From: Pedobacter indicus
GTDB lineage: Bacteria; Bacteroidota; Bacteroidia; Sphingobacteriales; Sphingobacteriaceae
NCBI RefSeq assembly: GCF_003449035.1
Contig: NZ_QRGB01000001.1
Location: 124,001 to 188,000 of the forward strand
Direction of reading: 5' to 3'
Length of the DNA: 64,000 nucleotides
Shown: positions 1 to 64,000 of the stretch, piece after piece
Layout of the letters: each line of letters opens with the position of its first letter
Position numbering within the stretch: the stretch's first letter is position 1
Translations under genes and position numbers: made by a program
Notes under the pieces: model-generated
Databases searched by the model: none
What the model saw: only the letters and a program-made list of their open reading frames with translations
Told to the model about the DNA's origin: nothing

Positions 1-1037
1 AAATAAGGCGTACATATTTGAATTGATTCTTTTGCATGGGAAATTGCAATCAAAATTGTTTCCATTGTGTATGGCGCCGGCGAACCAGGGTCACTTAAAG
101 CGAAACTCACTGTGGAATTCCCCGTATTTTGAGGATTTTCTACGAGATAATCCTCGCTAAGTTCATAGACATGGCCGTTGGAGAAATGCCAGGTAAGCCA
201 AAATTGAAATTGCAATAGAAATACGGATTGCCCTTCAATCTTCACTGCTGTATCTCGCCAATGAATCTTGTTTTTCCTGTTATTAATGTATCGATCAGAT
301 ACATTGATGCCGCCAACAAAAGCCATATCACCATCAATAATAGCGATTTTGCGGTGGTTGCGATAGTTACTATCTGAAATTGAGGCAAAACGTACCGGAA
401 GAAACCTAATAAACTCGACCCCTGCGTCCTGCATGAGCACCCGTTCCCTTTTTAATTTAGAGGAACCAAAATCATCGACAATCAAACGAACCTTTACGCC
501 TTCTGCTACTTTTTTGAGGAGTAATTGAATTAGTTTGCTCCCAACTTCGCCTTCTTCGTAGATGTAATATTCAAGATGAATATGGTGCTTGGCGTTCTCG
601 ATTTCGCTAAAAAGCTCTGGAAATTTCGTTTCGCCGTTAATCAGTAATTTTACGTAATTGTTCATGAGTGGAGCTGAGATGTTCTCATTATACAAAAAAC
701 GATATACAGCACTAAGGTCACCCAATTCCTTGTCTAATATCTCGAGGTTTTTCTCCAGCATAGGTCTATGCTTTTGCCAGCGATCGTAGAAAAAGCGATG
801 TTCATCTTTATTCTTCTCTCTAAAGATTCGTTTCTTTTTGAAGCGACGCCCAAAGAAAAAATAAAAGAGCAAACCGACACCTGGCAAAAACACAATAACT
901 AATATCCAAGCCAAGGTTTTAGTCGGGTTACGATTTTCAGCTAATATGGTAATGATAATACCCGAATAAATCAAAGCTAATGGCAACCAATACCATTCTC
1001 TTAAAAATTCCAAAACAGGCAGTAATGACCCATTCAT
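1..1037 (-). CDS. cls: Cardiolipin synthase (PLD family), partial at its C-terminus
   Basis: Makes cardiolipin at the cytoplasmic membrane by phosphatidyl transfer between phosphatidylglycerol molecules. The frame is open from an ATG at 1037 to the window edge, giving about 345 residues. Two hydrophobic segments lie near residues 18-34 and 42-62 (the PLDc_N region), followed by the first phospholipase-D catalytic motif: H228, K230 and D235 in NHRKIAIIDG. The second HKD motif, expected around residue 400 in a protein of about 480 residues, lies outside the window. The family is clear, and the two N-terminal membrane segments favour bacterial cardiolipin synthase over other PLD enzymes. It diverges from the NYN gene at 1144, with a 106-nt shared promoter region. 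Confidence 0.92.
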   Translation of the reverse strand, partial: MNGSLLPVLEFLREWYWLPLALIYSGIIITILAENRNPTKTLAWILVIVFLPGVGLLFYFFFGRRFKKKRIFREKNKDEHRFFYDRWQKHRPMLEKNLEILDKELGDLSAVYRFLYNENISAPLMNNYVKLLINGETKFPELFSEIENAKHHIHLEYYIYEEGEVGSKLIQLLLKKVAEGVKVRLIVDDFGSSKLKRERVLMQDAGVEFIRFLPVRFASISDSNYRNHRKIAIIDGDMAFVGGINVSDRYINNRKNKIHWRDTAVKIEGQSVFLLQFQFWLTWHFSNGHVYELSEDYLVENPQNTGNSTVSFALSDPGSPAPYTMETILIAISHAKESIQICTPY

Positions 1038-1112
1038 AAGATAAAATTTATTTCTATTAATGACAGGTTCTATAAAGATAGAATTAAAATACTTCCCGAG
1101 CCATAATTAATA

Positions 1113-1120
1113 TACCTTTG
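1113..1120 (+). promoter_or_regulatory. Bacteroidota -7 box TACCTTTG for the NYN-LOTUS gene
   Basis: TACCTTTG matches the Bacteroidota housekeeping -7 consensus TAnnTTTG and sits 23 nt before the ATG at 1144. I see no convincing TTG at the -33 distance, so the assignment rests on the -7 box and its position. Confidence 0.5.
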
Positions 1121-1143
1121 TATTAAAGTGAAAATGTTTATAT

Positions 1144-1920
1144 ATGGAATCCATTCAAGATCTTAGGCTAGCAGTATTAATTGACGCAGACAATGTTCCC
1201 TACCGAAAGGTAACATTAATGTTTGAAGAAATTGCCAAGTACGGCACCCCTACTTTTAAACGTATCTATGCAGACTGGACTAAACCAACGGTATCCGGCT
1301 GGAAGAGCGTGTTGCTTGAAAACGCGATAACACCGATTCAGCAGTATAGCTATTCCGTTGGGAAAAACTCAAGCGACAGTGCCATGATTATTGATGCGAT
1401 GGATATTCTTTATTCCGGTAAGGTGGATGGCTTTTGCATCGTTTCTAGTGACAGCGACTTCACGCGACTTGCTACACGCCTTCGCGAGGCTGGCAAGAAA
1501 GTAATTGGTATTGGTGAAAAAAAGACATTGACTCCATTTATCACAGCATGCGACAAATTTATTTACATCGAAATATTGGGTCAAGATGAAAATGATAGTC
1601 AGCCGGAAGATGAAACAAACAACGTAAACAAAACGAAAACAACGAAAAGTAACCAGAAAAAAACGCTCAGAAAGATTGACAAATCGTTAATTCGTCTGCT
1701 GAGCACTAGTATTTCTGACCTGGGTGACGAGGATGGTTGGACTTTTCTGGGTGATCTAGGAAATTTTGTTTTGAAGAAACACCCTGATTTCGATCCGCGA
1801 AACTATGGCTACCCTAAGATGTTGGCTCTGATTAAAGATATTAATCGGTTTGAGGTGGATGAACGAGAAACGGGAAAAAGGAACATAAAACATGTTTTTG
1901 TTCGGGTAAAAGGGAACTAA
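1144..1920 (+). CDS. NYN-domain putative RNase with C-terminal OST-HTH/LOTUS domain
   Basis: A 258-residue protein with two domains. Residues 8-145 are a NYN (PIN-like) nuclease fold: the acidic residues expected to bind metal are visible as D14, D16 and N17 (LIDADNVP), D78 (SSDSA), and D103 and D105 (SSDSDF). A low-complexity Lys/Thr/Asn-rich linker (about 153-175) leads to residues 176-255, which look like an OST-HTH/LOTUS RNA-binding domain (LIRLLSTSIS...GWTFLGDLGNFV). This is the architecture of the bacterial LabA/MARF1-like family and suggests RNA cleavage or RNA surveillance; the substrate is unknown. It ends 31 nt before the convergent tsaB gene. Family assignment is firm, function is inferred. 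Confidence 0.85.
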   Translation: MESIQDLRLAVLIDADNVPYRKVTLMFEEIAKYGTPTFKRIYADWTKPTVSGWKSVLLENAITPIQQYSYSVGKNSSDSAMIIDAMDILYSGKVDGFCIVSSDSDFTRLATRLREAGKKVIGIGEKKTLTPFITACDKFIYIEILGQDENDSQPEDETNNVNKTKTTKSNQKKTLRKIDKSLIRLLSTSISDLGDEDGWTFLGDLGNFVLKKHPDFDPRNYGYPKMLALIKDINRFEVDERETGKRNIKHVFVRVKGN

Positions 1921-1951
1921 TAGCATCTATCTTCCCATTCAGGTTTCCGCG

Positions 1952-2641
1952 TCATTTCTTTTTTGACTTTAATGGAACAAAGTCTTTCAGGTAAAAAGGT
2001 TCGAAATAGGCTACGTCCTCAAAATCCGATTGCTCGAATGCTTGGAAAGCGGGCTCGCTTAGGTAGTCAGCAGACTGCCTGAAACCATTCACTACAGAGA
2101 TTTGATCTTTAGATGAAAAGATATCGGAAAATTTATCAGCACCATCGCCAAAAAGCACAACAGAGTTGGTTTCAGAAATATCGTTAAAAAAATCATCACC
2201 GATAACTTCAGCCCTTGTCGGAACCTTTAATGTCAAGGAGCTATCATATACCGCAGTGTACACTTCCCTTCGTCTTGCGTCAATCATCGGATACAGAAGA
2301 GTTTCCGGAGAAAGTGATCTGTGAAATTTCTGGTAGCCGTGGGCTAAAGAATAAAGAGAGTCTATCGCAATCAGTGGTATTTCCAGACCGTAGCAAAGAC
2401 CTTTAGCTGAGGATACGCCAATGCGTAAACCAGTATATGACCCAGGTCCCTTGCTTACCGCAATTGCATCCAAACTACTTAAGGAAGACTCCGTTTCTGC
2501 CATAACTTTTTCAACTAACCGGGTCAACTTAGACGCATGGACATTAGGTTCGTCAATATCAATATGGTGTATTGTTTTCCCAGCGTCTGACAAGGCAACG
2601 GAACAAACTGCTGTGGCTGTTTCTATTTGAAGAATAAGCAT
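1952..2641 (-). CDS. tsaB: tRNA t6A threonylcarbamoyladenosine complex subunit TsaB
   Basis: TsaB is the non-catalytic partner of TsaD in making N6-threonylcarbamoyladenosine at position 37 of ANN-decoding tRNAs. The protein has 229 residues from the ATG at 2641, which I prefer over an in-frame TTG two codons upstream because a -7 promoter box ends only 3 nt before that ATG. The ASKHA-fold N-terminus is clear (LILQIETATAVCSVAL), as is the family signature KGPGSYTGLRIGVSSAKGL near residues 64-82. It is monocistronic by appearance and convergent with the NYN gene. The C-terminal half is divergent, as usual for TsaB. Confidence 0.95.
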   Translation of the reverse strand: MLILQIETATAVCSVALSDAGKTIHHIDIDEPNVHASKLTRLVEKVMAETESSLSSLDAIAVSKGPGSYTGLRIGVSSAKGLCYGLEIPLIAIDSLYSLAHGYQKFHRSLSPETLLYPMIDARRREVYTAVYDSSLTLKVPTRAEVIGDDFFNDISETNSVVLFGDGADKFSDIFSSKDQISVVNGFRQSADYLSEPAFQAFEQSDFEDVAYFEPFYLKDFVPLKSKKK

Positions 2642-2644
2642 AGA

Positions 2645-2652
2645 CAAAGGTA
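2645..2652 (-). promoter_or_regulatory. -7 box TACCTTTG for tsaB, almost abutting the start codon
   Basis: On the minus strand TACCTTTG is followed by TCT and then the ATG of tsaB at 2641. Transcription normally starts a few bases after this box, so the message would be leaderless or nearly so. Confidence 0.55.
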
Positions 2653-2719
2653 TATTAAATCGAGCTTATTTTTCGACGCAAAAATCTTTTTCCAAATAAA
2701 CAAAAGGTATTAAATAAAA

Positions 2720-2974
2720 CTAAGGTACCGGATCATGACCATGACCGCCCCATGGGTGACAGCGGCCGATTCGTTTTATTGTGAGCCAACCTCCTTTAAA
2801 GGGTCCATATTTCTTGATTGCCAAATATCCATATTGAGAACAAGTAGGCGTAAAACGACAGGAAGCACCGAATAACGGGGAGATAAAAAGCTGGTATATT
2901 CGAATAATCATTAAAAAGAGAAATCCGAAAAACGCCTTTATCACTTTATTCCATATGAATATTAGAAAATTCAT
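2720..2974 (-). CDS. yidD: Membrane protein insertion efficiency factor YidD
   Basis: A small (84-residue) membrane-associated protein that assists YidC-dependent insertion of inner-membrane proteins. The N-terminal amphipathic/hydrophobic segment (residues 3-32) is followed by the family core: [20 protein letters not shown], then [20 protein letters not shown], with the conserved Cys residues and the typical G-H-D-P-V-P end. It overlaps the 3' end of rnpA by 29 nt in another frame, a common arrangement that couples the two translations. The rpmH-rnpA-yidD order is conserved across bacteria. Confidence 0.95.
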
Positions 2975-3338
2975 CTTGCAATTTACGAAAAAGCTTACTC
3001 ATCTTCTCGGTGATAAAATGATAGCTTTCTATGTTCTTTCCAATGTATTGAATGGATAGCAAAATAGACTCCCCCTTAAAAAAGGGATAGAGTTGGGCAC
3101 CTTTATGCAAACGATAGGACTCTCGCATACGACGCTTTAAGAGATTGCGGTCTACTGCTTTTTTAAACCTACGCTTGGGGACTGAAAATAAAACCTGAAC
3201 TGGGACGTTGAGCTCGTCACAAGGGAGAAAAGTAACTTTATATGGATATAAAATAAAAGAAGAACCACTTTCATAAAGGACATTGATTAGTCTTTTATTA
3301 CAAAGTCGTTCTTCTTTCTTAAAATTGTATTGTTTCAT
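2946..3338 (-). CDS. rnpA: Ribonuclease P protein component
   Basis: The 130-residue basic protein cofactor of RNase P, which matures tRNA 5' ends together with the M1 RNA. The family core is visible: the N-terminal [13 protein letters not shown] block, [21 protein letters not shown] and then [14 protein letters not shown], which is the conserved RNR-type RNA-binding helix (NLLKRRMRE). It lies 70 nt downstream of rpmH and overlaps yidD, so the three are probably one transcript. The RNase P RNA gene is not in this window. Confidence 0.95.
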
Positions 3339-3408
3339 TATTCAAGTGCGTCCACAAAAACACTAACCTTTAAAGGATAGAAGCATGAAGAAGCACGAAG
3401 AAAATGAA

Positions 3409-3567
3409 TTAAGCTTTATGACGACGCTCGTCAGATACAGATAGTCTTTTTCTTCCTTTAGCTCTTCTTGCAGCTAATACTCTTCTTCCGTTAGCCGTGC
3501 TCATACGCTCTCTAAACCCGTGTTTATTTCTTCTTTTACGCTGTGAAGGCTGAAATGTTCTTTTCAT
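3409..3567 (-). CDS. rpmH: 50S ribosomal protein L34
   Basis: A 52-residue, strongly basic protein that begins [18 protein letters not shown] and continues [20 protein letters not shown], the diagnostic L34 core; it binds domain III of 23S rRNA. The C-terminus ([14 protein letters not shown]) is a few residues longer than the E. coli protein, as in many Bacteroidota. It is the first gene of the rpmH-rnpA-yidD group. dnaA, which lies next to this group in many other phyla, is not adjacent here. Confidence 0.95.
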
Positions 3568-3648
3568 GACTTTATATTATAAACTCTAAAAAAATGAGAA
3601 TGCAAATGTAAGGCTAAATGATTATATTATCAAATAATACCATTTATT

Positions 3649-4056
3649 TTATGCTTGTTTTTTAAGCAAATCTCTAATATCAGTCAATAACTCCTCTTGA
3701 GTGGGACCGGCCGGCGCTTCTTCAACCACCTCTTCTTTACGTTTCAATGAGTTAATTCCTTTTATAACCAAGAATATAACAAAGGCAACAATCAAAAATT
3801 GGATAATCACGTTTACAAAATTTCCATATAAGATTGCTGTTTCTGGAACTTCATTAGCTGGATCACCCGCATCAATAACATATTTCATGTCACTAAAGTC
3901 GATTCCGCCAGTAATATATCCAACTACCGGCATAATAATATCATCGACCAGTGAAGTAACGATCTTACCGAAAGCAGCTCCGATAACTACACCGACAGCC
4001 AGATCAACTACACTGCCGCGCATCGCGAACTCCTTAAATTCTTTAATAAAACTCAT
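3649..4056 (-). CDS. mscL: Large-conductance mechanosensitive channel MscL
   Basis: A homopentameric inner-membrane channel that opens under extreme membrane tension and releases solutes during hypo-osmotic shock. The 135-residue protein has the classical layout: N-terminal helix [20 protein letters not shown], first membrane helix [20 protein letters not shown] (about residues 20-40), a periplasmic loop of about 40 residues, second membrane helix (about 76-100, [20 protein letters not shown]) and a charged cytoplasmic helix ending in [14 protein letters not shown]. The gene appears monocistronic. The periplasmic loop is slightly longer than in E. coli. Confidence 0.97.
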
Positions 4057-4257
4057 AATTGATAGTTTAAAATGATCAATAAAAAACTCTTAATACAATA
4101 TTAGAAATAATAAAATAAAATCTACGTAGAAAATCAATTTTATTTAGCAGAAAAGTGAGCAAAAAATTAAGAGCTTTTATTCGTATCTTTCTTAAGTATT
4201 TTATCTTTCAATAGATATTTACACTTTTTCCGTAAGTTTGCGTCTGTATAAATTACT
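4057..4257. other. Intergenic region between mscL and rpoN (divergent promoters)
   Basis: A 201-nt A+T-rich region between the divergent mscL and rpoN genes. It holds a small perfect palindrome TCTACGTAGA near 4121-4130 and a TATCTTTC sequence near 4200, a one-mismatch version of the -7 box. No open frame or RNA gene is visible. Confidence 0.4.
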
Positions 4258-5727
4258 ATGCTTAAACAAAGTTTACAACAAAAGCTACTTCAAAAGTTAT
4301 CCCCTCAACAGATACAATTCATAAAACTGTTGCAGGTTCCAACGGTATCATTGGATGCGCGTATCAAAGAAGAATTGGAAATCAATCCAGCGCTTGAGGA
4401 TATGAGCCTTGCCAATATGAACGAACCAAAAGAAGAATATCCGGATCAAGATCCAAGTGAAGCAGGATCAGAAGATCAAAACACAGAAGTAGAAGACTTC
4501 AACGTAGAAGAATATTTGCAAGATGACAACGTCAGTGATTATGGAAGCTCTAGAGGCCGAGGAGGTGATGACGATGATGAACGCAAGGAGATACCGATAG
4601 CCGTTCAAAGTTCTTTTTTTGAAAACTTGACTCAACAGCTCGATTTGCTGGATCTTTCTGATAAAGATCGATTAATTGGTCTGCAAATTATCGGCAGCCT
4701 CGACGACGACGGGTATCTCCGAAGACCTGTTGAATCATTGATCGACGACTTGGCTTTTTCGCAAAATATTATTGCCGAGGAAGAGGAAGTACTTTCTGTT
4801 CTAGAAAAAATACAGCAATTTGACCCGGCAGGCGTAGCTGCACGCGATTTACAGGAATGCCTACTCATCCAATTACGAAAAAAAGACGGAGAAACCCCCA
4901 CAATAAAAAATGCCATCCAGATGATTGAAAACCACCTGGAAGAGTTTACGCGAAAACATTATGATAAACTGGAACGCACACTCAACATCAATTCAGAAGA
5001 GCTTAAGGCAATTATCGACGAAATATTAAAACTAAACCCGAAACCGGGCGACTCTGGTGCTGCCACAAGCAAACAAATGCATGTAATTCCTGATTTCCAT
5101 ATCGAAAACAATGATGGAGTATTAGTTCTTACGCTGAACGCACGAAATGCTCCGGAATTACGAGTAAGCCGTTCTTATCAGGAAATGTTTCAACATTACG
5201 AAAAATCGGACCAGAAGGATAAAAAAATGAAGGAGGCAGTGCAGTTCGTAAAACAAAAGCTGGACTCTGCCAAATGGTTCATCGACGCGATCAAACAAAG
5301 ACAGCACACGTTACTAAAAACCATGAACGCCATCATGAATTATCAGTATGAATATTTTTTGACTGGCGACGAACGTAACCTCAAGCCGATGATTTTAAAA
5401 GACATCGCAGATCGAGTAGACATGGACATCTCGACCGTTTCGCGGGTGGCAAATTCTAAATACGTACAAACCGAATTCGGAACTTTCCTGCTAAAATCAT
5501 TCTTCTCTGAAGCGATCCAAACAGAAAGTGGTGAAGAGGTTTCTAATAAAGAGGTTAAAAAGATACTCGCAGAATGTATTGCAAACGAAGATAAGCGCAA
5601 ACCTCTTGCTGATGAAAAGCTGACGGAAGTCCTCAAAGAAAAAGGCTACCCCATTGCTAGAAGAACAGTGGCAAAATACCGAGAAGCGATGAACATCCCT
5701 GTAGCAAGATTAAGGAAAGAGCTTTAA
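4258..5727 (+). CDS. rpoN: RNA polymerase sigma-54 factor
   Basis: The alternative sigma factor that recognises -24/-12 promoters and needs AAA+ activators. The 489-residue protein has region I with its Gln/Leu-rich helix (LKQSLQQKLLQKLSPQQIQF) and the LEINPALED motif, an acidic region II (about 50-110, ending in DDDDERKE), the core-binding domain (about 120-320), a helix-turn-helix segment (DISTVSRVANSKYV) and the diagnostic RpoN box ARRTVAKYRE at residues 467-476. All key elements are intact. No sigma-54 promoter (GG-N10-GC) was noticed elsewhere in the window, so its regulon lies outside. Confidence 0.98.
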   Translation: MLKQSLQQKLLQKLSPQQIQFIKLLQVPTVSLDARIKEELEINPALEDMSLANMNEPKEEYPDQDPSEAGSEDQNTEVEDFNVEEYLQDDNVSDYGSSRGRGGDDDDERKEIPIAVQSSFFENLTQQLDLLDLSDKDRLIGLQIIGSLDDDGYLRRPVESLIDDLAFSQNIIAEEEEVLSVLEKIQQFDPAGVAARDLQECLLIQLRKKDGETPTIKNAIQMIENHLEEFTRKHYDKLERTLNINSEELKAIIDEILKLNPKPGDSGAATSKQMHVIPDFHIENNDGVLVLTLNARNAPELRVSRSYQEMFQHYEKSDQKDKKMKEAVQFVKQKLDSAKWFIDAIKQRQHTLLKTMNAIMNYQYEYFLTGDERNLKPMILKDIADRVDMDISTVSRVANSKYVQTEFGTFLLKSFFSEAIQTESGEEVSNKEVKKILAECIANEDKRKPLADEKLTEVLKEKGYPIARRTVAKYREAMNIPVARLRKEL

Positions 5728-5757
5728 GTTTTATTTGTTAAGAGTTTTTTAAATACA

Positions 5758-5765
5758 TACCTTTG
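5758..5765 (+). promoter_or_regulatory. -7 box TACCTTTG upstream of carA
   Basis: A consensus -7 box 127 nt before the carA ATG. A long 5' leader or a short upstream open frame starting GTG at 5772 would follow from it. Confidence 0.45.
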
Positions 5766-5771
5766 TCCTTT

Positions 5772-5900
5772 GTGAAAAAAGAAGTACAGGATTTCCCTAA
5801 TGTACAAATCAGCACCGAGTTACTCGAACCGGACAAAGTTTTATTTTTTCACAGTTCCACTCTAACAATCATAAAATCACATATTTACATACATGACTAA
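5772..5900 (+). CDS. Possible short upstream ORF (42 codons) in the carA leader
   Basis: A GTG-initiated frame of 42 codons begins 6 nt after a -7 box and ends in a TAA that lies inside the carA start (the carA ATG at 5893 is read in another frame). The predicted peptide starts VKKEVQDFPNVQISTELL and resembles nothing I recognise. The overlap with the carA start could couple or tune carA translation, but chance cannot be excluded, since the region is only 165 nt long. Treat as a hypothesis. Confidence 0.25.
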   Translation: MKKEVQDFPNVQISTELLEPDKVLFFHSSTLTIIKSHIYIHD

Positions 5901-7002
5901 TTACGCGAATCTTCCGGCAATTTTACTATTAGAAGACGGCACAACCTATTACGGAAAAGCCGCAGGTAAAATTGGTACTACCACCGGAGAAATCTGCTTC
6001 AACACAGGCATGACCGGTTACCAAGAAATCTTCACAGATCCCTCCTACTTCGGACAAATCATGGTAACCACCAATGCTCACATCGGGAATTACGGAATCA
6101 GTGACAATGAAAATGAATCAACTGATATTCAAATTTCAGGGCTTGTTTGCAAGAATTACAATATCCACTACAGTCGTAAGATGGCAGACAAATCGATTCA
6201 AAACTATTTTGAGGAAGAAAACCTTGTTGGAATTTCAGACATTGACACACGTTCCCTAGTGCGCCATATTCGTGATAAAGGTGCAATGAATGCAATTATT
6301 TCTTCTGAAATATTAGATGTAGAAGAGTTAAAAAACCGCCTGAAAGAAGTGCCATCAATGGATGGACTGGAACTATCATCGCAAGTTTCTACCAAAGAAC
6401 CGTATTTCTACGGGGACGAAAATGCGAGTCACCGTGTTGCTGTTCTAGACTTGGGCATTAAAAAGAATATCCTGCGCAACTTCGATAACCGAGATGTATT
6501 CATCAAAGTTTTCCCAGCCAAAACTACTTTCGAGGAAATGGAAAAATGGGAACCAGCCGGCTATTTCGTATCAAATGGCCCTGGCGATCCTGCTGCTATG
6601 CCTTATGCGCTGGATACAGTGAAAGCTATCGTAGCCTCAGATAAACCGATGTTCGGTATCTGCTTAGGGCATCAGCTACTTGCACTGGCAAACGGTATCG
6701 GAACTGAAAAAATGTTCAATGGTCACCGAGGAACAAACCACCCGGTTAAAAATGTCATTACTGGCCAGTGCGAAATAACTAGCCAGAACCACGGCTTTGG
6801 AGTGATTGCGGAAGAAGTTGAAAAATCAGATAAAGTTGAGGTTACGCATCGTAACTTAAATGACCAAACGGTAGAAGGGATACGAGTGAAAGGAAAAAAT
6901 GCATTCTCGGTACAATATCACCCGGAGGCATCACCCGGCCCTCACGACTCTGTTTACCTGTTCGATGATTTTATCAAATCGTTAAATCTGGTCAGCAACT
7001 AA
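5893..7002 (+). CDS. carA: Carbamoyl-phosphate synthase small (glutaminase) subunit
   Basis: Hydrolyses glutamine and channels ammonia to CarB for carbamoyl phosphate, the precursor of pyrimidines and arginine. The 369-residue length is normal. The N-terminal CPSase domain carries TGEICFNTGMTGYQEIFTDP, and the C-terminal class I glutamine amidotransferase domain has the nucleophile C257 in GICLGHQLLAL and H343 and E345 in VQYHPEAS. It lies 87 nt upstream of eno on the same strand, and carA-eno neighbours are common in Bacteroidota. carB is not in the window. Confidence 0.97.
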   Translation: MTNYANLPAILLLEDGTTYYGKAAGKIGTTTGEICFNTGMTGYQEIFTDPSYFGQIMVTTNAHIGNYGISDNENESTDIQISGLVCKNYNIHYSRKMADKSIQNYFEEENLVGISDIDTRSLVRHIRDKGAMNAIISSEILDVEELKNRLKEVPSMDGLELSSQVSTKEPYFYGDENASHRVAVLDLGIKKNILRNFDNRDVFIKVFPAKTTFEEMEKWEPAGYFVSNGPGDPAAMPYALDTVKAIVASDKPMFGICLGHQLLALANGIGTEKMFNGHRGTNHPVKNVITGQCEITSQNHGFGVIAEEVEKSDKVEVTHRNLNDQTVEGIRVKGKNAFSVQYHPEASPGPHDSVYLFDDFIKSLNLVSN

Positions 7003-7022
7003 TACAAATAAACAAATTATCT

Positions 7023-7030
7023 TATATTTG
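7023..7030 (+). promoter_or_regulatory. -7 box TATATTTG upstream of eno
   Basis: A consensus -7 box 59 nt before the enolase ATG and 20 nt after the carA stop. It suggests that eno has its own promoter in addition to any read-through from carA. Confidence 0.5.
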
Positions 7031-7086
7031 AGCATATCCAGCAAAGGGTAATTTTTACACTAAGAATTTATTCATAAAAAAAATAA

Positions 7087-8379
<1,293 letters not shown>

Positions 8380-8400
8380 AACCCATGTTGTTTGTTAAAA

Positions 8401-8442
8401 ATTAAAGCAAAAGGCCGGTAAATACCGGCCTTTTGCTTTAAT
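8401..8442 (+). terminator. Rho-independent terminator after eno
   Basis: A 42-nt palindrome with two 20-nt arms and a two-base AA centre. Its GC-rich core GGCCGGTA pairs with TACCGGCC, and a T-rich tract follows at 8443-8453. It lies 21 nt after the eno stop. Confidence 0.9.
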
Positions 8443-8475
8443 CAATTTTTTTTATAATTTGTGCTTAGCAAACTC

Positions 8476-8483
8476 TATCTTTG
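8476..8483 (+). promoter_or_regulatory. -7 box TATCTTTG abutting the FtsB/DivIC-like gene
   Basis: The box ends 4 nt before the ATG at 8488, placing the expected transcription start at or next to the start codon. It argues against an upstream in-frame GTG at 8461 as the real start. Confidence 0.55.
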
Positions 8484-8487
8484 TTTT

Positions 8488-8778
8488 ATGCACAGGCTAT
8501 TAAGGGTCATCAGAAATAAATACATTATCGCTTCTCTTGCATTCGCTGCATGGATGCTCTTCTTTGACCGTAATGACCTTTCCTCACAATACAAGTACCA
8601 TAGTCAACTAAAAGAATTAGAAATGGAGAAGGTCTTCTACACCGAGGAGATTCAAAAAGTACAAAAGGATTTAGAAGGTTTTGACAACAACCCCAAACAA
8701 CTTCAAAAGTTTGCCAGAGAAAAGTACTTTATGAAGAAAGACAATGAAGATGTTTACGTAATCATTCACGAACAATAA
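8488..8778 (+). CDS. FtsB/DivIC-type septum formation initiator
   Basis: A small bitopic division protein expected to work in the FtsBLQ-type complex that activates septal peptidoglycan synthesis. From the ATG at 8488 it has 96 residues: a short basic N-terminus, one membrane helix (about 10-26, YIIASLAFAAWMLFF), a coiled coil (about 32-70) and the family's C-terminal block (FAREKYFMKKDNEDVYVI). An in-frame GTG nine codons upstream exists, but the -7 box overlaps that extension. Its position right after enolase is typical (eno-ftsB). I leave the symbol open between ftsB and divIC. Confidence 0.88.
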   Translation: MHRLLRVIRNKYIIASLAFAAWMLFFDRNDLSSQYKYHSQLKELEMEKVFYTEEIQKVQKDLEGFDNNPKQLQKFAREKYFMKKDNEDVYVIIHEQ

Positions 8779-8827
8779 CGCAAACACCCCGCTTATCCAA
8801 TCAATCTAACATTCCCGTCAGCTGCTG

Positions 8828-9571
8828 CTATAACATTCCGCCGTCAACAGGAATAACTTGCCCAGTAATATACGTACTCAGGTCAGATGCTAAGAATACA
8901 CAAAGATTGGCTACATCTTCAGGTTCGCCCGCTCTTTTCAACGGTATATTCTCTTCCCAACCAGCAACGACCTTCGGATCCAAAACATCTGTCATCTCTG
9001 TACGGATAAAACCAGGAGCTACTACGTTAGCCCGAATATTCCGAGAACCTAGTTCTTTTGCGATCGATTTGGAAAAACCAATAATACCCGCTTTGGAAGC
9101 TGCATAATTCGCCTGACCAGCGTTCCCTTGTACACCTACCACTGAGCTCATATTAATAAAAGAACCCTTACGGCTTTTCATCATAACTTTGGAGGCCGCT
9201 TTGGTCACATTGAAAATAGATTTCAGGTTAATGTTTAACACATCGTCCCAATTCTCTTCCGTCATACGTAATAAAAGACCATCTTTCGTAATTCCCGCGT
9301 TATTTACAACGACATCGAGCGAACCAAAATCAGCAACAATATCCTGAATTAACTTATCGGCTTCAGCAAAATTTGATGCATCTGAACGATAGCCTTTTAC
9401 CTGCGTCCCAAATGACTGGAGTTCCTGCTCTAGTTGCTGCCCTTTTTCGACTGAGGACAAATAAGTAAAAGCAACGTTCGCACCTTGTTCAGCAAATTTT
9501 TCAGCAATTTTACGTCCAATCCCTTTTGATGCACCTGTAATAAGAGCCGTTTTTCCTTCGAGTAATTTCAT
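8828..9571 (-). CDS. fabG: 3-oxoacyl-[acyl-carrier-protein] reductase
   Basis: NADPH-dependent reduction of 3-oxoacyl-ACP in the fatty-acid elongation cycle. The 247-residue short-chain dehydrogenase has the cofactor motif TGASKGIG (residues 12-19), the NNAG motif (90-93) and the catalytic set S143, Y156 and K160 (MSSVVGVQGNAGQANYAASK). The C-terminal IPVDGGM end is typical for FabG. The gene stands alone, convergent with the FtsB/DivIC-like gene and separated by only 49 nt. Other SDR paralogues share these motifs; the sequence as a whole fits the housekeeping FabG best. Confidence 0.93.
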   Translation of the reverse strand: MKLLEGKTALITGASKGIGRKIAEKFAEQGANVAFTYLSSVEKGQQLEQELQSFGTQVKGYRSDASNFAEADKLIQDIVADFGSLDVVVNNAGITKDGLLLRMTEENWDDVLNINLKSIFNVTKAASKVMMKSRKGSFINMSSVVGVQGNAGQANYAASKAGIIGFSKSIAKELGSRNIRANVVAPGFIRTEMTDVLDPKVVAGWEENIPLKRAGEPEDVANLCVFLASDLSTYITGQVIPVDGGML

Positions 9572-9636
9572 ATATTTTATGGTTATAGTCTATAACAATT
9601 AAGCATTCAGCCGCTAAAAATAAGAATTAATTGGCA

Positions 9637-11445
9637 CTAAATGGCTATACCAATTTTCTTTAAGAGCATAGATGCATTGAAGATTGTGCAAGCACCTTCT
9701 TTCAAGAGGTAATCAAACAGCATCTCCTCTCCGACTACCTGAATATCGAAATGAAAGTTACGCACGTAGCCCGGATAGGTTTCCGCTAATTCGGCGAGTT
9801 TTAAATCGTGTGTGGCTACCATTCCTACGCCCTCATAAGAGATCAGTTTTTCTATGATTGCTTTTGATCCCAGGTACTTGTCCACCGAGTTTGTGCCACG
9901 AAGCAACTCATCTAGCAGAAAAAGCACGTTATTCTGTTGCCCTACTTCATCTAATACTTGCTTAATGCGATTCAACTCTGCTTTAAACGTGGAAGTACTT
10001 TCATTCACCGAATCTCGAATGCGCATGTAAGTAACGATCTGCATCACAGATATGTCCATCGATGTCGCTTTGGCAGGAGCACCGGCAAAAGCTAAAACAG
10101 CATTGATCCCCAACGTTCTTAAAAAGGTACTTTTGCCTGCCATATTAGACCCAGTGATCAATGCTAAGGAATGACCCTCAAGCGAATAATCATTTGCTAC
10201 AACGTCCTTATCATTAATAAAAGGGTGGGCAACTCCCCGAACATCAATGACATGCAAACTGTCATCTTTAATTGTCGGAAACGCCCAGTGAGGATTATTA
10301 AAACTTAAGGTTGCGAAACTTCCGATCGACTCAAGTTCTGAAAGAAAATCAAAAGCCTCGGGAATACCAGCAGACTCGGTCTGCCGCCATTTTTCTAGTG
10401 CTGTCATATGTTTTAAATCCCACAACTGGGTAATGTTAAGGAACGCTCCCACAAACATATTCAGTCGGGCATCCAGCCGATTGAGTATACCCGACAAATT
10501 TTTGATGGAGGATGAAATCGGCTTATTGCTTAGACTCTCTATTTTTTCCAAAGCATCCGTTGCCATTCTACTTCTCCATTGCCGCTTTTCGACCATCTCA
10601 AAGACCTCGGAAAAAGAGGACATGGCGCGGCCAATACGTTCCACCTTGGAAATAACCAAGTTAACTTTACGTGCATAAAATAGACAGAGGGAAAAATTAA
10701 ATAACCCGACGACAATCAATGCAGCAAGTATTTTGGAGGAAAAAAAACTCCCTATGAATAAAACTATAAAAAGATAGTATGCAATTTTGACGTAAGATTG
10801 TAGCACGCGATTTTGAACTACGGAAATGGGTCGCGAAAAAAACTGCTCAAGTTGCTTTTTATAATCAATAGCCTTCTCTAGATTGAAGATTAATCTGGAC
10901 TGTATCTGTTGCCAAAGGTCAAAATCATCTACCAATTCCTTGACAAATGCTTGCCGGTCTTCGATCTCCACTTTACTTGCCGGCGCATCCAGCCATTCGG
11001 CAAGCTTTTTATTACCCCCTTGCGTAGCTGTACGATTGACCATCTGGTAAAGAGACAACTCACCAAATATATCCAGATCAGAACTGTAGAGATGCTTATC
11101 ATTGATGTATTCACTTCCACTGGAGTAAATATTCTCTGAACGATGATGATATACTTGCAGTTCATTCTCATTGACTTTGAGGTAATTTTCAAAATGACCT
11201 TTCACTTTACTGACCTTGCTCTGAAGATATACAAGCCAGGAGAAAAGTATAATGATTAAAATGAACACACCTAGCGTCAATACGATCTGCTGTGTTTGCA
11301 TAACCTGAAACAGAGCAAAAGCTCCGATGAGTATAACAGCAAGGCGTAAGAGTGCCAGCCGGTTGATTCTCGACGTTAACTCCTTGATCTTCGTCTCTGC
11401 ATCTTGACTGTTGGCTTGATAAAATTCTTCTTTCTGAGATTCCAT
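9637..11445 (-). CDS. Membrane-anchored MutS-like ATPase
   Basis: A 602-residue protein whose C-terminal third is a MutS domain V ATPase: Walker A GSNMAGKSTF with K438, then LFLLDELLRGTNS (Walker B and signature) and VATHDLKLAEL. The mismatch-binding domain I of true MutS is absent. Two hydrophobic segments near residues 30-75 (LLRLAVILIGAFALFQ and TLGVFILIIILFSWLVY) and two more near 215-260 indicate membrane anchoring. I chose the ATG at 11445 because the longer frame would run to within a few bases of, and overlap, the divergent rlmH start. This family is common in Bacteroidota; its role is not established. Confidence 0.85.
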   Translation of the reverse strand: MESQKEEFYQANSQDAETKIKELTSRINRLALLRLAVILIGAFALFQVMQTQQIVLTLGVFILIIILFSWLVYLQSKVSKVKGHFENYLKVNENELQVYHHRSENIYSSGSEYINDKHLYSSDLDIFGELSLYQMVNRTATQGGNKKLAEWLDAPASKVEIEDRQAFVKELVDDFDLWQQIQSRLIFNLEKAIDYKKQLEQFFSRPISVVQNRVLQSYVKIAYYLFIVLFIGSFFSSKILAALIVVGLFNFSLCLFYARKVNLVISKVERIGRAMSSFSEVFEMVEKRQWRSRMATDALEKIESLSNKPISSSIKNLSGILNRLDARLNMFVGAFLNITQLWDLKHMTALEKWRQTESAGIPEAFDFLSELESIGSFATLSFNNPHWAFPTIKDDSLHVIDVRGVAHPFINDKDVVANDYSLEGHSLALITGSNMAGKSTFLRTLGINAVLAFAGAPAKATSMDISVMQIVTYMRIRDSVNESTSTFKAELNRIKQVLDEVGQQNNVLFLLDELLRGTNSVDKYLGSKAIIEKLISYEGVGMVATHDLKLAELAETYPGYVRNFHFDIQVVGEEMLFDYLLKEGACTIFNASMLLKKIGIAI

Positions 11446-11506
11446 AGAACTAATAATTTCCGAATTTAACCTTTCTATATGGCTTTGAAAAATTAACTTT
11501 ACGGAT

Positions 11507-11980
11507 ATGAAGGTTACACTGATTTGCGTTGGCAAAACCGATGAAAAGTATTTGACAGAAGGTATTGAAAACTATCTGAAACGCCTTAAATTCTACATTA
11601 ATTTCAGAATGATCATTCTTCCCGACATAAAAAACAGTAAAAGCTTAAGCACACAGCAGCAAAAGGAAAAGGAAGGAGAGTTGATATTAAAACAGATTGG
11701 CGCTGGAGATGTTGTTATTTTGTTGGATGAGCGGGGAAAGGAATACAGATCGGTTGAGTTCTCCTCATTTTTGGAAAAAAAGATGCTGGCAAGCACGCAA
11801 CACTTAGTATTTGTGATTGGCGGACCTTATGGGTTTGATGCTAGCGTCGAAGGGCGGTCAAACGGGAAGCTATCTTTATCGAAAATGACCTTTTCTCACC
11901 AGATGATTCGTCTGTTCTTTGTAGAGCAAGTATATCGGGCGCTTAGCATCTTAAGGAATGAGCCCTATCATCATGAATAA
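11507..11980 (+). CDS. rlmH: 23S rRNA (pseudouridine-1915-N3)-methyltransferase RlmH
   Basis: A SPOUT-fold methyltransferase that methylates pseudouridine 1915 in helix 69 of 23S rRNA on the assembled ribosome. The 157-residue protein begins with MKVTLICVGKTDEKYL and ends with the SAM-binding trefoil knot: FVIGGPYGFD, LSLSKMTFSHQMIRLFF VEQVYRAL and the conserved terminus NEPYHHE. Length and motifs are standard. It diverges from the MutS-like gene and may be cotranscribed with the small membrane peptide gene 73 nt downstream. Confidence 0.96.
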   Translation: MKVTLICVGKTDEKYLTEGIENYLKRLKFYINFRMIILPDIKNSKSLSTQQQKEKEGELILKQIGAGDVVILLDERGKEYRSVEFSSFLEKKMLASTQHLVFVIGGPYGFDASVEGRSNGKLSLSKMTFSHQMIRLFFVEQVYRALSILRNEPYHHE

Positions 11981-12053
11981 TAATGAATTTATGGAAATCG
12001 CTTTAGCAGTGCATCTTCATTATAAATAAAATAGACAGGAAAGGACAGGTACT

Positions 12054-12179
12054 ATGTTCAATAAACACAAAAGAAACTATCGGTATAAAAGTGGAAACCA
12101 AGCCAGCGAACAAAAAGTAATGACAATATCGATTATCATTGGTGTTGTAATCATTGCATTACTTATTTATTTTACATAA
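12054..12179 (+). CDS. Small single-pass membrane peptide (41 aa), unknown function
   Basis: An ATG frame of 41 residues starting MFNKHKRNYRYKSGNQ, with a very basic head (residues 3-13) and one hydrophobic helix (about 23-40, MTISIIIGVVIIALLIYF). It fits a cytoplasmic-head, single-pass inner-membrane peptide by the positive-inside rule. A purine-rich stretch (AGGAAAGGACAGG) precedes the start and a strong terminator follows the stop immediately, both of which support a real gene. I do not recognise the family. Confidence 0.6.
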   Translation: MFNKHKRNYRYKSGNQASEQKVMTISIIIGVVIIALLIYFT

Positions 12180-12208
12180 AAAGGGGAGCGTCTGCTCCCC
12201 TTTTTATT
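12177..12208 (+). terminator. Rho-independent terminator after the small membrane peptide gene
   Basis: AAAAGGGGAGC and GCTCCCCTTTT form an 11-bp stem around a short loop, followed by a T-rich tract. It overlaps the stop codon of the 41-aa frame and may serve the convergent DUF5606 gene as well. Confidence 0.88.
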
Positions 12209-12226
12209 CTATTTTCTAATCAGTAT

Positions 12227-12652
12227 TTATTCCGGATCTGAAGAGTTTACTTCATCCTGCTTCGGTGCTTCTTCCTCAAACAGGGGTAGCTCTTTAAGGA
12301 TATTGTACCAACTGATAATCTTTTTAATATCTGAAGTGTAAACCCTATCTTCATCATGGTCAGGTGCTACGCTCCTAAAAAATTCACGTAAATCGTCTGC
12401 ACTTGCTTTCTTTACTTCCGGTGTATCACTTCCTTCTTTAATTTTTTCCAAAACATCGGGAAGACGGATATCTTCACTTTCTCCAAAGATTGTGATGTCT
12501 TCTAATGAAGCCATTTTAGTCGTTGACAAGTTGACTACCGATTTTACCTTCTGATCGTCTAAACTCTCTAATACAAAGCCCGCTTTATTTTGTCCAATAA
12601 GTTTGAACAAACCCGGCTTACCTGACACGGATACAATTCCTTGTAAATTCAT
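12227..12652 (-). CDS. DUF5606 domain-containing protein
   Basis: A 141-residue acidic protein with a small N-terminal beta-rich domain (MNLQGIVSVSGKPGLFKLIGQNKAGFVLESLDD) typical of the Bacteroidota DUF5606 family, a helical middle containing a YTSDIKKIISWYNILKE block, and a short acidic tail. No catalytic motif is visible and the function is unknown. It lies 48 nt downstream of the cyclophilin gene on the same strand, so the two are probably cotranscribed. Family recognition is good, function is open. Confidence 0.85.
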   Translation of the reverse strand: MNLQGIVSVSGKPGLFKLIGQNKAGFVLESLDDQKVKSVVNLSTTKMASLEDITIFGESEDIRLPDVLEKIKEGSDTPEVKKASADDLREFFRSVAPDHDEDRVYTSDIKKIISWYNILKELPLFEEEAPKQDEVNSSDPE

Positions 12653-12700
12653 CTAATTTCTTTGCTGCCCCGGCTGAGACCAAGACATGGTTACATAATT

Positions 12701-13138
12701 TTAATCTTCGATAACTTCAATACCTGTGATCTTATCTCCCTGACGGATGCTATCGATTACATCCAGGTTTTCTACCACCTTTCCAAAGCAGGTATGGTTT
12801 CTGTCCAAATGTGCCGTATTATTCCGACTGTGGCAGATAAAAAACTGCGAACCTCCGGTATCACGACCAGCATGAGCCATGGAAAGAACTCCGCGGTCAT
12901 GGTACTGATTTTCTCCGTCAAGCTCACATTTGATGGAATAACCCGGTCCGCCAGCACCTGTGCCCGTCGGGTCACCACCCTGAATCACAAAATCAGGGAT
13001 CACACGGTGAAAGGTCACCCCATCATAGAATCCTGATTTAGCCAATTTTTGAAAGTTTTCAACAGTATTAGGAGCATCTTTGTCATAAAACTCTACGGTC
13101 ATATCTCCCTTTTCGGTCTTTATTATTGCTTTACTCAT
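12701..13138 (-). CDS. Cyclophilin-type peptidyl-prolyl cis-trans isomerase
   Basis: Catalyses cis-trans isomerisation of X-Pro bonds during protein folding. It is a compact 145-residue cytoplasmic cyclophilin without a signal peptide. The catalytic core is intact: [19 protein letters not shown] with the active-site Arg and the PPIase Phe/Gln residues, GYSIKCE, then SQFFICHS and a [14 protein letters not shown] block in place of the usual L-D-x-x-x-xxFG. It precedes the DUF5606 gene. A PpiB-like role is likely, but I do not assign a symbol since several paralogues usually exist. Confidence 0.93.
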
Positions 13139-13219
13139 GTCGATAAATTTATTTTCACAAACTTAGATAAATTGCTTTTTATATGCAAAACAACCAAGTA
13201 GCATAGTTGTTAACCAACT

Positions 13220-15229
13220 CTAATCATAGAACTTCCAGGCCACACCGAAACGTAGATGTGAGTCTGGCATCGGATAACGTCTGACTGTGTAATAACCGTC
13301 TGAAAAAAGACCTTGGTTTAAATAGTCATACCGTAAAAAAAAGTTGGTACGCTTTAAAGTTGCCGTTAGCCACACGTCGACAATTGGGTAGGTAGAAAAT
13401 TCGATATCAGCATTATCGTTATAGAACTGACCTATATTAATTGCATAAGAAGGTGTTGAAAAAGGTGTATTAAACCTGACATCGAACCCGATATTAAAAT
13501 CAACTACTTTAACCAAGGTATTATTGTAATAGAAACTATGCCAAGTATAAAGCTCAGGAGTCTGAAGAAGATTCATATAATCAGACTTCTGATAAACCGC
13601 AAAATTGTCAAAATGAAAGTTGCCAAACTTCAGTTTTTCCCCTACGGTAACTTTCAACATATTAATGCTCCCGGTAAATTGTGCTGGTTCTATTTTCCTG
13701 AACAATGTTTGGTCAAACTCCGGATTATCTACTTCTTTGAAGTAGAGGTAATTATTCATTAGGAAGTATTCTACCTTTCCATAAAAACCGAGCTTTGAGT
13801 TTTCGTATTGAAATGAAAGATTATTGATCTTCGTCTTTTCAAAATCTAATGTCTGGTCAGCTTCCGGCCATTTATGATACTGATAATTGACGAATTCATA
13901 TAGATATTCGGGCGACTTATTTTGTGTGTAAGCCCCTAGAACAACTCGACCTACCGTGTTACTTAACAAAATATCAGCTTTGGCTTCGTATAGGAAATCC
14001 CCAAAATTACGACCTGCTACAATCTGATTAAAATCACCGGTAATATTTACCCGATCACTAAAGCGATAACCCACGCCCGCGAGAGCCGTGGTATTTTGGA
14101 AACTGAAACTATTGTCTTTTGCGTCGAACCATGAAATCTCATTCCGAAGTCCTACATCTAATTTTACTTCATTCCTAGAGGTGGTATCGGCCTTTCCGCG
14201 GAGTGCAAAGCTATAGCCAAATTCGTTGATAATCGATTTTAACCTCGTGGAGTCGTTTGTAAGAATAGCTTGCTCATCGATAAACGGGAATGCGCCGTCC
14301 GAATCATCCTCATTTTTATAGAATTTATACTTCTTGGAACTCAAACGTAATGAATGATAGACGCGCTGGGTAGGAAGAATCTCCATATCAGGCATTCCTC
14401 CATTTAGTGAATCAATCCGACCGATGAAGTAGCTTTGCCTAAGGAAAAAGCTAAAGTCACGCCAGGTCTGCTGCGGTCTCTCTTCCCGTTGCCCATTCAG
14501 TCGCACCAGCTCCGCATCGCTCGCTTGCCTGTCCGGTGTGCGAAACAGCGTATCATTTAATACCGAGCCGTTTTCTGTTGAAACCAAGGTATTGAAAAGA
14601 GCATTTGTCAATAAGTTATAACGATGGTTTTTTGATTCATACCAGGAATAAACCGCGGCCTTAACATCATTATAACGCTGATTTTGATAGAAACCTTTTG
14701 ACAACGCAAAATCGAGGTCCGTCCCGATACTCCATTGTGGGTTGATATTCTGCGCAACAGTCGCTTTGAATACTTGGTCACCAGTCACAAACTCCAGTTC
14801 TGAATAAGGGGAGCGCGCCCGGTAATATTTTATGGAATCAGGCGAGCGAACATAGCGGTCCATGCTATGAAAGCCGGTTTGAAAACCAATGGTTTTTGGA
14901 GGATTAAACAAGAGGTCACGGGTAGAAAGGCCATAACTCCCCAGATGGATACTTGGGTTGTAAGGGTTGTGTTGTGGATTATAATACTGGTATCCAAAAT
15001 GACTTGTATCAATTTGCACAGTCGAGGTACCCGACCGCATACGATCGAGCGTCGTATACCGAATGTAGCTTGCATTATAAATAATAGAATCTTCTTTAAG
15101 CTCTTCTGCGTCTCTCAACGAATCGAGGTCAGCTCCCCATTCTTCACCTGAACCAATGGGAACCTGCGCTTGGAGCGTCTGCCCCATCAGGCAAAGAAAG
15201 ATTCCTATTAATAAAAAGCGCACATTCAT
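13220..15229 (-). CDS. Putative outer-membrane porin (Bacteroidota family)
   Basis: A 669-residue protein with a clear signal peptide (MNVRFLLIGIFLCLMGQTLQA, cleavage probably just after QAQ) followed by a long region of alternating aromatic and polar residues typical of an outer-membrane beta-barrel, and a C-terminal LRFGVAWKFYD strand ending in an aromatic-containing motif. It matches the putative porin family (PF14121 type) of Bacteroidota. The transported substrate is unknown. The gene starts 6 nt after the punA stop, so it is probably the second gene of a punA-porin transcript. Confidence 0.85.
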   Translation of the reverse strand: MNVRFLLIGIFLCLMGQTLQAQVPIGSGEEWGADLDSLRDAEELKEDSIIYNASYIRYTTLDRMRSGTSTVQIDTSHFGYQYYNPQHNPYNPSIHLGSYGLSTRDLLFNPPKTIGFQTGFHSMDRYVRSPDSIKYYRARSPYSELEFVTGDQVFKATVAQNINPQWSIGTDLDFALSKGFYQNQRYNDVKAAVYSWYESKNHRYNLLTNALFNTLVSTENGSVLNDTLFRTPDRQASDAELVRLNGQREERPQQTWRDFSFFLRQSYFIGRIDSLNGGMPDMEILPTQRVYHSLRLSSKKYKFYKNEDDSDGAFPFIDEQAILTNDSTRLKSIINEFGYSFALRGKADTTSRNEVKLDVGLRNEISWFDAKDNSFSFQNTTALAGVGYRFSDRVNITGDFNQIVAGRNFGDFLYEAKADILLSNTVGRVVLGAYTQNKSPEYLYEFVNYQYHKWPEADQTLDFEKTKINNLSFQYENSKLGFYGKVEYFLMNNYLYFKEVDNPEFDQTLFRKIEPAQFTGSINMLKVTVGEKLKFGNFHFDNFAVYQKSDYMNLLQTPELYTWHSFYYNNTLVKVVDFNIGFDVRFNTPFSTPSYAINIGQFYNDNADIEFSTYPIVDVWLTATLKRTNFFLRYDYLNQGLFSDGYYTVRRYPMPDSHLRFGVAWKFYD

Positions 15230-15235
15230 TATTTT

Positions 15236-16048
15236 TTACAAAGCTATTAATTCTTTTAAAATCTCAGTCATGGTCGGTTCTATTTGTGCAGCAACGCTAA
15301 CAATCTCTTCAAAGGAGACCGGTTGGAGATCTTCGTGAAACCCTTCGTCTGTGACTACGGAAACCGCAAATACTTTTAGTGACATATGATTGGCGACGAT
15401 CACTTCAGGCACCGTACTCATCCCAACAACGTCGCCACCGATCAATCGCATATAACGATATTCAGCTTTGGTCTCCAAATTAGGACCCATCGTCGCGACG
15501 TACACCCCTTCATGCACATCATGACCTTTCTTCTTTGCTATAGCGACTGCTTTCGAAAACAGATCAGTACAATAAGGCTGTGACATATCTGGGAAACGCG
15601 GTCCGAACCCATTGAGATTCTGACCTCGGAGGGGGTTATCAGGAAGCAGATTGATATGATCCTTAATAAAAACCAAAGAGCCTTTTTTAATATCGGGGTT
15701 TAAGGATCCGCTCGCGTTCGAGACAAACATCTTCTTAATTCCCAGACGCTGCATAACCCGTACAGGAAAGGTAATCTGCTGCATGGAATAGCCTTCATAA
15801 TAGTGTAGCCTACCCTGCATAGCAACGATCTTCTTCCCATTTAAGATTCCGAAGATCAACTTCCCAGAATGGAACTCAACGGTGGAAACAGGAAAATTAG
15901 GGATATTCGCATATAACAACTGCTTTTCAACCTCAATTTCATTAGCCAATCCGGCAAGACCAGTTCCAAGGATAACACCAACATCCGGACGGAAATCACC
16001 AATTTGATTATAAATATAATTTAGAGTCTGATCGATTTTTGAATGCAT
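15236..16048 (-). CDS. punA: Purine nucleoside phosphorylase (trimeric, class I)
   Basis: Phosphorolysis of purine nucleosides to base and ribose-1-phosphate for salvage. The 270-residue protein carries LGTGLAGLA near the N-terminus, the phosphate-binding GRLHYYEGY block, the NASGSLNPD segment, the signature GPNLETKAEYRYMRLIGGDVVGMSTVPE and a C-terminal VVTDEGF where mammalian-type enzymes have the base-contacting Asn. That change is seen in other bacterial members. It lies between lpxK (upstream, 77 nt) and the porin gene (downstream, 6 nt), all on the minus strand. Confidence 0.93.
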   Translation of the reverse strand: MHSKIDQTLNYIYNQIGDFRPDVGVILGTGLAGLANEIEVEKQLLYANIPNFPVSTVEFHSGKLIFGILNGKKIVAMQGRLHYYEGYSMQQITFPVRVMQRLGIKKMFVSNASGSLNPDIKKGSLVFIKDHINLLPDNPLRGQNLNGFGPRFPDMSQPYCTDLFSKAVAIAKKKGHDVHEGVYVATMGPNLETKAEYRYMRLIGGDVVGMSTVPEVIVANHMSLKVFAVSVVTDEGFHEDLQPVSFEEIVSVAAQIEPTMTEILKELIAL

Positions 16049-16125
16049 AGCCAGGTGTTTAAATTATTAAATACTCGATTTACTAAAATACGCTAATCTT
16101 TTAATTCGAAGACAGATCTCAGCCT

Positions 16126-17184
16126 TTAGCTGAGATTTTCTTCACAGTACTGATGCAGCAAGGAAGAAAGTGCTTCTTTTCCATTATCATAAAAGTCGGT
16201 TTCAATTCGTATCACGCGGATTTCCCTAGCTGGTATGTCCATAAAATGTTTTGAAAACTCCTTAAAACGCTGATAGTCCTTTTCTGTAGTGAGAATATAC
16301 TTTTGTTGTGAGGCGATAGACTCGTACTCTTTCAAGATAGTTCGAATATCTTTCTCGGAGAAAGGATGATGATCCGGATACTGCAATAGCTTTAGCGACC
16401 TGCACTTCCCTTGCAAATGCTGCAATAGGGGTTCTGGGTTCGCGATGCCAGTTACTAACAGTATATCGTCTTCTGTCGTAATAGGCATTTCAGCAGCATC
16501 AGCCATAAATACAGGCTGGGGATGATCATACGTCACAAAAGAAAAGAACACGGGTTGATCCGATATAGCATCAAGCCTGCTTAAAGCCCTCGTCTTCTCG
16601 TCTTCGCTCAAGCTCATCGGGCACTTACTGATCACAATCGTGTCCGCTCGCTTTTTTTGCGAGAAACCATCACGAAAATTACCGGTGGGCAGCAAAAATT
16701 TAGGTTGAAACAAACTTTTGTATTCTACCAATAAGATACTGAAGCCCGGTTTAAGTGCGCGGTGTTGATATGCGTCGTCCAGAATGACTAACTGATGTTC
16801 TTTTTGTAATTTTTCAACTCCCAAAACCCGATCTTCACAGACCGCTACCGTAACTTCGGGAAATTTATTTTTAAACTGTAAGGGTTCATCACCTACTTTC
16901 CGCGAACTGTCAGACGGAGAGACATACAAAAAGCCTGAAGTCTTTCGACCATAGCCCCTACTGAGTATCGCAAGCTTATAGCTGTCTTTGAGCATACGGA
17001 TCAACAATTCGGTCATCGGACTCTTGCCGGTGCCGCCGATAGCCAGGTTTCCGATAACGATTACCGGGAAAGAAAATTTGGTCGATTTAAAAATACCTCG
17101 ATCATATAAAAAATTACGGAAACAGATTATAAACCCGTAAATAATCGAAAATGGCCACAAAATGAATCGCAGAAATCTAAGCAT
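16126..17184 (-). CDS. lpxK: Tetraacyldisaccharide 4'-kinase
   Basis: Phosphorylates the 4' position of the lipid A disaccharide at the inner membrane (step six of the Raetz pathway). From the ATG at 17184 the protein has 352 residues: an N-terminal membrane helix (about 1-25, MLRFLRFILWPFSIIYGFII), the Walker A GGTGKSP with K54, the LDDAYQHRALKP block and the C-terminal HHPFSEKD and TTEKDYQRF motifs. The frame stays open upstream to 17337, but that extension overlaps pruA on the other strand and its promoter box and lacks family similarity. Confidence 0.95.
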   Translation of the reverse strand: MLRFLRFILWPFSIIYGFIICFRNFLYDRGIFKSTKFSFPVIVIGNLAIGGTGKSPMTELLIRMLKDSYKLAILSRGYGRKTSGFLYVSPSDSSRKVGDEPLQFKNKFPEVTVAVCEDRVLGVEKLQKEHQLVILDDAYQHRALKPGFSILLVEYKSLFQPKFLLPTGNFRDGFSQKKRADTIVISKCPMSLSEDEKTRALSRLDAISDQPVFFSFVTYDHPQPVFMADAAEMPITTEDDILLVTGIANPEPLLQHLQGKCRSLKLLQYPDHHPFSEKDIRTILKEYESIASQQKYILTTEKDYQRFKEFSKHFMDIPAREIRVIRIETDFYDNGKEALSSLLHQYCEENLS

Positions 17185-17232
17185 ATAGAAGTCAAATTTA
17201 CGCATAAAATTATGCGTGCCGACAGAAAACCG

Positions 17233-17240
17233 TATCTTTG
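17233..17240 (+). promoter_or_regulatory. -7 box TATCTTTG for pruA
   Basis: A consensus -7 box 17 nt before the pruA ATG at 17258, in the 73-nt gap between lpxK and pruA. No clear -33 TTTG was found at the usual 19-nt spacing. Confidence 0.55.
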
Positions 17241-17257
17241 TTTTTAAAATTTTAACT

Positions 17258-18892
17258 ATGTCTAAAGGATTTTTCAAAGTACCGACTCCGGTGAATGAAC
17301 CTGTCTTATCATACGCTCCCGGAACTTCAGAACGCAAATTACTAAAGAAAGCACTTAAAGATGCACTGGAAACTGAGATCGAGATCCCAATGTATATTGG
17401 TGGAAAAACGGTTAAAACCGATAAAAAGGTCGCGTTAAAACCACCTCATGATCACCAACACGTATTGGGGTATTTTCATGAAGGAGAGAAAAGCCATGTC
17501 GAAGATGCGATCAATGCGGCTTTGGCAGCAAAAGCAGACTGGGAAAACTTACCTTGGTACGAAAGAGCTTCTATATTCTTAAGGGCAGCGGATCTGGTAT
17601 CAGGTCCTTATCGCGCCAAAATCAATGCAGCAACCATGCTGGGACAGTCTAAAAATGCTTATCAGGCCGAAATCGACTCAGCTTGTGAATTTGCCGACTT
17701 TTTACGGTTCAATGTTCAATACATGACCGAGATCTATGCTCAGCAGCCACCCGTATCGCCGAAAGGTGTATGGAACAAATTGGAACAAAGACCGCTAGAG
17801 GGTTTTGTTTTCGCGCTGACGCCCTTTAACTTTACAGCGATAGCCGGAAATCTACCTAGCTCGGCTGCTATGATGGGAAATGTGGTCGTATGGAAGCCTG
17901 CCAATACGCAGATTTATGCTGCTAATGTTATCATGCAAATATTTAAAGAGGCCGGATTACCAGATGGTGTTATTAATTTGGTTTATGTATCAGGTCCGGA
18001 TGCTGGAGAGGTGATCTTTAAGCATCCCGACTTCGCGGGTATTCACTTTACGGGGTCAACGGCCGTATTCCAAGATATCTGGAAAACTATCGGTAATAAT
18101 ATCCACCGTTATAAAAGCTACCCAAGAATTGTCGGTGAAACTGGTGGGAAAGACTTCATTCTGGTACACCCGTCTGCCGATGTTGAAATTTCAAACACAG
18201 CTATTGTAAGAGGCGCATTTGAATATCAAGGACAAAAATGCTCAGCAGCATCTAGGGTATACATACCAAAAAGTCTGTGGCCGCAGCTCAAAGAGCTGAT
18301 GATCCGTGATATCAAATCGTTCAAAATGGGAGGTGTTGAAGATTTTACTAATTTCATCAATGCTGTTATCGATGAGAAATCATTTGATAAGCTTGCGAAA
18401 TATATTGACGATGCAAAGGGAGACAAATCTGTTGAGATTATCGCCGGCGGCAACTATGATAAGAGCAAAGGTTACTTTATTGAACCAACGGTTATTCTTG
18501 CTTCGAAGCCTGACTATGTGACCATGTGTGAAGAGTTGTTTGGACCGGTTCTTACTGTATTCGTTTATGATGACGAGAAGTTCGATGAGATTCTCACAAC
18601 GATTGATGAAACATCGATCTATGCGCTAACAGGTGCTGTGATTGCTCAAGATCGCTATGCGATCGACAAAGCAAGCAAGGCTTTGAAAAATTCAGCTGGA
18701 AATTTCTATGTGAACGATAAATGTACCGGCGCGGTTGTAGGTCAACAGCCTTTTGGAGGTGCACGAGGGTCGGGAACGAACGATAAAGCAGGATCCATGA
18801 TCAACCTGCTAAGATGGGTGTCTCCGCGTACGATCAAGGAAGCTTTTGATTCACCAAAAGACTACAGATATCCGTTTATGCAAGAAGACTAA
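17258..18892 (+). CDS. pruA: L-glutamate gamma-semialdehyde (1-pyrroline-5-carboxylate) dehydrogenase
   Basis: Oxidises glutamate semialdehyde, in equilibrium with pyrroline-5-carboxylate, to glutamate in proline degradation. The 544-residue length from the ATG at 17258 is exactly that of stand-alone P5C dehydrogenases. The aldehyde-dehydrogenase general base E294 (IVGETGGKD) and nucleophile C328 (EYQGQKCSAASR) are present, as is the HFTGSTAVF NAD-binding segment. The in-frame GTG 14 codons upstream is rejected because it precedes the -7 box. The proline dehydrogenase gene is not adjacent. A hairpin terminator follows. Confidence 0.95.
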   Translation: MSKGFFKVPTPVNEPVLSYAPGTSERKLLKKALKDALETEIEIPMYIGGKTVKTDKKVALKPPHDHQHVLGYFHEGEKSHVEDAINAALAAKADWENLPWYERASIFLRAADLVSGPYRAKINAATMLGQSKNAYQAEIDSACEFADFLRFNVQYMTEIYAQQPPVSPKGVWNKLEQRPLEGFVFALTPFNFTAIAGNLPSSAAMMGNVVVWKPANTQIYAANVIMQIFKEAGLPDGVINLVYVSGPDAGEVIFKHPDFAGIHFTGSTAVFQDIWKTIGNNIHRYKSYPRIVGETGGKDFILVHPSADVEISNTAIVRGAFEYQGQKCSAASRVYIPKSLWPQLKELMIRDIKSFKMGGVEDFTNFINAVIDEKSFDKLAKYIDDAKGDKSVEIIAGGNYDKSKGYFIEPTVILASKPDYVTMCEELFGPVLTVFVYDDEKFDEILTTIDETSIYALTGAVIAQDRYAIDKASKALKNSAGNFYVNDKCTGAVVGQQPFGGARGSGTNDKAGSMINLLRWVSPRTIKEAFDSPKDYRYPFMQED

Positions 18893-18913
18893 CTGTTACA
18901 AGAGTAGTGAAAT

Positions 18914-18953
18914 AAAAAAGAGGTCGTAGCATTCAGTTACGACCTCTTTTTTT
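18914..18953 (+). terminator. Rho-independent terminator after pruA
   Basis: AAAGAGGTCGTA and TACGACCTCTTT form a perfect stem around a 9-nt loop, flanked by an A-run and a T-run, 21 nt after the pruA stop. Confidence 0.92.
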
Positions 18954-19050
18954 GTTAAAACCTGATCGACTAGCCGCTATTTTGCTTTTTAAACACCGAT
19001 AGACTTGTATTACTTCATTAGCGACTTTTTACCTACAGATTGCCAAACAA

Positions 19051-19114
19051 CTCCCTATTTTTGACGATTTGTACGGGTACAATAGGGAATCAATAGGCAA
19101 TAAATTGATAATTA
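19051..19114 (-). repeat. Intergenic 64-nt repeat, copy A (11-nt periodic)
   Basis: Read on the minus strand, this block aligns without gaps to 57984-58047 on the plus strand, 49 of 64 positions identical by hand count. Shared cores are TAATT-x-TCAATT, ATTGATTCCC, CCCGT and CAAAAATAGGGA. It lies between the pruA terminator and the 3' end of the carbonic anhydrase gene, in non-coding DNA. Function unknown. Confidence 0.6.
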
Positions 19115-19186
19115 CCCTAAACAAGTTCATTCCCGTTTTTTTAAAAAACCATCAAAATAAAAACTGGATGCTCCCGCTATCGGGCA

Positions 19187-19855
19187 TCATTTATTAAGCT
19201 GGTAGTATTCTCCGAGGTTCTGATCTACATTGGTAGCAGTAACGTTTAAGTCAATTAGCTTACCGGTTTCCAACTGAATGATCATTCCGTGAATAGCTAA
19301 ATCGTCCCTTTCTTTCCAGGCGTTTTGGACGATGGTTGTTTTGCAGAGGTTAGAAACCTGTTCAATGACGTTCAATTCTACAAAACGATCCTCGCGCTTT
19401 TGTAAATCAGTGATAGCGTTAAGCTCATCGGCGTAGATACGATATACATCTTTTAGATGGCGGAGCCAGTTATCCAGAAGACCGTACTGTTGCTGCCCCA
19501 TAGCAGCAGTGATGCCTCCACAGGCATAATGGCCGGCAACAATGATGTGTTTTACTTTGAGGATATTAACGGCAAAATCAAGCACGCTCAGCATATTCAT
19601 ATCTGAATGAACGCATAAATTGGCGACGTTCCGGTGAACAAAGACATCGCCCGGTCGGGTACCAGTGATCTGATTGGCTGGGACGCGGCTATCGGAACAA
19701 CCTATCCATAATAAATCAGGATGTTGCCCCTTCGAGAGTTCTTGGAAAAGACCTGTTTCATCTTCTTGTACTTCTCTGGCCCAGGCTTCATTTCCAGCTA
19801 TAATTTTCTTAAAACTTTCCGATAACCTTTCGTTGTCAAATTTCTTATCGCACAT
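19187..19855 (-). CDS. can: Beta-class carbonic anhydrase
   Basis: Zinc enzyme interconverting CO2 and bicarbonate, supplying bicarbonate to carboxylases such as carbamoyl-phosphate synthase and the biotin-dependent carboxylases. The 222-residue protein shows all ligands and the catalytic dyad: C53, D55 and R57 in GCSDSRVPA, and H109 and C112 in AGHYACGG. No signal peptide, so it is cytoplasmic. It is monocistronic and divergent from the acyl-CoA carboxylase gene 196 nt away. The clade (Can/CynT) cannot be separated by eye with certainty. Confidence 0.94.
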   Translation of the reverse strand: MCDKKFDNERLSESFKKIIAGNEAWAREVQEDETGLFQELSKGQHPDLLWIGCSDSRVPANQITGTRPGDVFVHRNVANLCVHSDMNMLSVLDFAVNILKVKHIIVAGHYACGGITAAMGQQQYGLLDNWLRHLKDVYRIYADELNAITDLQKREDRFVELNVIEQVSNLCKTTIVQNAWKERDDLAIHGMIIQLETGKLIDLNVTATNVDQNLGEYYQLNK

Positions 19856-20051
19856 GATAATGTTTGTTAGATTAAAAATAAAATAGCCGCAGCGTGCAAT
19901 ATTACGAAATTATCGAGCTCAATATTTAGAAAAAGTTAATTTAACTTCATTTTTATTATCACTGAGCGAATTACGAAAAGGAGAAAGGAACATTTTTATT
20001 ACCTTTATTGAGGGATTATAGCTAAATTACTCCTAACCAAACCACTTAAAA

Positions 20052-21593
20052 TTGAAAGATAAAATTCAACTCCTGAAAGATAAAAAAGCACAAGCACTGA
20101 TGGGTGGTGGAAGCGCCCGTATTGAGAGTCAACATAAAAAAGGGAAGCTTACCGCGCGTGAACGTTTGCAGCTATTGCTTGATGAGGGTTCTTTTCAGGA
20201 AATTGGCATGTTCGTTACGCACCGAAGTACGGATTTCGGGCTGGAGAACGAAAAATATTCTGGAGATGGTGTGGTGACAGGCTATGGAACGATCGATGGA
20301 AGGATGGTGTATGTCTTTTCTCAAGATTTTACCGTTTTTGGTGGTTCCCTTTCGGAGACCTATGCGGAAAAGATCTGTAAGATAATGGATCTGGCACTCC
20401 AAAATGGAGCACCGATCATCGGACTAAACGACTCGGGGGGCGCACGCATTCAGGAAGGGGTTGTCTCTTTAGGTGGCTACGCGGATATTTTCTATAGAAA
20501 TACATTGGCTTCAGGTGTTGTTCCGCAGATTTCTGCTATTATGGGGCCGAGCGCAGGCGGGGCAGTCTATTCGCCCGCGATTACTGATTTTACCCTGATG
20601 GTCAAAAATACTTCTTACATGTTCGTTACGGGGCCGAACGTTGTAAAGACTGTAACTCATGAATCGGTAACCGCAGAAGAGTTGGGAGGAGCAGAAACGC
20701 ATGCTTCTAAGTCGGGAGTAACGCATTTTGCTTGCAATAGTGAGGTGGAAGCTATCGAACGAATCAAACAACTGTTAAGCTATATGCCGCAGAATTGTGA
20801 AGATACGGCACCTCATTTAGATTATCAGATAAAGAACGAGTACCGAGAGAGGCTGAACTCTTTAATCCCTGAAAATGCATCCCAACCTTATGATATGCGA
20901 TTGGTGATCGCGGAATTAACGGATGCGGAATCATTTTTGGAAGTACATGAAGATTTCGCCGAAAATATTGTTGTTGGTTTTGCACGACTGGCAGGTAGAA
21001 GCATCGGAATTGTCGCCAACCAACCAGCGTCTTTGGCTGGTGTTCTTGATATTGATGCCTCAGTAAAAGGAGCACGCTTTGTCCGGTTTTGCGATGCCTT
21101 CAATATCCCCTTACTGGTATTGGAAGATGTGCCCGGTTTTTTGCCTGGAACGGATCAAGAGTGGAATGGTATCATCACGCATGGTGCGAAGCTTTTATTC
21201 GCGTTTAGTGAGGCGACTGTGCCTAGAATTACTGTGATTACGAGGAAAGCCTACGGAGGGGCTTATTGCGTCATGAATAGCAAACATATTGGCGCCGATG
21301 TAAACTATGCCTGGCCTTCGGCGGAAATTGCTGTGATGGGCGCAAAGGGTGCTGCAGAAATTATCTTTAAAAGGCAAATATCATCGGCAGAGGATCCGGA
21401 GAAAAGATGGTTAGAGAAGGAGAAAGAATATTCTGATAAGTTTGCGAATCCTTACCGGGCGGCTGAAAGAGGTTTTATTGATGAGGTAATCGAACCGGCT
21501 GAGACTCGTGAAAAGCTTATATTTGCTTTCAGAATGCTTGAAAATAAAGCGGTGAAATTACCAAAGAAGAAACACGGGAATATTCCCTTATAA
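20052..21593 (+). CDS. Acyl-CoA carboxylase carboxyltransferase (beta) subunit, propionyl/methylmalonyl-CoA type
   Basis: Transfers the carboxyl group from biotin to an acyl-CoA, most likely propionyl-CoA (or runs in the decarboxylating direction in a methylmalonyl-CoA complex). The 513-residue protein has the two crotonase-like halves: N-terminal [26 protein letters not shown] and [18 protein letters not shown]-terminal [12 protein letters not shown] and [15 protein letters not shown] with [14 protein letters not shown]. The start is a TTG; no ATG or GTG gives the expected N-terminus [14 protein letters not shown]. The biotin carboxylase and carrier subunits are not adjacent. Confidence 0.92.
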
Positions 21594-21608
21594 TTTTAAT
21601 TGTATAAA

Positions 21609-22718
21609 ATGAGTAAAAAGAAAGAACAGACGAAGAAAATAGTGAATGAAAAATCATTAAGCTTTTTAGAAAATTATTTAAATAATCCGTCTCCAACGGG
21701 TTTCGAGTGGGATGGGCAGCGACTATGGCTGGATTATCTAAATGAATATGTTGATGACAGCTTTACTGACACGTATGGTTCAGCAGTGGGGGTGATTAAT
21801 CCGGAAGCGCCTTATAAGGTGGTATTGGAAGCACATGCTGATGAAATTTCTTGGTTTGTGAACTATATTAATAAAGATGGGTTAATTTATGTAATTCGGA
21901 ATGGGGGTTCGGATCATCAAATAGCACCTTCAAAACGGGTAAATATCCATACGGATCAGGGAATCCGAAAGGCGGTATTTGGCTGGCCGGCAATTCACAC
22001 ACGGAGTGGAAAAGAGAAAGAGGATAATCCGACGCAAAAGAATATTTTTCTGGATTGTGGTTGTACATCGAAAGAGGAAGTGGAGGCGCTGGGTATCCAC
22101 GTAGGATCTGTGATTACTTATGAGGATGAGTTTATGGTGCTGAATGACCGGTATTATGTTGGTCGTGCGCTGGATAACCGAATTGGTGGTGTTATGATCG
22201 CTGAAGTAGCTAGATTATTGAAGGAAAATAAGAAAACACTACCGTTTGGCTTATATATTGTTAACTCAGTGCAAGAGGAAATTGGGTTGAAAGGTGCGGA
22301 AATGATTGCTGAACGGATTCAGCCGGATGTAGCTATTGTGACAGATGTGACGCATGATACACAAACACCGATGATCGAGAAAAATGTGCAGGGAGACCTG
22401 TCTTGTGGGAAGGGGCCTGTTGTCTCATACGCGCCCGCGGTACAGATTAACCTGAACCGGTTGATCGTGGAAACAGCTCAGAAGAAAAATATTCCGTTTC
22501 AGCGCCAAGCTTCGTCCAGAACAACTGGAACGGACACCGATGCTTTTGCTTACTCAAATCAGGGTGTTGCTTCTGCATTAATTTCCTTGCCTTTGCGTTA
22601 TATGCATACGACGGTGGAAATGGCACATATCGAAGATGTGGATAACGCCATCCGATTGCTCTATGAAACTGTTCTTGCACTGGAAGCAGATAAAGATTAT
22701 CGGTCTTTTGCAAAATAG
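21609..22718 (+). CDS. M42 family metallopeptidase (glutamyl-aminopeptidase/endoglucanase-like)
   Basis: A cobalt- or zinc-dependent aminopeptidase of the dodecameric tetrahedral (TET) group. The 369-residue protein has all five expected metal ligands in context: H76 (VLEAHADEISWF), the bridging Asp in GRALDNRIGG, the catalytic Glu pair in SVQEEIGLKGA, Asp in VTDVTHDT and the C-terminal His in MHTTVEM. I start it at the ATG at 21609 rather than an in-frame TTG three codons upstream. It follows the carboxylase gene by 15 nt and may be cotranscribed. No signal peptide; cytoplasmic. Confidence 0.92.
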   Translation: MSKKKEQTKKIVNEKSLSFLENYLNNPSPTGFEWDGQRLWLDYLNEYVDDSFTDTYGSAVGVINPEAPYKVVLEAHADEISWFVNYINKDGLIYVIRNGGSDHQIAPSKRVNIHTDQGIRKAVFGWPAIHTRSGKEKEDNPTQKNIFLDCGCTSKEEVEALGIHVGSVITYEDEFMVLNDRYYVGRALDNRIGGVMIAEVARLLKENKKTLPFGLYIVNSVQEEIGLKGAEMIAERIQPDVAIVTDVTHDTQTPMIEKNVQGDLSCGKGPVVSYAPAVQINLNRLIVETAQKKNIPFQRQASSRTTGTDTDAFAYSNQGVASALISLPLRYMHTTVEMAHIEDVDNAIRLLYETVLALEADKDYRSFAK

Positions 22719-22758
22719 TATCACCGCAGATGTTGTAACTCATGAAATGATGTAGCTC

Positions 22759-24288
22759 ATGGAAAACAAAACTCAATTTATAGAAAAGATCAAAGAATCT
22801 TATAACCCAAAAGGTGAGTTCATCTATTTGGGTTCGGGTATTCTGGATGAGCAGATCATTGCACCGGCGCAGGTCAATCTGGCACTGAAAATGATGAACA
22901 GGCATGGCTTGATTGCGGGAGCAACAGGTACTGGGAAAACGCGCACGTTGCAGCTGATCGCAGAGCAGCTGTCAGATGCAGGTGTACCTGTTTTTATGCT
23001 TGATGTAAAAGGGGATCTGTCGGGTCTGGCTGAAGCCGGAGAAAGCAACCCGGCTTTAGTTGAGCGTGGGGAAATCCTTGAACGACCTTTTGTTCCCCAA
23101 GGTTTTCCGGTCGAATTATTTTCATTGACTGGTAAAAAGGGGATTCCGCTTCGAATAAAAATAAGCGATTTTGGCCCGGTCATGCTAGCACGGGTCCTGG
23201 CCCTGAGTGAGACGCAAACTGGTGTATTGACTGCTATTTTTAAATATGCAGACGATCACCAAATCGGCCTGATTAATTTTGATGATTTAAAGGCTTTATT
23301 AAACTTTCTGTCACAAGGTCCTGGAGCAAAGGAGATCGAAAATGACTACGGCAAAATCAGTAGCAGCACATCGGGAACGATATTGAGAAAGATCGTTTCT
23401 ATTGAACAACAGGGGCTTTCCGAAATCTTTGGCGAACCAGCTTTTGAAATCAATGATCTTTTCCAGAAGATTGACGGAAAGGGTGTCATCAGTCTACTGA
23501 ACATTTCTGATGTGCAGAACCAACCTATTCTTTTTTCTACGTTCTTGTTGAGTTTGCTTAATCAGCTCTTTAAAAATTTACCGGAGGTAGGCGACCCTGA
23601 TAAGCCAAAGCTGATTTTCTTTTTTGACGAAGCACATCTCCTTTTTAAAGATGCATCAAAAGTGTTCTTGTCTCGGGTAGACCAAATTATCAGACTTATC
23701 AGATCAAAGGGAGTGGGGGTCTTCTTCTGCACACAAGCGCCTACAGATGTTCCTGAAAGTGTTTTGGGTCAGCTAGGAAACAGGGTTCAGCATGCGCTAC
23801 GGGCATTTACTCCAAACGACGCGGAAAACTTAAGGAAAACGGTCAAAACTTATCCTAAATCTGACTTTTATGAGATCGATCAGGTGTTAACGAAGTTGGG
23901 AACGGGTCAGGCTCTAATTACCGTACTGAATGACAAAGGAATACCAACCGAAGTTGTTGCTACACACCTTATTCCACCAAGGGCGGTTATGGGTCCGCTA
24001 GGCACTACCGCCTGTGAGAAAATCATTTCATCTTCTGATCTATATCCAAAATATCGCACTGCAATTGACAGTTACAGTGCCGCGGAGGTAATCGAAGAAA
24101 GAAGAAAAGAACTGGAAAATGAAGCAGCCAGTGCTGAGGTTAAGAATTCAAGTAAAAAGCGCAGCAGCAACCGACAAACACCAGCAGAAGCTGCAAAAAA
24201 AACATTGATACGGACCTTGGCTGCTGGAGCAGGAAAAATCATATTAACGGGTCTGATGAGCTTTTTGAAAGGCAGGAAGAAACGATAA
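22759..24288 (+). CDS. HerA-like helicase/ATPase (DUF853 family)
   Basis: A 509-residue P-loop ATPase of the HerA/FtsK superfamily. Walker A is GATGTGKTRTL with K60, Walker B is LIFFFDEAHLLF with D290 and E291, and the arginine-rich sensor region (QLGNRVQHALRAFTPNDAENLRKT) follows. The C-terminus has a Lys/Ser-rich stretch (about 455-480) and a small Ala/Gly-rich amphipathic segment. In this family the protein is usually a stand-alone cytoplasmic ATPase annotated DUF853; a role in DNA processing or chromosome handling is inferred from HerA, not shown. It sits 40 nt after the peptidase gene. Confidence 0.88.
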   Translation: MENKTQFIEKIKESYNPKGEFIYLGSGILDEQIIAPAQVNLALKMMNRHGLIAGATGTGKTRTLQLIAEQLSDAGVPVFMLDVKGDLSGLAEAGESNPALVERGEILERPFVPQGFPVELFSLTGKKGIPLRIKISDFGPVMLARVLALSETQTGVLTAIFKYADDHQIGLINFDDLKALLNFLSQGPGAKEIENDYGKISSSTSGTILRKIVSIEQQGLSEIFGEPAFEINDLFQKIDGKGVISLLNISDVQNQPILFSTFLLSLLNQLFKNLPEVGDPDKPKLIFFFDEAHLLFKDASKVFLSRVDQIIRLIRSKGVGVFFCTQAPTDVPESVLGQLGNRVQHALRAFTPNDAENLRKTVKTYPKSDFYEIDQVLTKLGTGQALITVLNDKGIPTEVVATHLIPPRAVMGPLGTTACEKIISSSDLYPKYRTAIDSYSAAEVIEERRKELENEAASAEVKNSSKKRSSNRQTPAEAAKKTLIRTLAAGAGKIILTGLMSFLKGRKKR

Positions 24289-24320
24289 ACTAAACACACG
24301 AAATCAATAATTATTTTAAA

Positions 24321-25235
24321 ATGAAAAAACCAACTCTTTTAATCTTGGCCGCCGGAATGGCAAGTCGTTATGGTAGTATGAAACAAATAGACGCGTTTGG
24401 GCCCAATGGGGAAACAATCATTGACTACTCTATTTACGATGCCATACGTGCAGGATTCGGCAAAGTAACATTTATTATAAAAAAAGAATTTGAAGATAAC
24501 TTCAAATCTATTTACGACCCAAAGCTGAAAGGAAAAATCGAGACTGAATATGTTTTTCAGGATTTTGATCTTACAAAATATGGCATAGACCGCGAGGTAG
24601 AACGTGCAAAACCATGGGGAACTGCACATGCTGTTTTATCTGCTAAAGACACGATCAACGAACCGTTTTGCGTTATCAATGCAGACGATTTTTACGGCTA
24701 TGACTCGTTCAAAAAAATGGCAGACTTCTTAATCAATGAAGCGACAGATAGCAAATTTGCTTTAATGGGATTCCAAATTGACAAAACATTATCTGAGCAT
24801 GGGTCGGTGTCGAGAGGGGTCTGCAAAGTGGACGAAAACGGTAACATGACTGAGATTATCGAACGTACAAAGGTATATTTTAAGGAAATAGATGGTGAGA
24901 GAAAGATCGTATTCGAAGAAGATGGGGAAGAAACGATTCTACCGTCTGACGCTCGGGTGTCCATGAATTTTTGGGGATTCACTCCTGCCGTATTTGACAT
25001 ATCTATTGAGCTATTCAAAGATTTTGTTGAGAATAACCACACCAATCCGAAATCAGAATTCTTTATTCCATTGGTTGCTGATCACTTAATACAAAACGGT
25101 AGGGCAACATTCAAAATTATACCAACTGCAGAGAAATGGTTCGGTGTGACTTATAAAGAGGATAAACCGATAGTTCAGAAAAACATATCGGAGTTGATCA
25201 AAAATGGTACATATCCTGATCGATTGTGGTCATAA
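24321..25235 (+). CDS. Nucleotidyltransferase family protein (NDP-sugar pyrophosphorylase-like)
   Basis: A 304-residue GT-A fold nucleotidyltransferase. The N-terminal signature LILAAGMASRYGSMKQID binds the nucleotide; PWGTAHAVLSAKD and the metal-binding VINADDFYGYD block complete the active site. Such proteins couple NTP and a sugar-1-phosphate; the actual sugar cannot be read from the sequence. The acceptor part (about 130-300) has no recognisable specificity motif. It is preceded by 32 nt after the HerA-like gene and followed by a strong bidirectional terminator, so it probably ends the transcript. Confidence 0.87.
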   Translation: MKKPTLLILAAGMASRYGSMKQIDAFGPNGETIIDYSIYDAIRAGFGKVTFIIKKEFEDNFKSIYDPKLKGKIETEYVFQDFDLTKYGIDREVERAKPWGTAHAVLSAKDTINEPFCVINADDFYGYDSFKKMADFLINEATDSKFALMGFQIDKTLSEHGSVSRGVCKVDENGNMTEIIERTKVYFKEIDGERKIVFEEDGEETILPSDARVSMNFWGFTPAVFDISIELFKDFVENNHTNPKSEFFIPLVADHLIQNGRATFKIIPTAEKWFGVTYKEDKPIVQKNISELIKNGTYPDRLWS

Positions 25236-25274
25236 ATTATTTCAAAAAGCGGTCTGTGGAAAAAATAGTATCCG

Positions 25275-25323
25275 CAATAAAAAAAGCTCCGAAAGTTGAT
25301 AACTTTCGGAGCTTTTTTTATTG
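25275..25323. terminator. Bidirectional terminator between the nucleotidyltransferase gene and dnaK
   Basis: A perfect 23-bp stem with a 3-nt GAT loop: the inner part GCTCCGAAAGTT pairs with AACTTTCGGAGC and both outer flanks are A/T runs. It separates two convergent genes and should stop transcription from both sides. Confidence 0.95.
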
Positions 25324-25353
25324 TTTGACTAATCTCTACTTTAATCAGTAGGA

Positions 25354-27270
25354 CTATTTTTTATCGTCTTCATCTTTTACTTCTTCAAAATCCACGTCAG
25401 TGACATCATCTGCTGACTGTTGATCACCGGCTGCCGAAGCTTGTCCTTCTGCAGCATCTGGTCCCTGTCCTTGGTTGTACATATCACCAGCAGCTGCGTT
25501 CCATGCGTTTTGCAAAGTCTCTTGAGCTGACTCCATAGCTGCAAAATCACGCGCTGAATGTGCCTCTTTCAGTTTGGTAAGACCCTCTTCGATCGTAGCT
25601 TTTTTATCATCTGGAATTTTTTCGCCATACTCTTTCAACTGCTTCTCAGTAGAGAAAATAAGCGCATCAGCTGCATTCACCTTATCGGCTTCTTCCTTTG
25701 CTTTACGGTCTTGATCTGCATTGGCCTCCGCTTCTTCCTTCATCTTCTTAATTTCTTCATCACTTAATCCTGAAGATGCTTCGATTCGGATCTTCTGCTC
25801 TTTGCCAGTGGCTTTATCTTTAGCAGAAACATTCAATATACCATTCGCATCGATATCAAACGTTACTTCAATTTGTGGTACGCCACGCGGAGCAGGCGGT
25901 ATCCCGTCTAAATGGAAACGTCCGATGGTGCGGTTTTGGCTGGCCATTGGTCGCTCTCCCTGCAAAATATGAATCTCTACCGATGGTTGATTATCTGATG
26001 CAGTTGAGAAGGTCTCCGACTTCTTACTTGGAATAGTGGTATTAGCTTCAATTAACTTGGTCATTACCCCACCCATTGTTTCAATACCTAATGAAAGTGG
26101 CGTCACATCGAGTAATAACACATCCTTCACTTCCCCCGTCAAAACTCCTCCTTGAATCGCGGCACCGAGAGCAACAACCTCATCCGGATTTACTCCCTTA
26201 GAAGGCTCTTTCCCAAAAAAGTCTTTAACCGCTTCTTGAATCGCAGGGATACGGGTCGATCCTCCAACTAAAATAATCTCATCGATTTCTGATTTATCCA
26301 AACCTGCATTCTTTAAAGCCGAACGGCACGGATCAATTGTACGCTTGATTAAACTGTCCGCTAATTGTTCAAACTTCGCACGGGTCAAGCTTCTGACTAA
26401 ATGTTTTGGCCCGGTCTGGTCAGCGGTAATATACGGCAAATTGATTTCTGTAGTAGACGTACTAGAAAGCTCCACTTTAGCTTTCTCAGCGGCTTCTTTT
26501 AGACGTTGAAGAGCCATTGCATCCTTTGACAAGTCAAATCCACTATTTTCACTTTTGAATTCCTGAACTAACCAATCGATTATCACCTGGTCAAAATCGT
26601 CACCACCTAAATGCACATCTCCATCCGTTGATTTCACCTCGAAGACTCCATCACCTAGCTCAAGAATTGAAACGTCGTGTGTACCACCCCCACAATCAAA
26701 AACAGCAATTTTCATATCGCGATCCGCCTTATCTAACCCATAGGCTAATGCTGCAGCGGTCGGCTCATTAATAATTCTTTTAACTGTCAACCCAGCTATC
26801 TCGCCTGCCTCTTTAGTGGCCTGTCGTTGCGAATCATTAAAATAAGCAGGCACAGTAATTACGGCCTCTGACACCTCTTGACCTAAGAAATCTTCTGCGG
26901 TTTTTTTCATTTTCTGCAAAATCATCGCAGAAATTTCTTGCGGAGTATATTTTCTATCGTCTATTACTACTCGTGGTGTGTTGTTATCTCCTTTTACTAC
27001 TTCATATGGTACACGTGAGGCCTCTTGGGAAACCTCCTCAAATGTTTCACCTATGAACCTTTTTATTGAAGATATAGTCTTTGTCGGATTTGTTATAGCT
27101 TGACGTTTAGCTGGATCCCCAACCTTTCTTTCTCCATTTTCAACAAATGCCACAATAGAAGGCGTAGTACGTTTTCCCTCGTTGTTAGAGATTACAACTG
27201 GTTCATTACCCTCCATTACAGCGACACAGGAATTAGTCGTTCCTAAGTCGATTCCAATAATTTTTGACAT
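25354..27270 (-). CDS. dnaK: Chaperone protein DnaK (Hsp70)
   Basis: ATP-driven chaperone that works with DnaJ and GrpE on nascent and stress-denatured proteins. The 638-residue protein has the actin-fold ATPase ([17 protein letters not shown] at the start, [13 protein letters not shown] near 197, [13 protein letters not shown] near 335), the linker [13 protein letters not shown], the beta-sandwich substrate domain and the acidic C-terminal tail ending [17 protein letters not shown], close to the EEVD-like tails of bacterial DnaK. In many DnaKs the phosphate loop reads DLGGGT; here D-C-GGGT, a minor variation known in Bacteroidota. dnaJ and grpE are not adjacent. Confidence 0.98.
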
Positions 27271-27365
27271 ATTTTTAATTTTTTGAGTTTAATTAGATAT
27301 TACTTGTTATGACTCATCAAACCTTATACCAAGGAAACTATCCAATTAATTTTAGGTATCGGAAG

Positions 27366-27378
27366 TGACAAAATGACA
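27366..27378. promoter_or_regulatory. Direct TGACA repeats upstream of dnaK, possible stress operator
   Basis: TGACA-AAA-TGACA (read on the other strand TGTCA-TTT-TGTCA) lies 96 nt upstream of the dnaK start. No CIRCE-type inverted repeat is present. A role in heat-shock control is a guess from position and symmetry. Confidence 0.25.
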
Positions 27379-27426
27379 CCCTGAAAATATTTAAATTATA
27401 CATTCGGTCTTACAATAACACGGAAC

Positions 27427-27466
27427 AAAAAAAGAGGCTGCCTACGTTAAGTAGTCCAGCCTCTTT
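27427..27466 (-). terminator. Terminator of the ribosomal superoperon, after rplQ
   Basis: On the minus strand AAAGAGGCTG pairs with CAGCCTCTTT around a 16-nt loop and runs into a seven-base T tract. It lies 21 nt beyond the rplQ stop and upstream of the dnaK promoter region. Confidence 0.9.
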
Positions 27467-27486
27467 ATAATATCATATGAAGTAAT

Positions 27487-28245
27487 TTAAGCCTCTTCCC
27501 GACCGCCTTTTAAATCGTCTTGAAGCTTCTCAAGCTCTTCAAACTTTCCTTCGCTAGCAAGTTTCGCCTGCTCTGGCCAAGTATCAGGAGTAGCAGTATT
27601 AAACTGATCTCCGGCTTCAGTTAAGATCTCTTTCAATTGTTCAGAAGTTTTACCTGACAGGTCTTTGAATGTAGAGACCCCAGCTTTTACAAAAACCTCG
27701 GCGATCTTCGGACCAACTCCCTCGATCTTAGTCAAATCATCAGATACACTTTCAGTCTCTGACTTAACTACTACTTCTTTGTCATCTCCCGACTTCTCAT
27801 TAGCAGTCGTACTCTTTTTTCTACCACTGCCACGACGTCTCGTCGACTTCCTCTCAGTCTTACCAGAATCTGTCGTATTGTAAACTTCGTTATAATCAAC
27901 CAACTCGATAATTGCCATTTCCGCATTATCGCCGATACGATTCGCTAGCTTAATGATCCGAGTATATCCACCGGGACGATTCGCAACCTTTTCAGAAATT
28001 TCACGAAAGAGAATGGTTACAGCTTCCTTATCTTTCAAATAAGAAAAAACTGTTCGGCGAGAATGAGTTGAGTCTGTTTTTGATTTCGTAATCAACGGTT
28101 CGACAAAAGTACGTAGAGCTTTTGCTTTCGCTAATGTAGTAGTAATTCGCTTATGCCTAACAAGCGATGTAGCCATATTAGATAGCATTGCTTTACGATG
28201 GCTGTCAGTACGACCTAAGTGATTAATTTTTTTTCCGTGTCTCAT
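27487..28245 (-). CDS. rplQ: 50S ribosomal protein L17 with C-terminal helix-hairpin-helix extension
   Basis: L17 lies near the polypeptide exit tunnel on the 50S subunit. Residues 1-120 are canonical L17 ([21 protein letters not shown] through [28 protein letters not shown]). The protein continues to 252 residues, about twice the E. coli length: a Ser/Lys/Arg-rich linker (about 127-165) and then a domain beginning [20 protein letters not shown], a helix-hairpin-helix motif of the DUF4332 type, and a helical tail. Similar tails occur on L17 and L21 of other Bacteroidota. It is the last gene of the superoperon. Confidence 0.95.
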
Positions 28246-28327
28246 TTGTTTAAGTTTTTGTGCATACCGTCTCCATTGTGGAGGGAATTATGCAACAGGT
28301 CTTCAATTTATTTAATCGTCGACCTTA

Positions 28328-29320
28328 TTATTCTTCATCTAATTTATACTTACTAAGATTCATCCCGAATGATAAACCTTTTGATTTCACAAGCTCTTGT
28401 ATCTCAGTCAATGATTTCTTACCAAAGTTTCGGAATTTTAACATATCGGCAACATCATAGGAAATCAACTCCGCTAATGTACGAATGTCTGCAGCTTTTA
28501 GACAATTTAAAGCACGCACAGACAAGTCAAGATCAACAAGCTCGGTTTTAAGGACCTTGCGCATATGCAAGATTTCTTCATCAACTTCTTTAGTTTCTTC
28601 TTTAGTTTGAGATTCCAAAAGAATATTTTCATCCGAGAACAGCATGAAATGATGAATTAATATTTTAGCTGCCTCTTTCAAAGCATCTTCCGGATGAATA
28701 GACCCGTCCGTCGAAATATCTAACAGAAGTTTCTCATAATCCGTTTTTTGCTCAACCCGAAAGTTCTCTATAGTATACTTTACATTTATAATTGGCGTGA
28801 AAATTGAATCGATAGCAATGACCCCCAAAGCCGAGTCTGCTACTTTGTTTTCCTCCGCACTGACATATCCTCTACCTTTGCTTACGGTGATTTCAATCTC
28901 TAACGGAATATTGCTATCTAAATTACAAATAACCAAATCTGGGTTAAGAACTGTGAAGTTAGAAGAAAATTTAGTGATCTCTCCTGCTTTAAACTGATCT
29001 TGGCCATTTATAACAATGAATATTTTCTCAGTATCACCAATTTCTCCTGTTTTCTTAAAACGTACTTGCTTCAAATTAAGAATAATCTCAGTAACATCTT
29101 CTACGACACCTTTTATAGTCGAGAATTCATGAGAAACGCCTGAAAATCGAGTAGAAGTAATTGCATAACCCTCTAGAGAAGAGAGTAAAATACGACGCAA
29201 AGCATTACCAATGGTGACACCAAAACCCGGTTCTAACGGACGAAATTCAAACTGACCATCAAAATCAGTCGCTTTTTGCATAATAACTTTGTCCGGTTTC
29301 TGAAATGCTAAAATTGCCAT
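28328..29320 (-). CDS. rpoA: DNA-directed RNA polymerase alpha subunit
   Basis: The 330-residue alpha subunit nucleates RNA polymerase assembly as a dimer and contacts upstream promoter DNA and activators. The N-terminal domain (about 1-235) has [30 protein letters not shown]; after a linker, the C-terminal domain (about 250-325) has the helix-hairpin-helix [19 protein letters not shown]...[17 protein letters not shown]. Located between rpsD (75 nt upstream) and rplQ (82 nt downstream), as in the alpha operon of most bacteria. Confidence 0.98.
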
Positions 29321-29395
29321 TTATCTCAATTTAATATTATTGAATTTATATATTAACCCAAAGATCACAAGTTTTCATTATGATCTTTAGTTACA

Positions 29396-30004
29396 TTACT
29401 TAGAGTATAACTCAACGATTAAGTTTTCCTTAATATTTTCGGGAATCTCATCACGATTTGGGTAGTTTAAGAATTTACCTTGTAATTCTTGTCCATCCCA
29501 CTCTAACCAAGAAAATTTATTAATCTGCTTACCTGCGACCGAGTTTGTAATAGCCTCAAGAGATTTTGAACGTTCTCGTACCGATACAATATCACCAGGT
29601 CTAAGGCTAAAAGAAGGTATATTAACAATTTCTCCGTTAACGGCAATGTGTTTATGCCCTACCAATTGCCTTGCGGCTGCCCTTGTAGGTGCAATACCAA
29701 GACGATAAACTGTATTATCTAACCGTGCTTCTAATAATTTAAAAAGCTCTTCACCAGTAATACCTTCTTTAGCTGAGGCTTTTGAAAAAAGATTCGCAAA
29801 CTGCCGCTCTAATATACCATAAGTATATTTAGCCTTTTGCTTTTCCATCAACTGAATAGCGTACTCAGACTGTTTACCACGACGTCGTCCATTTCCATGT
29901 TGACCTGGCGGGTAATTCTTTCTATCTAATACTTTATCAGGACCAAATATTGGTTCTCTGAATCTACGGGCAATTTTGGACTTAGGTCCGGTATATCTAG
30001 CCAT
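29396..30004 (-). CDS. rpsD: 30S ribosomal protein S4
   Basis: Primary 16S rRNA binder that nucleates 30S assembly; in many bacteria it also represses the alpha operon by binding its mRNA. The 202-residue protein shows the N-terminal [21 protein letters not shown] and the central S4 RNA-binding domain ([34 protein letters not shown]). It lacks the N-terminal zinc-binding Cys cluster (C- type). It is 66 nt after rpsK and 75 nt before rpoA. Confidence 0.97.
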
Positions 30005-30070
30005 GTTCTTGTTCTTTAAAGTATCTCTCCACCTATAGCAGAGGAATCTTAGCTTTAAAATAAAAATTAA

Positions 30071-30460
30071 TTAAACTCTTCTTCTTTTTGGAGGACGACA
30101 TCCGTTATGCGGTAGAGGAGTAATATCACGAATTGATGTTACCTCAATGCCAGCTGTCTGTAAAGTTCGAATAGCAGATTCGCGTCCTGAACCAGGTCCT
30201 TTAACAAATACATCAACCTTTCTCAAACCCAAATCATATGCAACCTTTGCACAGTCAGCAGCAGCCTGACCAGCTGCATACGGTGTATTCTTTTTGGAAC
30301 CTCTAAAACCCATCTTGCCTGATGATGACCAAGAGATCGGCTGTCCTTGATTATTTGTTAAAGTGACAATAATGTTATTAAACGTCGCACTTATATGAGC
30401 TTGACCCACGGGTTCAACCACAACAAGACGTTTCTTTGTTACCTTTTTGTTTTTAGCCAT
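30071..30460 (-). CDS. rpsK: 30S ribosomal protein S11
   Basis: Platform protein of the 30S subunit near the E and P sites. The 129-residue protein has the S11 core [40 protein letters not shown] and the conserved C-terminus [18 protein letters not shown]. The gene lies 19 nt after rpsM and 66 nt before rpsD, in the usual alpha-operon order. Confidence 0.98.
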
Positions 30461-30479
30461 TATTATATCTTGTCAATTA

Positions 30480-30857
30480 TTATTTAGTAGCTTTTTTCTT
30501 ATTAGCAACAGTCTTACGTCTTCCTTTACGCGTACGAGAGTTGTTTTTAGTACGTTGACCACGAACAGGCAGCCCCTTTCGGTGACGAAGACCACGATAA
30601 CACCCTATATCCATCAATCTTTTAATATTCAGCTGAACCTCAGAGCGCAAAGCACCTTCAACCTTTATTTCGTCATTAATAAGCGTACGTATCGTCGCTA
30701 ACTGATCGTCAGTCCATTCTTGAACCTTTACATCATAACTAATACCTGCTTCGCTCAAGATGCGCTGCGCTGTTGAACGGCCGATACCGTAAATGTAAGT
30801 AAGACCGATTTCTCCTCTTTTGTTTTTGGGTAAATCTATACCTGCTATCCTTGCCAT
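30480..30857 (-). CDS. rpsM: 30S ribosomal protein S13
   Basis: Head protein of the 30S subunit that bridges to the 50S and contacts P-site tRNA with its basic tail. The 125-residue protein begins [26 protein letters not shown] and carries the [25 protein letters not shown] signature, followed by a Lys-rich tail of about 15 residues. It lies 17 nt after rpmJ. Confidence 0.98.
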
Positions 30858-30874
30858 ATACTAAATTAATATTA

Positions 30875-30991
30875 CTATCCCTGTCTTTGTTTAAACTTGG
30901 GATTCTTTTTATTGATTACATACAATTTGCCATTGCGACGAATAATCTTACAATCGACACTACGTTTTTTTATGGACGCTCTAACTTTCAT
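30875..30991 (-). CDS. rpmJ: 50S ribosomal protein L36, zinc-free form
   Basis: A 38-residue protein of the 50S subunit: begins [19 protein letters not shown] and ends NPKFKQRQG. The canonical zinc ligands are C11, C14, C27 and H32/33; here position 11 is Ser and only C14 remains, with Asn/Lys at the third position, so it is of the C- type and should not bind zinc. That is normal for Bacteroidota. It sits between infA (51 nt) and rpsM (17 nt). Confidence 0.95.
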
Positions 30992-31042
30992 CTTAAAGTG
31001 TTTTATTAAATCTATTTACTAGATTGCCTGTATTTATTTCTA

Positions 31043-31261
31043 TTATTTGTATCTATACGTAATTCTACCTTTGGTTAAATCATATGGAGACATTTCTAAT
31101 TTTACACGATCCCCCGGCAGAATTTTAATATAATGCATTCTCATTTTGCCAGAAATATGAGCAATTATCTCATGCCCATTCTCTAATTCAACTCGGAACA
31201 TAGCATTAGACAGTGCTTCCCTAATTATTCCATCTTGTTCAATTGAGGCTTGTTTGGCCAT
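31043..31261 (-). CDS. infA: Translation initiation factor IF-1
   Basis: A 72-residue S1/OB-fold protein that occupies the A site of the 30S subunit during initiation. The sequence [67 protein letters not shown] (given in two parts) is that of typical IF-1. It follows map by 78 nt and precedes rpmJ by 51 nt, in the common secY-map-infA-rpmJ order. Confidence 0.98.
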
Positions 31262-31339
31262 ACATCATTATCTAAATTATTATCTATATAACACCCGATA
31301 CTAACAGGGTTGCAAAAATACAAATAAATTAATATATTA

Positions 31340-32125
31340 TCAATGTTTTTTACTCAAAATATCTTCGATATATGAAAAAGTAGTCAGAATTTCAGGTCTT
31401 CCTTTGGAGATCGCTACCGTATGCTCGAAATGGGCGGAGGGCATGCCGTCGATTGTACTTACTGTCCAGCCATCATCCCAAAACTTAACACCAGCTTTCC
31501 TCAAATTAACCATTGGTTCTATCGCTACAACCATGCCCTCCACTAATTTAATACCATTTCCCCTTCTTCCATAATTGGGAATCTCTGGTTTCTCATGGAG
31601 ATTTACTCCAACTCCATGACCTACTAGCTCTTTTACAATACCATAACCATACTTTTCTATATGATTCTGGATACTGTATGATATATCTCCTACACGTTTA
31701 CCTACTACTGCCTGATCTATCCCGATATAAAGTGACTCTTTTGTAATTCTCAATAAAGATTCAACTTCTTCACTTATCTCACCAACGCCAAAGGTATAAG
31801 CAGAATCACTAACATACCCCTCTAATACGACCCCCCCGTCTACGGAAATAATATCACCTTCCTTTAAAACATACTCACCGGGAAACCCGTGAACCACTTG
31901 ATCGTTAACCGAAATACATAAGGAATAAGGAAACCCGTTATAATTCAGAAAAGCGGGCTTAGCTCCATGATCATAAATAAATTCCCTCGCTATATCATCA
32001 AGTTTAATTGTACGTATCCCTGGCTGTATATTTTTCGCAAGCTCTCCTAATGTCTTCGATAACAAATCACAACTCTTACGAATTAATTCTATCTGCTCCT
32101 TAGATTTTAAGATAACCTTCGACAT
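31340..32125 (-). CDS. map: Methionine aminopeptidase, type I
   Basis: Removes the N-terminal methionine from nascent proteins. The 261-residue protein has the pita-bread fold with the five metal ligands in their usual contexts: the two Asp in SVDGGVVLEGYVSDSAYTF, His in GHGVGVNLHEKPEI, Glu in MVVAIEPMVN and Glu in FEHTVAIS. Length and lack of an N-terminal SH3/zinc extension place it in type Ia. It starts 2 nt after the secY stop. Confidence 0.97.
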   Translation of the reverse strand: MSKVILKSKEQIELIRKSCDLLSKTLGELAKNIQPGIRTIKLDDIAREFIYDHGAKPAFLNYNGFPYSLCISVNDQVVHGFPGEYVLKEGDIISVDGGVVLEGYVSDSAYTFGVGEISEEVESLLRITKESLYIGIDQAVVGKRVGDISYSIQNHIEKYGYGIVKELVGHGVGVNLHEKPEIPNYGRRGNGIKLVEGMVVAIEPMVNLRKAGVKFWDDGWTVSTIDGMPSAHFEHTVAISKGRPEILTTFSYIEDILSKKH

Positions 32126-32127
32126 AA

Positions 32128-33462
32128 TTAAATCGGAGAGTTTGCGGTACTAGTTGTTGACATTGAGGTACGACCTTTAACTCTACCCGTTTTCATTAAA
32201 CCATCATAGTGGCGCATCAATAAATGACTTTCTATCTGCTGCAATGTATCAAGTACAACTCCGACCAAGATCAACAATGAGGTCCCACCATAAAAATGTG
32301 CAAACTGACTGTTAACTCCTAACTTCGATGCTATTGCAGGAAAGATCGCAATTATTGCTAAGAATATTGACCCAGGTAATGTAATTTTCGACAAAACGCC
32401 ATCAATAAAGCCAGTCGTCGCTAAACCAGGTTTTACACCAGGAATAAAGCCTCCGTTTTTCTTCATATCTTCTGCCATCTGTTGGGGGTTAACCATAATT
32501 GCTGTATAGAAAAATGTAAACGCAATTATTAAAATCGCAAAGGTAATATTATAGGCAACAGAAGTGTAATCACTTAAAGAGGTAATAAGTGAGGACTGCA
32601 TATCAGGAAAAAACTGTGGTAGAGTCATGGGTACGAACATAATTGCTTGTGCAAAGATAATCGGCATAACCCCTGAAGTATTAACTTTTAATGGAATGTA
32701 CTGCCTCACACCACCATATTGCTTATTTCCAACAATCCTCTTAGCATATTGGACAGGAATTTTGCGTACACCTTGAACGATCAAAATCGTGAATACTACA
32801 ACTGCAAATAAAGCGACCATCTCAACTATAAAAGGAATCGGCCCTCCGTTTCCACCCATTCTAGACGCCCACTCTTGAATTAATCCGCCCGGCAATTGTG
32901 CAATAATACCGACCATAATAATCAGCGAAATACCATTACCAATACCTTTATCCGTAATCTTCTCTCCTAACCACATCACAAACATCGTCCCCGACGTCAA
33001 GATAATCGTAGACAGAATCGTGAATAGAGGCTCAGACATCATAATTGCATCTGGACTGATTTGCGACCTTATATAAGCAACTGACTGTAGAAGCGTAATT
33101 ACAAGTGTCAGATACCGCGTAATTTGGGTCATCTTCTTCGTACCGCTCTCGCCTTCCTTTTGTAATTTCTGAAAGTAAGGAACAGCTATACCCAACAACT
33201 GCACAACAATTGAAGCCGAAATGTACGGCATTACACCTAACGCGAAAATAGCAGATCGAGAAAAAGATCCTCCTGCGAACATATTCAACAGACCCAACAG
33301 CCCCTCTTTCGCTTCTTGATCAAGCGCAGCCGGATTGACGCCCGGCAATACGATATGCGACCCAATACGATAAATCAAAAGAAAAAGAAGCGTATTTAAA
33401 ATACGCGTTCTTAAGTCTTCAATTTTCCAAATATTTGTTAACGTTGAAATCAGCTTCTTCAT
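32128..33462 (-). CDS. secY: Protein translocase subunit SecY
   Basis: The pore subunit of the SecYEG channel in the cytoplasmic membrane. The 444-residue protein has the expected ten hydrophobic segments, the N-terminal IWKIEDLRTRILNTLLFLLIYRIGSHI, the plug region after helix 1, and the cytoplasmic loops RKIPVQYAKRI (loop C4) and the C5/C6 region with GFIPGVKPGLAT. It starts 3 nt after the rplO stop. secE and secG are elsewhere. Confidence 0.98.
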   Translation of the reverse strand: MKKLISTLTNIWKIEDLRTRILNTLLFLLIYRIGSHIVLPGVNPAALDQEAKEGLLGLLNMFAGGSFSRSAIFALGVMPYISASIVVQLLGIAVPYFQKLQKEGESGTKKMTQITRYLTLVITLLQSVAYIRSQISPDAIMMSEPLFTILSTIILTSGTMFVMWLGEKITDKGIGNGISLIIMVGIIAQLPGGLIQEWASRMGGNGGPIPFIVEMVALFAVVVFTILIVQGVRKIPVQYAKRIVGNKQYGGVRQYIPLKVNTSGVMPIIFAQAIMFVPMTLPQFFPDMQSSLITSLSDYTSVAYNITFAILIIAFTFFYTAIMVNPQQMAEDMKKNGGFIPGVKPGLATTGFIDGVLSKITLPGSIFLAIIAIFPAIASKLGVNSQFAHFYGGTSLLILVGVVLDTLQQIESHLLMRHYDGLMKTGRVKGRTSMSTTSTANSPI

Positions 33463-33465
33463 TTA

Positions 33466-33912
33466 TTATAATTTAACGGCTGACCCTCCCGCTGATTCGA
33501 TTGCTTTTTGAGCAGAAGCAGAAAAGGCGTGTGCTTTAACTTCTAATTTTGACGAAACACTTCCTCGACCTAATACCTTCACTAAATCATTTTTAGAAAC
33601 CAGACCATGTTCTCTCAAAACGTCGAAATCAATCGTAACTAAATTGAATTTCTCAGCTAATGCCTGAATTATATCTAGATTGACTGCAGTATACTCAACT
33701 CGGTTGATATTCTTAAAGCCAAATTTCGGCACTCGGCGTTGTAATGGCATTTGTCCACCTTCAAACCCGATTTTCACACTATAGCCAGAACGAGATTGGG
33801 CACCTTTGTGTCCACGGGTAGACGTCCCTCCACGACCGGATCCTGTACCTCGTCCTACTCGTTTCTTTGTCTTTGTTGAACCTGCTGCAGGTTTCAAGTT
33901 ACTTAAATTCAT
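33466..33912 (-). CDS. rplO: 50S ribosomal protein L15
   Basis: Late-assembling 50S protein with a long N-terminal basic extension. The 148 residues include the glycine-rich [21 protein letters not shown] segment and [18 protein letters not shown], both diagnostic. The C-terminal half has the L15/L18e fold. The gene is 81 nt downstream of rpmD and 3 nt upstream of secY, the conserved order. Confidence 0.98.
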
Positions 33913-33993
33913 TGTAATAACTTCAATTATTATGCCTTCGCTTTCACTTTACAGGCATAAGATTAACATAAATTATAGAACTACTCTATAATA

Positions 33994-34173
33994 CTATAAA
34001 CTCTCTAGCGCAACAAGATGATTTACCTTCCTTATCATCCCAACAATCGATGGTGTCGCCTCAACTTCAACAGACTGATTAATTCTTTTCAAACCTAACG
34101 CCTGCATGGTTCTTTTCTGACGCTCGCTTCTATCGATCACGCTTTTAATCTGTGTAATTTTAATTTTCGCCAT
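33994..34173 (-). CDS. rpmD: 50S ribosomal protein L30
   Basis: A 59-residue protein beginning MAKIKITQIKSVIDRSERQ and containing LGLKRINQSVEVEATPS and GMIRKVNHLVAL, the standard bacterial L30 layout. It lies 4 nt after rpsE and 81 nt before rplO, in the expected spc-operon position. Confidence 0.96.
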   Translation of the reverse strand: MAKIKITQIKSVIDRSERQKRTMQALGLKRINQSVEVEATPSIVGMIRKVNHLVALESL

Positions 34174-34177
34174 GGTG

Positions 34178-34696
34178 TTATCCGTTAAATACCTTACTCA
34201 ATTCGACGCCGCGTTGCTGAGCCACGGTATATGCATCCCGCATCTTAACCAATGCATCAATCGTAGCTTTAACAACGTTATGAGGGTTTGAAGACCCAGT
34301 CGACTTAGCTAATACATCTGTAATTCCCGCACTTTCCAAAACGGCACGCATTGCACCTCCAGCGAGTACACCTGTACCATTAACAGCTGGCTTAATCAAA
34401 ACTCGCCCACCTGAATATTTACCTTTTTGACTATGTGGTACTGTACCCCGAATAATGGGAACTCTAATCAAATTCTTCTTTGCATCATCGATACCTTTTG
34501 CAATTGCTTCAGTGACTTCTTTAGCTTTTCCCAAACCGTAACCAACAACACCGTTCTCGTCACCGACAATAACAATAGCAGAGAAACTGAATGTTCGTCC
34601 ACCTTTAGTTACTTTGGCGACACGTTGAATACTTACTAAACGATCTTTTAACTCAATATCGCTTGATTTAACTCTTTTAATATTATTTGTTGACAT
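34178..34696 (-). CDS. rpsE: 30S ribosomal protein S5
   Basis: Decoding-fidelity protein of the 30S subunit near the mRNA entry channel. The 172-residue protein has the N-terminal dsRBD-like domain ([39 protein letters not shown]) and the C-terminal [20 protein letters not shown] block. It follows rplR by 10 nt and precedes rpmD by 4 nt. Confidence 0.98.
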
Positions 34697-34706
34697 CTCT
34701 TTAATT

Positions 34707-35060
34707 TTAAAATTTCAAGCCACCCTCACGAGCACCGTCTGCTAAAGACTTAACTCTACCGTGATACAAGTATCCGTTCCGGTCAAAAACGACGTTGTTA
34801 ATTCCCGCCGCTAATGCCTTCTCTGCGATAACTTTACCGACAACTTTTGATTGTTCTACTTTATTGCCTGTTCCGTCGAAATCTTTAGATAAAGAGGATG
34901 CTGAAACAATAGTTCTACCACTGCTATCATCGATAACTTGTGCGTAGATTCCTTTATTACTTCTAAACACGGACAGACGAGGACGCTCTGTCGAGCCAGA
35001 TAAGCGCTTTCTAATCCCTCTTTTGATTCGCTCTCTGCGAGATAGTTTTTTTCCTGCCAT
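34707..35060 (-). CDS. rplR: 50S ribosomal protein L18
   Basis: Binds 5S rRNA together with L5 and L25/CTC in the central protuberance. The 117-residue protein begins with a basic [29 protein letters not shown] and ends [19 protein letters not shown], the diagnostic L18 termini. It is 5 nt downstream of rplF and 10 nt upstream of rpsE. Confidence 0.98.
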
Positions 35061-35065
35061 GATGA

Positions 35066-35623
35066 TTATTTTTTAGCTGCAGATTTTCCTGCTTTTCTTC
35101 TTAATTCTTCACCAACAAACTTAATACCTTTACCCTTATAAGGTTCTGGAGCTCGGAGCTCTCTTATTTTAGCTGCTACTTGCCCTATAAGCTGTTTATC
35201 AATTGACTCCAAGGTGATTATTGGATTTTTACCTTTCTCAGTAACAGTCGTAACTTTCACCTCCTTCGGCAATACAAACACAATGTGATGGGAATAACCT
35301 AATACCAAATCAAGCGTATTACCTTGATTTGTAGCACGATAACCTACCCCTACTAATTCCTGTGTTGTTTTAAACCCTTCTGTAACTCCAATCACCATAT
35401 TAGCAATTAGAGAACGATATAATCCATGGAGTGACTTATGTTGCTTCTGCTCAGTCGATCTTTTTACCAATAACTCTCCTTCTTCTTGTGAAACAGTTAT
35501 AGCGGAATCGACTTGTTGACTCAATTCTCCTTTTGGCCCTTTAACTGTAACAAGATTTTTATCCGATACAGTGATTGTTACTCCACTTGGGATGGCTATT
35601 GGTGACTTACCTATTCTTGACAT
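35066..35623 (-). CDS. rplF: 50S ribosomal protein L6
   Basis: A two-domain 50S protein near the sarcin-ricin loop. The 185 residues begin [19 protein letters not shown] and the C-terminal domain ends with the signature [26 protein letters not shown]. Both L6 repeats are complete. It is 15 nt after rpsH and 5 nt before rplR. Confidence 0.98.
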
Positions 35624-35638
35624 CTTGTTTCCTCCTGA

Positions 35639-36037
35639 TTAATATACGTAACATAAAACCTCACCACCAATATTCTGCACTCGAGCTTCTTTATCTGTCA
35701 TTACACCTTTTGATGTCGACAAAATAGCTATACCCAAACCATTCAGAACGCGTGGAATATCATCTACCCCTGCATATTTTCTTAAACCAGGTTTACTTAC
35801 ACGTGTTAGGGTACGGATCGCAGGGACTTTAGTAATTGGGTGATACTTCAAAGCTATCTTGATCGTTCCCTGTGCTGTTTGATCTTCGAACTTATAGTTC
35901 GTAATATATCCTTTATCAAATAGCACCTTAGTAATCTCCTTCTTAAGATTTGATGCAGGAATTTCAACAACCCTGTGGTTGGCCTTCATGGCATTCCTTA
36001 CTCTAGTAAGGTAATCCGCAATTGGATCTGTATTCAT
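35639..36037 (-). CDS. rpsH: 30S ribosomal protein S8
   Basis: Binds the central domain of 16S rRNA; in E. coli it also represses the spc operon. The 132-residue protein has the N-terminal DPIADYLTRVRNAMKANHR and the C-terminal RVLNGLGIAILSTSKGVMTDKEA RVQNIGGEVLCYVY (shown in two parts), both canonical. It lies 78 nt after rpsN and 15 nt before rplF. Confidence 0.98.
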   Translation of the reverse strand: MNTDPIADYLTRVRNAMKANHRVVEIPASNLKKEITKVLFDKGYITNYKFEDQTAQGTIKIALKYHPITKVPAIRTLTRVSKPGLRKYAGVDDIPRVLNGLGIAILSTSKGVMTDKEARVQNIGGEVLCYVY

Positions 36038-36115
36038 TCTTCTTAGTCTATGATAACGGTTTCTATTTAATATTAGACCTGTTATCGGTTAAAATATAAT
36101 TTATTCTTTATAATA

Positions 36116-36385
36116 CTACCAGCTGGCTTTCTTTACTCCAGGGATCTTACCTGCTAAAGCCATCTCACGAAAAGCTACACGTGAAATACCAAATTGACGC
36201 ATATACCCTTTAGGGCGTCCAGTCAATTTACAACGATTATGTAAGCGAACAGGAGAAGCGTTTTTCGGAAGCTTATCTAAAGCCTCATAATCACCGGCAG
36301 CTTTCAATGTTGCACGCTTTTCAGCATATTTAGCAACCAATTTAGCTCGCTTAACACCTCTAGCTTTAATTCCTTCTTTAGCCAT
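36116..36385 (-). CDS. rpsN: 30S ribosomal protein S14 (zinc-independent, long form)
   Basis: An 89-residue S14 of the C- (zinc-independent) type: the C-terminal [27 protein letters not shown] is present but no CXXC pair flanks it, and the N-terminal domain (about 1-45) that the short zinc form lacks is there. The 3' neighbour is rpsH; its 5' end overlaps rplE by 8 nt, so the two are probably translationally coupled. Confidence 0.96.
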
Positions 36386-36947
36386 TTGTATCTGTATTTT
36401 GATTTTTAAATGGTAGTCCGAATTGCTTCAATAGCTCCAATGCCTCAACATCGTTTTCAGCCGAAGTTACAAAAGTAATATCCATACCAGTAATTTTGTT
36501 AATTTTATCTATATTGATTTCAGGAAAGATGATTTGCTCACTAATACCTAGAGTATAATTTCCATGACCATCAAAACCTTTATCACTAATACCTCTAAAA
36601 TCACGAATACGTGGCAATGCAACAGATACTAGTCGATCTAAAAACTCATACATCTTTGTATCACGCAATGTAACGCGCACCCCTACAGGCATACCTTTTC
36701 TTAACTTAAAGTTAGAAACGTCCTTTTTTGATTTTGCAGCAACTGCTTGCTGCCCTGTAATTGTTGTTATCTCATTGATGGCGTTCTCGATCAATTTTTT
36801 GTCTGTTGTAGCTCCGCCCACTCCCTGATTAATTGAAATCTTTTCCAATTTGGGCACCTGCATTACACTTTTGTATTGAAATTTTTCTTTAAGTGTAGTA
36901 CGAATCTCTTCGTTATATTTATTTTTTAACCGTGGTACGTAGCTCAT
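36378..36947 (-). CDS. rplE: 50S ribosomal protein L5
   Basis: 5S rRNA-binding protein of the central protuberance that touches P-site tRNA. The 189-residue protein has the L5 core [37 protein letters not shown] and [19 protein letters not shown]. It overlaps rplX by 1 nt upstream and rpsN by 8 nt downstream, typical of tightly coupled ribosomal genes. Confidence 0.98.
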
Positions 36948-37288
36948 TATTTAATTTCCTCCCCTGATTTTTTTGCTATACGGGTTAGCTTATTATCACT
37001 ATTTAATTTACGACCGATTCGCGTAGGTTTTCCGGATTTAGGATCTACATAAGCCACATTAGAAATGTGTATTGATGCTTCCTTTTTAATAATTCCTCCA
37101 TTAGGGTTGGTAGCGTTTGGCTTAGTATGCTTAGAAACTATATTAGCGCCTTCCACCACAACGCGGCTCGATTTAACATCAACTTCAAGTACCTTACCCT
37201 GAACTCCCTTTGAATTGCCAGCAATAACTTGAACTAAATCACCTTTGCGTATTTTCAACTTTGGTTGTTTTGTTTGAATATTTGCCAT
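36947..37288 (-). CDS. rplX: 50S ribosomal protein L24
   Basis: Assembly-initiating 50S protein with a KOW motif: residues 12-40 ([24 protein letters not shown]) carry it. The 113-residue length is usual. The segment [23 protein letters not shown] is the standard L24 middle. It starts 1 nt after rplN and overlaps rplE by 1 nt. Confidence 0.97.
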
Positions 37289-37289
37289 T

Positions 37290-37658
37290 TTATAAAACCT
37301 CCGGTGCTAGTGAAATAATTTTCATGAACTGCTTCTCTCTTAACTCCCTAGCTACTGGGCCAAAGATACGAGTTCCGCGGGGCTCATTTTGATTGTTTAA
37401 CAATACTGCCGCGTTATCATCAAAACGAATATAAGAACCGTCTTTCCGTCGAATTTCCTTTTTCGTTCTCACAACTACAGCTTTGGAAACCGTTCCCTTT
37501 TTAACATTACCGGAAGGGATAGCACTCTTCACGCTCACAACAATTTTATCACCAATGGACGCGTAGCGCTTACCGGTGCCTCCCAATACGCGGATTACCA
37601 AAACTTCTTTAGCACCGCTATTGTCAGCAACATTTAATCTTGATTCTTGTTGTACCAT
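37290..37658 (-). CDS. rplN: 50S ribosomal protein L14
   Basis: A 122-residue beta-barrel protein at the intersubunit face of the 50S. It begins [20 protein letters not shown] and ends [23 protein letters not shown], both diagnostic, with the conserved [12 protein letters not shown] segment in between. It lies 1 nt from rpsQ upstream and 1 nt from rplX downstream. Confidence 0.98.
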
Positions 37659-37659
37659 G

Positions 37660-37914
37660 TTACTTAGCCTTTTCTAAAATTTCTACTAATCTCCAGTTCT
37701 TTGTCTTACTCAAAGGACGTGTTTCCATAATTAATACCTTGTCGCCGATACCGCAGGTATTAGACTCATCATGAGCCTTGAATTTCGTAGTAGTTTTAAC
37801 GAATTTACCATACATTGGGTGTTTTACTTTACGTACAACAGCTACAACGATAGATTTATCCATTTTATCGCTTACTACTAATCCAATTCGTGTTTTTCTT
37901 AATTTTCTTTCCAT
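37660..37914 (-). CDS. rpsQ: 30S ribosomal protein S17
   Basis: An 84-residue OB-fold protein that binds the 5' domain of 16S rRNA. Sequence [45 protein letters not shown] and [23 protein letters not shown] is standard S17. It is 16 nt after rpmC and 1 nt before rplN. Confidence 0.97.
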
Positions 37915-37930
37915 TTGGATTTCTAAATTA

Positions 37931-38161
37931 TTATTTCTCAGTGGCTATTTCATTTGCCTCAGTAGTAGCTTCAGCTACTTTTCTGCTACTTAGCTCAGTT
38001 TCCAACCGTGCTATAGTTTTTCTAGCGAACTTAATTCGATTTGGATTTTCGATCGCCGAAACAGCATGAGCGAATTTTAATTTACTGAGAGTAGATCGTT
38101 CTTCTGCAATTTGAGCAATGATCTCCTCAGTTGTCAGATTTAAAATTTCTGAATTTTTCAT
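37931..38161 (-). CDS. rpmC: 50S ribosomal protein L29
   Basis: A 76-residue two-helix protein at the polypeptide exit site, where signal recognition particle and trigger factor dock. The L29 core is [38 protein letters not shown] followed by [16 protein letters not shown], with a short acidic tail ([15 protein letters not shown]). The 90-nt gap upstream to rplP is the longest in the S10 part; the 16-nt gap downstream leads to rpsQ. Confidence 0.93.
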
Positions 38162-38251
38162 TTTATTTTCATTTTCCTTAGTAAAAGTCTCTAATTAGAT
38201 ACGGTTCAATTGGTAACGGCAACTGAACCATCAAAGATTCCCACTAATATT

Positions 38252-38674
38252 TTATGCCTCTACGTAATCTCTACGAATAACAAATTTTGTTTGAACCGGT
38301 AGTTTTTGTGCGGCGAGGCGTAAAGCTTCTTTGGCGACTTCTAGTGGAACCCCTTCGGCTTCAAACAGAACCCGACCTGGTCTAACCACAGCCACCCAAT
38401 ACTCTGGCGCACCCTTACCTTTACCCATCCGTACCTCAGCAGGTTTTTTGGTTACTGGTTTATCTGGAAATATCCGAATCCAAACCTGACCTTCACGTTT
38501 CATGAAACGCGTAACTGCAATACGTGCTGCCTCTATCTGGCGACTCGTAATCCAAGCCGGCTCTAAAGACTTAATGCCGAAAGAACCAAAAGCTAACTCA
38601 GCACCTCGGCCGGCGTTACCTTTCATGCGTCCTTTTTGCATTTTTCTGAACTTCGTTCTTTTTGGCTGTAACAT
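38252..38674 (-). CDS. rplP: 50S ribosomal protein L16
   Basis: Organises the A-site tRNA elbow region of the 50S subunit. The 140-residue protein begins [19 protein letters not shown] and has [44 protein letters not shown] (quoted here in the accepted short form [19 protein letters not shown]). It is 47 nt after rpsC and 90 nt before rpmC. Confidence 0.97.
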
Positions 38675-38721
38675 GTTCGTATTTTTTTATTCCGAATTAA
38701 ACGGAAACTATATTATTTAAT

Positions 38722-39474
38722 TTAATTTCTTCCCTTTGCACCTCTTCCATGTGATCTTCTATCACCTCCACCTCTTCTTCTATCACCTGTACCTTCATGT
38801 CGTCCTTTAGGTCCACCTGACTGCCCAATATTTGGCGACAAATCACGTTTCCCGTAAACTTCACCTTTACAAATCCATACTTTAACACCAATCTTTCCGT
38901 ATGTTGTATGAGCTTCTGCTAAAGCATAATCAATGTCAGCACGAAAAGTATGTAATGGGATTCGTCCTTCTTTATATTGCTCCGTACGAGCCATCTCAGC
39001 TCCCCCAAGACGTCCTGAACACATAATCTTGATACCTTCGGCGCCCATCCTCATCGTCGAAGCGATAGACGTCTTCATTGCTCTTCGGAAAGAAATACGA
39101 GCTTCTAATTGCTTCGCAACACCTTCCGCGACCAATTGTGCATCTAACTCTGGACGCTTAATCTCGAAAATATTGATTTGGACGTCTTTCTTCGTCAACT
39201 TCTTCAGCTCTTCTTTGATTTTATCAACCTCTTGACCACCTTTCCCGATCACAATCCCAGGTCGTGCTGTATGAACTGTAACAGTGATTCTTTTTAATGT
39301 ACGCTCGATAACAATCTTTGAAACTCCTCCCTTAGCGATACGAACAGAAAGGTATTTTCTAATCTTTTCATCTTCAACTAATTTATCGGAGTAGTCGTTG
39401 CCACCGAACCAGTTAGAATCCCAACCTTTGATGATACCTAATCTATTACCTATTGGATGTGCTTTTTGTCCCAT
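38722..39474 (-). CDS. rpsC: 30S ribosomal protein S3
   Basis: Forms the mRNA entry channel on the 30S head and contributes helicase activity. The 250-residue protein has the KH domain ([24 protein letters not shown]) and the C-terminal S3 domain ([38 protein letters not shown]). A Gly/Arg-rich tail of about 35 residues ([19 protein letters not shown]) follows, longer than in E. coli. It is 6 nt after rplV. Confidence 0.97.
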
Positions 39475-39480
39475 TTCTCC

Positions 39481-39849
39481 TTAATTAGTTTGTTCTTCTA
39501 CTAAATTTTTACTACTGTCTACAACGACTGTCACATGATTCGAACGCTTACGAATTCTGTATCCACGACCTTGAGGTGCGGGTCTGAGTCTTTTCAATTG
39601 GCGTCCACCGTCAACAGAAATTGTTTTGATATACAACTCACTCTCTTCGGGGAGTTGACCCTCATTTTTCTGCTCCCAGTTTTTAATTGCTGACAACAAA
39701 AGCTTCTCAACACGTTGAGCAGCTTCTTTATTAGTATATTTTAAAATATGTAGTGCCTTTTCGACACGCTCACCACGAATCAAATCAACCACTAAGCGCA
39801 TTTTTCGTGGTGAAGTCGGGCAATTATTTAACTTTGCTACTGCTTCCAT
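39481..39849 (-). CDS. rplV: 50S ribosomal protein L22
   Basis: Lines the peptide exit tunnel; macrolide resistance mutations map to its beta-hairpin. The 122-residue protein has [27 protein letters not shown] at the N-terminus and [23 protein letters not shown] at the hairpin and C-terminus. It lies 3 nt after rpsS and 6 nt before rpsC. Confidence 0.98.
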
Positions 39850-39852
39850 AGT

Positions 39853-40119
39853 TTATCTTTTCTTTTCAGAGTGTCCTCTAAATGTTCTGGTTGGCGCAAA
39901 TTCTCCAAGTTTATGACCAACCATATTTTCTGTTACGTAAACCGGAATAAATTTATTACCATTATGTACCGCGAAGGTATGGCCAACAAAATCAGGAGAG
40001 ATCATTGATCTTCTTGACCATGTTTTCACAACTGACTTTTTGTTAGCTTCATTCATAGAAAGAACTTTTCTCTCTAAGTTATGGTCTATATAAGGACCTT
40101 TTTTAATTGAACGTGCCAT
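39853..40119 (-). CDS. rpsS: 30S ribosomal protein S19
   Basis: An 88-residue head protein of the 30S subunit in contact with S13. Sequence [44 protein letters not shown] and [20 protein letters not shown] is canonical. Its start overlaps the rplB stop by 1 nt, and rplV follows 3 nt after it. Confidence 0.98.
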
Positions 40120-40943
40120 TATTTTTTCCTTCTCTCGATGATATAACGATTCGATACTTTCTTCTTATAACGGGTTTTAAAGCCTTTAGCTAACACACCG
40201 TTTCTTGAACGAGGATGACCTCCAGAGGTTCTTCCTTCACCACCACCCATTGGGTGATCAACGGGGTTCATTGCAACACCACGTACTCTCGGACGACGGC
40301 CTAGCCAACGTTTTCTACCTGCTTTCCCCAATACCTGGTTGGCTTTCTCAGAGTTAGATACAGAACCTAGAGTAGCTAAACAAGTAGCTAAAATCATTCT
40401 TGTTTCTCCGGAAGGCAATTTGATAATAGCATATTTACCGTCACGAGCAGATAACTGAGCATAAGTACCCGCACTCCTTGCAATCGTTCCACCTTGACCA
40501 GGGTTCAATTCTATATTGTGAATAATAGAACCCAATGGTATATTTTTCAGAGGCAATGTATTCCCTACCTCAGGAGCAACATTATCACCAGAAACGATCG
40601 TGTCACCCACGGTTAAACCGTCTGGAGCAATAATGTAACGTTTCTCGCCATCAGCATAATGGAGTAAAGCTATACGAGCCGAACGATTCGGGTCATATTC
40701 AAGTGTAGCTACTTTTGCGGGGATATCTTTTTTATCGCGCTTAAAATCTATCAATCGGTATGATTTCTTATGTCCCCCACCGATGTAACGCATAGTCATT
40801 TTACCGGAATTATTTCTTCCTCCCGATTTCTTAATCTTCACAACCAATGATTTTTCAGGTACATTTGTTGTGATTTCAGAATAATCCGCGCCAATTCTAA
40901 AACGCGTACCAGGTGTTACCGGTTTGAATCTTTTAACTGCCAT
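40119..40943 (-). CDS. rplB: 50S ribosomal protein L2
   Basis: Needed for subunit association and peptidyl-transferase function. The 274-residue protein carries the N-terminal RNA-binding region and the C-terminal [24 protein letters not shown] signature, including the conserved histidine in VDHPMGG near residue 230. It lies 3 nt after rplW and overlaps rpsS by 1 nt. Confidence 0.98.
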
Positions 40944-40946
40944 GTC

Positions 40947-41240
40947 TTATTGTATAGTACTGTAAAAGTCAATTACTTCACCATCATGTAACGTTATGAT
41001 GGCCTTCTTGTATTTTGGAGCTCGACCAGAAGAAATTCCAGTTTTTGTCTGACGCATTTTAACTTTCCCAGTAACAACAGACGTGTTCACTGACTTTACA
41101 TGAACGTCAAACATTTTCTCAACTGCTTGCTTAATTTGCAATTTATTCGCTCTATGATCTACTTGGAACGCGTAACGATTTAACTTTTCAGTCAAAATAG
41201 AAGCCTTCTCAGTTAATATAGGTTTCTTTAGTATTTCCAT
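40947..41240 (-). CDS. rplW: 50S ribosomal protein L23
   Basis: A 97-residue exit-tunnel protein and docking site for trigger factor and SRP. The sequence starts MEILKKPILTEKASILTEKL and has YAFQVDHRANKLQIKQAVEKMFDV VKSVNT (two parts), the standard L23 core, with the long basic hairpin loop reduced compared with the E. coli protein. Gaps: 1 nt from rplD, 3 nt to rplB. Confidence 0.97.
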   Translation of the reverse strand: MEILKKPILTEKASILTEKLNRYAFQVDHRANKLQIKQAVEKMFDVHVKSVNTSVVTGKVKMRQTKTGISSGRAPKYKKAIITLHDGEVIDFYSTIQ

Positions 41241-41241
41241 C

Positions 41242-41871
41242 TTACTTAGCTAATGCCTCCTCCAAAATTTTAACAGAATCTGCGGTGAGTAGTAATTTTC
41301 CTGCGTTCAATACATCATAAGTATTCAATTGATCAGCAGTAACAACTTTTACCTTTTTCAGATTTCTACTAGATAAATAAACATTATTATTAATAGCAGG
41401 CAATACCATTAATGTCTTTTCGCTTGCTACATTTAGATCAACTAAGAGCTTCGCGTAATTCTTGGTTTTGATAGAATCGAAGTTCACTTCGTCTAACACC
41501 AAAATATTACTGTCTTTTGCTTTATAACTCAAGGCTGATTTACGCGCTACCATTTTCAGCTTCTTATTGAGCTTAAAACTGTAATCACGCGGTTGAGGAC
41601 CAAATATACGTCCACCACCATTAAATAATGGTGACTTAATGCTACCAGCACGAGCCCCCCCTGTACCTTTTTGTTTATGTAACTTGCGGGTAGACCCTGC
41701 AATTTCATTACGTTGTTTTGACTTGTGTGTTCCTTGTCGTTGATTTGCAAGGTATTGCTTAACATCTAAATAAATAGCGTGATCGTTAGGTTCAACGCCG
41801 AACACAGCTTCAGGAAGTTGCACCTTGGCACCTGTTTCTTTACCTGATATGTTTAAAACTTTAACTTCCAT
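41242..41871 (-). CDS. rplD: 50S ribosomal protein L4
   Basis: Tunnel-lining 50S protein that in gamma-proteobacteria also represses the S10 operon. The 209-residue protein has the extended loop region KLHKQKGTGGARAGSIKSPLFNGGGRIFGPQPRDYSFKLN (short core: QKGTGGARAGSIKSP) and a C-terminal Rossmann-like domain. It lies 4 nt after rplC and 1 nt before rplW. The leader of this operon does not visibly resemble the enterobacterial L4 target. Confidence 0.97.
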   Translation of the reverse strand: MEVKVLNISGKETGAKVQLPEAVFGVEPNDHAIYLDVKQYLANQRQGTHKSKQRNEIAGSTRKLHKQKGTGGARAGSIKSPLFNGGGRIFGPQPRDYSFKLNKKLKMVARKSALSYKAKDSNILVLDEVNFDSIKTKNYAKLLVDLNVASEKTLMVLPAINNNVYLSSRNLKKVKVVTADQLNTYDVLNAGKLLLTADSVKILEEALAK

Positions 41872-41875
41872 CTTC

Positions 41876-42490
41876 TTATTTATCTACAATTACATAAGAA
41901 CCTTTCGCTCCGGGTATCGAACCACTAACCACCAAAAGGTTCTTATCTTCATAAACCTTTAATACCCGTAGATTCTGAACCTTTACCCGGTCACCACCCA
42001 TACGACCAGCCATACGTATACCTTTAAATACACGAGACGGCCAAGATGCAGCTCCTACTGAACCCGGCGCACGCAAGCGGCTTTTCTGTCCATGCGTCTG
42101 TGCAGAACCGGCAAATCCATGACGTTTTACAACGCCCTGAAAACCTTTCCCTTTAGAGGTTCCTGCTACATCAACATAATCCCCTTCTTGGAATACAGAC
42201 ACTGTAACAATGTCCCCCAAATTCTTTTCTTCCGAAAACATTTCAAATTCAACTAATTTACGCTTGGGCGTTGTGTTTGCTTTTGCAAAGTGCCCCTTTA
42301 AAGATGCAGGCGTGTTCTTTTCTTTCTTGTCATCAAAGCCAAGTTGAACAGCAGCATAGCCATCTTTTTCTTCCGTACGTATCTGCGTCACCACGCACGG
42401 TCCAGCCTCGATTACTGTACAAGGGATATTCTTACCCTGTTCATCGAAAATGCTGGTCATTCCTACTTTTTTTCCAATAATTCCTGACAT
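41876..42490 (-). CDS. rplC: 50S ribosomal protein L3
   Basis: Early-assembly 50S protein whose extension reaches the peptidyl-transferase centre. The 204 residues begin [34 protein letters not shown], and the central loop is [34 protein letters not shown] (core: [18 protein letters not shown]). The equivalent loop in E. coli is longer and contains the methylated Gln, retained here as Gln in the THGQKSR context. It is the first gene of the superoperon here, since the region upstream is too short for rpsJ. Confidence 0.97.
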
Positions 42491-42565
42491 TTCTATTTAA
42501 TTTCTGTTAACGTCCATCGAAGCAGTAGGGCTTCGTTCAAGACATAGTAATTCCCTAAGGGACGG
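42491..42565 (-). promoter_or_regulatory. rplC 5' leader with two short hairpins
   Basis: About 75 nt between the -7 box and the rplC ATG. In transcript sense it contains CCCTTAGGG and, further on, CGAAGC-CCTACT-GCTTCG, a perfect 6-bp stem with a 6-nt loop. Such structures could be an autoregulatory site for the superoperon, but no match to a known ribosomal-protein leader is visible. Confidence 0.4.
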
Positions 42566-42596
42566 CAAAGATAGAAAAATTACAATAAGTATCAAA
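42566..42596 (-). promoter_or_regulatory. Well-formed Bacteroidota promoter for the ribosomal superoperon
   Basis: On the minus strand TTTG (42596-42593) and TATCTTTG (42573-42566) are separated by exactly 19 nt, the classical -33/-7 spacing of Bacteroidota housekeeping promoters. It is the best promoter in the window and reads toward rplC. Confidence 0.75.
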
Positions 42597-42616
42597 TACT
42601 TATGTTGTTTTTTCTT

Positions 42617-43264
42617 TTAATTTTTAACTTTTTTTTTGCTTCGTAGAACTTCAAGCAATGGAGGGACAATCGACAAAATAATTATAGCAAAAATCACAAT
42701 TGTAAAATTGTCTTTTATAATAGGTAATCCACCAAAAAAATACCCCAGAAAAAGGAAACTACTTACCCACAAAACAGCTCCGATAATATTGTATGACCCA
42801 AACCTCTTATAGCTCATGGTACCTATCCCCGCAATAAAGGGCGCGAAGGTACGAACGATCGGAATAAATCGAGCATAAATAATAGTTTTTCCCCCGTGTT
42901 TATCGTAGAAAGCTTGTGTTTTATCGAGATATTCTTTTTTTAGAAATTTTATTCTTCCGCTAAAAGCTTTAGGTCCAACATACTGGCCGACATGGTAATT
43001 CACCAAATCTCCCAGAAAACCGGCTGCTATAAGAAGAAAGCACATAAAAAAAATGTTCAAATCAGTTTCCGGCTTAGCTATAATCGCACCAGCAGCGAAA
43101 AGAAGCGAATCGCCGGGCAAGAACGGGGTAACCACTAACCCAGTTTCAGCGAAAATAATGAGGAAGAGAATCAGATAAGTCCAAGTTTGATATGAATTTA
43201 CGATTTCTACTAAATGCTCATCAATGTTTAGTATAAAATCTAGTAATGCTTGAATTAATTCCAC
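42617..43264 (-). CDS. DedA/SNARE-associated family membrane protein
   Basis: A 215-residue inner-membrane protein of the DedA family, members of which act as lipid flippases or scramblases (undecaprenyl phosphate or other lipids) and help maintain the membrane potential. The conserved core is visible: re-entrant segment FAETGLVVTPFLPGDSLLFAAG (about residues 40-60), RFIPIVRTFAPFIAGIGTMSYKRF with the essential arginines (about 127-150), and three or four other hydrophobic stretches. It lies between dnaN and rplC on the same strand but is separated from rplC by that operon's promoter. Confidence 0.9.
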   Translation of the reverse strand: MELIQALLDFILNIDEHLVEIVNSYQTWTYLILFLIIFAETGLVVTPFLPGDSLLFAAGAIIAKPETDLNIFFMCFLLIAAGFLGDLVNYHVGQYVGPKAFSGRIKFLKKEYLDKTQAFYDKHGGKTIIYARFIPIVRTFAPFIAGIGTMSYKRFGSYNIIGAVLWVSSFLFLGYFFGGLPIIKDNFTIVIFAIIILSIVPPLLEVLRSKKKVKN

Positions 43265-43289
43265 CTTTCTCTTCTTTAAAAAAACAACT

Positions 43290-44414
43290 TTAAGACTGAA
43301 CGTTCAACATTACTGGCATAACCAACATCAACACATCCTCATCTTCATCCGAGATGACGGGCGTTAAAAGTCCAGCACGATTCGACGTGCTCATCTCCAG
43401 CTGTACTTCCTCGCTATCTAAATTATTCAACATCTCAATAAGAAACTTAGCATTGAAACCTATTTCCATATCTTCACCTTCAAACTGACAACTTAAACGT
43501 TCATGTGCCTCATTTGAAAAATCAAGATCCTCAGAAGAGATGTGGAGTTCGCTACCAACAATCCGTAACCGAACCTGATGGGTTGTTTTGTTAGCATAAA
43601 TGACTACTCTTCGTAACGAGTTTAATAACAACAGACGATCGATGGATAGTTTATTTGGATTAACTGTGGGAATTACAGCCTCATAATCGGGATAGCGCTC
43701 ATCGATTAACCGACACACCAAATGGATGTTCCCAAACTTAAAAAACGCACTTGTCGAATTATACTCAACTGAAACATCAACATCTTCGGAAGGCAGAGAA
43801 GACTTAAGTAAACTCAGCGCTTTTTTTGGCAGAATCATCGAGGTTTCGGTCTCTGATTTTATATCCTTTCTTCTATATCTCACTAATTTATGAGCGTCCG
43901 TCCCCACGAAAGTTGTATTTTGTGGTGTTAGATGGCAGTACACCCCTGTCATCGCCGGACGCAGTTCATCATTACTTACAGCGAAGATTGTCTTATTTAT
44001 TGACTCGGCTAGAACGGATGCAGGAATTGTCACCGAAGAACCGTTATCCACCACGGGGATTTTCGGAAAATCCTCAGCATTCTCCCCACTTAATTTGTAT
44101 TTACCATCACCTGCACTTATTTCAATAGCAAACGTCGCCGGATCAACTGTAAAAGCAATTGGCTGATCGGGTAGTGTCTTCAGTGTGTCCAATAAAATCT
44201 TTGCAGGCACAGCGATCTTTCCTTCCTCTTTTGATTCAACCTGCATAAACGTCACCATACTCGTTTGTAAATCCGTGGCCGAGATAGTCAAAACATTGTC
44301 ATTGATTTCAAAAAGAAAGTTTTCAAGAATCGGCAACACCGTACTGCTACTAGATGCGCCATTAACAGATAACAATTGCTTTAGTAAAACTGATGTCGAT
44401 ACGATGAATCTCAT
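43290..44414 (-). CDS. dnaN: DNA polymerase III beta subunit (sliding clamp)
   Basis: Ring-shaped processivity clamp of the replicative polymerase. From the ATG at 44414 the protein has 374 residues, the usual length, starting MRFIVSTSVLLKQLLSVNG; the frame is open 25 codons further upstream but that part is unrelated to the family. Three DnaN domains are covered, and the C-terminus VISDEDEDVLMLVMPVML ends with the M-P-[ML] clamp motif. dnaA is not next door, so this locus does not resemble the dnaA-dnaN origin region of other phyla. Confidence 0.95.
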   Translation of the reverse strand: MRFIVSTSVLLKQLLSVNGASSSSTVLPILENFLFEINDNVLTISATDLQTSMVTFMQVESKEEGKIAVPAKILLDTLKTLPDQPIAFTVDPATFAIEISAGDGKYKLSGENAEDFPKIPVVDNGSSVTIPASVLAESINKTIFAVSNDELRPAMTGVYCHLTPQNTTFVGTDAHKLVRYRRKDIKSETETSMILPKKALSLLKSSLPSEDVDVSVEYNSTSAFFKFGNIHLVCRLIDERYPDYEAVIPTVNPNKLSIDRLLLLNSLRRVVIYANKTTHQVRLRIVGSELHISSEDLDFSNEAHERLSCQFEGEDMEIGFNAKFLIEMLNNLDSEEVQLEMSTSNRAGLLTPVISDEDEDVLMLVMPVMLNVQS

Positions 44415-44498
44415 AATGAAAATATATACCGCAATTATACACAAAAGTTGCGATAATCGCGGAATGAATTTAAAATTGAAAATGAACAAAAAATTACT

Positions 44499-45440
44499 TT
44501 ATTGAATAAAATCAGAGACCAATCCATAGTCTTCACGGTATTTTTTGAGCTGCAATCCCGCCTCAATTGGCCTATCTGTCGATAAAATATCCGCTCCCTG
44601 ATCTATCAAATCGTAATATAAAACATCCCCACGTACGGCAGCTTGTTTATCCAAGTTACCCATCGTTCCCAAAATACACATAATCCCATGCTCGTGTAGT
44701 GTGTTATAGACTTCTGAATCTGCTTCACTAGTACCGACAAATGCTACTAAACGGTTATCAGGCACACCTCGGTCATTAAGTCTTAGCAAGTCTTCCTTCG
44801 TACGAATAGATGCTGAGATCATTAGATCCGGTGCCAGCTTATGAACTTTGCTCGCCTGATCTGCAGAATAAGTGATTAATATCGAATAAGTTTCCGCCCG
44901 CTGCCCTCTAACCTCTTCAATCACATACTCATAAGGGACACCACGTTTAACATCTAAGGTAAAAATCACTTTGTTTTTGCCCCATGCCAATGCATCCGCC
45001 AAGGTGGGTACCCTGAATTCTGTGATTACTCCATCTGGGTCTTTCAACCGCAACTTTGCAAGTTCATCATAAGTATAATCTCTTACAAAGCCTACTCCAG
45101 TACTTGTTCTTTCTAGCCGATCATCATGCATCAGAACTAAAACAGAATCTTTCGTTATAGCTATGTCACACTCAATAATCACAGGCTGTTGTTTAGCGGT
45201 CTTTTCAAAGGTTTCAATAGCATTTTCAGGGAAACCTGGTTGCGGCCCTCCTCTATGGGCACTGACTAATGGAATCCGTGATTGTTGATAATTCATGAAC
45301 CGATATAAATCTTCAACTGTAGTCAGATTTATATCTTTTTTATCATGAGATAATCTTTTATATGAATCGGCTAATGTGCAAAAACTTAGAAACAAACAGA
45401 CAAAACTGATGTAAATTCGAATGTTGTTACTTGTCGTCAT
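44499..45440 (-). CDS. Glycerophosphodiester phosphodiesterase family protein (secreted or periplasmic)
   Basis: A 313-residue protein from the ATG at 45440. The N-terminus (IRIYISFVCLFLSFCTLADSY) is a signal peptide; the Cys in SFCTLAD might be a lipoprotein site (weak lipobox). The GDPD core is present: HRGGPQPGFPENAIETFE (catalytic His, about residue 63), ECDIAITKDSVLVLMHDDRLERTSTG with the metal-binding Asp and catalytic His, and TLDVKRG. It probably hydrolyses phospholipid headgroup diesters. Its start overlaps the end of mnhG by 14 nt; a GTG five codons upstream is an alternative. Confidence 0.88.
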   Translation of the reverse strand: MTTSNNIRIYISFVCLFLSFCTLADSYKRLSHDKKDINLTTVEDLYRFMNYQQSRIPLVSAHRGGPQPGFPENAIETFEKTAKQQPVIIECDIAITKDSVLVLMHDDRLERTSTGVGFVRDYTYDELAKLRLKDPDGVITEFRVPTLADALAWGKNKVIFTLDVKRGVPYEYVIEEVRGQRAETYSILITYSADQASKVHKLAPDLMISASIRTKEDLLRLNDRGVPDNRLVAFVGTSEADSEVYNTLHEHGIMCILGTMGNLDKQAAVRGDVLYYDLIDQGADILSTDRPIEAGLQLKKYREDYGLVSDFIQ

Positions 45441-45801
45441 CGGGGCTATTTTCACTTCCTATTATATTTTTTTCTTTGTCAAATCTTTCTTTCAATTCAT
45501 CCAAGACTGAACTCTTCCACAGCTTCGTACCAGAAAAATAAGATACCCTCCCGATCAATTGTGCCCCCACCGGTGACGTCAAGAACAAGAAGAGGATAAT
45601 AGCCAACGCTTTCGTCGCAACGGGCAATTCTCCAAAAAAAACAACGATACTCACCAATATAAAACCTACGCCGAGTGTGGTTGCCTTCACGGTAACAGAT
45701 AGACGCAGAAAAAAATCCGGCATTCTGACGATGCCGATTGAAGCGATTAAAATAAAGATCGACCCTAGTCCGCTAAAGAACATTACCAAATAATCAGTCA
45801 T
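45427..45801 (-). CDS. mnhG: Mrp/Mnh cation/proton antiporter subunit G
   Basis: A 124-residue subunit of the multisubunit Na+(K+)/H+ antiporter, with three hydrophobic helices and the family block GSIFILIASIGIVRMPDFFLRLSVTVKATTLGVG (core: IGIVRMPDFFLRL). The C-terminal third is hydrophilic and cytoplasmic. It overlaps mnhF upstream by 8 nt and the phosphodiesterase gene downstream by 14 nt. G is the last of seven antiporter genes. Confidence 0.93.
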   Translation of the reverse strand: MTDYLVMFFSGLGSIFILIASIGIVRMPDFFLRLSVTVKATTLGVGFILVSIVVFFGELPVATKALAIILFLFLTSPVGAQLIGRVSYFSGTKLWKSSVLDELKERFDKEKNIIGSENSPDDDK

Positions 45802-46069
45802 TCCTACGTCTCCTTTCTATATAATATGAATACGCTACCGTACCTAAGAATGCGATCAGAGCCAAAATCATCGCGACATCCAAAAATGTCGAATTATCAC
45901 TCAGTACACTAAAGACCGTAATCACAGCAATACCTATCGAAATAAATAACTCCAACGCCACGACCCGATCAAACGTATGAGGCCCTTTAATAAATCGATA
46001 ACATACCAGCAGCAATGATATGCTTAAAATAGGCATGATGATATAGATTAAATAACTATATAACGTCAT
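45794..46069 (-). CDS. mnhF: Mrp/Mnh cation/proton antiporter subunit F
   Basis: A 91-residue, three-helix subunit. The conserved block FIKGPHTFDRVVALELFISIG (about 27-47), with the Asp-Arg pair, marks the family, and the DVAMILALIAFLGTVAYSYYIERR end is typical. It overlaps mnhE by 4 nt (ATGA type) and mnhG by 8 nt, showing tight translational coupling. Confidence 0.93.
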   Translation of the reverse strand: MTLYSYLIYIIMPILSISLLLVCYRFIKGPHTFDRVVALELFISIGIAVITVFSVLSDNSTFLDVAMILALIAFLGTVAYSYYIERRRRND

Positions 46070-46542
46070 CTCAGCACCTCCAATAGTCTTCGTTCCAGAC
46101 CGTTTCTCAAATCCTCTACAAACTTATTTCTATCTTTCAAATACATCACATGTATAAAAATAGCACTTTTATCATCGCTAACAGCTATTATCAAGGTACC
46201 TGGGGTTAGCGACACACAGTTAGCCAACATCGTTATCTCAAAGTCTGTTTTCGCTCGCATCGGAAACATCACAATCCCCGGCTTCATGAAAAAGCGCGGC
46301 GTAATAACATCAAAAGCCACCTGGAGGTTTGCTTTCAACATTTCGTAGATGAAGAAAAGAGCAAAGCCTATAATTTTAGGAATTCGATTAAAATAACTAA
46401 CCCCTCCTTCCCTTAAGGTTGTGGTTCTTAAGATAAAATAGCCTAAAAAAAAGCCGAACAGATAATTTCCTAAGAGGTAATTACCTGTTAAGGCAACCCA
46501 AACAAAGGTTAACAGCAGGTTAATTAAAAATTGTTTTAACAT
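46066..46542 (-). CDS. mnhE: Mrp/Mnh cation/proton antiporter subunit E
   Basis: A 158-residue subunit with two N-terminal hydrophobic helices (about 4-40) and a further one near 57-75, followed by a soluble C-terminal domain containing the diagnostic ANCVSLTPGTLIIAVSDD block. MnhE stabilises the small subunits in the complex. It overlaps mnhF by 4 nt and starts 5 nt after mnhD. Confidence 0.93.
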   Translation of the reverse strand: MLKQFLINLLLTFVWVALTGNYLLGNYLFGFFLGYFILRTTTLREGGVSYFNRIPKIIGFALFFIYEMLKANLQVAFDVITPRFFMKPGIVMFPMRAKTDFEITMLANCVSLTPGTLIIAVSDDKSAIFIHVMYLKDRNKFVEDLRNGLERRLLEVLR

Positions 46543-46547
46543 AATAC

Positions 46548-48080
46548 TTAATTAACGTTCAAATACCCATTTCCCAAAACAGCCTGAATATAAGCCGACG
46601 TATCCATCATCTCACCCGCAATCCGCTTGGACACAACCATTACATATTCGGCACCAAAACCAATATAAAGACTGACGACAGCCAATAAAATCACCGGTAG
46701 CACCAACAATGTTTTATCAAATGTCCTCATCGAATCAAATCGATTGATCGCTGTCCGCTCTCCGGGTAAAAGTACAGGTTGCGGTTTCCAGAAAACTTCG
46801 GACCACATCTTTGCTATCACAAAGAGCGTTATAAAACTCGCCAATATAAGCGATATTACAAGCAAATAATTGTATTCCTGAAATGCTTCCTGGAACAAGT
46901 TAATTTTAGGCCAAAACCCCGATAAAGGCGGAACTCCTACAATAGAGAAAAGGATAAGAGCCATGACAAATGACAACTTAGGATAGTTTGAATACATGCC
47001 TCCTAGCTTGGGCATACTTGTTGTTCCTTTAATTCGATAAATCAATCCTCCCATTAAAAACAGATTTGTTTTTGCAATAATATCGTGAAAAAGATAGAAC
47101 AAAGCCCCCGCTAACGCCAACTCAGAAAACATTCCCAAGCCTGCAATCATATATCCAATATGACAAATTATCAGATAGGAAAACATTCTTCTAAAATCTG
47201 TTTTCACGAGCATCCCCAACGCACCCGTAATAAGCGTAGCAACTGCAATGTAGGTCAATAAATTAGTTGTGAACTCCGTCGGCACAATAATTAGGGTAAA
47301 AAAACGCAGCAGGGCGTAAATTCCCATTTTTGTTAGTAAACCACCGAAAATTGCAGCGATCGAAGATGGAGGAGTATGATAAGAGGATGGTAACCAAAAA
47401 TATAACGGAAATACGGCCGATTTAATACCGAAACCTATAAAAAACAGAAGTCCCGTGACGTTTATCAGAGGTCGGTTGTCTATCTCGGCTATTTTTAAAG
47501 ATAGATCCGCCATATTTAAACTTCCGGTTAATCCATATAAAATAGCTATCGCCGTTAAAAACACAACAGACGCTAACATATTAATTGCCACATACTTAAT
47601 AGCACTTTCCATTTGAGGCTTTTTACCGCCCAGGGTCATCAACACAAAGGATGAAATAATGACAACTTCGAACCATACATACAGATTAAAAACATCTCCT
47701 GTCAAGAAGGCGCCATTTAACCCCATGAATAAGAAATGAGAAATCGGAAAATAACCATATTTCATCCTCGCCTGGTTCACTCCAACCGTAGAATATATAC
47801 TGATACATAAGGCTGAAATGGATGTAAGCAATACCATTGTACTGCTGAACATATCCGATACAAAGGTAATTCCAAAAGGAGCCGGCCAATTTCCGGCCTG
47901 CATAATCAATATTCCCTCATTCCAGGTTCGAACCATCAAAGCGATACTCACTATCAAAATGGCCAAGTTTGCAGTGACACTTACTACCCGGTGTACAATA
48001 CTCCTGTTCCATAGTAGCAAAAGCAAAATTGCTGTTGCCATATGCATTATTAATGGTAGAACAATAAAATTGTCTGTCAT
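46548..48080 (-). CDS. mnhD: Mrp/Mnh cation/proton antiporter subunit D
   Basis: A 510-residue NuoN/NuoM-like proton-translocating subunit with about 14 hydrophobic helices. Features of the family are the conserved Glu in helix 5 (NLYVWFEVVIISSFVLM), the Lys in the AVFPLYFWLPSSYHTPPSSIAAIFGGLLTKMG stretch (core: LPSSYHTPPSSIA) and the GLGMFSELALAGALFYLFHDI helix. Subunits A and D are the ion-pumping parts of Mrp. It overlaps mnhC by 4 nt. Confidence 0.95.
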   Translation of the reverse strand: MTDNFIVLPLIMHMATAILLLLLWNRSIVHRVVSVTANLAILIVSIALMVRTWNEGILIMQAGNWPAPFGITFVSDMFSSTMVLLTSISALCISIYSTVGVNQARMKYGYFPISHFLFMGLNGAFLTGDVFNLYVWFEVVIISSFVLMTLGGKKPQMESAIKYVAINMLASVVFLTAIAILYGLTGSLNMADLSLKIAEIDNRPLINVTGLLFFIGFGIKSAVFPLYFWLPSSYHTPPSSIAAIFGGLLTKMGIYALLRFFTLIIVPTEFTTNLLTYIAVATLITGALGMLVKTDFRRMFSYLIICHIGYMIAGLGMFSELALAGALFYLFHDIIAKTNLFLMGGLIYRIKGTTSMPKLGGMYSNYPKLSFVMALILFSIVGVPPLSGFWPKINLFQEAFQEYNYLLVISLILASFITLFVIAKMWSEVFWKPQPVLLPGERTAINRFDSMRTFDKTLLVLPVILLAVVSLYIGFGAEYVMVVSKRIAGEMMDTSAYIQAVLGNGYLNVN

Positions 48081-48430
48081 ATATCTTCTTCGTGAGTATT
48101 TAAGTCATCTAAATTTTCTGAACCGGTAGCCAAGTAAACTTTCTTTAATAAGATAATCGCGAAAGACTGCAATCCAAAACTTATAACAATTGCGGTCAAG
48201 ATTAAGGACTGTGGTATTGGATCAGCATAAACCTCCATAAAAATATTCGAATCGGCAGGAATTACAGGAGGTTTACCCTCTCGAAGGTCGCCCAACAAGA
48301 AAATTAGAAGGTTGGCTCCATTCCCTAATAACAATAACCCCAAAAGCAGCTTTACCATACTCCGTCTAAGCATCATATAAATTCCGGCTGCATACAGAAG
48401 ACCAATTAAAAAAACGATTAATAACTCCAT
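48077..48430 (-). CDS. mnhC: Mrp/Mnh cation/proton antiporter subunit C
   Basis: A 117-residue NuoK-like subunit with three hydrophobic helices: ELLIVFLIGLLYAAGIYMML, VKLLLGLLLLGNGANLLIFL with the conserved GNGANL, and SLILTAIVISFGLQSFAIILL. The DPIPQSLILTAIVI motif is typical. It lies 4 nt after mnhB and overlaps mnhD by 4 nt. Confidence 0.94.
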   Translation of the reverse strand: MELLIVFLIGLLYAAGIYMMLRRSMVKLLLGLLLLGNGANLLIFLLGDLREGKPPVIPADSNIFMEVYADPIPQSLILTAIVISFGLQSFAIILLKKVYLATGSENLDDLNTHEEDI

Positions 48431-48434
48431 AATT

Positions 48435-48845
48435 CTAAATGCTTTCTGATATCGTGAACAGTATAGTTAGCGTAACCCCAATAACCACGATATAAACTCC
48501 AATATCAAAAAATAATGCCGTTCCAACTAAGCCTATAATCGGCAGAGGGTTGTCCATCCACATTCCTGTCATAAAGGGTTGCCCGAAAAATAAAGGCAAT
48601 AAACCACTCAGTATCGCTACCGCGAGCCCTATAGGTATTAAGAAAAAAGGGGGTCTTCGCAAAATCTTTTTCGTACTTTCCAGTCCATGAGCCAAAGAAT
48701 GCAAGATAAAAGCAATGGAAGCTATCAACCCTCCAACAAATCCACCTCCCGGTTCGTAGTGTCCTCGCAACAATGTGAAAATAGAGAACAACAATAAAAG
48801 CGGTAGCAAATAATTTGAGGCTGTCCGAAGTAAAAGAATTTTCAT
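48435..48845 (-). CDS. mnhB: Mrp/Mnh cation/proton antiporter subunit B
   Basis: A 136-residue subunit with four hydrophobic helices and the conserved [20 protein letters not shown] block (about residues 31-50), typical of MnhB. It starts 3 nt after the mnhA stop. Together with the MnhB-like domain at the C-terminus of MnhA it completes the B part of the complex. Confidence 0.94.
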
Positions 48846-48848
48846 TTT

Positions 48849-51140
48849 TTATTCAATTTCTGATGATCGTATTTTAAGCATACCAAAAACACCGATGGCA
48901 GCAATTGTCAAAACTGTTATTTCCACAAAAGTATCATAACCTCTAAAATCAACTAAAATGACATTAACTACATTTTTTCCTTTCGCCAACAAATAAGCAT
49001 TATCCGCATAAAACATGCTAACCGTCTTATCAGTCGGTTCATTCAAGACCTGCAATGCTATAACTGAAATTATTAAACCGACAAACCCAGCAAGAATTCC
49101 ATCTCTTGTTCTGGCCAAACCATCTTTCGTGTTGAGGAACGAAGGAAGCCGAAGCAGTACGAGAACAAAAAGGACGGTTGTCAGCGTGTCAATCGTGAAC
49201 TGGGTCATTGCTAAGTCTGGCGCTCCAAAGAAAACGAAGATCAAACAAATACAATAACCTACCACACCGGTTCCGATTATTGCGACTAAACGAGAAGGGG
49301 AAATAATGACCGTAATAATCGCTACTACCATAATGAGGAACACCACAACCTCATATATCTTGATCGCCGTTAAATTGTCAAGATTGATCTGTAAATGAAC
49401 GTTTTTAATCAAGTAATAACCGATTAAGCACACAAAAAACAACATAATCTTTCGCAAGTACGACCGCAAGTAGTTATTGTGCATAAAAAGCGTATACCTC
49501 GCCGCAATATCGGTAAATATCCGTGCAGTAGCCTTAGCAATACTTTCGGGAGAAATGTGCTCCAACCGGGCAACAATATTCATTTTGCCTACAGAAGGTT
49601 TCCATAGTAAAAATAAAACTACCCCTAACGCGATAGTTGCCAAACTGATGATTAATATCGTATTAAACCCATGCCATATCTTTAACGCCAATTCCTCTTC
49701 TTGCTGCATAGATAGTAGAACACGTTGAACGATCTCGTTCATTATACCCGGAAAACAGCCCAGAACAATGCTTAACACACCAAGAAGTAAAGGAGGCAAC
49801 CACATCAAAAAAGATGGATGGTGATCAACCACTATCTCGTCTGATTTTGAACCCAGAAAAGGACCTATTCCAGCCAAATAACCAGCACAGGCCAACAAAA
49901 CATTAACAACCAAGGCACAAGCGGTAAGAAATACAGCATTGCTACCGCCCCATGTTGCTTCATAAATCAGGTCTTTCCCAATAAACCCGACCGTCAAAGG
50001 TATTCCCGCACTCGACAATGCTGCCAGTATTCCTGCAATAGCTAATATGGGCATCGAATAACGCAAACCGCGGAGCTTAGTTAAATCACGCGTACCCGTT
50101 TGATGATCAATTACTCCTGTAATTAGGAACAAACCGGCTTTATAAAGAGCATGTACGACAATAAACACAATAGCCGCAACGAAAGCTTCATGTGTACCGA
50201 GCCCCAGTAAAAACACTAAAATACCCAAAGCTGAGATTGTCGAGTAAGCCAATACGCTTTTCATATCGACTCTAAAAATAGAATGAAAGGCTGAGTAAAG
50301 CATGGTTATCCCACCTACTATCAATAATGTATTATTCCAGTAGATAGTCCCTCCGAGGATCGGTGTAAACCGAGCTATCAAATAAATCCCGGCCTTTACC
50401 ATCGTGGCCGAATGCAGATAAGCAGAAACAGGCGTAGGCGCCTTCATAGCCCCAGGCAGCCAAAAATGGAAAGGGAACTGAGCGGACTTGGTAAATGCTC
50501 CCATAAAGAAGAAAAATAAGATAAGTCCGTACAGAGGATGACTTTTCAGTACTTCGCTGGAGTTCAACATCTCCTGAAGAGAATAGGTTCCTGCAATGCT
50601 ACCGATAAAAACCAAGCCCGCCATTAAGAAGAACCCACCTCCCGCCGTTATACCCCAAGCGACTAATGAACTTTTCCTCGATGCTGCGCTCGTATTGTTA
50701 AACCCAATCAGAAAAAAAGAACTAATGGCTGTTAACTCCCAAAAAATAAATAACAACAACAGGTTATCCGCTAAAACCAAGCCGAGCATCGAGGCCATAA
50801 ACATGCTCAAATAAGCATAAAAGCGATTAATATACCGATGCTCCTTCATATAGGAGGAAGAATACAGAAAAACCAAAGCACCAACACCCGTAATCAATAA
50901 GCTGAAAAGAGCAGATAAGCCATCGACCTTAAATTGCAAATCGATCTCCATTGACGGGACCCAAGAATAGTTATAAAACAAAGTCGGACCAGAAAATATC
51001 CTGATCAATAATGTGACAAAATAAACAAATAGCCCTACCGGTAAAAACGATAATACCATGGACATTCTTGCACTCAATGGCTTAGTCAAGCATAGCAGAA
51101 AAAACGCAAGAAGAAAACCCGTGAGTACAGCTATTATCAT
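48849..51140 (-). CDS. mnhA: Mrp/Mnh cation/proton antiporter subunit A
   Basis: The largest subunit (763 residues), NuoL-like, with about 20 hydrophobic helices. The N-terminal two-thirds carry the antiporter core (LFIFWELTAISSFFLIG with the conserved Glu, and SAQFPFHFWLPGAMKAPTPVSAYLHSATMVKAG, core: LPGAMKAPTPVSAYLHSA); the C-terminal part includes the GAPDLAMTQFTIDTLTTVLFVLVLLRLP segment (core: DLAMTQFTIDTLTTVLFV) and a MnhB-N-like domain. It is the first of seven contiguous genes, A-G, so a complete group 1 antiporter is encoded. Expected role: Na+ export, alkaline pH and salt tolerance. Confidence 0.95.
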   Translation of the reverse strand: MIIAVLTGFLLAFFLLCLTKPLSARMSMVLSFLPVGLFVYFVTLLIRIFSGPTLFYNYSWVPSMEIDLQFKVDGLSALFSLLITGVGALVFLYSSSYMKEHRYINRFYAYLSMFMASMLGLVLADNLLLLFIFWELTAISSFFLIGFNNTSAASRKSSLVAWGITAGGGFFLMAGLVFIGSIAGTYSLQEMLNSSEVLKSHPLYGLILFFFFMGAFTKSAQFPFHFWLPGAMKAPTPVSAYLHSATMVKAGIYLIARFTPILGGTIYWNNTLLIVGGITMLYSAFHSIFRVDMKSVLAYSTISALGILVFLLGLGTHEAFVAAIVFIVVHALYKAGLFLITGVIDHQTGTRDLTKLRGLRYSMPILAIAGILAALSSAGIPLTVGFIGKDLIYEATWGGSNAVFLTACALVVNVLLACAGYLAGIGPFLGSKSDEIVVDHHPSFLMWLPPLLLGVLSIVLGCFPGIMNEIVQRVLLSMQQEEELALKIWHGFNTILIISLATIALGVVLFLLWKPSVGKMNIVARLEHISPESIAKATARIFTDIAARYTLFMHNNYLRSYLRKIMLFFVCLIGYYLIKNVHLQINLDNLTAIKIYEVVVFLIMVVAIITVIISPSRLVAIIGTGVVGYCICLIFVFFGAPDLAMTQFTIDTLTTVLFVLVLLRLPSFLNTKDGLARTRDGILAGFVGLIISVIALQVLNEPTDKTVSMFYADNAYLLAKGKNVVNVILVDFRGYDTFVEITVLTIAAIGVFGMLKIRSSEIE

Positions 51141-51168
51141 AAATGTTTTTTTAAAATTCGGATGTTAA

Positions 51169-51176
51169 CAAATATA
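51169..51176 (-). promoter_or_regulatory. -7 box TATATTTG upstream of the mnhA-G operon
   Basis: A consensus -7 box on the minus strand, 28 nt before the mnhA start, in the 153-nt gap shared with the divergent glycyl-tRNA synthetase gene. No clear -33 element at 19 nt. Confidence 0.5.
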
Positions 51177-51278
51177 ATAATCCTTACCAAAATCCGATTA
51201 ACAATCGTCAATAATTACATTTATTATACTTTTTCGATCAATTAGCAGCAAATAAGTATAACTTTTCATAAATCGGTT

Positions 51279-51286
51279 TATATTTG
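51279..51286 (+). promoter_or_regulatory. -7 box TATATTTG for glyS, 7 nt before its ATG
   Basis: TATATTTG is followed by TCATACT and the ATG at 51294, so transcription should begin at or within a few bases of the start codon, as for tsaB and the FtsB/DivIC-like gene. Confidence 0.55.
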
Positions 51287-51293
51287 TCATACT

Positions 51294-52757
51294 ATGAGTA
51301 AAACGGACGATATATTAAAGAATGTAGTATCACATGCCAAAGAATATGGCTTTGTATTTCCTTCGAGTGAAATTTATGATGGGTTAAGCGCAGTTTACGA
51401 TTATGGCCAACTTGGAAGTGAATTAAAGAACAACATTAAAACCTATTGGTGGAAATCAATGGTTCAACTTCATGAAAACATCGTTGGGATCGATTCAGCA
51501 ATCTTTATGCATCCAAAAATATGGAAAGCCTCCGGTCACGTTGATGGTTTTAACGACCCAATGATCGATAATAAAGATTCAAAGAAACGCTACCGGGCCG
51601 ATCAGTTGATTGAAGATAAGATTACACGGTATGAAAAGGATGGCAAACAAGAAAAGGCTGATTTGCTTCAAACTAGCTTGGATGAGGCGATCAAAAATGA
51701 TGACCTAGTCAGTTTAAAAGAAATCATCATTGAACATGGAATCGTGTGCCCCGTTTCTGGCACGAAAAACTGGACTGATGTACGTCAGTTTAACCTGATG
51801 TTCTCCACAAAAATGGGAGCGATGGCAGACGAATCAGAAATAGTTTACCTTCGCCCGGAAACCGCTCAAGGTATTTTCGTCAACTTCCTAAACGTGCAAA
51901 AAAGTGGCCGAATGAAAGTTCCATTTGGGATAGCACAGATTGGAAAAGCCTTTAGAAATGAAGTGATCGCCCGCCAATTTATAATGAGAATGAGAGAGTT
52001 CGAACAAATGGAATTGCAGTTCTTTGTTCGTCCAGGCACCGAAATGGAATGGTATGAGAAATGGAAAGAATCCAGACTAAAATGGCACCTCGCTTTAGGA
52101 GCTGACCCGTCGAAGTACCGGTACCACGATCATGTCAAGCCTGCGCATTATGCGAATGCAGCTGTCGATATCGAATACGAGTTTCCATTTGGATTCAAGG
52201 AAGTGGAAGGCATTCACTCCAGAACCGATTTTGACCTCAAGCAACATCAAGAGTTCTCGGGAAAGAAAATGCAGTTTTTCGATCCAGAGATAAATCAAAA
52301 TTACATCCCATATGTAATCGAGACTTCAATCGGTCTGGACCGGATGTTTCTAACGGCACTTTGCAACGCTTATGAAGAACAAGATCTCAGCACAACAGAA
52401 AAGAAAGATAGTCGTACTGTTTTGAGCTTTCATCCGGCACTCGCACCAGTTAAGGCGGCGGTGCTTCCGTTGACAAAAAAAGATGGACTTCCTGAAAAGG
52501 CTCGAAAGATCCTCACTGGGTTGAAGTTTGACTTCAATATGCACTACGATGAGAAAGACTCGATCGGGAAACGTTATCGTCGCCAAGACGCAATAGGTAC
52601 TCCGATTTGTATTACGGTAGACCATCAAACATTGGAAGATGATCAAGTGACTATACGTCATCGTGACTCAATGGAGCAAGAACGCGTGTCAATCAGTGAA
52701 CTGAATTCTATTCTAACAAAACTAACAGGCTGGAGCACCTTATTACAAAGCACTTAG
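51294..52757 (+). CDS. glyS: Glycyl-tRNA synthetase (alpha2 type)
   Basis: Charges tRNA-Gly with glycine. This is the single-chain, dimeric class II form (487 residues) rather than the alpha/beta form of E. coli. Motifs are visible: YLRPETAQGIFVNFLNV, motif 2 FRNEVIARQFIMRMREFEQMELQFF (about 220-245), motif 3 ETSIGLDRMFLTAL (about 343-356) and the C-terminal anticodon-binding domain ending KLTGWSTLLQST. It is followed by a long hairpin that overlaps the next gene's start. Confidence 0.96.
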   Translation: MSKTDDILKNVVSHAKEYGFVFPSSEIYDGLSAVYDYGQLGSELKNNIKTYWWKSMVQLHENIVGIDSAIFMHPKIWKASGHVDGFNDPMIDNKDSKKRYRADQLIEDKITRYEKDGKQEKADLLQTSLDEAIKNDDLVSLKEIIIEHGIVCPVSGTKNWTDVRQFNLMFSTKMGAMADESEIVYLRPETAQGIFVNFLNVQKSGRMKVPFGIAQIGKAFRNEVIARQFIMRMREFEQMELQFFVRPGTEMEWYEKWKESRLKWHLALGADPSKYRYHDHVKPAHYANAAVDIEYEFPFGFKEVEGIHSRTDFDLKQHQEFSGKKMQFFDPEINQNYIPYVIETSIGLDRMFLTALCNAYEEQDLSTTEKKDSRTVLSFHPALAPVKAAVLPLTKKDGLPEKARKILTGLKFDFNMHYDEKDSIGKRYRRQDAIGTPICITVDHQTLEDDQVTIRHRDSMEQERVSISELNSILTKLTGWSTLLQST

Positions 52758-52819
52758 TTCAAAGACATAGACACAGTTTAAGCAACTTTGGTCAAACTCA
52801 GCCCCTTGACCACCAAACA

Positions 52820-52869
52820 TTCATCAAAAAAATCTGTTAAATATCAACAACAGATTTTTTTGATGAATA
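52820..52869 (+). terminator. Long inverted repeat between glyS and the amidohydrolase gene, containing the latter's start codon
   Basis: Left arm ATTCATC-A7-TCTGTT and right arm AACAGA-T7-GATGAAT pair over about 20 nt around a 10-nt loop (AAATATCAAC). It looks like a terminator for glyS, with weak A/T content but long arms, and at the same time buries the ATG at 52863 of the next gene in its right arm. Exact ends may be off by one because of the homopolymer runs. Confidence 0.7.
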
Positions 52870-53645
52870 CAAACTACGAAATCTACAAAGAAGATTCTCC
52901 TTTTATTTCTCTCGCCTTACACGATGGACACTTCATTCCACCTGATGTTCTGAGGCATATCAAGCTCAAAGAGCACGAACGCTTCCGAGAGGAAGATCCC
53001 TATACAGCTTATATGGCCAACCTTCCGGTCAATAAGGTTTTTGTTAATACATCCCGATTTTATGTCGATCTCAATCGTCTGGAAAATCAGGCTATTTATA
53101 AAAGACCAGAAGATGCTTGGGGGTTAGAAGTATGGAAGAATGAATTCCCAATCGAGCTGGAAGAAAAACAGATGGCTTATTATCACGAGTTTTATTCAGA
53201 AATAGAAAAATTCATAAAGGACATTATTCACAAACATGGCTATTTCATCATTCTGGATATTCATTCATATAACCATCGCCGAGAAAATGCATTCACCTTA
53301 GCTAACGAAAAGGAAAACCCTGAAATCAATATCGGATCAGAATATAATCATCCCCGATGGCGACCTTTGATCAGTAACTACGCGACGTTCCTGTCAAAAT
53401 GTATAATCAATAACCATCATCCCGATGTAAGGGAAAATATCAAATTTAAAGGCGGCGGGTTCTCTCAATGGGTGAATCAGCATTACTCAGAGCAGGGCTG
53501 TGTAATATCAATTGAATTTAAAAAGACATTTATGGATGAATGGACCGGACGGGGAGACATCGACCATATCCGGGATATACGGCAGGCTCTTCGGGATTCT
53601 ATATCATTTCTAACAAAGAATGCACAGGTCGCCCTTAATTCCTGA
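52863..53645 (+). CDS. N-formylglutamate amidohydrolase-like protein
   Basis: A 260-residue protein of the N-formylglutamate amidohydrolase family (PF05013). The conserved blocks are LALHDGHFIPPDVL with likely metal-binding His and Asp, NTSRFYVDLNRLEN, LDIHSYNHRRENAF (about 120-133) and IEFKKTFMDEWTG near 218. In histidine degradation this family releases glutamate from N-formylglutamate, but no hut genes are nearby and here it sits in an uncharacterised cassette, so the natural substrate is uncertain. Start at the ATG 52863; the frame is open about 25 codons upstream through the hairpin but has no family similarity there. Gap to the next gene 2 nt. Confidence 0.85.
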   Translation: MNTNYEIYKEDSPFISLALHDGHFIPPDVLRHIKLKEHERFREEDPYTAYMANLPVNKVFVNTSRFYVDLNRLENQAIYKRPEDAWGLEVWKNEFPIELEEKQMAYYHEFYSEIEKFIKDIIHKHGYFIILDIHSYNHRRENAFTLANEKENPEINIGSEYNHPRWRPLISNYATFLSKCIINNHHPDVRENIKFKGGGFSQWVNQHYSEQGCVISIEFKKTFMDEWTGRGDIDHIRDIRQALRDSISFLTKNAQVALNS

Positions 53646-53647
53646 CT

Positions 53648-55507
53648 ATGACAAACAATGCCGAACATAAAACAATAGATAAGAAGACTGTCAATCGCAT
53701 CATCAGTAAAATAAAAAGTGACGAGCCAATCCGGGTAACACTACCAGCGAAGGGACTGTTTAACATGGAAAGACCGGTACCTTTTATGGTGGTTTACAGA
53801 ATTCCACCAAGTGGCAAAGACGGATTTACATCGCGTTTAGGAAAAACTGAATCGTCTTACCTTCACGCACAAGACAGCAGCCAAACAACTGAAATAATCG
53901 AAAGCGTAGCCAATGAATTAGCTGATCGGTTTAAGGGCTTCCTACTTTTAGAAGTTTGGTTAGCGGAAAAAGACAACCCTTCACCGTTCACGATACACGT
54001 TGGTCAGAAAAGTGGTCTCGAAGTTGCCGAAAAACTAAAGACCGAGCTGTCCAAAATAAACATCCTCGGCAACTTCCTAAAAGCCGAAATCAATAAAGGT
54101 AAAAACGTAGCCACCCCTGATTATTACAAACCACTCATAGATGCTAAAGAAGCTAACAAATCTTCCATAACCCTTATAGGTTTAGAAATCGCACCTGTAT
54201 ACATGAATGAAGCAACAGGCAGGGCTTATCCTTTATTTCTGCGTGACCTCCGAGCAAAATTCAGCAAAGCCATTCGAAAGGGATTCTTTGAGTTTGTGAG
54301 AATGCATACGTCCTATAATGCATCTAACTTTCAAATGTTGGGAACAACCAGTCTGAGAAAAAATGTCTTTGAAATTGATAAAGAATTAGCCCACTATAGC
54401 AATTTGTTTGACTTTCTTCTTCTTGTGACGCCACTCAATGTGGATGAAGCTTGGAAAGATTTCAAAAAGTCTAACTTCTTAAAAGAACCGGTCTTTCACT
54501 ACAGACCGATGCCGATCGATCCGGAGCTAATTAAAAGAAAAATATACAATCTGCCCATAGAAGAAATCTCAGACCCGACCTTAGCCTTTCTTTTTCGTGA
54601 TAAAAGAAAAGAGATCGATCGAATGCTATACATGATGGCAGAAAGAGAAAAGCCTGACTTTATGCTGACTAGCCTACAACTATTTGGGCCAATCGATGAA
54701 AAACTGCTTGAAACAGCTAAAGCTATCCTGATTGCAATTGAAATTCCAGAGACAACCAAGAAAAAGAAAATGATCTCTGCAAAAGAGTTTGCCCTAATGG
54801 CCGAAAAGGAATTAGAGTGGTTAAAACTCCAGGATCCTTCAATATCGACTGCGGTTCGTATTCGTGATGATATTGAAGGTATCTTAGTCAATAGAGGCAC
54901 CTTGAACATTAACAAAAACTTCCGAGTGTCAGAAGAACGTGCTTTTGCACTTCTGCAACATGAAATAGGAACCCACGTTGTTACCTATTATAACGGGAAA
55001 GCACAACCTCTCCAACTTTTCTATATCGGCGTCCCTGGATATGAAGAGCTCCAAGAAGGATTGGCCGTATTCGCCGAATACATGGCTGATGGCCTAACGC
55101 TGAGCCGACTCAGAACCATCGCGGCCCGAGTGGTTGCAGTCCATCAAATGGTTTCTGGAAATTCATTTATCGATACTTTTTTCTTACTCGTCGATAAATA
55201 CCAGTTTAGTGAAAGCGCAGCTTTTTCAATTGCGATGCGCGTATATCGCGGCGGTGGTTTAACAAAAGATGCCGTTTATCTCAAAGGTTTACTCAATATC
55301 ATCGAGTATATCAAAAAAGGAAAAAGCTTGGAACCACTTTTAATCGGCAAAATAAGACAAGACTATATAACTGTTATACAGGAACTTGTACACCGGGAAA
55401 TCTTAACCAAGATTCCTATAAAACCACGCTACTTAGATGAAAAATATTTAGTCAAATACGAAAACATTCGTTCGGGTGGAAACGTTTTCAATATGATTCA
55501 CAAGTAA
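53648..55507 (+). CDS. QEGLA-motif metallopeptidase (MATCAP-like, PF08014/TIGR02421 family)
   Basis: A 619-residue protein. The zinc-site motif H438-E439-IGT-H443 (HEIGTH, an HExxxH type) is followed by EELQEGLAVFAEY with QEGLA at 469-473, whose Glu470 is the probable third ligand. Relatives include the flavohemoglobin-expression-modulating QEGLA proteins of bacteria and the eukaryotic MATCAP tyrosine carboxypeptidases, which remove the C-terminal Tyr of alpha-tubulin. The first 300 residues have no recognisable domain. It starts 2 nt after the amidohydrolase gene and 45 nt before the ATP-grasp gene. Substrate unknown. Confidence 0.85.
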   Translation: MTNNAEHKTIDKKTVNRIISKIKSDEPIRVTLPAKGLFNMERPVPFMVVYRIPPSGKDGFTSRLGKTESSYLHAQDSSQTTEIIESVANELADRFKGFLLLEVWLAEKDNPSPFTIHVGQKSGLEVAEKLKTELSKINILGNFLKAEINKGKNVATPDYYKPLIDAKEANKSSITLIGLEIAPVYMNEATGRAYPLFLRDLRAKFSKAIRKGFFEFVRMHTSYNASNFQMLGTTSLRKNVFEIDKELAHYSNLFDFLLLVTPLNVDEAWKDFKKSNFLKEPVFHYRPMPIDPELIKRKIYNLPIEEISDPTLAFLFRDKRKEIDRMLYMMAEREKPDFMLTSLQLFGPIDEKLLETAKAILIAIEIPETTKKKKMISAKEFALMAEKELEWLKLQDPSISTAVRIRDDIEGILVNRGTLNINKNFRVSEERAFALLQHEIGTHVVTYYNGKAQPLQLFYIGVPGYEELQEGLAVFAEYMADGLTLSRLRTIAARVVAVHQMVSGNSFIDTFFLLVDKYQFSESAAFSIAMRVYRGGGLTKDAVYLKGLLNIIEYIKKGKSLEPLLIGKIRQDYITVIQELVHREILTKIPIKPRYLDEKYLVKYENIRSGGNVFNMIHK

Positions 55508-55552
55508 ATATTATAATTTAACAAATAAAAAAACACCTAACCTTATAAAAAT

Positions 55553-56539
55553 ATGAAAATAGGATTTGTTGTCAATCAAACACCTAAAGAAGTTCCTGCT
55601 TACACCACCACCGGATTGGCTTTGCATGCCAGTCGAATGGGTCATGAAATCTATTACATTGGTGTAGGAGATTTGGTATATCTCCAAGATGAGCAAATGG
55701 GAGCCCATGCGCGGAAAGGCCCGGATAAACAATTCCGAACGAACGAAACCTTTTTAAATGCCGTTAAAAAGGTCAAAAAAGAACTCATAACCGCCAAAGA
55801 ATTAGACGTTCTTGTATTAAGGAATGACCCGTCGATCGATTTCGAGCGCCGCCCCTGGGCGCAAAATTCAGGAATCGTATTTGGTCAACTGGCACAAAGA
55901 CACGGCGTCGTTGTTTTAAACGACCCCGATACCTTAGCAAGTGCATTAAACAAAATGTATTTCCAGTATTTTCCGAAGAGCGTCCGACCCGAGACGATTA
56001 TCACTCGAAACATAGATGATATCAAGGCTTTCTATCGACATTTCGACAAGCATATTATCCTGAAACCTTTGCAGGGATCAGGTGGCAAGAACGTTTTTAT
56101 GATTAAAGACGATATAAAGAATCTAAATCAAATTGTTGAAGCAATTTCACGCGATGGCTTTGTTGTCGCTCAAGAATACCTACCCGACGCTAAAAATGGC
56201 GACATACGCCTTTTCTTGTTGGACGGCCAACCTATTGTTGTCGATGGCAAAACCGCTGCCCTACATCGTACGCAAGCAAAAAACGATATACGGAGCAATA
56301 TCCACCAAGGAGGTACGGCGAAAATTGCCAAACTGTCCAAACGTTGCTATGAAATCGTAGAAGAAGTGGCTCCCAAATTAATTAAAGACGGCATGTTCCT
56401 CACTGGTCTCGATATCGTTGGCGACAAACTGATGGAGGTTAACGTATTTAGTCCGGGAGGCTTGGGGAATGCCGGAAAACTTAATAAAGTAGACTTTTTT
56501 GAGCCTGTCATCAAGGCCATAGAAAGAAAGGTATTCTAA
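55553..56539 (+). CDS. ATP-grasp ligase, glutathione synthetase-like (GshB type)
   Basis: A 328-residue ATP-grasp enzyme. The pre-ATP-grasp part begins MKIGFVVNQTPKEVPAYTTTG; the ATP-grasp part has IILKPLQGSGGKNVFMI (P-loop-like, about 166-182), VAQEYLP, GDIRLFLLDGQP and the metal-binding LMEVNVFSPGGLGN near the C-terminus. GshB homologues ligate a carboxylate to an amine. gshA is not adjacent and the setting with an amidohydrolase and a QEGLA peptidase suggests another substrate than glutathione. The gene is 45 nt downstream of the QEGLA gene. Confidence 0.85.
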   Translation: MKIGFVVNQTPKEVPAYTTTGLALHASRMGHEIYYIGVGDLVYLQDEQMGAHARKGPDKQFRTNETFLNAVKKVKKELITAKELDVLVLRNDPSIDFERRPWAQNSGIVFGQLAQRHGVVVLNDPDTLASALNKMYFQYFPKSVRPETIITRNIDDIKAFYRHFDKHIILKPLQGSGGKNVFMIKDDIKNLNQIVEAISRDGFVVAQEYLPDAKNGDIRLFLLDGQPIVVDGKTAALHRTQAKNDIRSNIHQGGTAKIAKLSKRCYEIVEEVAPKLIKDGMFLTGLDIVGDKLMEVNVFSPGGLGNAGKLNKVDFFEPVIKAIERKVF

Positions 56540-56549
56540 ATCATAAACA

Positions 56550-57272
56550 CTAGCTAAAAACCTCTTCTAGAATATAATGAGAGTTTATGTTCCCAAAATT
56601 ATCAACATGAAGTGCATAATACTCCATCAAATGGTTCAGAAGAACGCGACGATCATTTAATGAAATATGCACTCTCTTCAGATCTTGAAACGAACTCAAC
56701 AGAATAGCCAACCACTGTTGAGTTTGTTTTTCATCCAGATAGAGGTTGTGATAGGGAGCGCTTGAACAAAAGACACCCTCCTTTAAATCAAAAAACGGTA
56801 ATTTCTCCTGAGAAACAGATGGATAGAAGCCCATGAACTTACTGAGTCGCAATAAAAAATAGAGATGGTAATTAGACGGGGTTTCTGACGACTGATCCAA
56901 CCATATAATCGCATGGTATATGTATTCAAACAGCGGCTCATCAGGACTTTGCTGCTTTAAACATTTGGATAATACTTCATTCAGAAAAATAACAAGCGAT
57001 CGTTTCTTATCATCATAGGGAATACGCAGAAAAGTTGGCGATTGCCTCGCGTCTGAAATTCGCTGTATCCCCCCTGTACTCTTATGATAGACAACCATGT
57101 CCAACAAATGGAGCGGCTGCAATATATTAATATGTATCTTTGCCTTGCTTCTCTTTACCCCGTGAATAATATAAGATTGTAACCCAAATTTTTCAGTGAA
57201 TATCTGGCAAATCACACTCGTTTCCCGGTGATTAATTGTCTTCAACACGATTCCTCTGGTCTTATGCAACAT
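56550..57272 (-). CDS. recO: DNA repair protein RecO
   Basis: Anneals complementary strands and loads RecA in the RecFOR gap-repair pathway. The 240-residue protein has the N-terminal OB fold (MLHKTRGIVLKTINHRETSVICQIFTEKFG) and a helical C-terminal domain. The zinc-finger cysteines of many RecO proteins are reduced: I see a single Cys in EGVFCSSAPYHN, as in other Bacteroidota. It is convergent with the ATP-grasp gene and separated by 10 nt. Confidence 0.92.
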   Translation of the reverse strand: MLHKTRGIVLKTINHRETSVICQIFTEKFGLQSYIIHGVKRSKAKIHINILQPLHLLDMVVYHKSTGGIQRISDARQSPTFLRIPYDDKKRSLVIFLNEVLSKCLKQQSPDEPLFEYIYHAIIWLDQSSETPSNYHLYFLLRLSKFMGFYPSVSQEKLPFFDLKEGVFCSSAPYHNLYLDEKQTQQWLAILLSSFQDLKRVHISLNDRRVLLNHLMEYYALHVDNFGNINSHYILEEVFS

Positions 57273-57278
57273 ATTACT

Positions 57279-57644
57279 TTAAAATTCGATAGCAAGTATT
57301 TTGGGCACATATATATAAACCCCGCATATTAAGGCAAAAACTGATAGGATGAGAACCGCAGCAGCAGCTGCATCTTTCACCTTTTTAATTTGTGGATTGA
57401 CTTCGGACGAAACCTCATCAGCGAGGGACTCAATCGCTGTGTTGAACAATTCCGCAGCAAAAACTAAGCAAATCGCCAAACAAATACAAAACCATTCACC
57501 GATGGAAATATTCAATAAAAAACCCAAAAGCAACGCTATAATAGCTGCCGCTAAATGGACTTTAAAATTATATTCGCTCTTAAAAGTGTCTCGGAATCCG
57601 TGGAGAGCATATATAAACGAATCTAAAAAATTATGTTTCTTCAT
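57279..57644 (-). CDS. dgkA: Diacylglycerol/undecaprenol kinase family membrane protein
   Basis: A 121-residue, three-helix lipid kinase of the DgkA family (diacylglycerol kinase or, in Gram-positives, undecaprenol kinase). From the ATG at 57644: DSFIYALHGFRDTFKSEYNFKVHLA (substrate region), two helices and VFAAELFNTAIESLADEV, with the catalytic Glu of ELFNTAIE and the metal-binding EYNFKVHL Glu, then KKVKDAAAAAVL, all conserved. It starts inside the end of the upstream gene (14-nt overlap), with recO 6 nt downstream. The substrate (lipid) is not decided by sequence. Confidence 0.9.
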   Translation of the reverse strand: MKKHNFLDSFIYALHGFRDTFKSEYNFKVHLAAAIIALLLGFLLNISIGEWFCICLAICLVFAAELFNTAIESLADEVSSEVNPQIKKVKDAAAAAVLILSVFALICGVYIYVPKILAIEF

Positions 57645-57882
57645 TATCTTCGTCTTCAACACGCTGTTCCGACCGCTCTTCCAAAATACTCTTCCGCTCA
57701 ATTTTTCTGATCAAACCATAAAGGATCGTTAAGAAGCCGATACCAAAAACGATGACAGCAGCGATGAGCACCCATCGGTAAACCCCATGGTCAGTCTCTT
57801 GAAGATAATTCCCCAACAGGCCAATACCAATACCGGCCAGTGTCAGAACAATTCCTCTTCCTATGTATCTATTCATTTTCAT
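57631..57882 (-). CDS. Two-helix membrane protein, unknown function (83 aa)
   Basis: An 83-residue protein with two hydrophobic helices (about 8-27, GIVLTLAGIGIGLLGNYL, and about 35-58, YRWVLIAAVIVFGIGFLTILYGL) joined by a short loop and followed by an acidic tail (RKSILEERSEQRVEDEDNEET). Start may be the first or third codon (MKM). It overlaps the DgkA gene by 14 nt and probably shares its transcript with recO. I do not recognise the family. Confidence 0.7.
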   Translation of the reverse strand: MKMNRYIGRGIVLTLAGIGIGLLGNYLQETDHGVYRWVLIAAVIVFGIGFLTILYGLIRKIERKSILEERSEQRVEDEDNEET

Positions 57883-57983
57883 TATCAGAGATCATTAGGT
57901 CATTGCATTACAGCAAATTTAAGAATAGCTTTTTAAAGGTATGCTATATAATTTGATAAACCTGACAATAGATTTATTCCTGT

Positions 57984-58047
57984 TAATTCTCAATTAATTC
58001 CCAATTGATTCCCAATTCTTCCCGTTCATTGACCCAAAAATAGGGAC
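57984..58047 (+). repeat. Intergenic 64-nt repeat, copy B (11-nt periodic)
   Basis: Aligned without gaps to copy A at 19114-19051 (opposite orientation), 49 of 64 identical by hand count. It also reads as imperfect 11-nt units (TAATTCTCAAT, TAATTCCCAAT, TGATTCCCAAT, then degenerating). Purpose unknown. Confidence 0.6.
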
Positions 58048-58148
58048 TAAATAGGTATAGAATAGATATCAAATCATCGTTCATCCAGAACAAGGTCTAG
58101 ACGACTCCATGTATACCTCTCCCCATTTCCATATTAATCATTTATTCT

Positions 58149-58179
58149 TAACTTTGCATCCTCAATTTTAAGATGCAAA
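58149..58179 (+). promoter_or_regulatory. -7 box TAACTTTG plus leader hairpin upstream of ileS
   Basis: TAACTTTG at 58149-58156 fits the -7 consensus; the hairpin TTTGCATC/GATGCAAA (58153-58179) lies just downstream of it, with its right arm ending 6 nt before the ATG at 58186. It could affect translation initiation of ileS. No T-box-like structure was seen. Confidence 0.45.
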
Positions 58180-58185
58180 TACTTG

Positions 58186-61100
58186 ATGTACAAAGAATAT
58201 AAACAATTAAACCTTTCAGAAATCGGGAAAGAGATTCTGAATAACTGGAAAGCCAATAAGATTTTCGAAAAGAGTATAACAAACCGACCCTCTTCTAAAC
58301 CTTATACATTCTATGAAGGACCTCCGTCTGCCAATGGAATGCCTGGCATCCACCATGTTATGGCCAGAACCATCAAGGATATTTTTTGCAGATATAAGAC
58401 CTTAAAAGGTTTCCAAGTCGAGAGGAAAGGAGGCTGGGACACACACGGACTACCGATTGAACTTGCTGTCGAAAAAACACTCGGAATTACGAAAGAGGAT
58501 ATTGGCAAAACCATCACAGTTGCAGAGTATAATGAGCATTGCCGTAAAGAAGTGATGAAATATACGGATGTGTGGAATGACCTCACTGAGAAAATGGGTT
58601 ATTGGGTTGATCTCGAAGACCCATACATAACATACAAAAATGAATACATCGAAACGTTATGGTATATTTTAAAAGAATTCTATAAAAAGGGGTATTTATA
58701 TAAGGGTTATACCATTCAGCCTTTTTCACCGGCCGCGGGTACCGGATTAAGCTCTCATGAGTTAAACCAACCGGGCACCTATAAAATGGTCAGAGATACT
58801 ACGATTGTCGCAGAGTTCCGGGTTCGTAGAGATCAAATACATCCGTTACTAAATAGAATATTTGCATACGAGGAGGAAGATACAGCATTTATTGCTTGGA
58901 CCACAACTCCGTGGACGCTTCCGGGAAACTCAGCGCTGGTAGTTGGAAAAAATATTTCCTATGTAAAAATACAAACGTTCAACCCATATACACATTTACC
59001 GGTTAGTGTTATTCTAGCCAAGGATCTAATTGGGAAATTTTTCAAAAAAGAAGCTAAAAACCAAGATTTCAAAGCATACCAAGCTGGCGATAAATTAATA
59101 CCCTGGGAGATAGTAGACGAATTCCTAGGCAGCGAACTCGTGAACTTACGTTACCATCAACTAATGCCGTATGTAAGCTCACCAGAAATAGAAGAGCAAG
59201 CATTCCGTGTGATTTCGGGTGATTTTGTTAGTACAGAAGACGGTACAGGTATTGTACACGCATCTCCAACGTTTGGCGCGGATGACTTTAGAGTATGTCG
59301 GGAAAATAACATTCCGCCGATCATCGTAAAGGATGAGAACGGAAAGGACTTGCCTATCGTCGATCGCCAAGGAAGATTCGTAAAAGAAATCACCGACTAT
59401 GCTGAACGTTTTGTTAAGGAAGAATACTATCCTGACGATATTCGCAATGCATCTGATTTTAAGCCTACAGATGTCCTGATTGCTATCCAATTAAAAGAAC
59501 AAAACAAAGCTTTTGAAGTAAAACGCTATGAACACAGTTATCCACATTGCTGGCGAACAGACAAACCGGTTTTATATTACCCGCTCGATAGCTGGTTTAT
59601 AAAAACAACGGCTGTAAAAGACCAGTTGGTAGCATTAAACAATACCATCAACTGGAAACCAGAAGCTACGGGCTCGGGTCGCTTCGGCAATTGGCTCGAA
59701 AATCTCGTGGATTGGAACCTCTCCCGTTCTAGATATTGGGGAACACCCCTGCCTATCTGGCGGAGCGAGGACGAAAAGCAAGAAATTTGTCTCGGATCCA
59801 TCACTGAATTAAAGGCTAGAATCAAAACAAGTCTTGAAGCTACAGTGATTAATGCAAATGAGAGAGCGGTGCTGGAGGACTATCTGACAAAGATAGATGA
59901 AAACAACTTTGACCTGCACCGTCCTTATGTTGATAATCTGGTGCTTGTTTCAGATGATGGACAAAAATTATTCAGAGAACCAGATCTAATCGACGTATGG
60001 TTCGATTCGGGTGCTATGCCCTACGCACAATGGGGAATTGACCCTGAAAAACTAGCGAAAGGCGAAAAAAACCCATTTAAAGCGGGTTTTGATCTTGCTT
60101 ATCCGGCTGATTTTATCGCTGAAGGGGTCGACCAGACACGCGGCTGGTTCTTTACCCTTCATACAATATCAACGATGCTCAATGGGTCTGTGGCTTTTAA
60201 AAATGTAGTTTCTAACGGACTCGTTCTTGATAAGAATGGGAACAAAATGTCTAAACGTTTAGGCAATGCAGTAGACCCGTTTGTTACCATCGAAAAACAC
60301 AGTGCAGACGCTACCCGTTGGTATATGATCAGCAATGCGGCGCCTTGGGACAATCTAAAGTTCAACGAAGAAAGCCTGGATGAAGTTCGCCGAAAGTTTT
60401 TCGGAACTTTATACAATACGTATTCGTTTTTCGCCCTCTATGCCAATATCGATAAGTTCAGTTATTCAGAAAAAGAGATCCCTTTTCAGGATCGCCCGGA
60501 AATTGACCAGTGGATCATTTCTCTTCTCAATACCCTAAGCATCGAGGTGGATCAGTATTATGCTGATTTCGAACCGACAAAAGCAGCACGGGCGATACAA
60601 AATTTTGTCGACGAAAATCTGAGCAATTGGTACGTCCGCTTGTCCAGACGCCGTTTCTGGAAAGGTGATTATTCGAACGACAAGATATCGGCCTATCAAA
60701 CACTCTATACTTGTCTGGTTACCGTTTCTAAGCTAATCTCACCGATCGCCCCTTTCTTTAGTGACCGGTTGTTTAAAGATCTTAATTCAGTCACAAACAA
60801 AGAGAACGTTGAATCGGTTCACCTTTCCGACTACCCGGAAGGAAATAAAGGTTTAATTGATTCGCAGCTCGAAGAGCGAATGAAACTAGCTCAGGATATT
60901 TCGTCATTGGTACTCTCGTTAAGAAAGAAAACCGGTATCAATGTCCGACAACCCTTGAACAAAACACTTCTTCCTGTTTTAGATAATCTGTTCGAGAAAA
61001 AAGTAGAAAGCGTAAAAGATTTAATCCTTTCTGAAACAAATATCAAGCATATTGAATATATTCAAGACACTGAAGGAATTATCACAAAGAAGATAAAACC

Positions 61101-61599
61101 CAATTTTAAAGCATTAGGGCCAAAAGTCGGCAAAGACATGAAGCTCGTTAGTTCGGCAATTTCTAAACTCGATTCTCACCAGATCCGAACATTGGAAAAT
61201 GAGGGTCTATTGAAGCTTCCCGAAACTGAATATACTATCGGGTTAGACGATGTAGAAATCATTGCGGAGGATGTAGAGGGTTGGCAAGTAGCAAATCTCG
61301 GGAAATTAACCGTGGCGCTGGATGTTAACATCTCCCCCGAATTAAAACAGGAAGGAATTGCCCGGGAATTGATAAACCGCATTCAAAACATACGAAAAAG
61401 TCAGGGTTTAGAGGTTACGGATAAAATAATTGTTAAGATTAGCGGAGAAACAGAGTTCGCGGAAGCAGTTGAGAACAATTTAGCCTATATTTGCAACGAA
61501 ATTCTCGCAAGCGATATTATATTCGATAGTAGCTTGGTAAACGGAGAGAAAGTAATTATTGAAGATAAACAACTTAGAATAAATATTGTAAAGAAATAA
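58186..61599 (+). CDS. ileS: Isoleucyl-tRNA synthetase (IleS2-like)
   Basis: Charges tRNA-Ile with isoleucine and edits mischarged valine. The 1137-residue length and the C-terminal extension without zinc-binding cysteines match type 2 (eukaryote-like) IleRS, which is intrinsically resistant to mupirocin in characterised members. The HIGH motif reads PPSANGMPGIHHVMARTIKD (as GIHH), the KMSKS motif NKMSKRLGN, and the editing domain TTTPWTLPGNSALVV precedes. Start is the ATG at 58186, chosen over an in-frame TTG one codon upstream. The DksA-like gene follows 3 nt later. Confidence 0.96.
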   Translation: MYKEYKQLNLSEIGKEILNNWKANKIFEKSITNRPSSKPYTFYEGPPSANGMPGIHHVMARTIKDIFCRYKTLKGFQVERKGGWDTHGLPIELAVEKTLGITKEDIGKTITVAEYNEHCRKEVMKYTDVWNDLTEKMGYWVDLEDPYITYKNEYIETLWYILKEFYKKGYLYKGYTIQPFSPAAGTGLSSHELNQPGTYKMVRDTTIVAEFRVRRDQIHPLLNRIFAYEEEDTAFIAWTTTPWTLPGNSALVVGKNISYVKIQTFNPYTHLPVSVILAKDLIGKFFKKEAKNQDFKAYQAGDKLIPWEIVDEFLGSELVNLRYHQLMPYVSSPEIEEQAFRVISGDFVSTEDGTGIVHASPTFGADDFRVCRENNIPPIIVKDENGKDLPIVDRQGRFVKEITDYAERFVKEEYYPDDIRNASDFKPTDVLIAIQLKEQNKAFEVKRYEHSYPHCWRTDKPVLYYPLDSWFIKTTAVKDQLVALNNTINWKPEATGSGRFGNWLENLVDWNLSRSRYWGTPLPIWRSEDEKQEICLGSITELKARIKTSLEATVINANERAVLEDYLTKIDENNFDLHRPYVDNLVLVSDDGQKLFREPDLIDVWFDSGAMPYAQWGIDPEKLAKGEKNPFKAGFDLAYPADFIAEGVDQTRGWFFTLHTISTMLNGSVAFKNVVSNGLVLDKNGNKMSKRLGNAVDPFVTIEKHSADATRWYMISNAAPWDNLKFNEESLDEVRRKFFGTLYNTYSFFALYANIDKFSYSEKEIPFQDRPEIDQWIISLLNTLSIEVDQYYADFEPTKAARAIQNFVDENLSNWYVRLSRRRFWKGDYSNDKISAYQTLYTCLVTVSKLISPIAPFFSDRLFKDLNSVTNKENVESVHLSDYPEGNKGLIDSQLEERMKLAQDISSLVLSLRKKTGINVRQPLNKTLLPVLDNLFEKKVESVKDLILSETNIKHIEYIQDTEGIITKKIKPNFKALGPKVGKDMKLVSSAISKLDSHQIRTLENEGLLKLPETEYTIGLDDVEIIAEDVEGWQVANLGKLTVALDVNISPELKQEGIARELINRIQNIRKSQGLEVTDKIIVKISGETEFAEAVENNLAYICNEILASDIIFDSSLVNGEKVIIEDKQLRINIVKK

Positions 61600-61602
61600 A
61601 TC

Positions 61603-61989
61603 ATGGATAACAAAGAAAAAACACGGTATAGCGATAGTGAGCTGAAAGAATTTAAAGACATCATCACCGAAAAGATCAGGGTAGCCAAAGAAGAGCTGGC
61701 AGCGTTAACTCAATCTCTTAGTAGCCCGAATAGCAATGGAACTGATGACACGGCTGGCACGTTCAAAACGCTTGAGGATGGTTCGGCAACCTTAGAGAAA
61801 GAGCAAATTAACCAATTAGCTGCCCGTCAGAAGAAATTCATCGAAGGTCTGGAAGCTGCTTTGGTTCGTATTGAAAATAAAACCTACGGAATTTGCAGGG
61901 TTACTGGAAAACTAATTCCTAAAGAACGTTTACGCGCTGTACCACATGCTACATTGAGCATGGAAGCGAAATTAAACCAACGAAATTAG
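61603..61989 (+). CDS. TraR/DksA-like protein lacking the zinc cysteines
   Basis: A 128-residue protein with a predicted coiled coil (about 10-50, LKEFKDIITEKIRVAKEELAALTQSL) and the C-terminal DksA/TraR-type domain: ALVRIENKTYGICRVTGKLIPKERLRAVPHATLSMEAK. The usual C4 zinc finger (CXXC-CXXC) keeps one Cys in GICRV. DksA binds RNA polymerase and acts with ppGpp on rRNA promoters; whether this shortened form does so is unknown. It sits 3 nt after ileS and 20 nt before lspA, suggesting one transcript. Confidence 0.85.
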   Translation: MDNKEKTRYSDSELKEFKDIITEKIRVAKEELAALTQSLSSPNSNGTDDTAGTFKTLEDGSATLEKEQINQLAARQKKFIEGLEAALVRIENKTYGICRVTGKLIPKERLRAVPHATLSMEAKLNQRN

Positions 61990-62009
61990 AGTTTCTTGTC
62001 CACAATCTT

Positions 62010-62660
62010 ATGAAAGGATTCACCAAACCCCTTTTTCTAATTATAGGCACGCTATTACTTGACCAAATCCTTAAATTTTGGATCAAGTTGAATATGACTT
62101 TAGGTCAGGAGTTTCATATCATTAAGGATCGGGTAATCATCCACTTTACTGAGAACAACGGCATGGCCTTCGGCTTAGAATTGGGTGGTGAAACCGGGAA
62201 GCTGGCGTTATCATTGTTTAGGATCATTGCTATTATTGCCATAGCATATGGGCTCTATCACATGATACGCCACAAATACCACCGGGGATTAATAATGAAT
62301 GTTTCATTGATCTTTGCTGGTGCAGTAGGGAACATTATCGATTCGGTGTTTTACGGCGTAATCTTCAGTGAGAGCACTTGGTATACAAAAGCTGCGCTCT
62401 TTCCTGCGGAAGGCGGATACTCGAGTTTCCTTCATGGAAAGGTTGTGGATATGTTTTACTTTCCTATCATTAGCGGGAATTTCCCATCTTGGTTGCCGCT
62501 TTGGGGTGGACAAGATTTTGTATTCTTCAGACCTGTTTTTAACTTGGCTGACACCGCCATTTCAGTTGGGGTAATCCTTATCTTACTCGGTCAAAAAAGA
62601 TACTTCAAAGAAGATATTCCATCAACCACCAATTTCAACAATGAGATTGTAGAGGATTAA
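62010..62660 (+). CDS. lspA: Lipoprotein signal peptidase
   Basis: Cleaves lipoprotein signal peptides after diacylglyceryl modification, in the inner membrane. The 216-residue protein has four hydrophobic helices and the catalytic regions FTENNGMAFGLE, GAVGNIIDSVFYG (first Asp, in the NIID context), GKVVDMFYFP and VFNLADTAISVG (second Asp). A C-terminal hydrophilic tail of about 25 residues exceeds the E. coli length. It is downstream of ileS and the DksA-like gene. Confidence 0.96.
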   Translation: MKGFTKPLFLIIGTLLLDQILKFWIKLNMTLGQEFHIIKDRVIIHFTENNGMAFGLELGGETGKLALSLFRIIAIIAIAYGLYHMIRHKYHRGLIMNVSLIFAGAVGNIIDSVFYGVIFSESTWYTKAALFPAEGGYSSFLHGKVVDMFYFPIISGNFPSWLPLWGGQDFVFFRPVFNLADTAISVGVILILLGQKRYFKEDIPSTTNFNNEIVED

Positions 62661-62766
62661 ACCTGCACCTTCTTTTTATTTTAAATTCTTGTTTTCTTAA
62701 AAATAGCTGTTTTGTAAACAAATTTCAGTAAATTGGATTATAACTAATAATATTAAATCCAAAACC

Positions 62767-64000
62767 ATGAAACAGAAAATAGCTTCTCTTAAAAAGCTTC
62801 AAGAAGAAGGGAAAAACATCCACAGACTCCCTTTCTCAATTCGGATCTTGCTTGAAAATGTTTTAAGAAATCATGACGGCTTTGCTATTACAGACGACCA
62901 TCTTGATACGCTCGTTCATTGGGATGCAAACGGCACGGATAAAGATATTCCATTTAAACCAGCCAGGGTTCTTATGCAAGACTTTACTGGGGTACCTGCG
63001 GTCGTTGACATCACATCCATACGGGCTGAGTTTATAAGAAAAGGCGGAAATGGGGCAAAAATAAATCCCGCAATTCCAGTCGATCTAGTTATTGACCATT
63101 CAGTTCAGGTAGATTATTTCGGAACCGATTATTCTTATCAAAAAAATGTTGAATTAGAATATGAAAGAAATGCCGAACGCTATCAACTGTTAAAATGGGC
63201 ACAGCAAGGACTTACCAACATGACAGTCGTGCCTCCGGGCATGGGAATCTGTCATCAGGTTAACCTCGAGTATTTAGCGAAGGGGGTCGTAGAACGTGAC
63301 GGCTGGGCCTTCCCTGATACTTTAGTTGGTACCGACTCTCACACGCCCATGGTCAATGGTATCGGTGTTCTCGGTTGGGGAGTTGGTGGCATCGAAGCGG
63401 AAGCAGCTATGCTAGACCAACCCGTGTATTTTACCTGCCCACAGGTAGTCGGATTGAAACTTACCGGGGAAATCCCCGCAGGTTGTACTGCGACGGACAT
63501 GGTTCTTTCAATAACTAAAATACTGAGAGATACGGGTGTGGTAGGAAAGTTCGTCGAAGTATTTGGTGACGGCCTCAACAAATTAACTGTAACGGATCGG
63601 GCCACTATCTCTAATATGTCACCTGAATTCGGATGTACGGTTACTTATTTCCCAATAGATGACCAGACACTCGACTATATGGAACGTACGAATCGATCGC
63701 AAGAGCAGATTGATTTAGTACGGGAGTATTGTCAGGAAAATATGCTTTGGCGCACCGGAAATGAAGAAATAGAATATTCCAAGGTTGTTGAACTTGATCT
63801 AAATACGCTAGAGCCAACGGTGGCAGGACCGAAACGTCCGCAAGATAAAATTCTCGTAAAGGAACTTGATAAAAGTTTCTCTTCCATACTTAAAAGTGAC
63901 TTCCAAAGAAACTATGTTCCCTTCGACGATCGCCGGGAACATGCTTGGCTAAACGAAGGAGGTTCGGGAACTCAGTACGTTCGTGACAAAAACGATCATC
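62767..64000 (+). CDS. acnA: Aconitate hydratase A-type (AcnA), partial
   Basis: Isomerises citrate to isocitrate in the TCA cycle. The frame is open from the ATG at 62767 through the window edge, covering the first 411 residues without interruption. It has the AcnA-type N-terminus ARVLMQDFTGVPAVVDI, the TNMTVVPPGMGICHQVNLEYL block, PDTLVGTDSHTPMVNGIGVLGWGVGGIEAEAAML (core: TDSHTPMVNGIGVLGWGVGG), and STNRSQEQ-type linker region. The [4Fe-4S] ligand cysteines (SCTNTSNP region) lie outside the window. The 106-nt gap upstream suggests its own promoter. Confidence 0.95.
   Translation, partial: MKQKIASLKKLQEEGKNIHRLPFSIRILLENVLRNHDGFAITDDHLDTLVHWDANGTDKDIPFKPARVLMQDFTGVPAVVDITSIRAEFIRKGGNGAKINPAIPVDLVIDHSVQVDYFGTDYSYQKNVELEYERNAERYQLLKWAQQGLTNMTVVPPGMGICHQVNLEYLAKGVVERDGWAFPDTLVGTDSHTPMVNGIGVLGWGVGGIEAEAAMLDQPVYFTCPQVVGLKLTGEIPAGCTATDMVLSITKILRDTGVVGKFVEVFGDGLNKLTVTDRATISNMSPEFGCTVTYFPIDDQTLDYMERTNRSQEQIDLVREYCQENMLWRTGNEEIEYSKVVELDLNTLEPTVAGPKRPQDKILVKELDKSFSSILKSDFQRNYVPFDDRREHAWLNEGGSGTQYVRDKNDH

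Follow-up and report, generated by a model that had tools for sequence, protein, structure and literature searches.

A conserved three-gene cassette with a GshB-like ATP-grasp ligase, a MATCAP-like peptidase and an FGase-fold amidohydrolase in Pedobacter indicus

Three adjacent genes and their predicted products

The window analysed here, a stretch of 64,000 nucleotides from Pedobacter indicus, carries three adjacent + strand open reading frames for an FGase-fold amidohydrolase, a QEGLA/MATCAP peptidase and a GshB-like ATP-grasp ligase. The ORF coordinates confirm the adjacency given in the preliminary description, with gaps of 2 nt (FGase/peptidase) and 45 nt (peptidase/ligase), and Pfam matches uphold its family calls (amidohydrolase-like, QEGLA peptidase, GshB-like ATP-grasp). 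Promoter and terminator scans added no information on the regulation of the cassette. We found no study of the three-gene set in the literature covered, which left aside the 2009 amidoligase survey and the original MATCAP paper. The former, by Iyer and colleagues, reportedly treats gene neighbourhoods of ATP-grasp and FGase proteins and may include some of the three genes.

The first gene (52863-53645, +) is predicted to encode a zinc amidohydrolase of 260 aa that matches PF05013 at 87.7 bits (cut-off 28.9; E 1.7e-24). The family alignment favours the ATG start that gives this length; a TTG at 52788 would give 285 aa. The AF2 model (pLDDT 95.1) matches the FGase structure 2q7s with Z 24.9, a fold shared with HutG-type N-formylglutamate amidohydrolases. 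Unlike HutG, however, the protein reaches 22.7 bits against the HutG equivalog in NCBIfam, far under the cut-off of 278.75, and its genomic context is other than histidine degradation. His20, Asp132, His134 and Glu218 are invariant in 83 sequences. Since sequence profiles did not match 2q7s, these active-site residues are named by conservation and fold only.

The second gene (53648-55507, +) encodes a predicted metallopeptidase of 619 aa, which scores 302 bits against PF08014, the MATCAP family (curated cut-off 27; E 7e-90), and 331.2 bits against TIGR02421, the QEGLA family, slightly under the cut-off of 338.65. Its HEIGTH sequence (residues 438-443; 54959-54976, +), on which it had already been called a metallopeptidase, is an HExxxH metal-binding/catalytic motif, and the QEGLA motif, including Glu470, follows at 55052-55066 (+). 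His438, Glu439, His443 and Glu470 show no variation among 98 sequences. A structure comparison with MATCAP, proposed earlier, revealed a MATCAP-like fold: residues 257-619 of the predicted structure match human MATCAP (7z6s) with Z 24.8 over 293 residues at 3.1 Å. In agreement, the peptidase profile finds the human MATCAP sequence at E 5.6e-14, and the profile comparison shows that the human protein carries an HExxxH motif too. The likeness to human MATCAP/TMCP1 and TMCP2 (KIAA0895L/KIAA0895) thus spans PF08014, the fold, the HExxxH and EGLA residues, and a KD..YL.G stretch. In the TMCPs, the glutamate of the EEG motif is the putative third metal ligand (PMC10499314); by analogy, Glu470 is expected to take this role. 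Unlike the human enzymes, the peptidase is bacterial, is about 19% identical, shares its operon with a ligase and an FGase, and has an additional domain.

This additional domain occupies the N-terminal third of the protein (53648-54343, +; approximately residues 1-232), where no Pfam family was matched. In the predicted structure, residues 33-220 match 2q7s with Z 13.2, and hhalign aligns the domain with the cassette FGase at E 1.6e-7; both FGase histidines are absent. The first ~230 residues of the peptidase are a separate, degenerate second FGase-fold domain, which the preliminary description did not mention.

The third gene (55553-56539, +; 328 aa) encodes the ligase, which matches GSH-S_ATP (PF02955, E 1.5e-51) and GSH-S_N in Pfam, as well as 1GSA at E 8.3e-41. 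Judged by this domain pair, it belongs to the glutathione-synthetase branch of the ATP-grasp enzymes. Within that branch, it scores 412.1 bits against the subfamily NF009110/PRK12458, over the cut-off of 408. GshB catalytic residues are retained by its homologues (99 sequences), and the catalytic residues of all three proteins are near-invariant (83-99 homologues). Several facts nevertheless set the ligase apart from GshB proper. First, it falls under both GshB equivalog cut-offs (204.9 bits versus 299.05 for TIGR01380; 219.1 versus 272 for NF003573). Second, neither PF04107 nor PF04262 was matched in the host genome, so that canonical glutathione synthesis was rejected and the annotation 'glutathione synthase' does not fit the host ligase because GshA is absent. 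Third, it is strictly linked to QEGLA.

Linkage, distribution and variants of the cassette

In a phylum sample of 296 genomes, the ligase subfamily occurs in 15, and all 15 have the peptidase in the same cluster. The peptidase itself is patchy (16 of 296), standing without the ligase in only one genome. The ligase-peptidase linkage is far beyond chance. Homologous loci were recovered by an alignment-based scan of genome contigs, where a single-sequence scan returned none, and about 80 of 93 loci hold all three genes. The trio extends to many further phyla and is carried by rhizobial megaplasmids, including pSymB of Sinorhizobium meliloti. The gene-neighbourhood search suggested at the outset therefore finds the three families together across genomes, and the linkage and co-occurrence bear out the claim of one cassette as one functional unit.

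Variation centres on the FGase. Its gene is fused to that of the peptidase in two distant lineages. At some loci that lack it, an AstE/AspA deacylase adjoins the QEGLA-ligase pair, and such a deacylase can take the place of the FGase in the cluster. Three further FGase-less loci have no AstE nearby. Two apparent variants were rejected: a 914-aa QEGLA-ligase fusion in locus L044 is an overlapping-frame artefact, and in four Pontibacter, L100 and L104, the FGase is present and was masked by antisense ORFs.

The genes flanking the cassettes are not conserved. Some flavobacterial clusters include a dicarboxylate symporter, and two clusters a rhodanese; ligase genes stand in tandem in Planctomycetota; and bshC adjoins the ligase in locus L118. 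Up to 900 bp from the cassettes lie 1282 short ORFs; the matches listed for these (60 of 70 locus pairs) are between near relatives, and among them there is no RiPP (graspetide-like) precursor family spanning phyla. In Photobacterium damselae, RNA data show that low salt strongly induces the ligase and QEGLA together (PMC10308900).

A possible make-and-break module and its alternatives

We tentatively favour, at somewhat less than even odds, the reading that the trio is a self-contained cytosolic module that makes and breaks one type of amide bond, in which the amino acid is most likely acidic (Glu/Asp type). In this scheme, the GshB-like ligase would spend ATP on activating a carboxylate group in an acceptor X, which it would then couple to the amino group of the amino acid, giving X-aa. 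The MATCAP/QEGLA enzyme, as a metallo-carboxypeptidase, would take the C-terminal residue back off, and the FGase-fold enzyme (AstE/AspA in some lineages) would cleave the remaining acyl-Glu/Asp amide, through which the amino acid would be recovered. The peptidase's inactive FGase-like domain probably serves to dock the active FGase, or else to give the substrate site its shape. X is more likely a small peptide than a protein C-terminus.

This proposal draws on the ligase-peptidase linkage, the mostly complete loci across many phyla, the FGase-peptidase fusions, the AstE/AspA replacement, the near-invariant catalytic residues, and the MATCAP and FGase fold matches; the co-induction at low salt and a host without GshA add to it. 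So do the dicarboxylate symporter and the fact that eukaryotic TMCPs are also deglutamylases (PMC10499314). Counted against the module are the three FGase-less loci without a nearby AstE and the choice of an acidic amino acid, which follows family habits. Likewise, the planctomycetotal tandem ligases and the flavobacterial rhodanese are hints of a product that is made in several steps and perhaps contains sulfur, rather than of a simple cycle.

These same genes bear on a second reading, one-way biosynthesis of a small glutathione-like, perhaps thiol-containing peptide. One ligase or several would assemble it, and maturation would consist of FGase/AstE stripping an N-acyl group and QEGLA a C-terminal residue. 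It agrees with the tandem ligases, the rhodaneses, the bshC neighbour and a ligase much closer to GshB than to RimK (219 versus 83 bits). We nonetheless consider it somewhat unlikely, since most cassettes contain just one ligase and lack other biosynthetic genes, two hydrolases per ligase are unusual in a pathway, and the flanking genes vary.

A third reading, the reversible tagging put forward in the preliminary description, is unlikely in our estimation; here a cellular protein would be tagged at its C-terminus, with the ligase adding, QEGLA removing and the FGase clearing the released tag. Both fold and sequence mark the peptidase as a true MATCAP homologue, and MATCAP/TMCPs work on protein tails (PMC10499314). 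A precedent is RimK-RimB, which glutamylates the C-terminus of RpsF and removes the glutamates again, and in which an ATP-grasp amino acid ligase also lies next to the protease that undoes its work (PMC11957791). However, RimB is of another fold (retropepsin), no such protease is present in the cassette, and the cassette ligase is of another branch, with 43 bits against the RpsF glutamate ligase model NF007764 (cut-off 331). A separate RimK-RimB-type pair already exists in the host genome, at locus L047. Moreover, the cassette encodes no candidate target protein, and the patchy distribution of the peptidase implies that any protein target would be independent of the cassette in most species.

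The tubulin analogy drawn in the preliminary description holds in part, and none of the refuting conditions that it named has come about. Families and fold bear out an ATP-grasp ligase beside a carboxypeptidase-type, MATCAP-like enzyme, but the ligase is GshB-type and its Pfam matches, down to E 0.001, include no TTL family. Bacteria of the host's kind are not known to have tubulin. Since eukaryotic TMCPs remove glutamates besides tyrosine (PMC10499314), tyrosine should not be presumed for the bacterial enzyme. Reversible tagging is one of several readings, and a small acidic peptide or metabolite fits at least equally well, given the FGase/AstE swapping, the symporter, the rhodanese and the tandem ligase arrays.

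It is improbable that the two hydrolases scavenge or degrade acidic peptides, whether imported or stored, with a separate or storage role for the ligase: the presence of two predicted zinc hydrolases, the symporter of some clusters and a mobile, patchy distribution including megaplasmids would suit this reading, but the ligase is linked as strictly as the peptidase and its active site is equally well conserved.

A comparable arrangement is the C39-peptidase/RLAN-RimK/GCS2/FGase operon (e.g. L136), which also brings together ATP-grasp and GCS2 ligases, an FGase and a peptidase. The cassette differs from it in its ligase, its FGase subfamily and its MATCAP peptidase, which is missing from the L136 type.

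Implications for three poorly annotated families

Through the strict linkage and the third hydrolase, three families with poor annotation become a single system open to testing. The current names are of little help: 'flavohemoglobin expression-modulating', given to the QEGLA family, is uninformative, and the ligase carries the annotation glutathione synthase even in genomes where no GshA was found, such as that of the host. Sinorhizobium meliloti, with its pSymB cassette, offers a tractable model organism. The cassette also places the human tubulin carboxypeptidases in a bacterial context. We think it quite unlikely, though worth stating, that the cassette is a bacterial system of wide occurrence for the reversible attachment of a C-terminal amino acid to a protein or peptide, using the peptidase family that acts on tubulin in animals. 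If true, MATCAP chemistry would have originated in this bacterial setting, ahead of any role on tubulin.

Arrangement and distribution of the cassette

The window's cassette comprises three + strand genes, encoding an FGase-type amidohydrolase (52863-53645), a QEGLA/MATCAP peptidase (53648-55507, 2 nt after the FGase gene) and a GshB-like ATP-grasp ligase (55553-56539, 45 nt after the peptidase gene); these coordinates bear out the adjacency, family assignments and gaps of 2 and 45 nt given in the preliminary description. It is flanked on the FGase side by a glycyl-tRNA synthetase-like gene (51294-52757) and on the ligase side by recO (56550-57272, - strand). A 20-bp inverted repeat (52820-52867) spans the ATG of the FGase gene, and the 128 nt around it fold with -29.9 kcal/mol. 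It possibly terminates the upstream synthetase gene or else regulates the cassette; no such repeat was seen upstream of FGase in two other loci (L013 and L085).

In the host genome (3.47 Mb, 99.99% complete), the peptidase and FGase are each single-copy. The closest named peptidase relatives among the matches listed are from Sphingobacteriaceae, such as Olivibacter (64%) and Parapedobacter (about 60%). Besides the cassette ligase, GSH-S_ATP matches just one protein of this genome, a ligase of the RimK family adjoining a RimB-type (PF05618) protease; this pair, of the known glutamylation type, lies apart from the cassette (L047:698-2085).

In an even sampling of the phylum (296 genomes), 16 genomes have the peptidase family (PF08014) and 15 have the NF009110 ligase subfamily at 396 bits or more, the next best genome scoring 215 bits. 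All 15 ligase genomes fall among the 16, each with the ligase inside the peptidase's cluster (hypergeometric probability ~1e-24 by hand calculation, which assumes independent genomes and is overstated by related ones). Only G237 departs from this pattern: its QEGLA, short and divergent, stands alone. Of the 16 peptidase genomes, 13 include FGase in the cluster, one of them in fused form, and in two genomes (G108 and G323) its place adjoining the ligase is taken by an AstE/AspA-type deacylase (PF24827).

A scan of GTDB genomes gave at least 574 relatives among at least 590 candidates. The best 80 of these, which are skewed to the window's own type, include records, many of them metagenome bins, with the labels Planctomycetota, Campylobacterales, Kiritimatiellae, Calditrichaeota, Verrucomicrobia, Poribacteria, Acidobacteria, Gemmatimonadota, Gamma- and Deltaproteobacteria, and Actinomycetes. 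The cassette is also carried on megaplasmids of rhizobia, S. meliloti pSymB among them. All three genes occur together in about 80 of 93 de-duplicated loci, most commonly arranged FGase-QEGLA-ligase; in 66 of 76, the approximate spacing between QEGLA and ligase does not exceed 50 nt. The linkage first noticed in a single window recurs widely. Since the flanking neighbours vary from lineage to lineage, the unit is the three-gene set itself. Pairwise distances of the three proteins correlate (rho 0.69-0.76 over 72 loci; none of 500 permutations as high), to which common species history also contributes.

Several variants were observed. Flavobacterial-type clusters have a short QEGLA (about 390 aa) and a separate FGase, with a sodium:dicarboxylate symporter upstream in those scanned; a rhodanese is found in two clusters. 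Some Planctomycetota have gene arrays, for example QEGLA-ligase-ligase-QEGLA-ligase, with three tandem ligases or repeated QEGLA-ligase pairs at L093:7920-11152, L095:5965-12977 and L124:4073-11111. In Altibacter (L118:8865-10460), bshC, of bacillithiol synthesis, is convergent to and abuts the ligase gene; a 544-aa gene with a similar start occupies the matching position in L116. A short solo QEGLA in Pseudoalteromonas (L133:4707-5987) lies between betaine and arginine-succinyltransferase genes, with neither ligase nor FGase alongside, and possibly belongs, like that of L033, to a separate branch of the family. A row of C39-like peptidase, RLAN-RimK ATP-grasp, GCS2 and FGase genes (L136:720-4851) represents a second FGase/ligase operon, and FGase and ~490-aa ATP-grasp genes lie close to each other in about a dozen sampled genomes.

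Active sites, folds and a degenerate FGase-like domain

From their conserved residues, all three proteins look like working enzymes. By alignment, the ligase has every equivalent of E. coli GshB K125, K160, R210, R225, R233, D273, E281 and N283, whose roles we take from established GshB knowledge, and these are near-invariant in 99 ligases. Invariant, too, are peptidase H438, E439, H443, E470, R531, K540, D541 and Y544 (98 proteins) and FGase H20, D132, H134, E218 and others (83 proteins).

The kinship with MATCAP suggested earlier is upheld by structure. The MATCAP domain of the peptidase's AlphaFold model (pLDDT 87.6) matches human MATCAP with Z 24.8 over 293 residues (3.1 A, 19% identity; next entry Z 17.2), and at the sequence level the profile of the family also finds the human protein (E 5.6e-14), with HEIGTH, EGLA and a KD..YL.G stretch common to both. 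The FGase model (pLDDT 95.1) matches 2q7s (Z 24.9) and 2odf (Z 23.0), followed by poly-gamma-glutamate hydrolase and M14 carboxypeptidases (Z about 11-12).

The window peptidase is of a long type, with about 230 residues ahead of the MATCAP domain that have no convincing Pfam match. In the model, residues 33-220 resemble the N-formylglutamate amidohydrolase 2q7s (Z 13.2, 175 residues, 3.1 A), and profile comparison relates this domain to the cassette's own FGase (E 1.6e-7, 178 columns); both invariant FGase histidines are absent from it. In a Bacteroidota locus (L037) and a Photobacterium locus (L131), FGase and MATCAP domains form a single polypeptide (662-667 aa), and the ligase gene lies immediately upstream, with an overlap of a few bases. 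The simplest history would be an FGase-MATCAP fusion whose FGase half was inactivated beside an active stand-alone FGase; the remnant may serve in docking or regulation.

A putative make-and-break module

Canonical glutathione synthesis in the host is ruled out, because the genome has no match to PF04107 or PF04262, the ligase scores under both GshB equivalog cut-offs, and BshC, a bacillithiol enzyme, is encoded. The cassette FGase as HutG is likewise ruled out. The preliminary description drew an analogy with tubulin tyrosine ligase, the ATP-grasp counterpart of MATCAP; this analogy is loose, the ligase family being neither TTL nor RimK. Among the short-ORF matches listed, no RiPP-like precursor gene common to different phyla was seen near the cassettes.

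GshB-type ligases activate a carboxylate and join an amino acid through its amino group, and a residue so added is removable by a carboxypeptidase; for FGase and AstE/AspA enzymes, the bond cut is an N-acyl-Glu/Asp amide. An acidic amino acid is indicated by the replacement of FGase with AstE/AspA, by the dicarboxylate symporter and by the reported ability of human and Tetrahymena TMCPs to take off C-terminal glutamate as well as other residues (PMC10499314). Given these family chemistries and signs, we propose that the trio would both make and break an acyl-Glu/Asp-type bond, as one module. It may cycle on a protein tail or on a small peptide, or may form a one-way pathway in place of a cycle. 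In logic, the closest proven bacterial parallel is RimK-RimB acting on RpsF (PMC11957791).

An expression hint comes from Photobacterium damselae, in which low salinity raised a 'glutathione synthase GshB' (A0J47_RS17020) 38-fold and a 'QEGLA' (A0J47_RS17025) 27-fold; the two were placed in different functional categories, and QEGLA is named once, in the expression table (PMC10308900). The two locus tags are consecutive, which would fit the ligase and fused FGase-QEGLA pair of Photobacterium sp. DA100, and the joint induction hints that the genes are co-regulated and connected with osmotic conditions.

Among the open-access papers searched under the bacterial family names, DUF1704 or COG3930, no description of the ligase and peptidase combination was found. 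Parts of the idea, namely ATP-grasp enzymes with FGase neighbours, may already have been noted in a 2009 survey. The pairing of an ATP-grasp ligase with a peptidase potentially able to reverse its action would be new in this combination.
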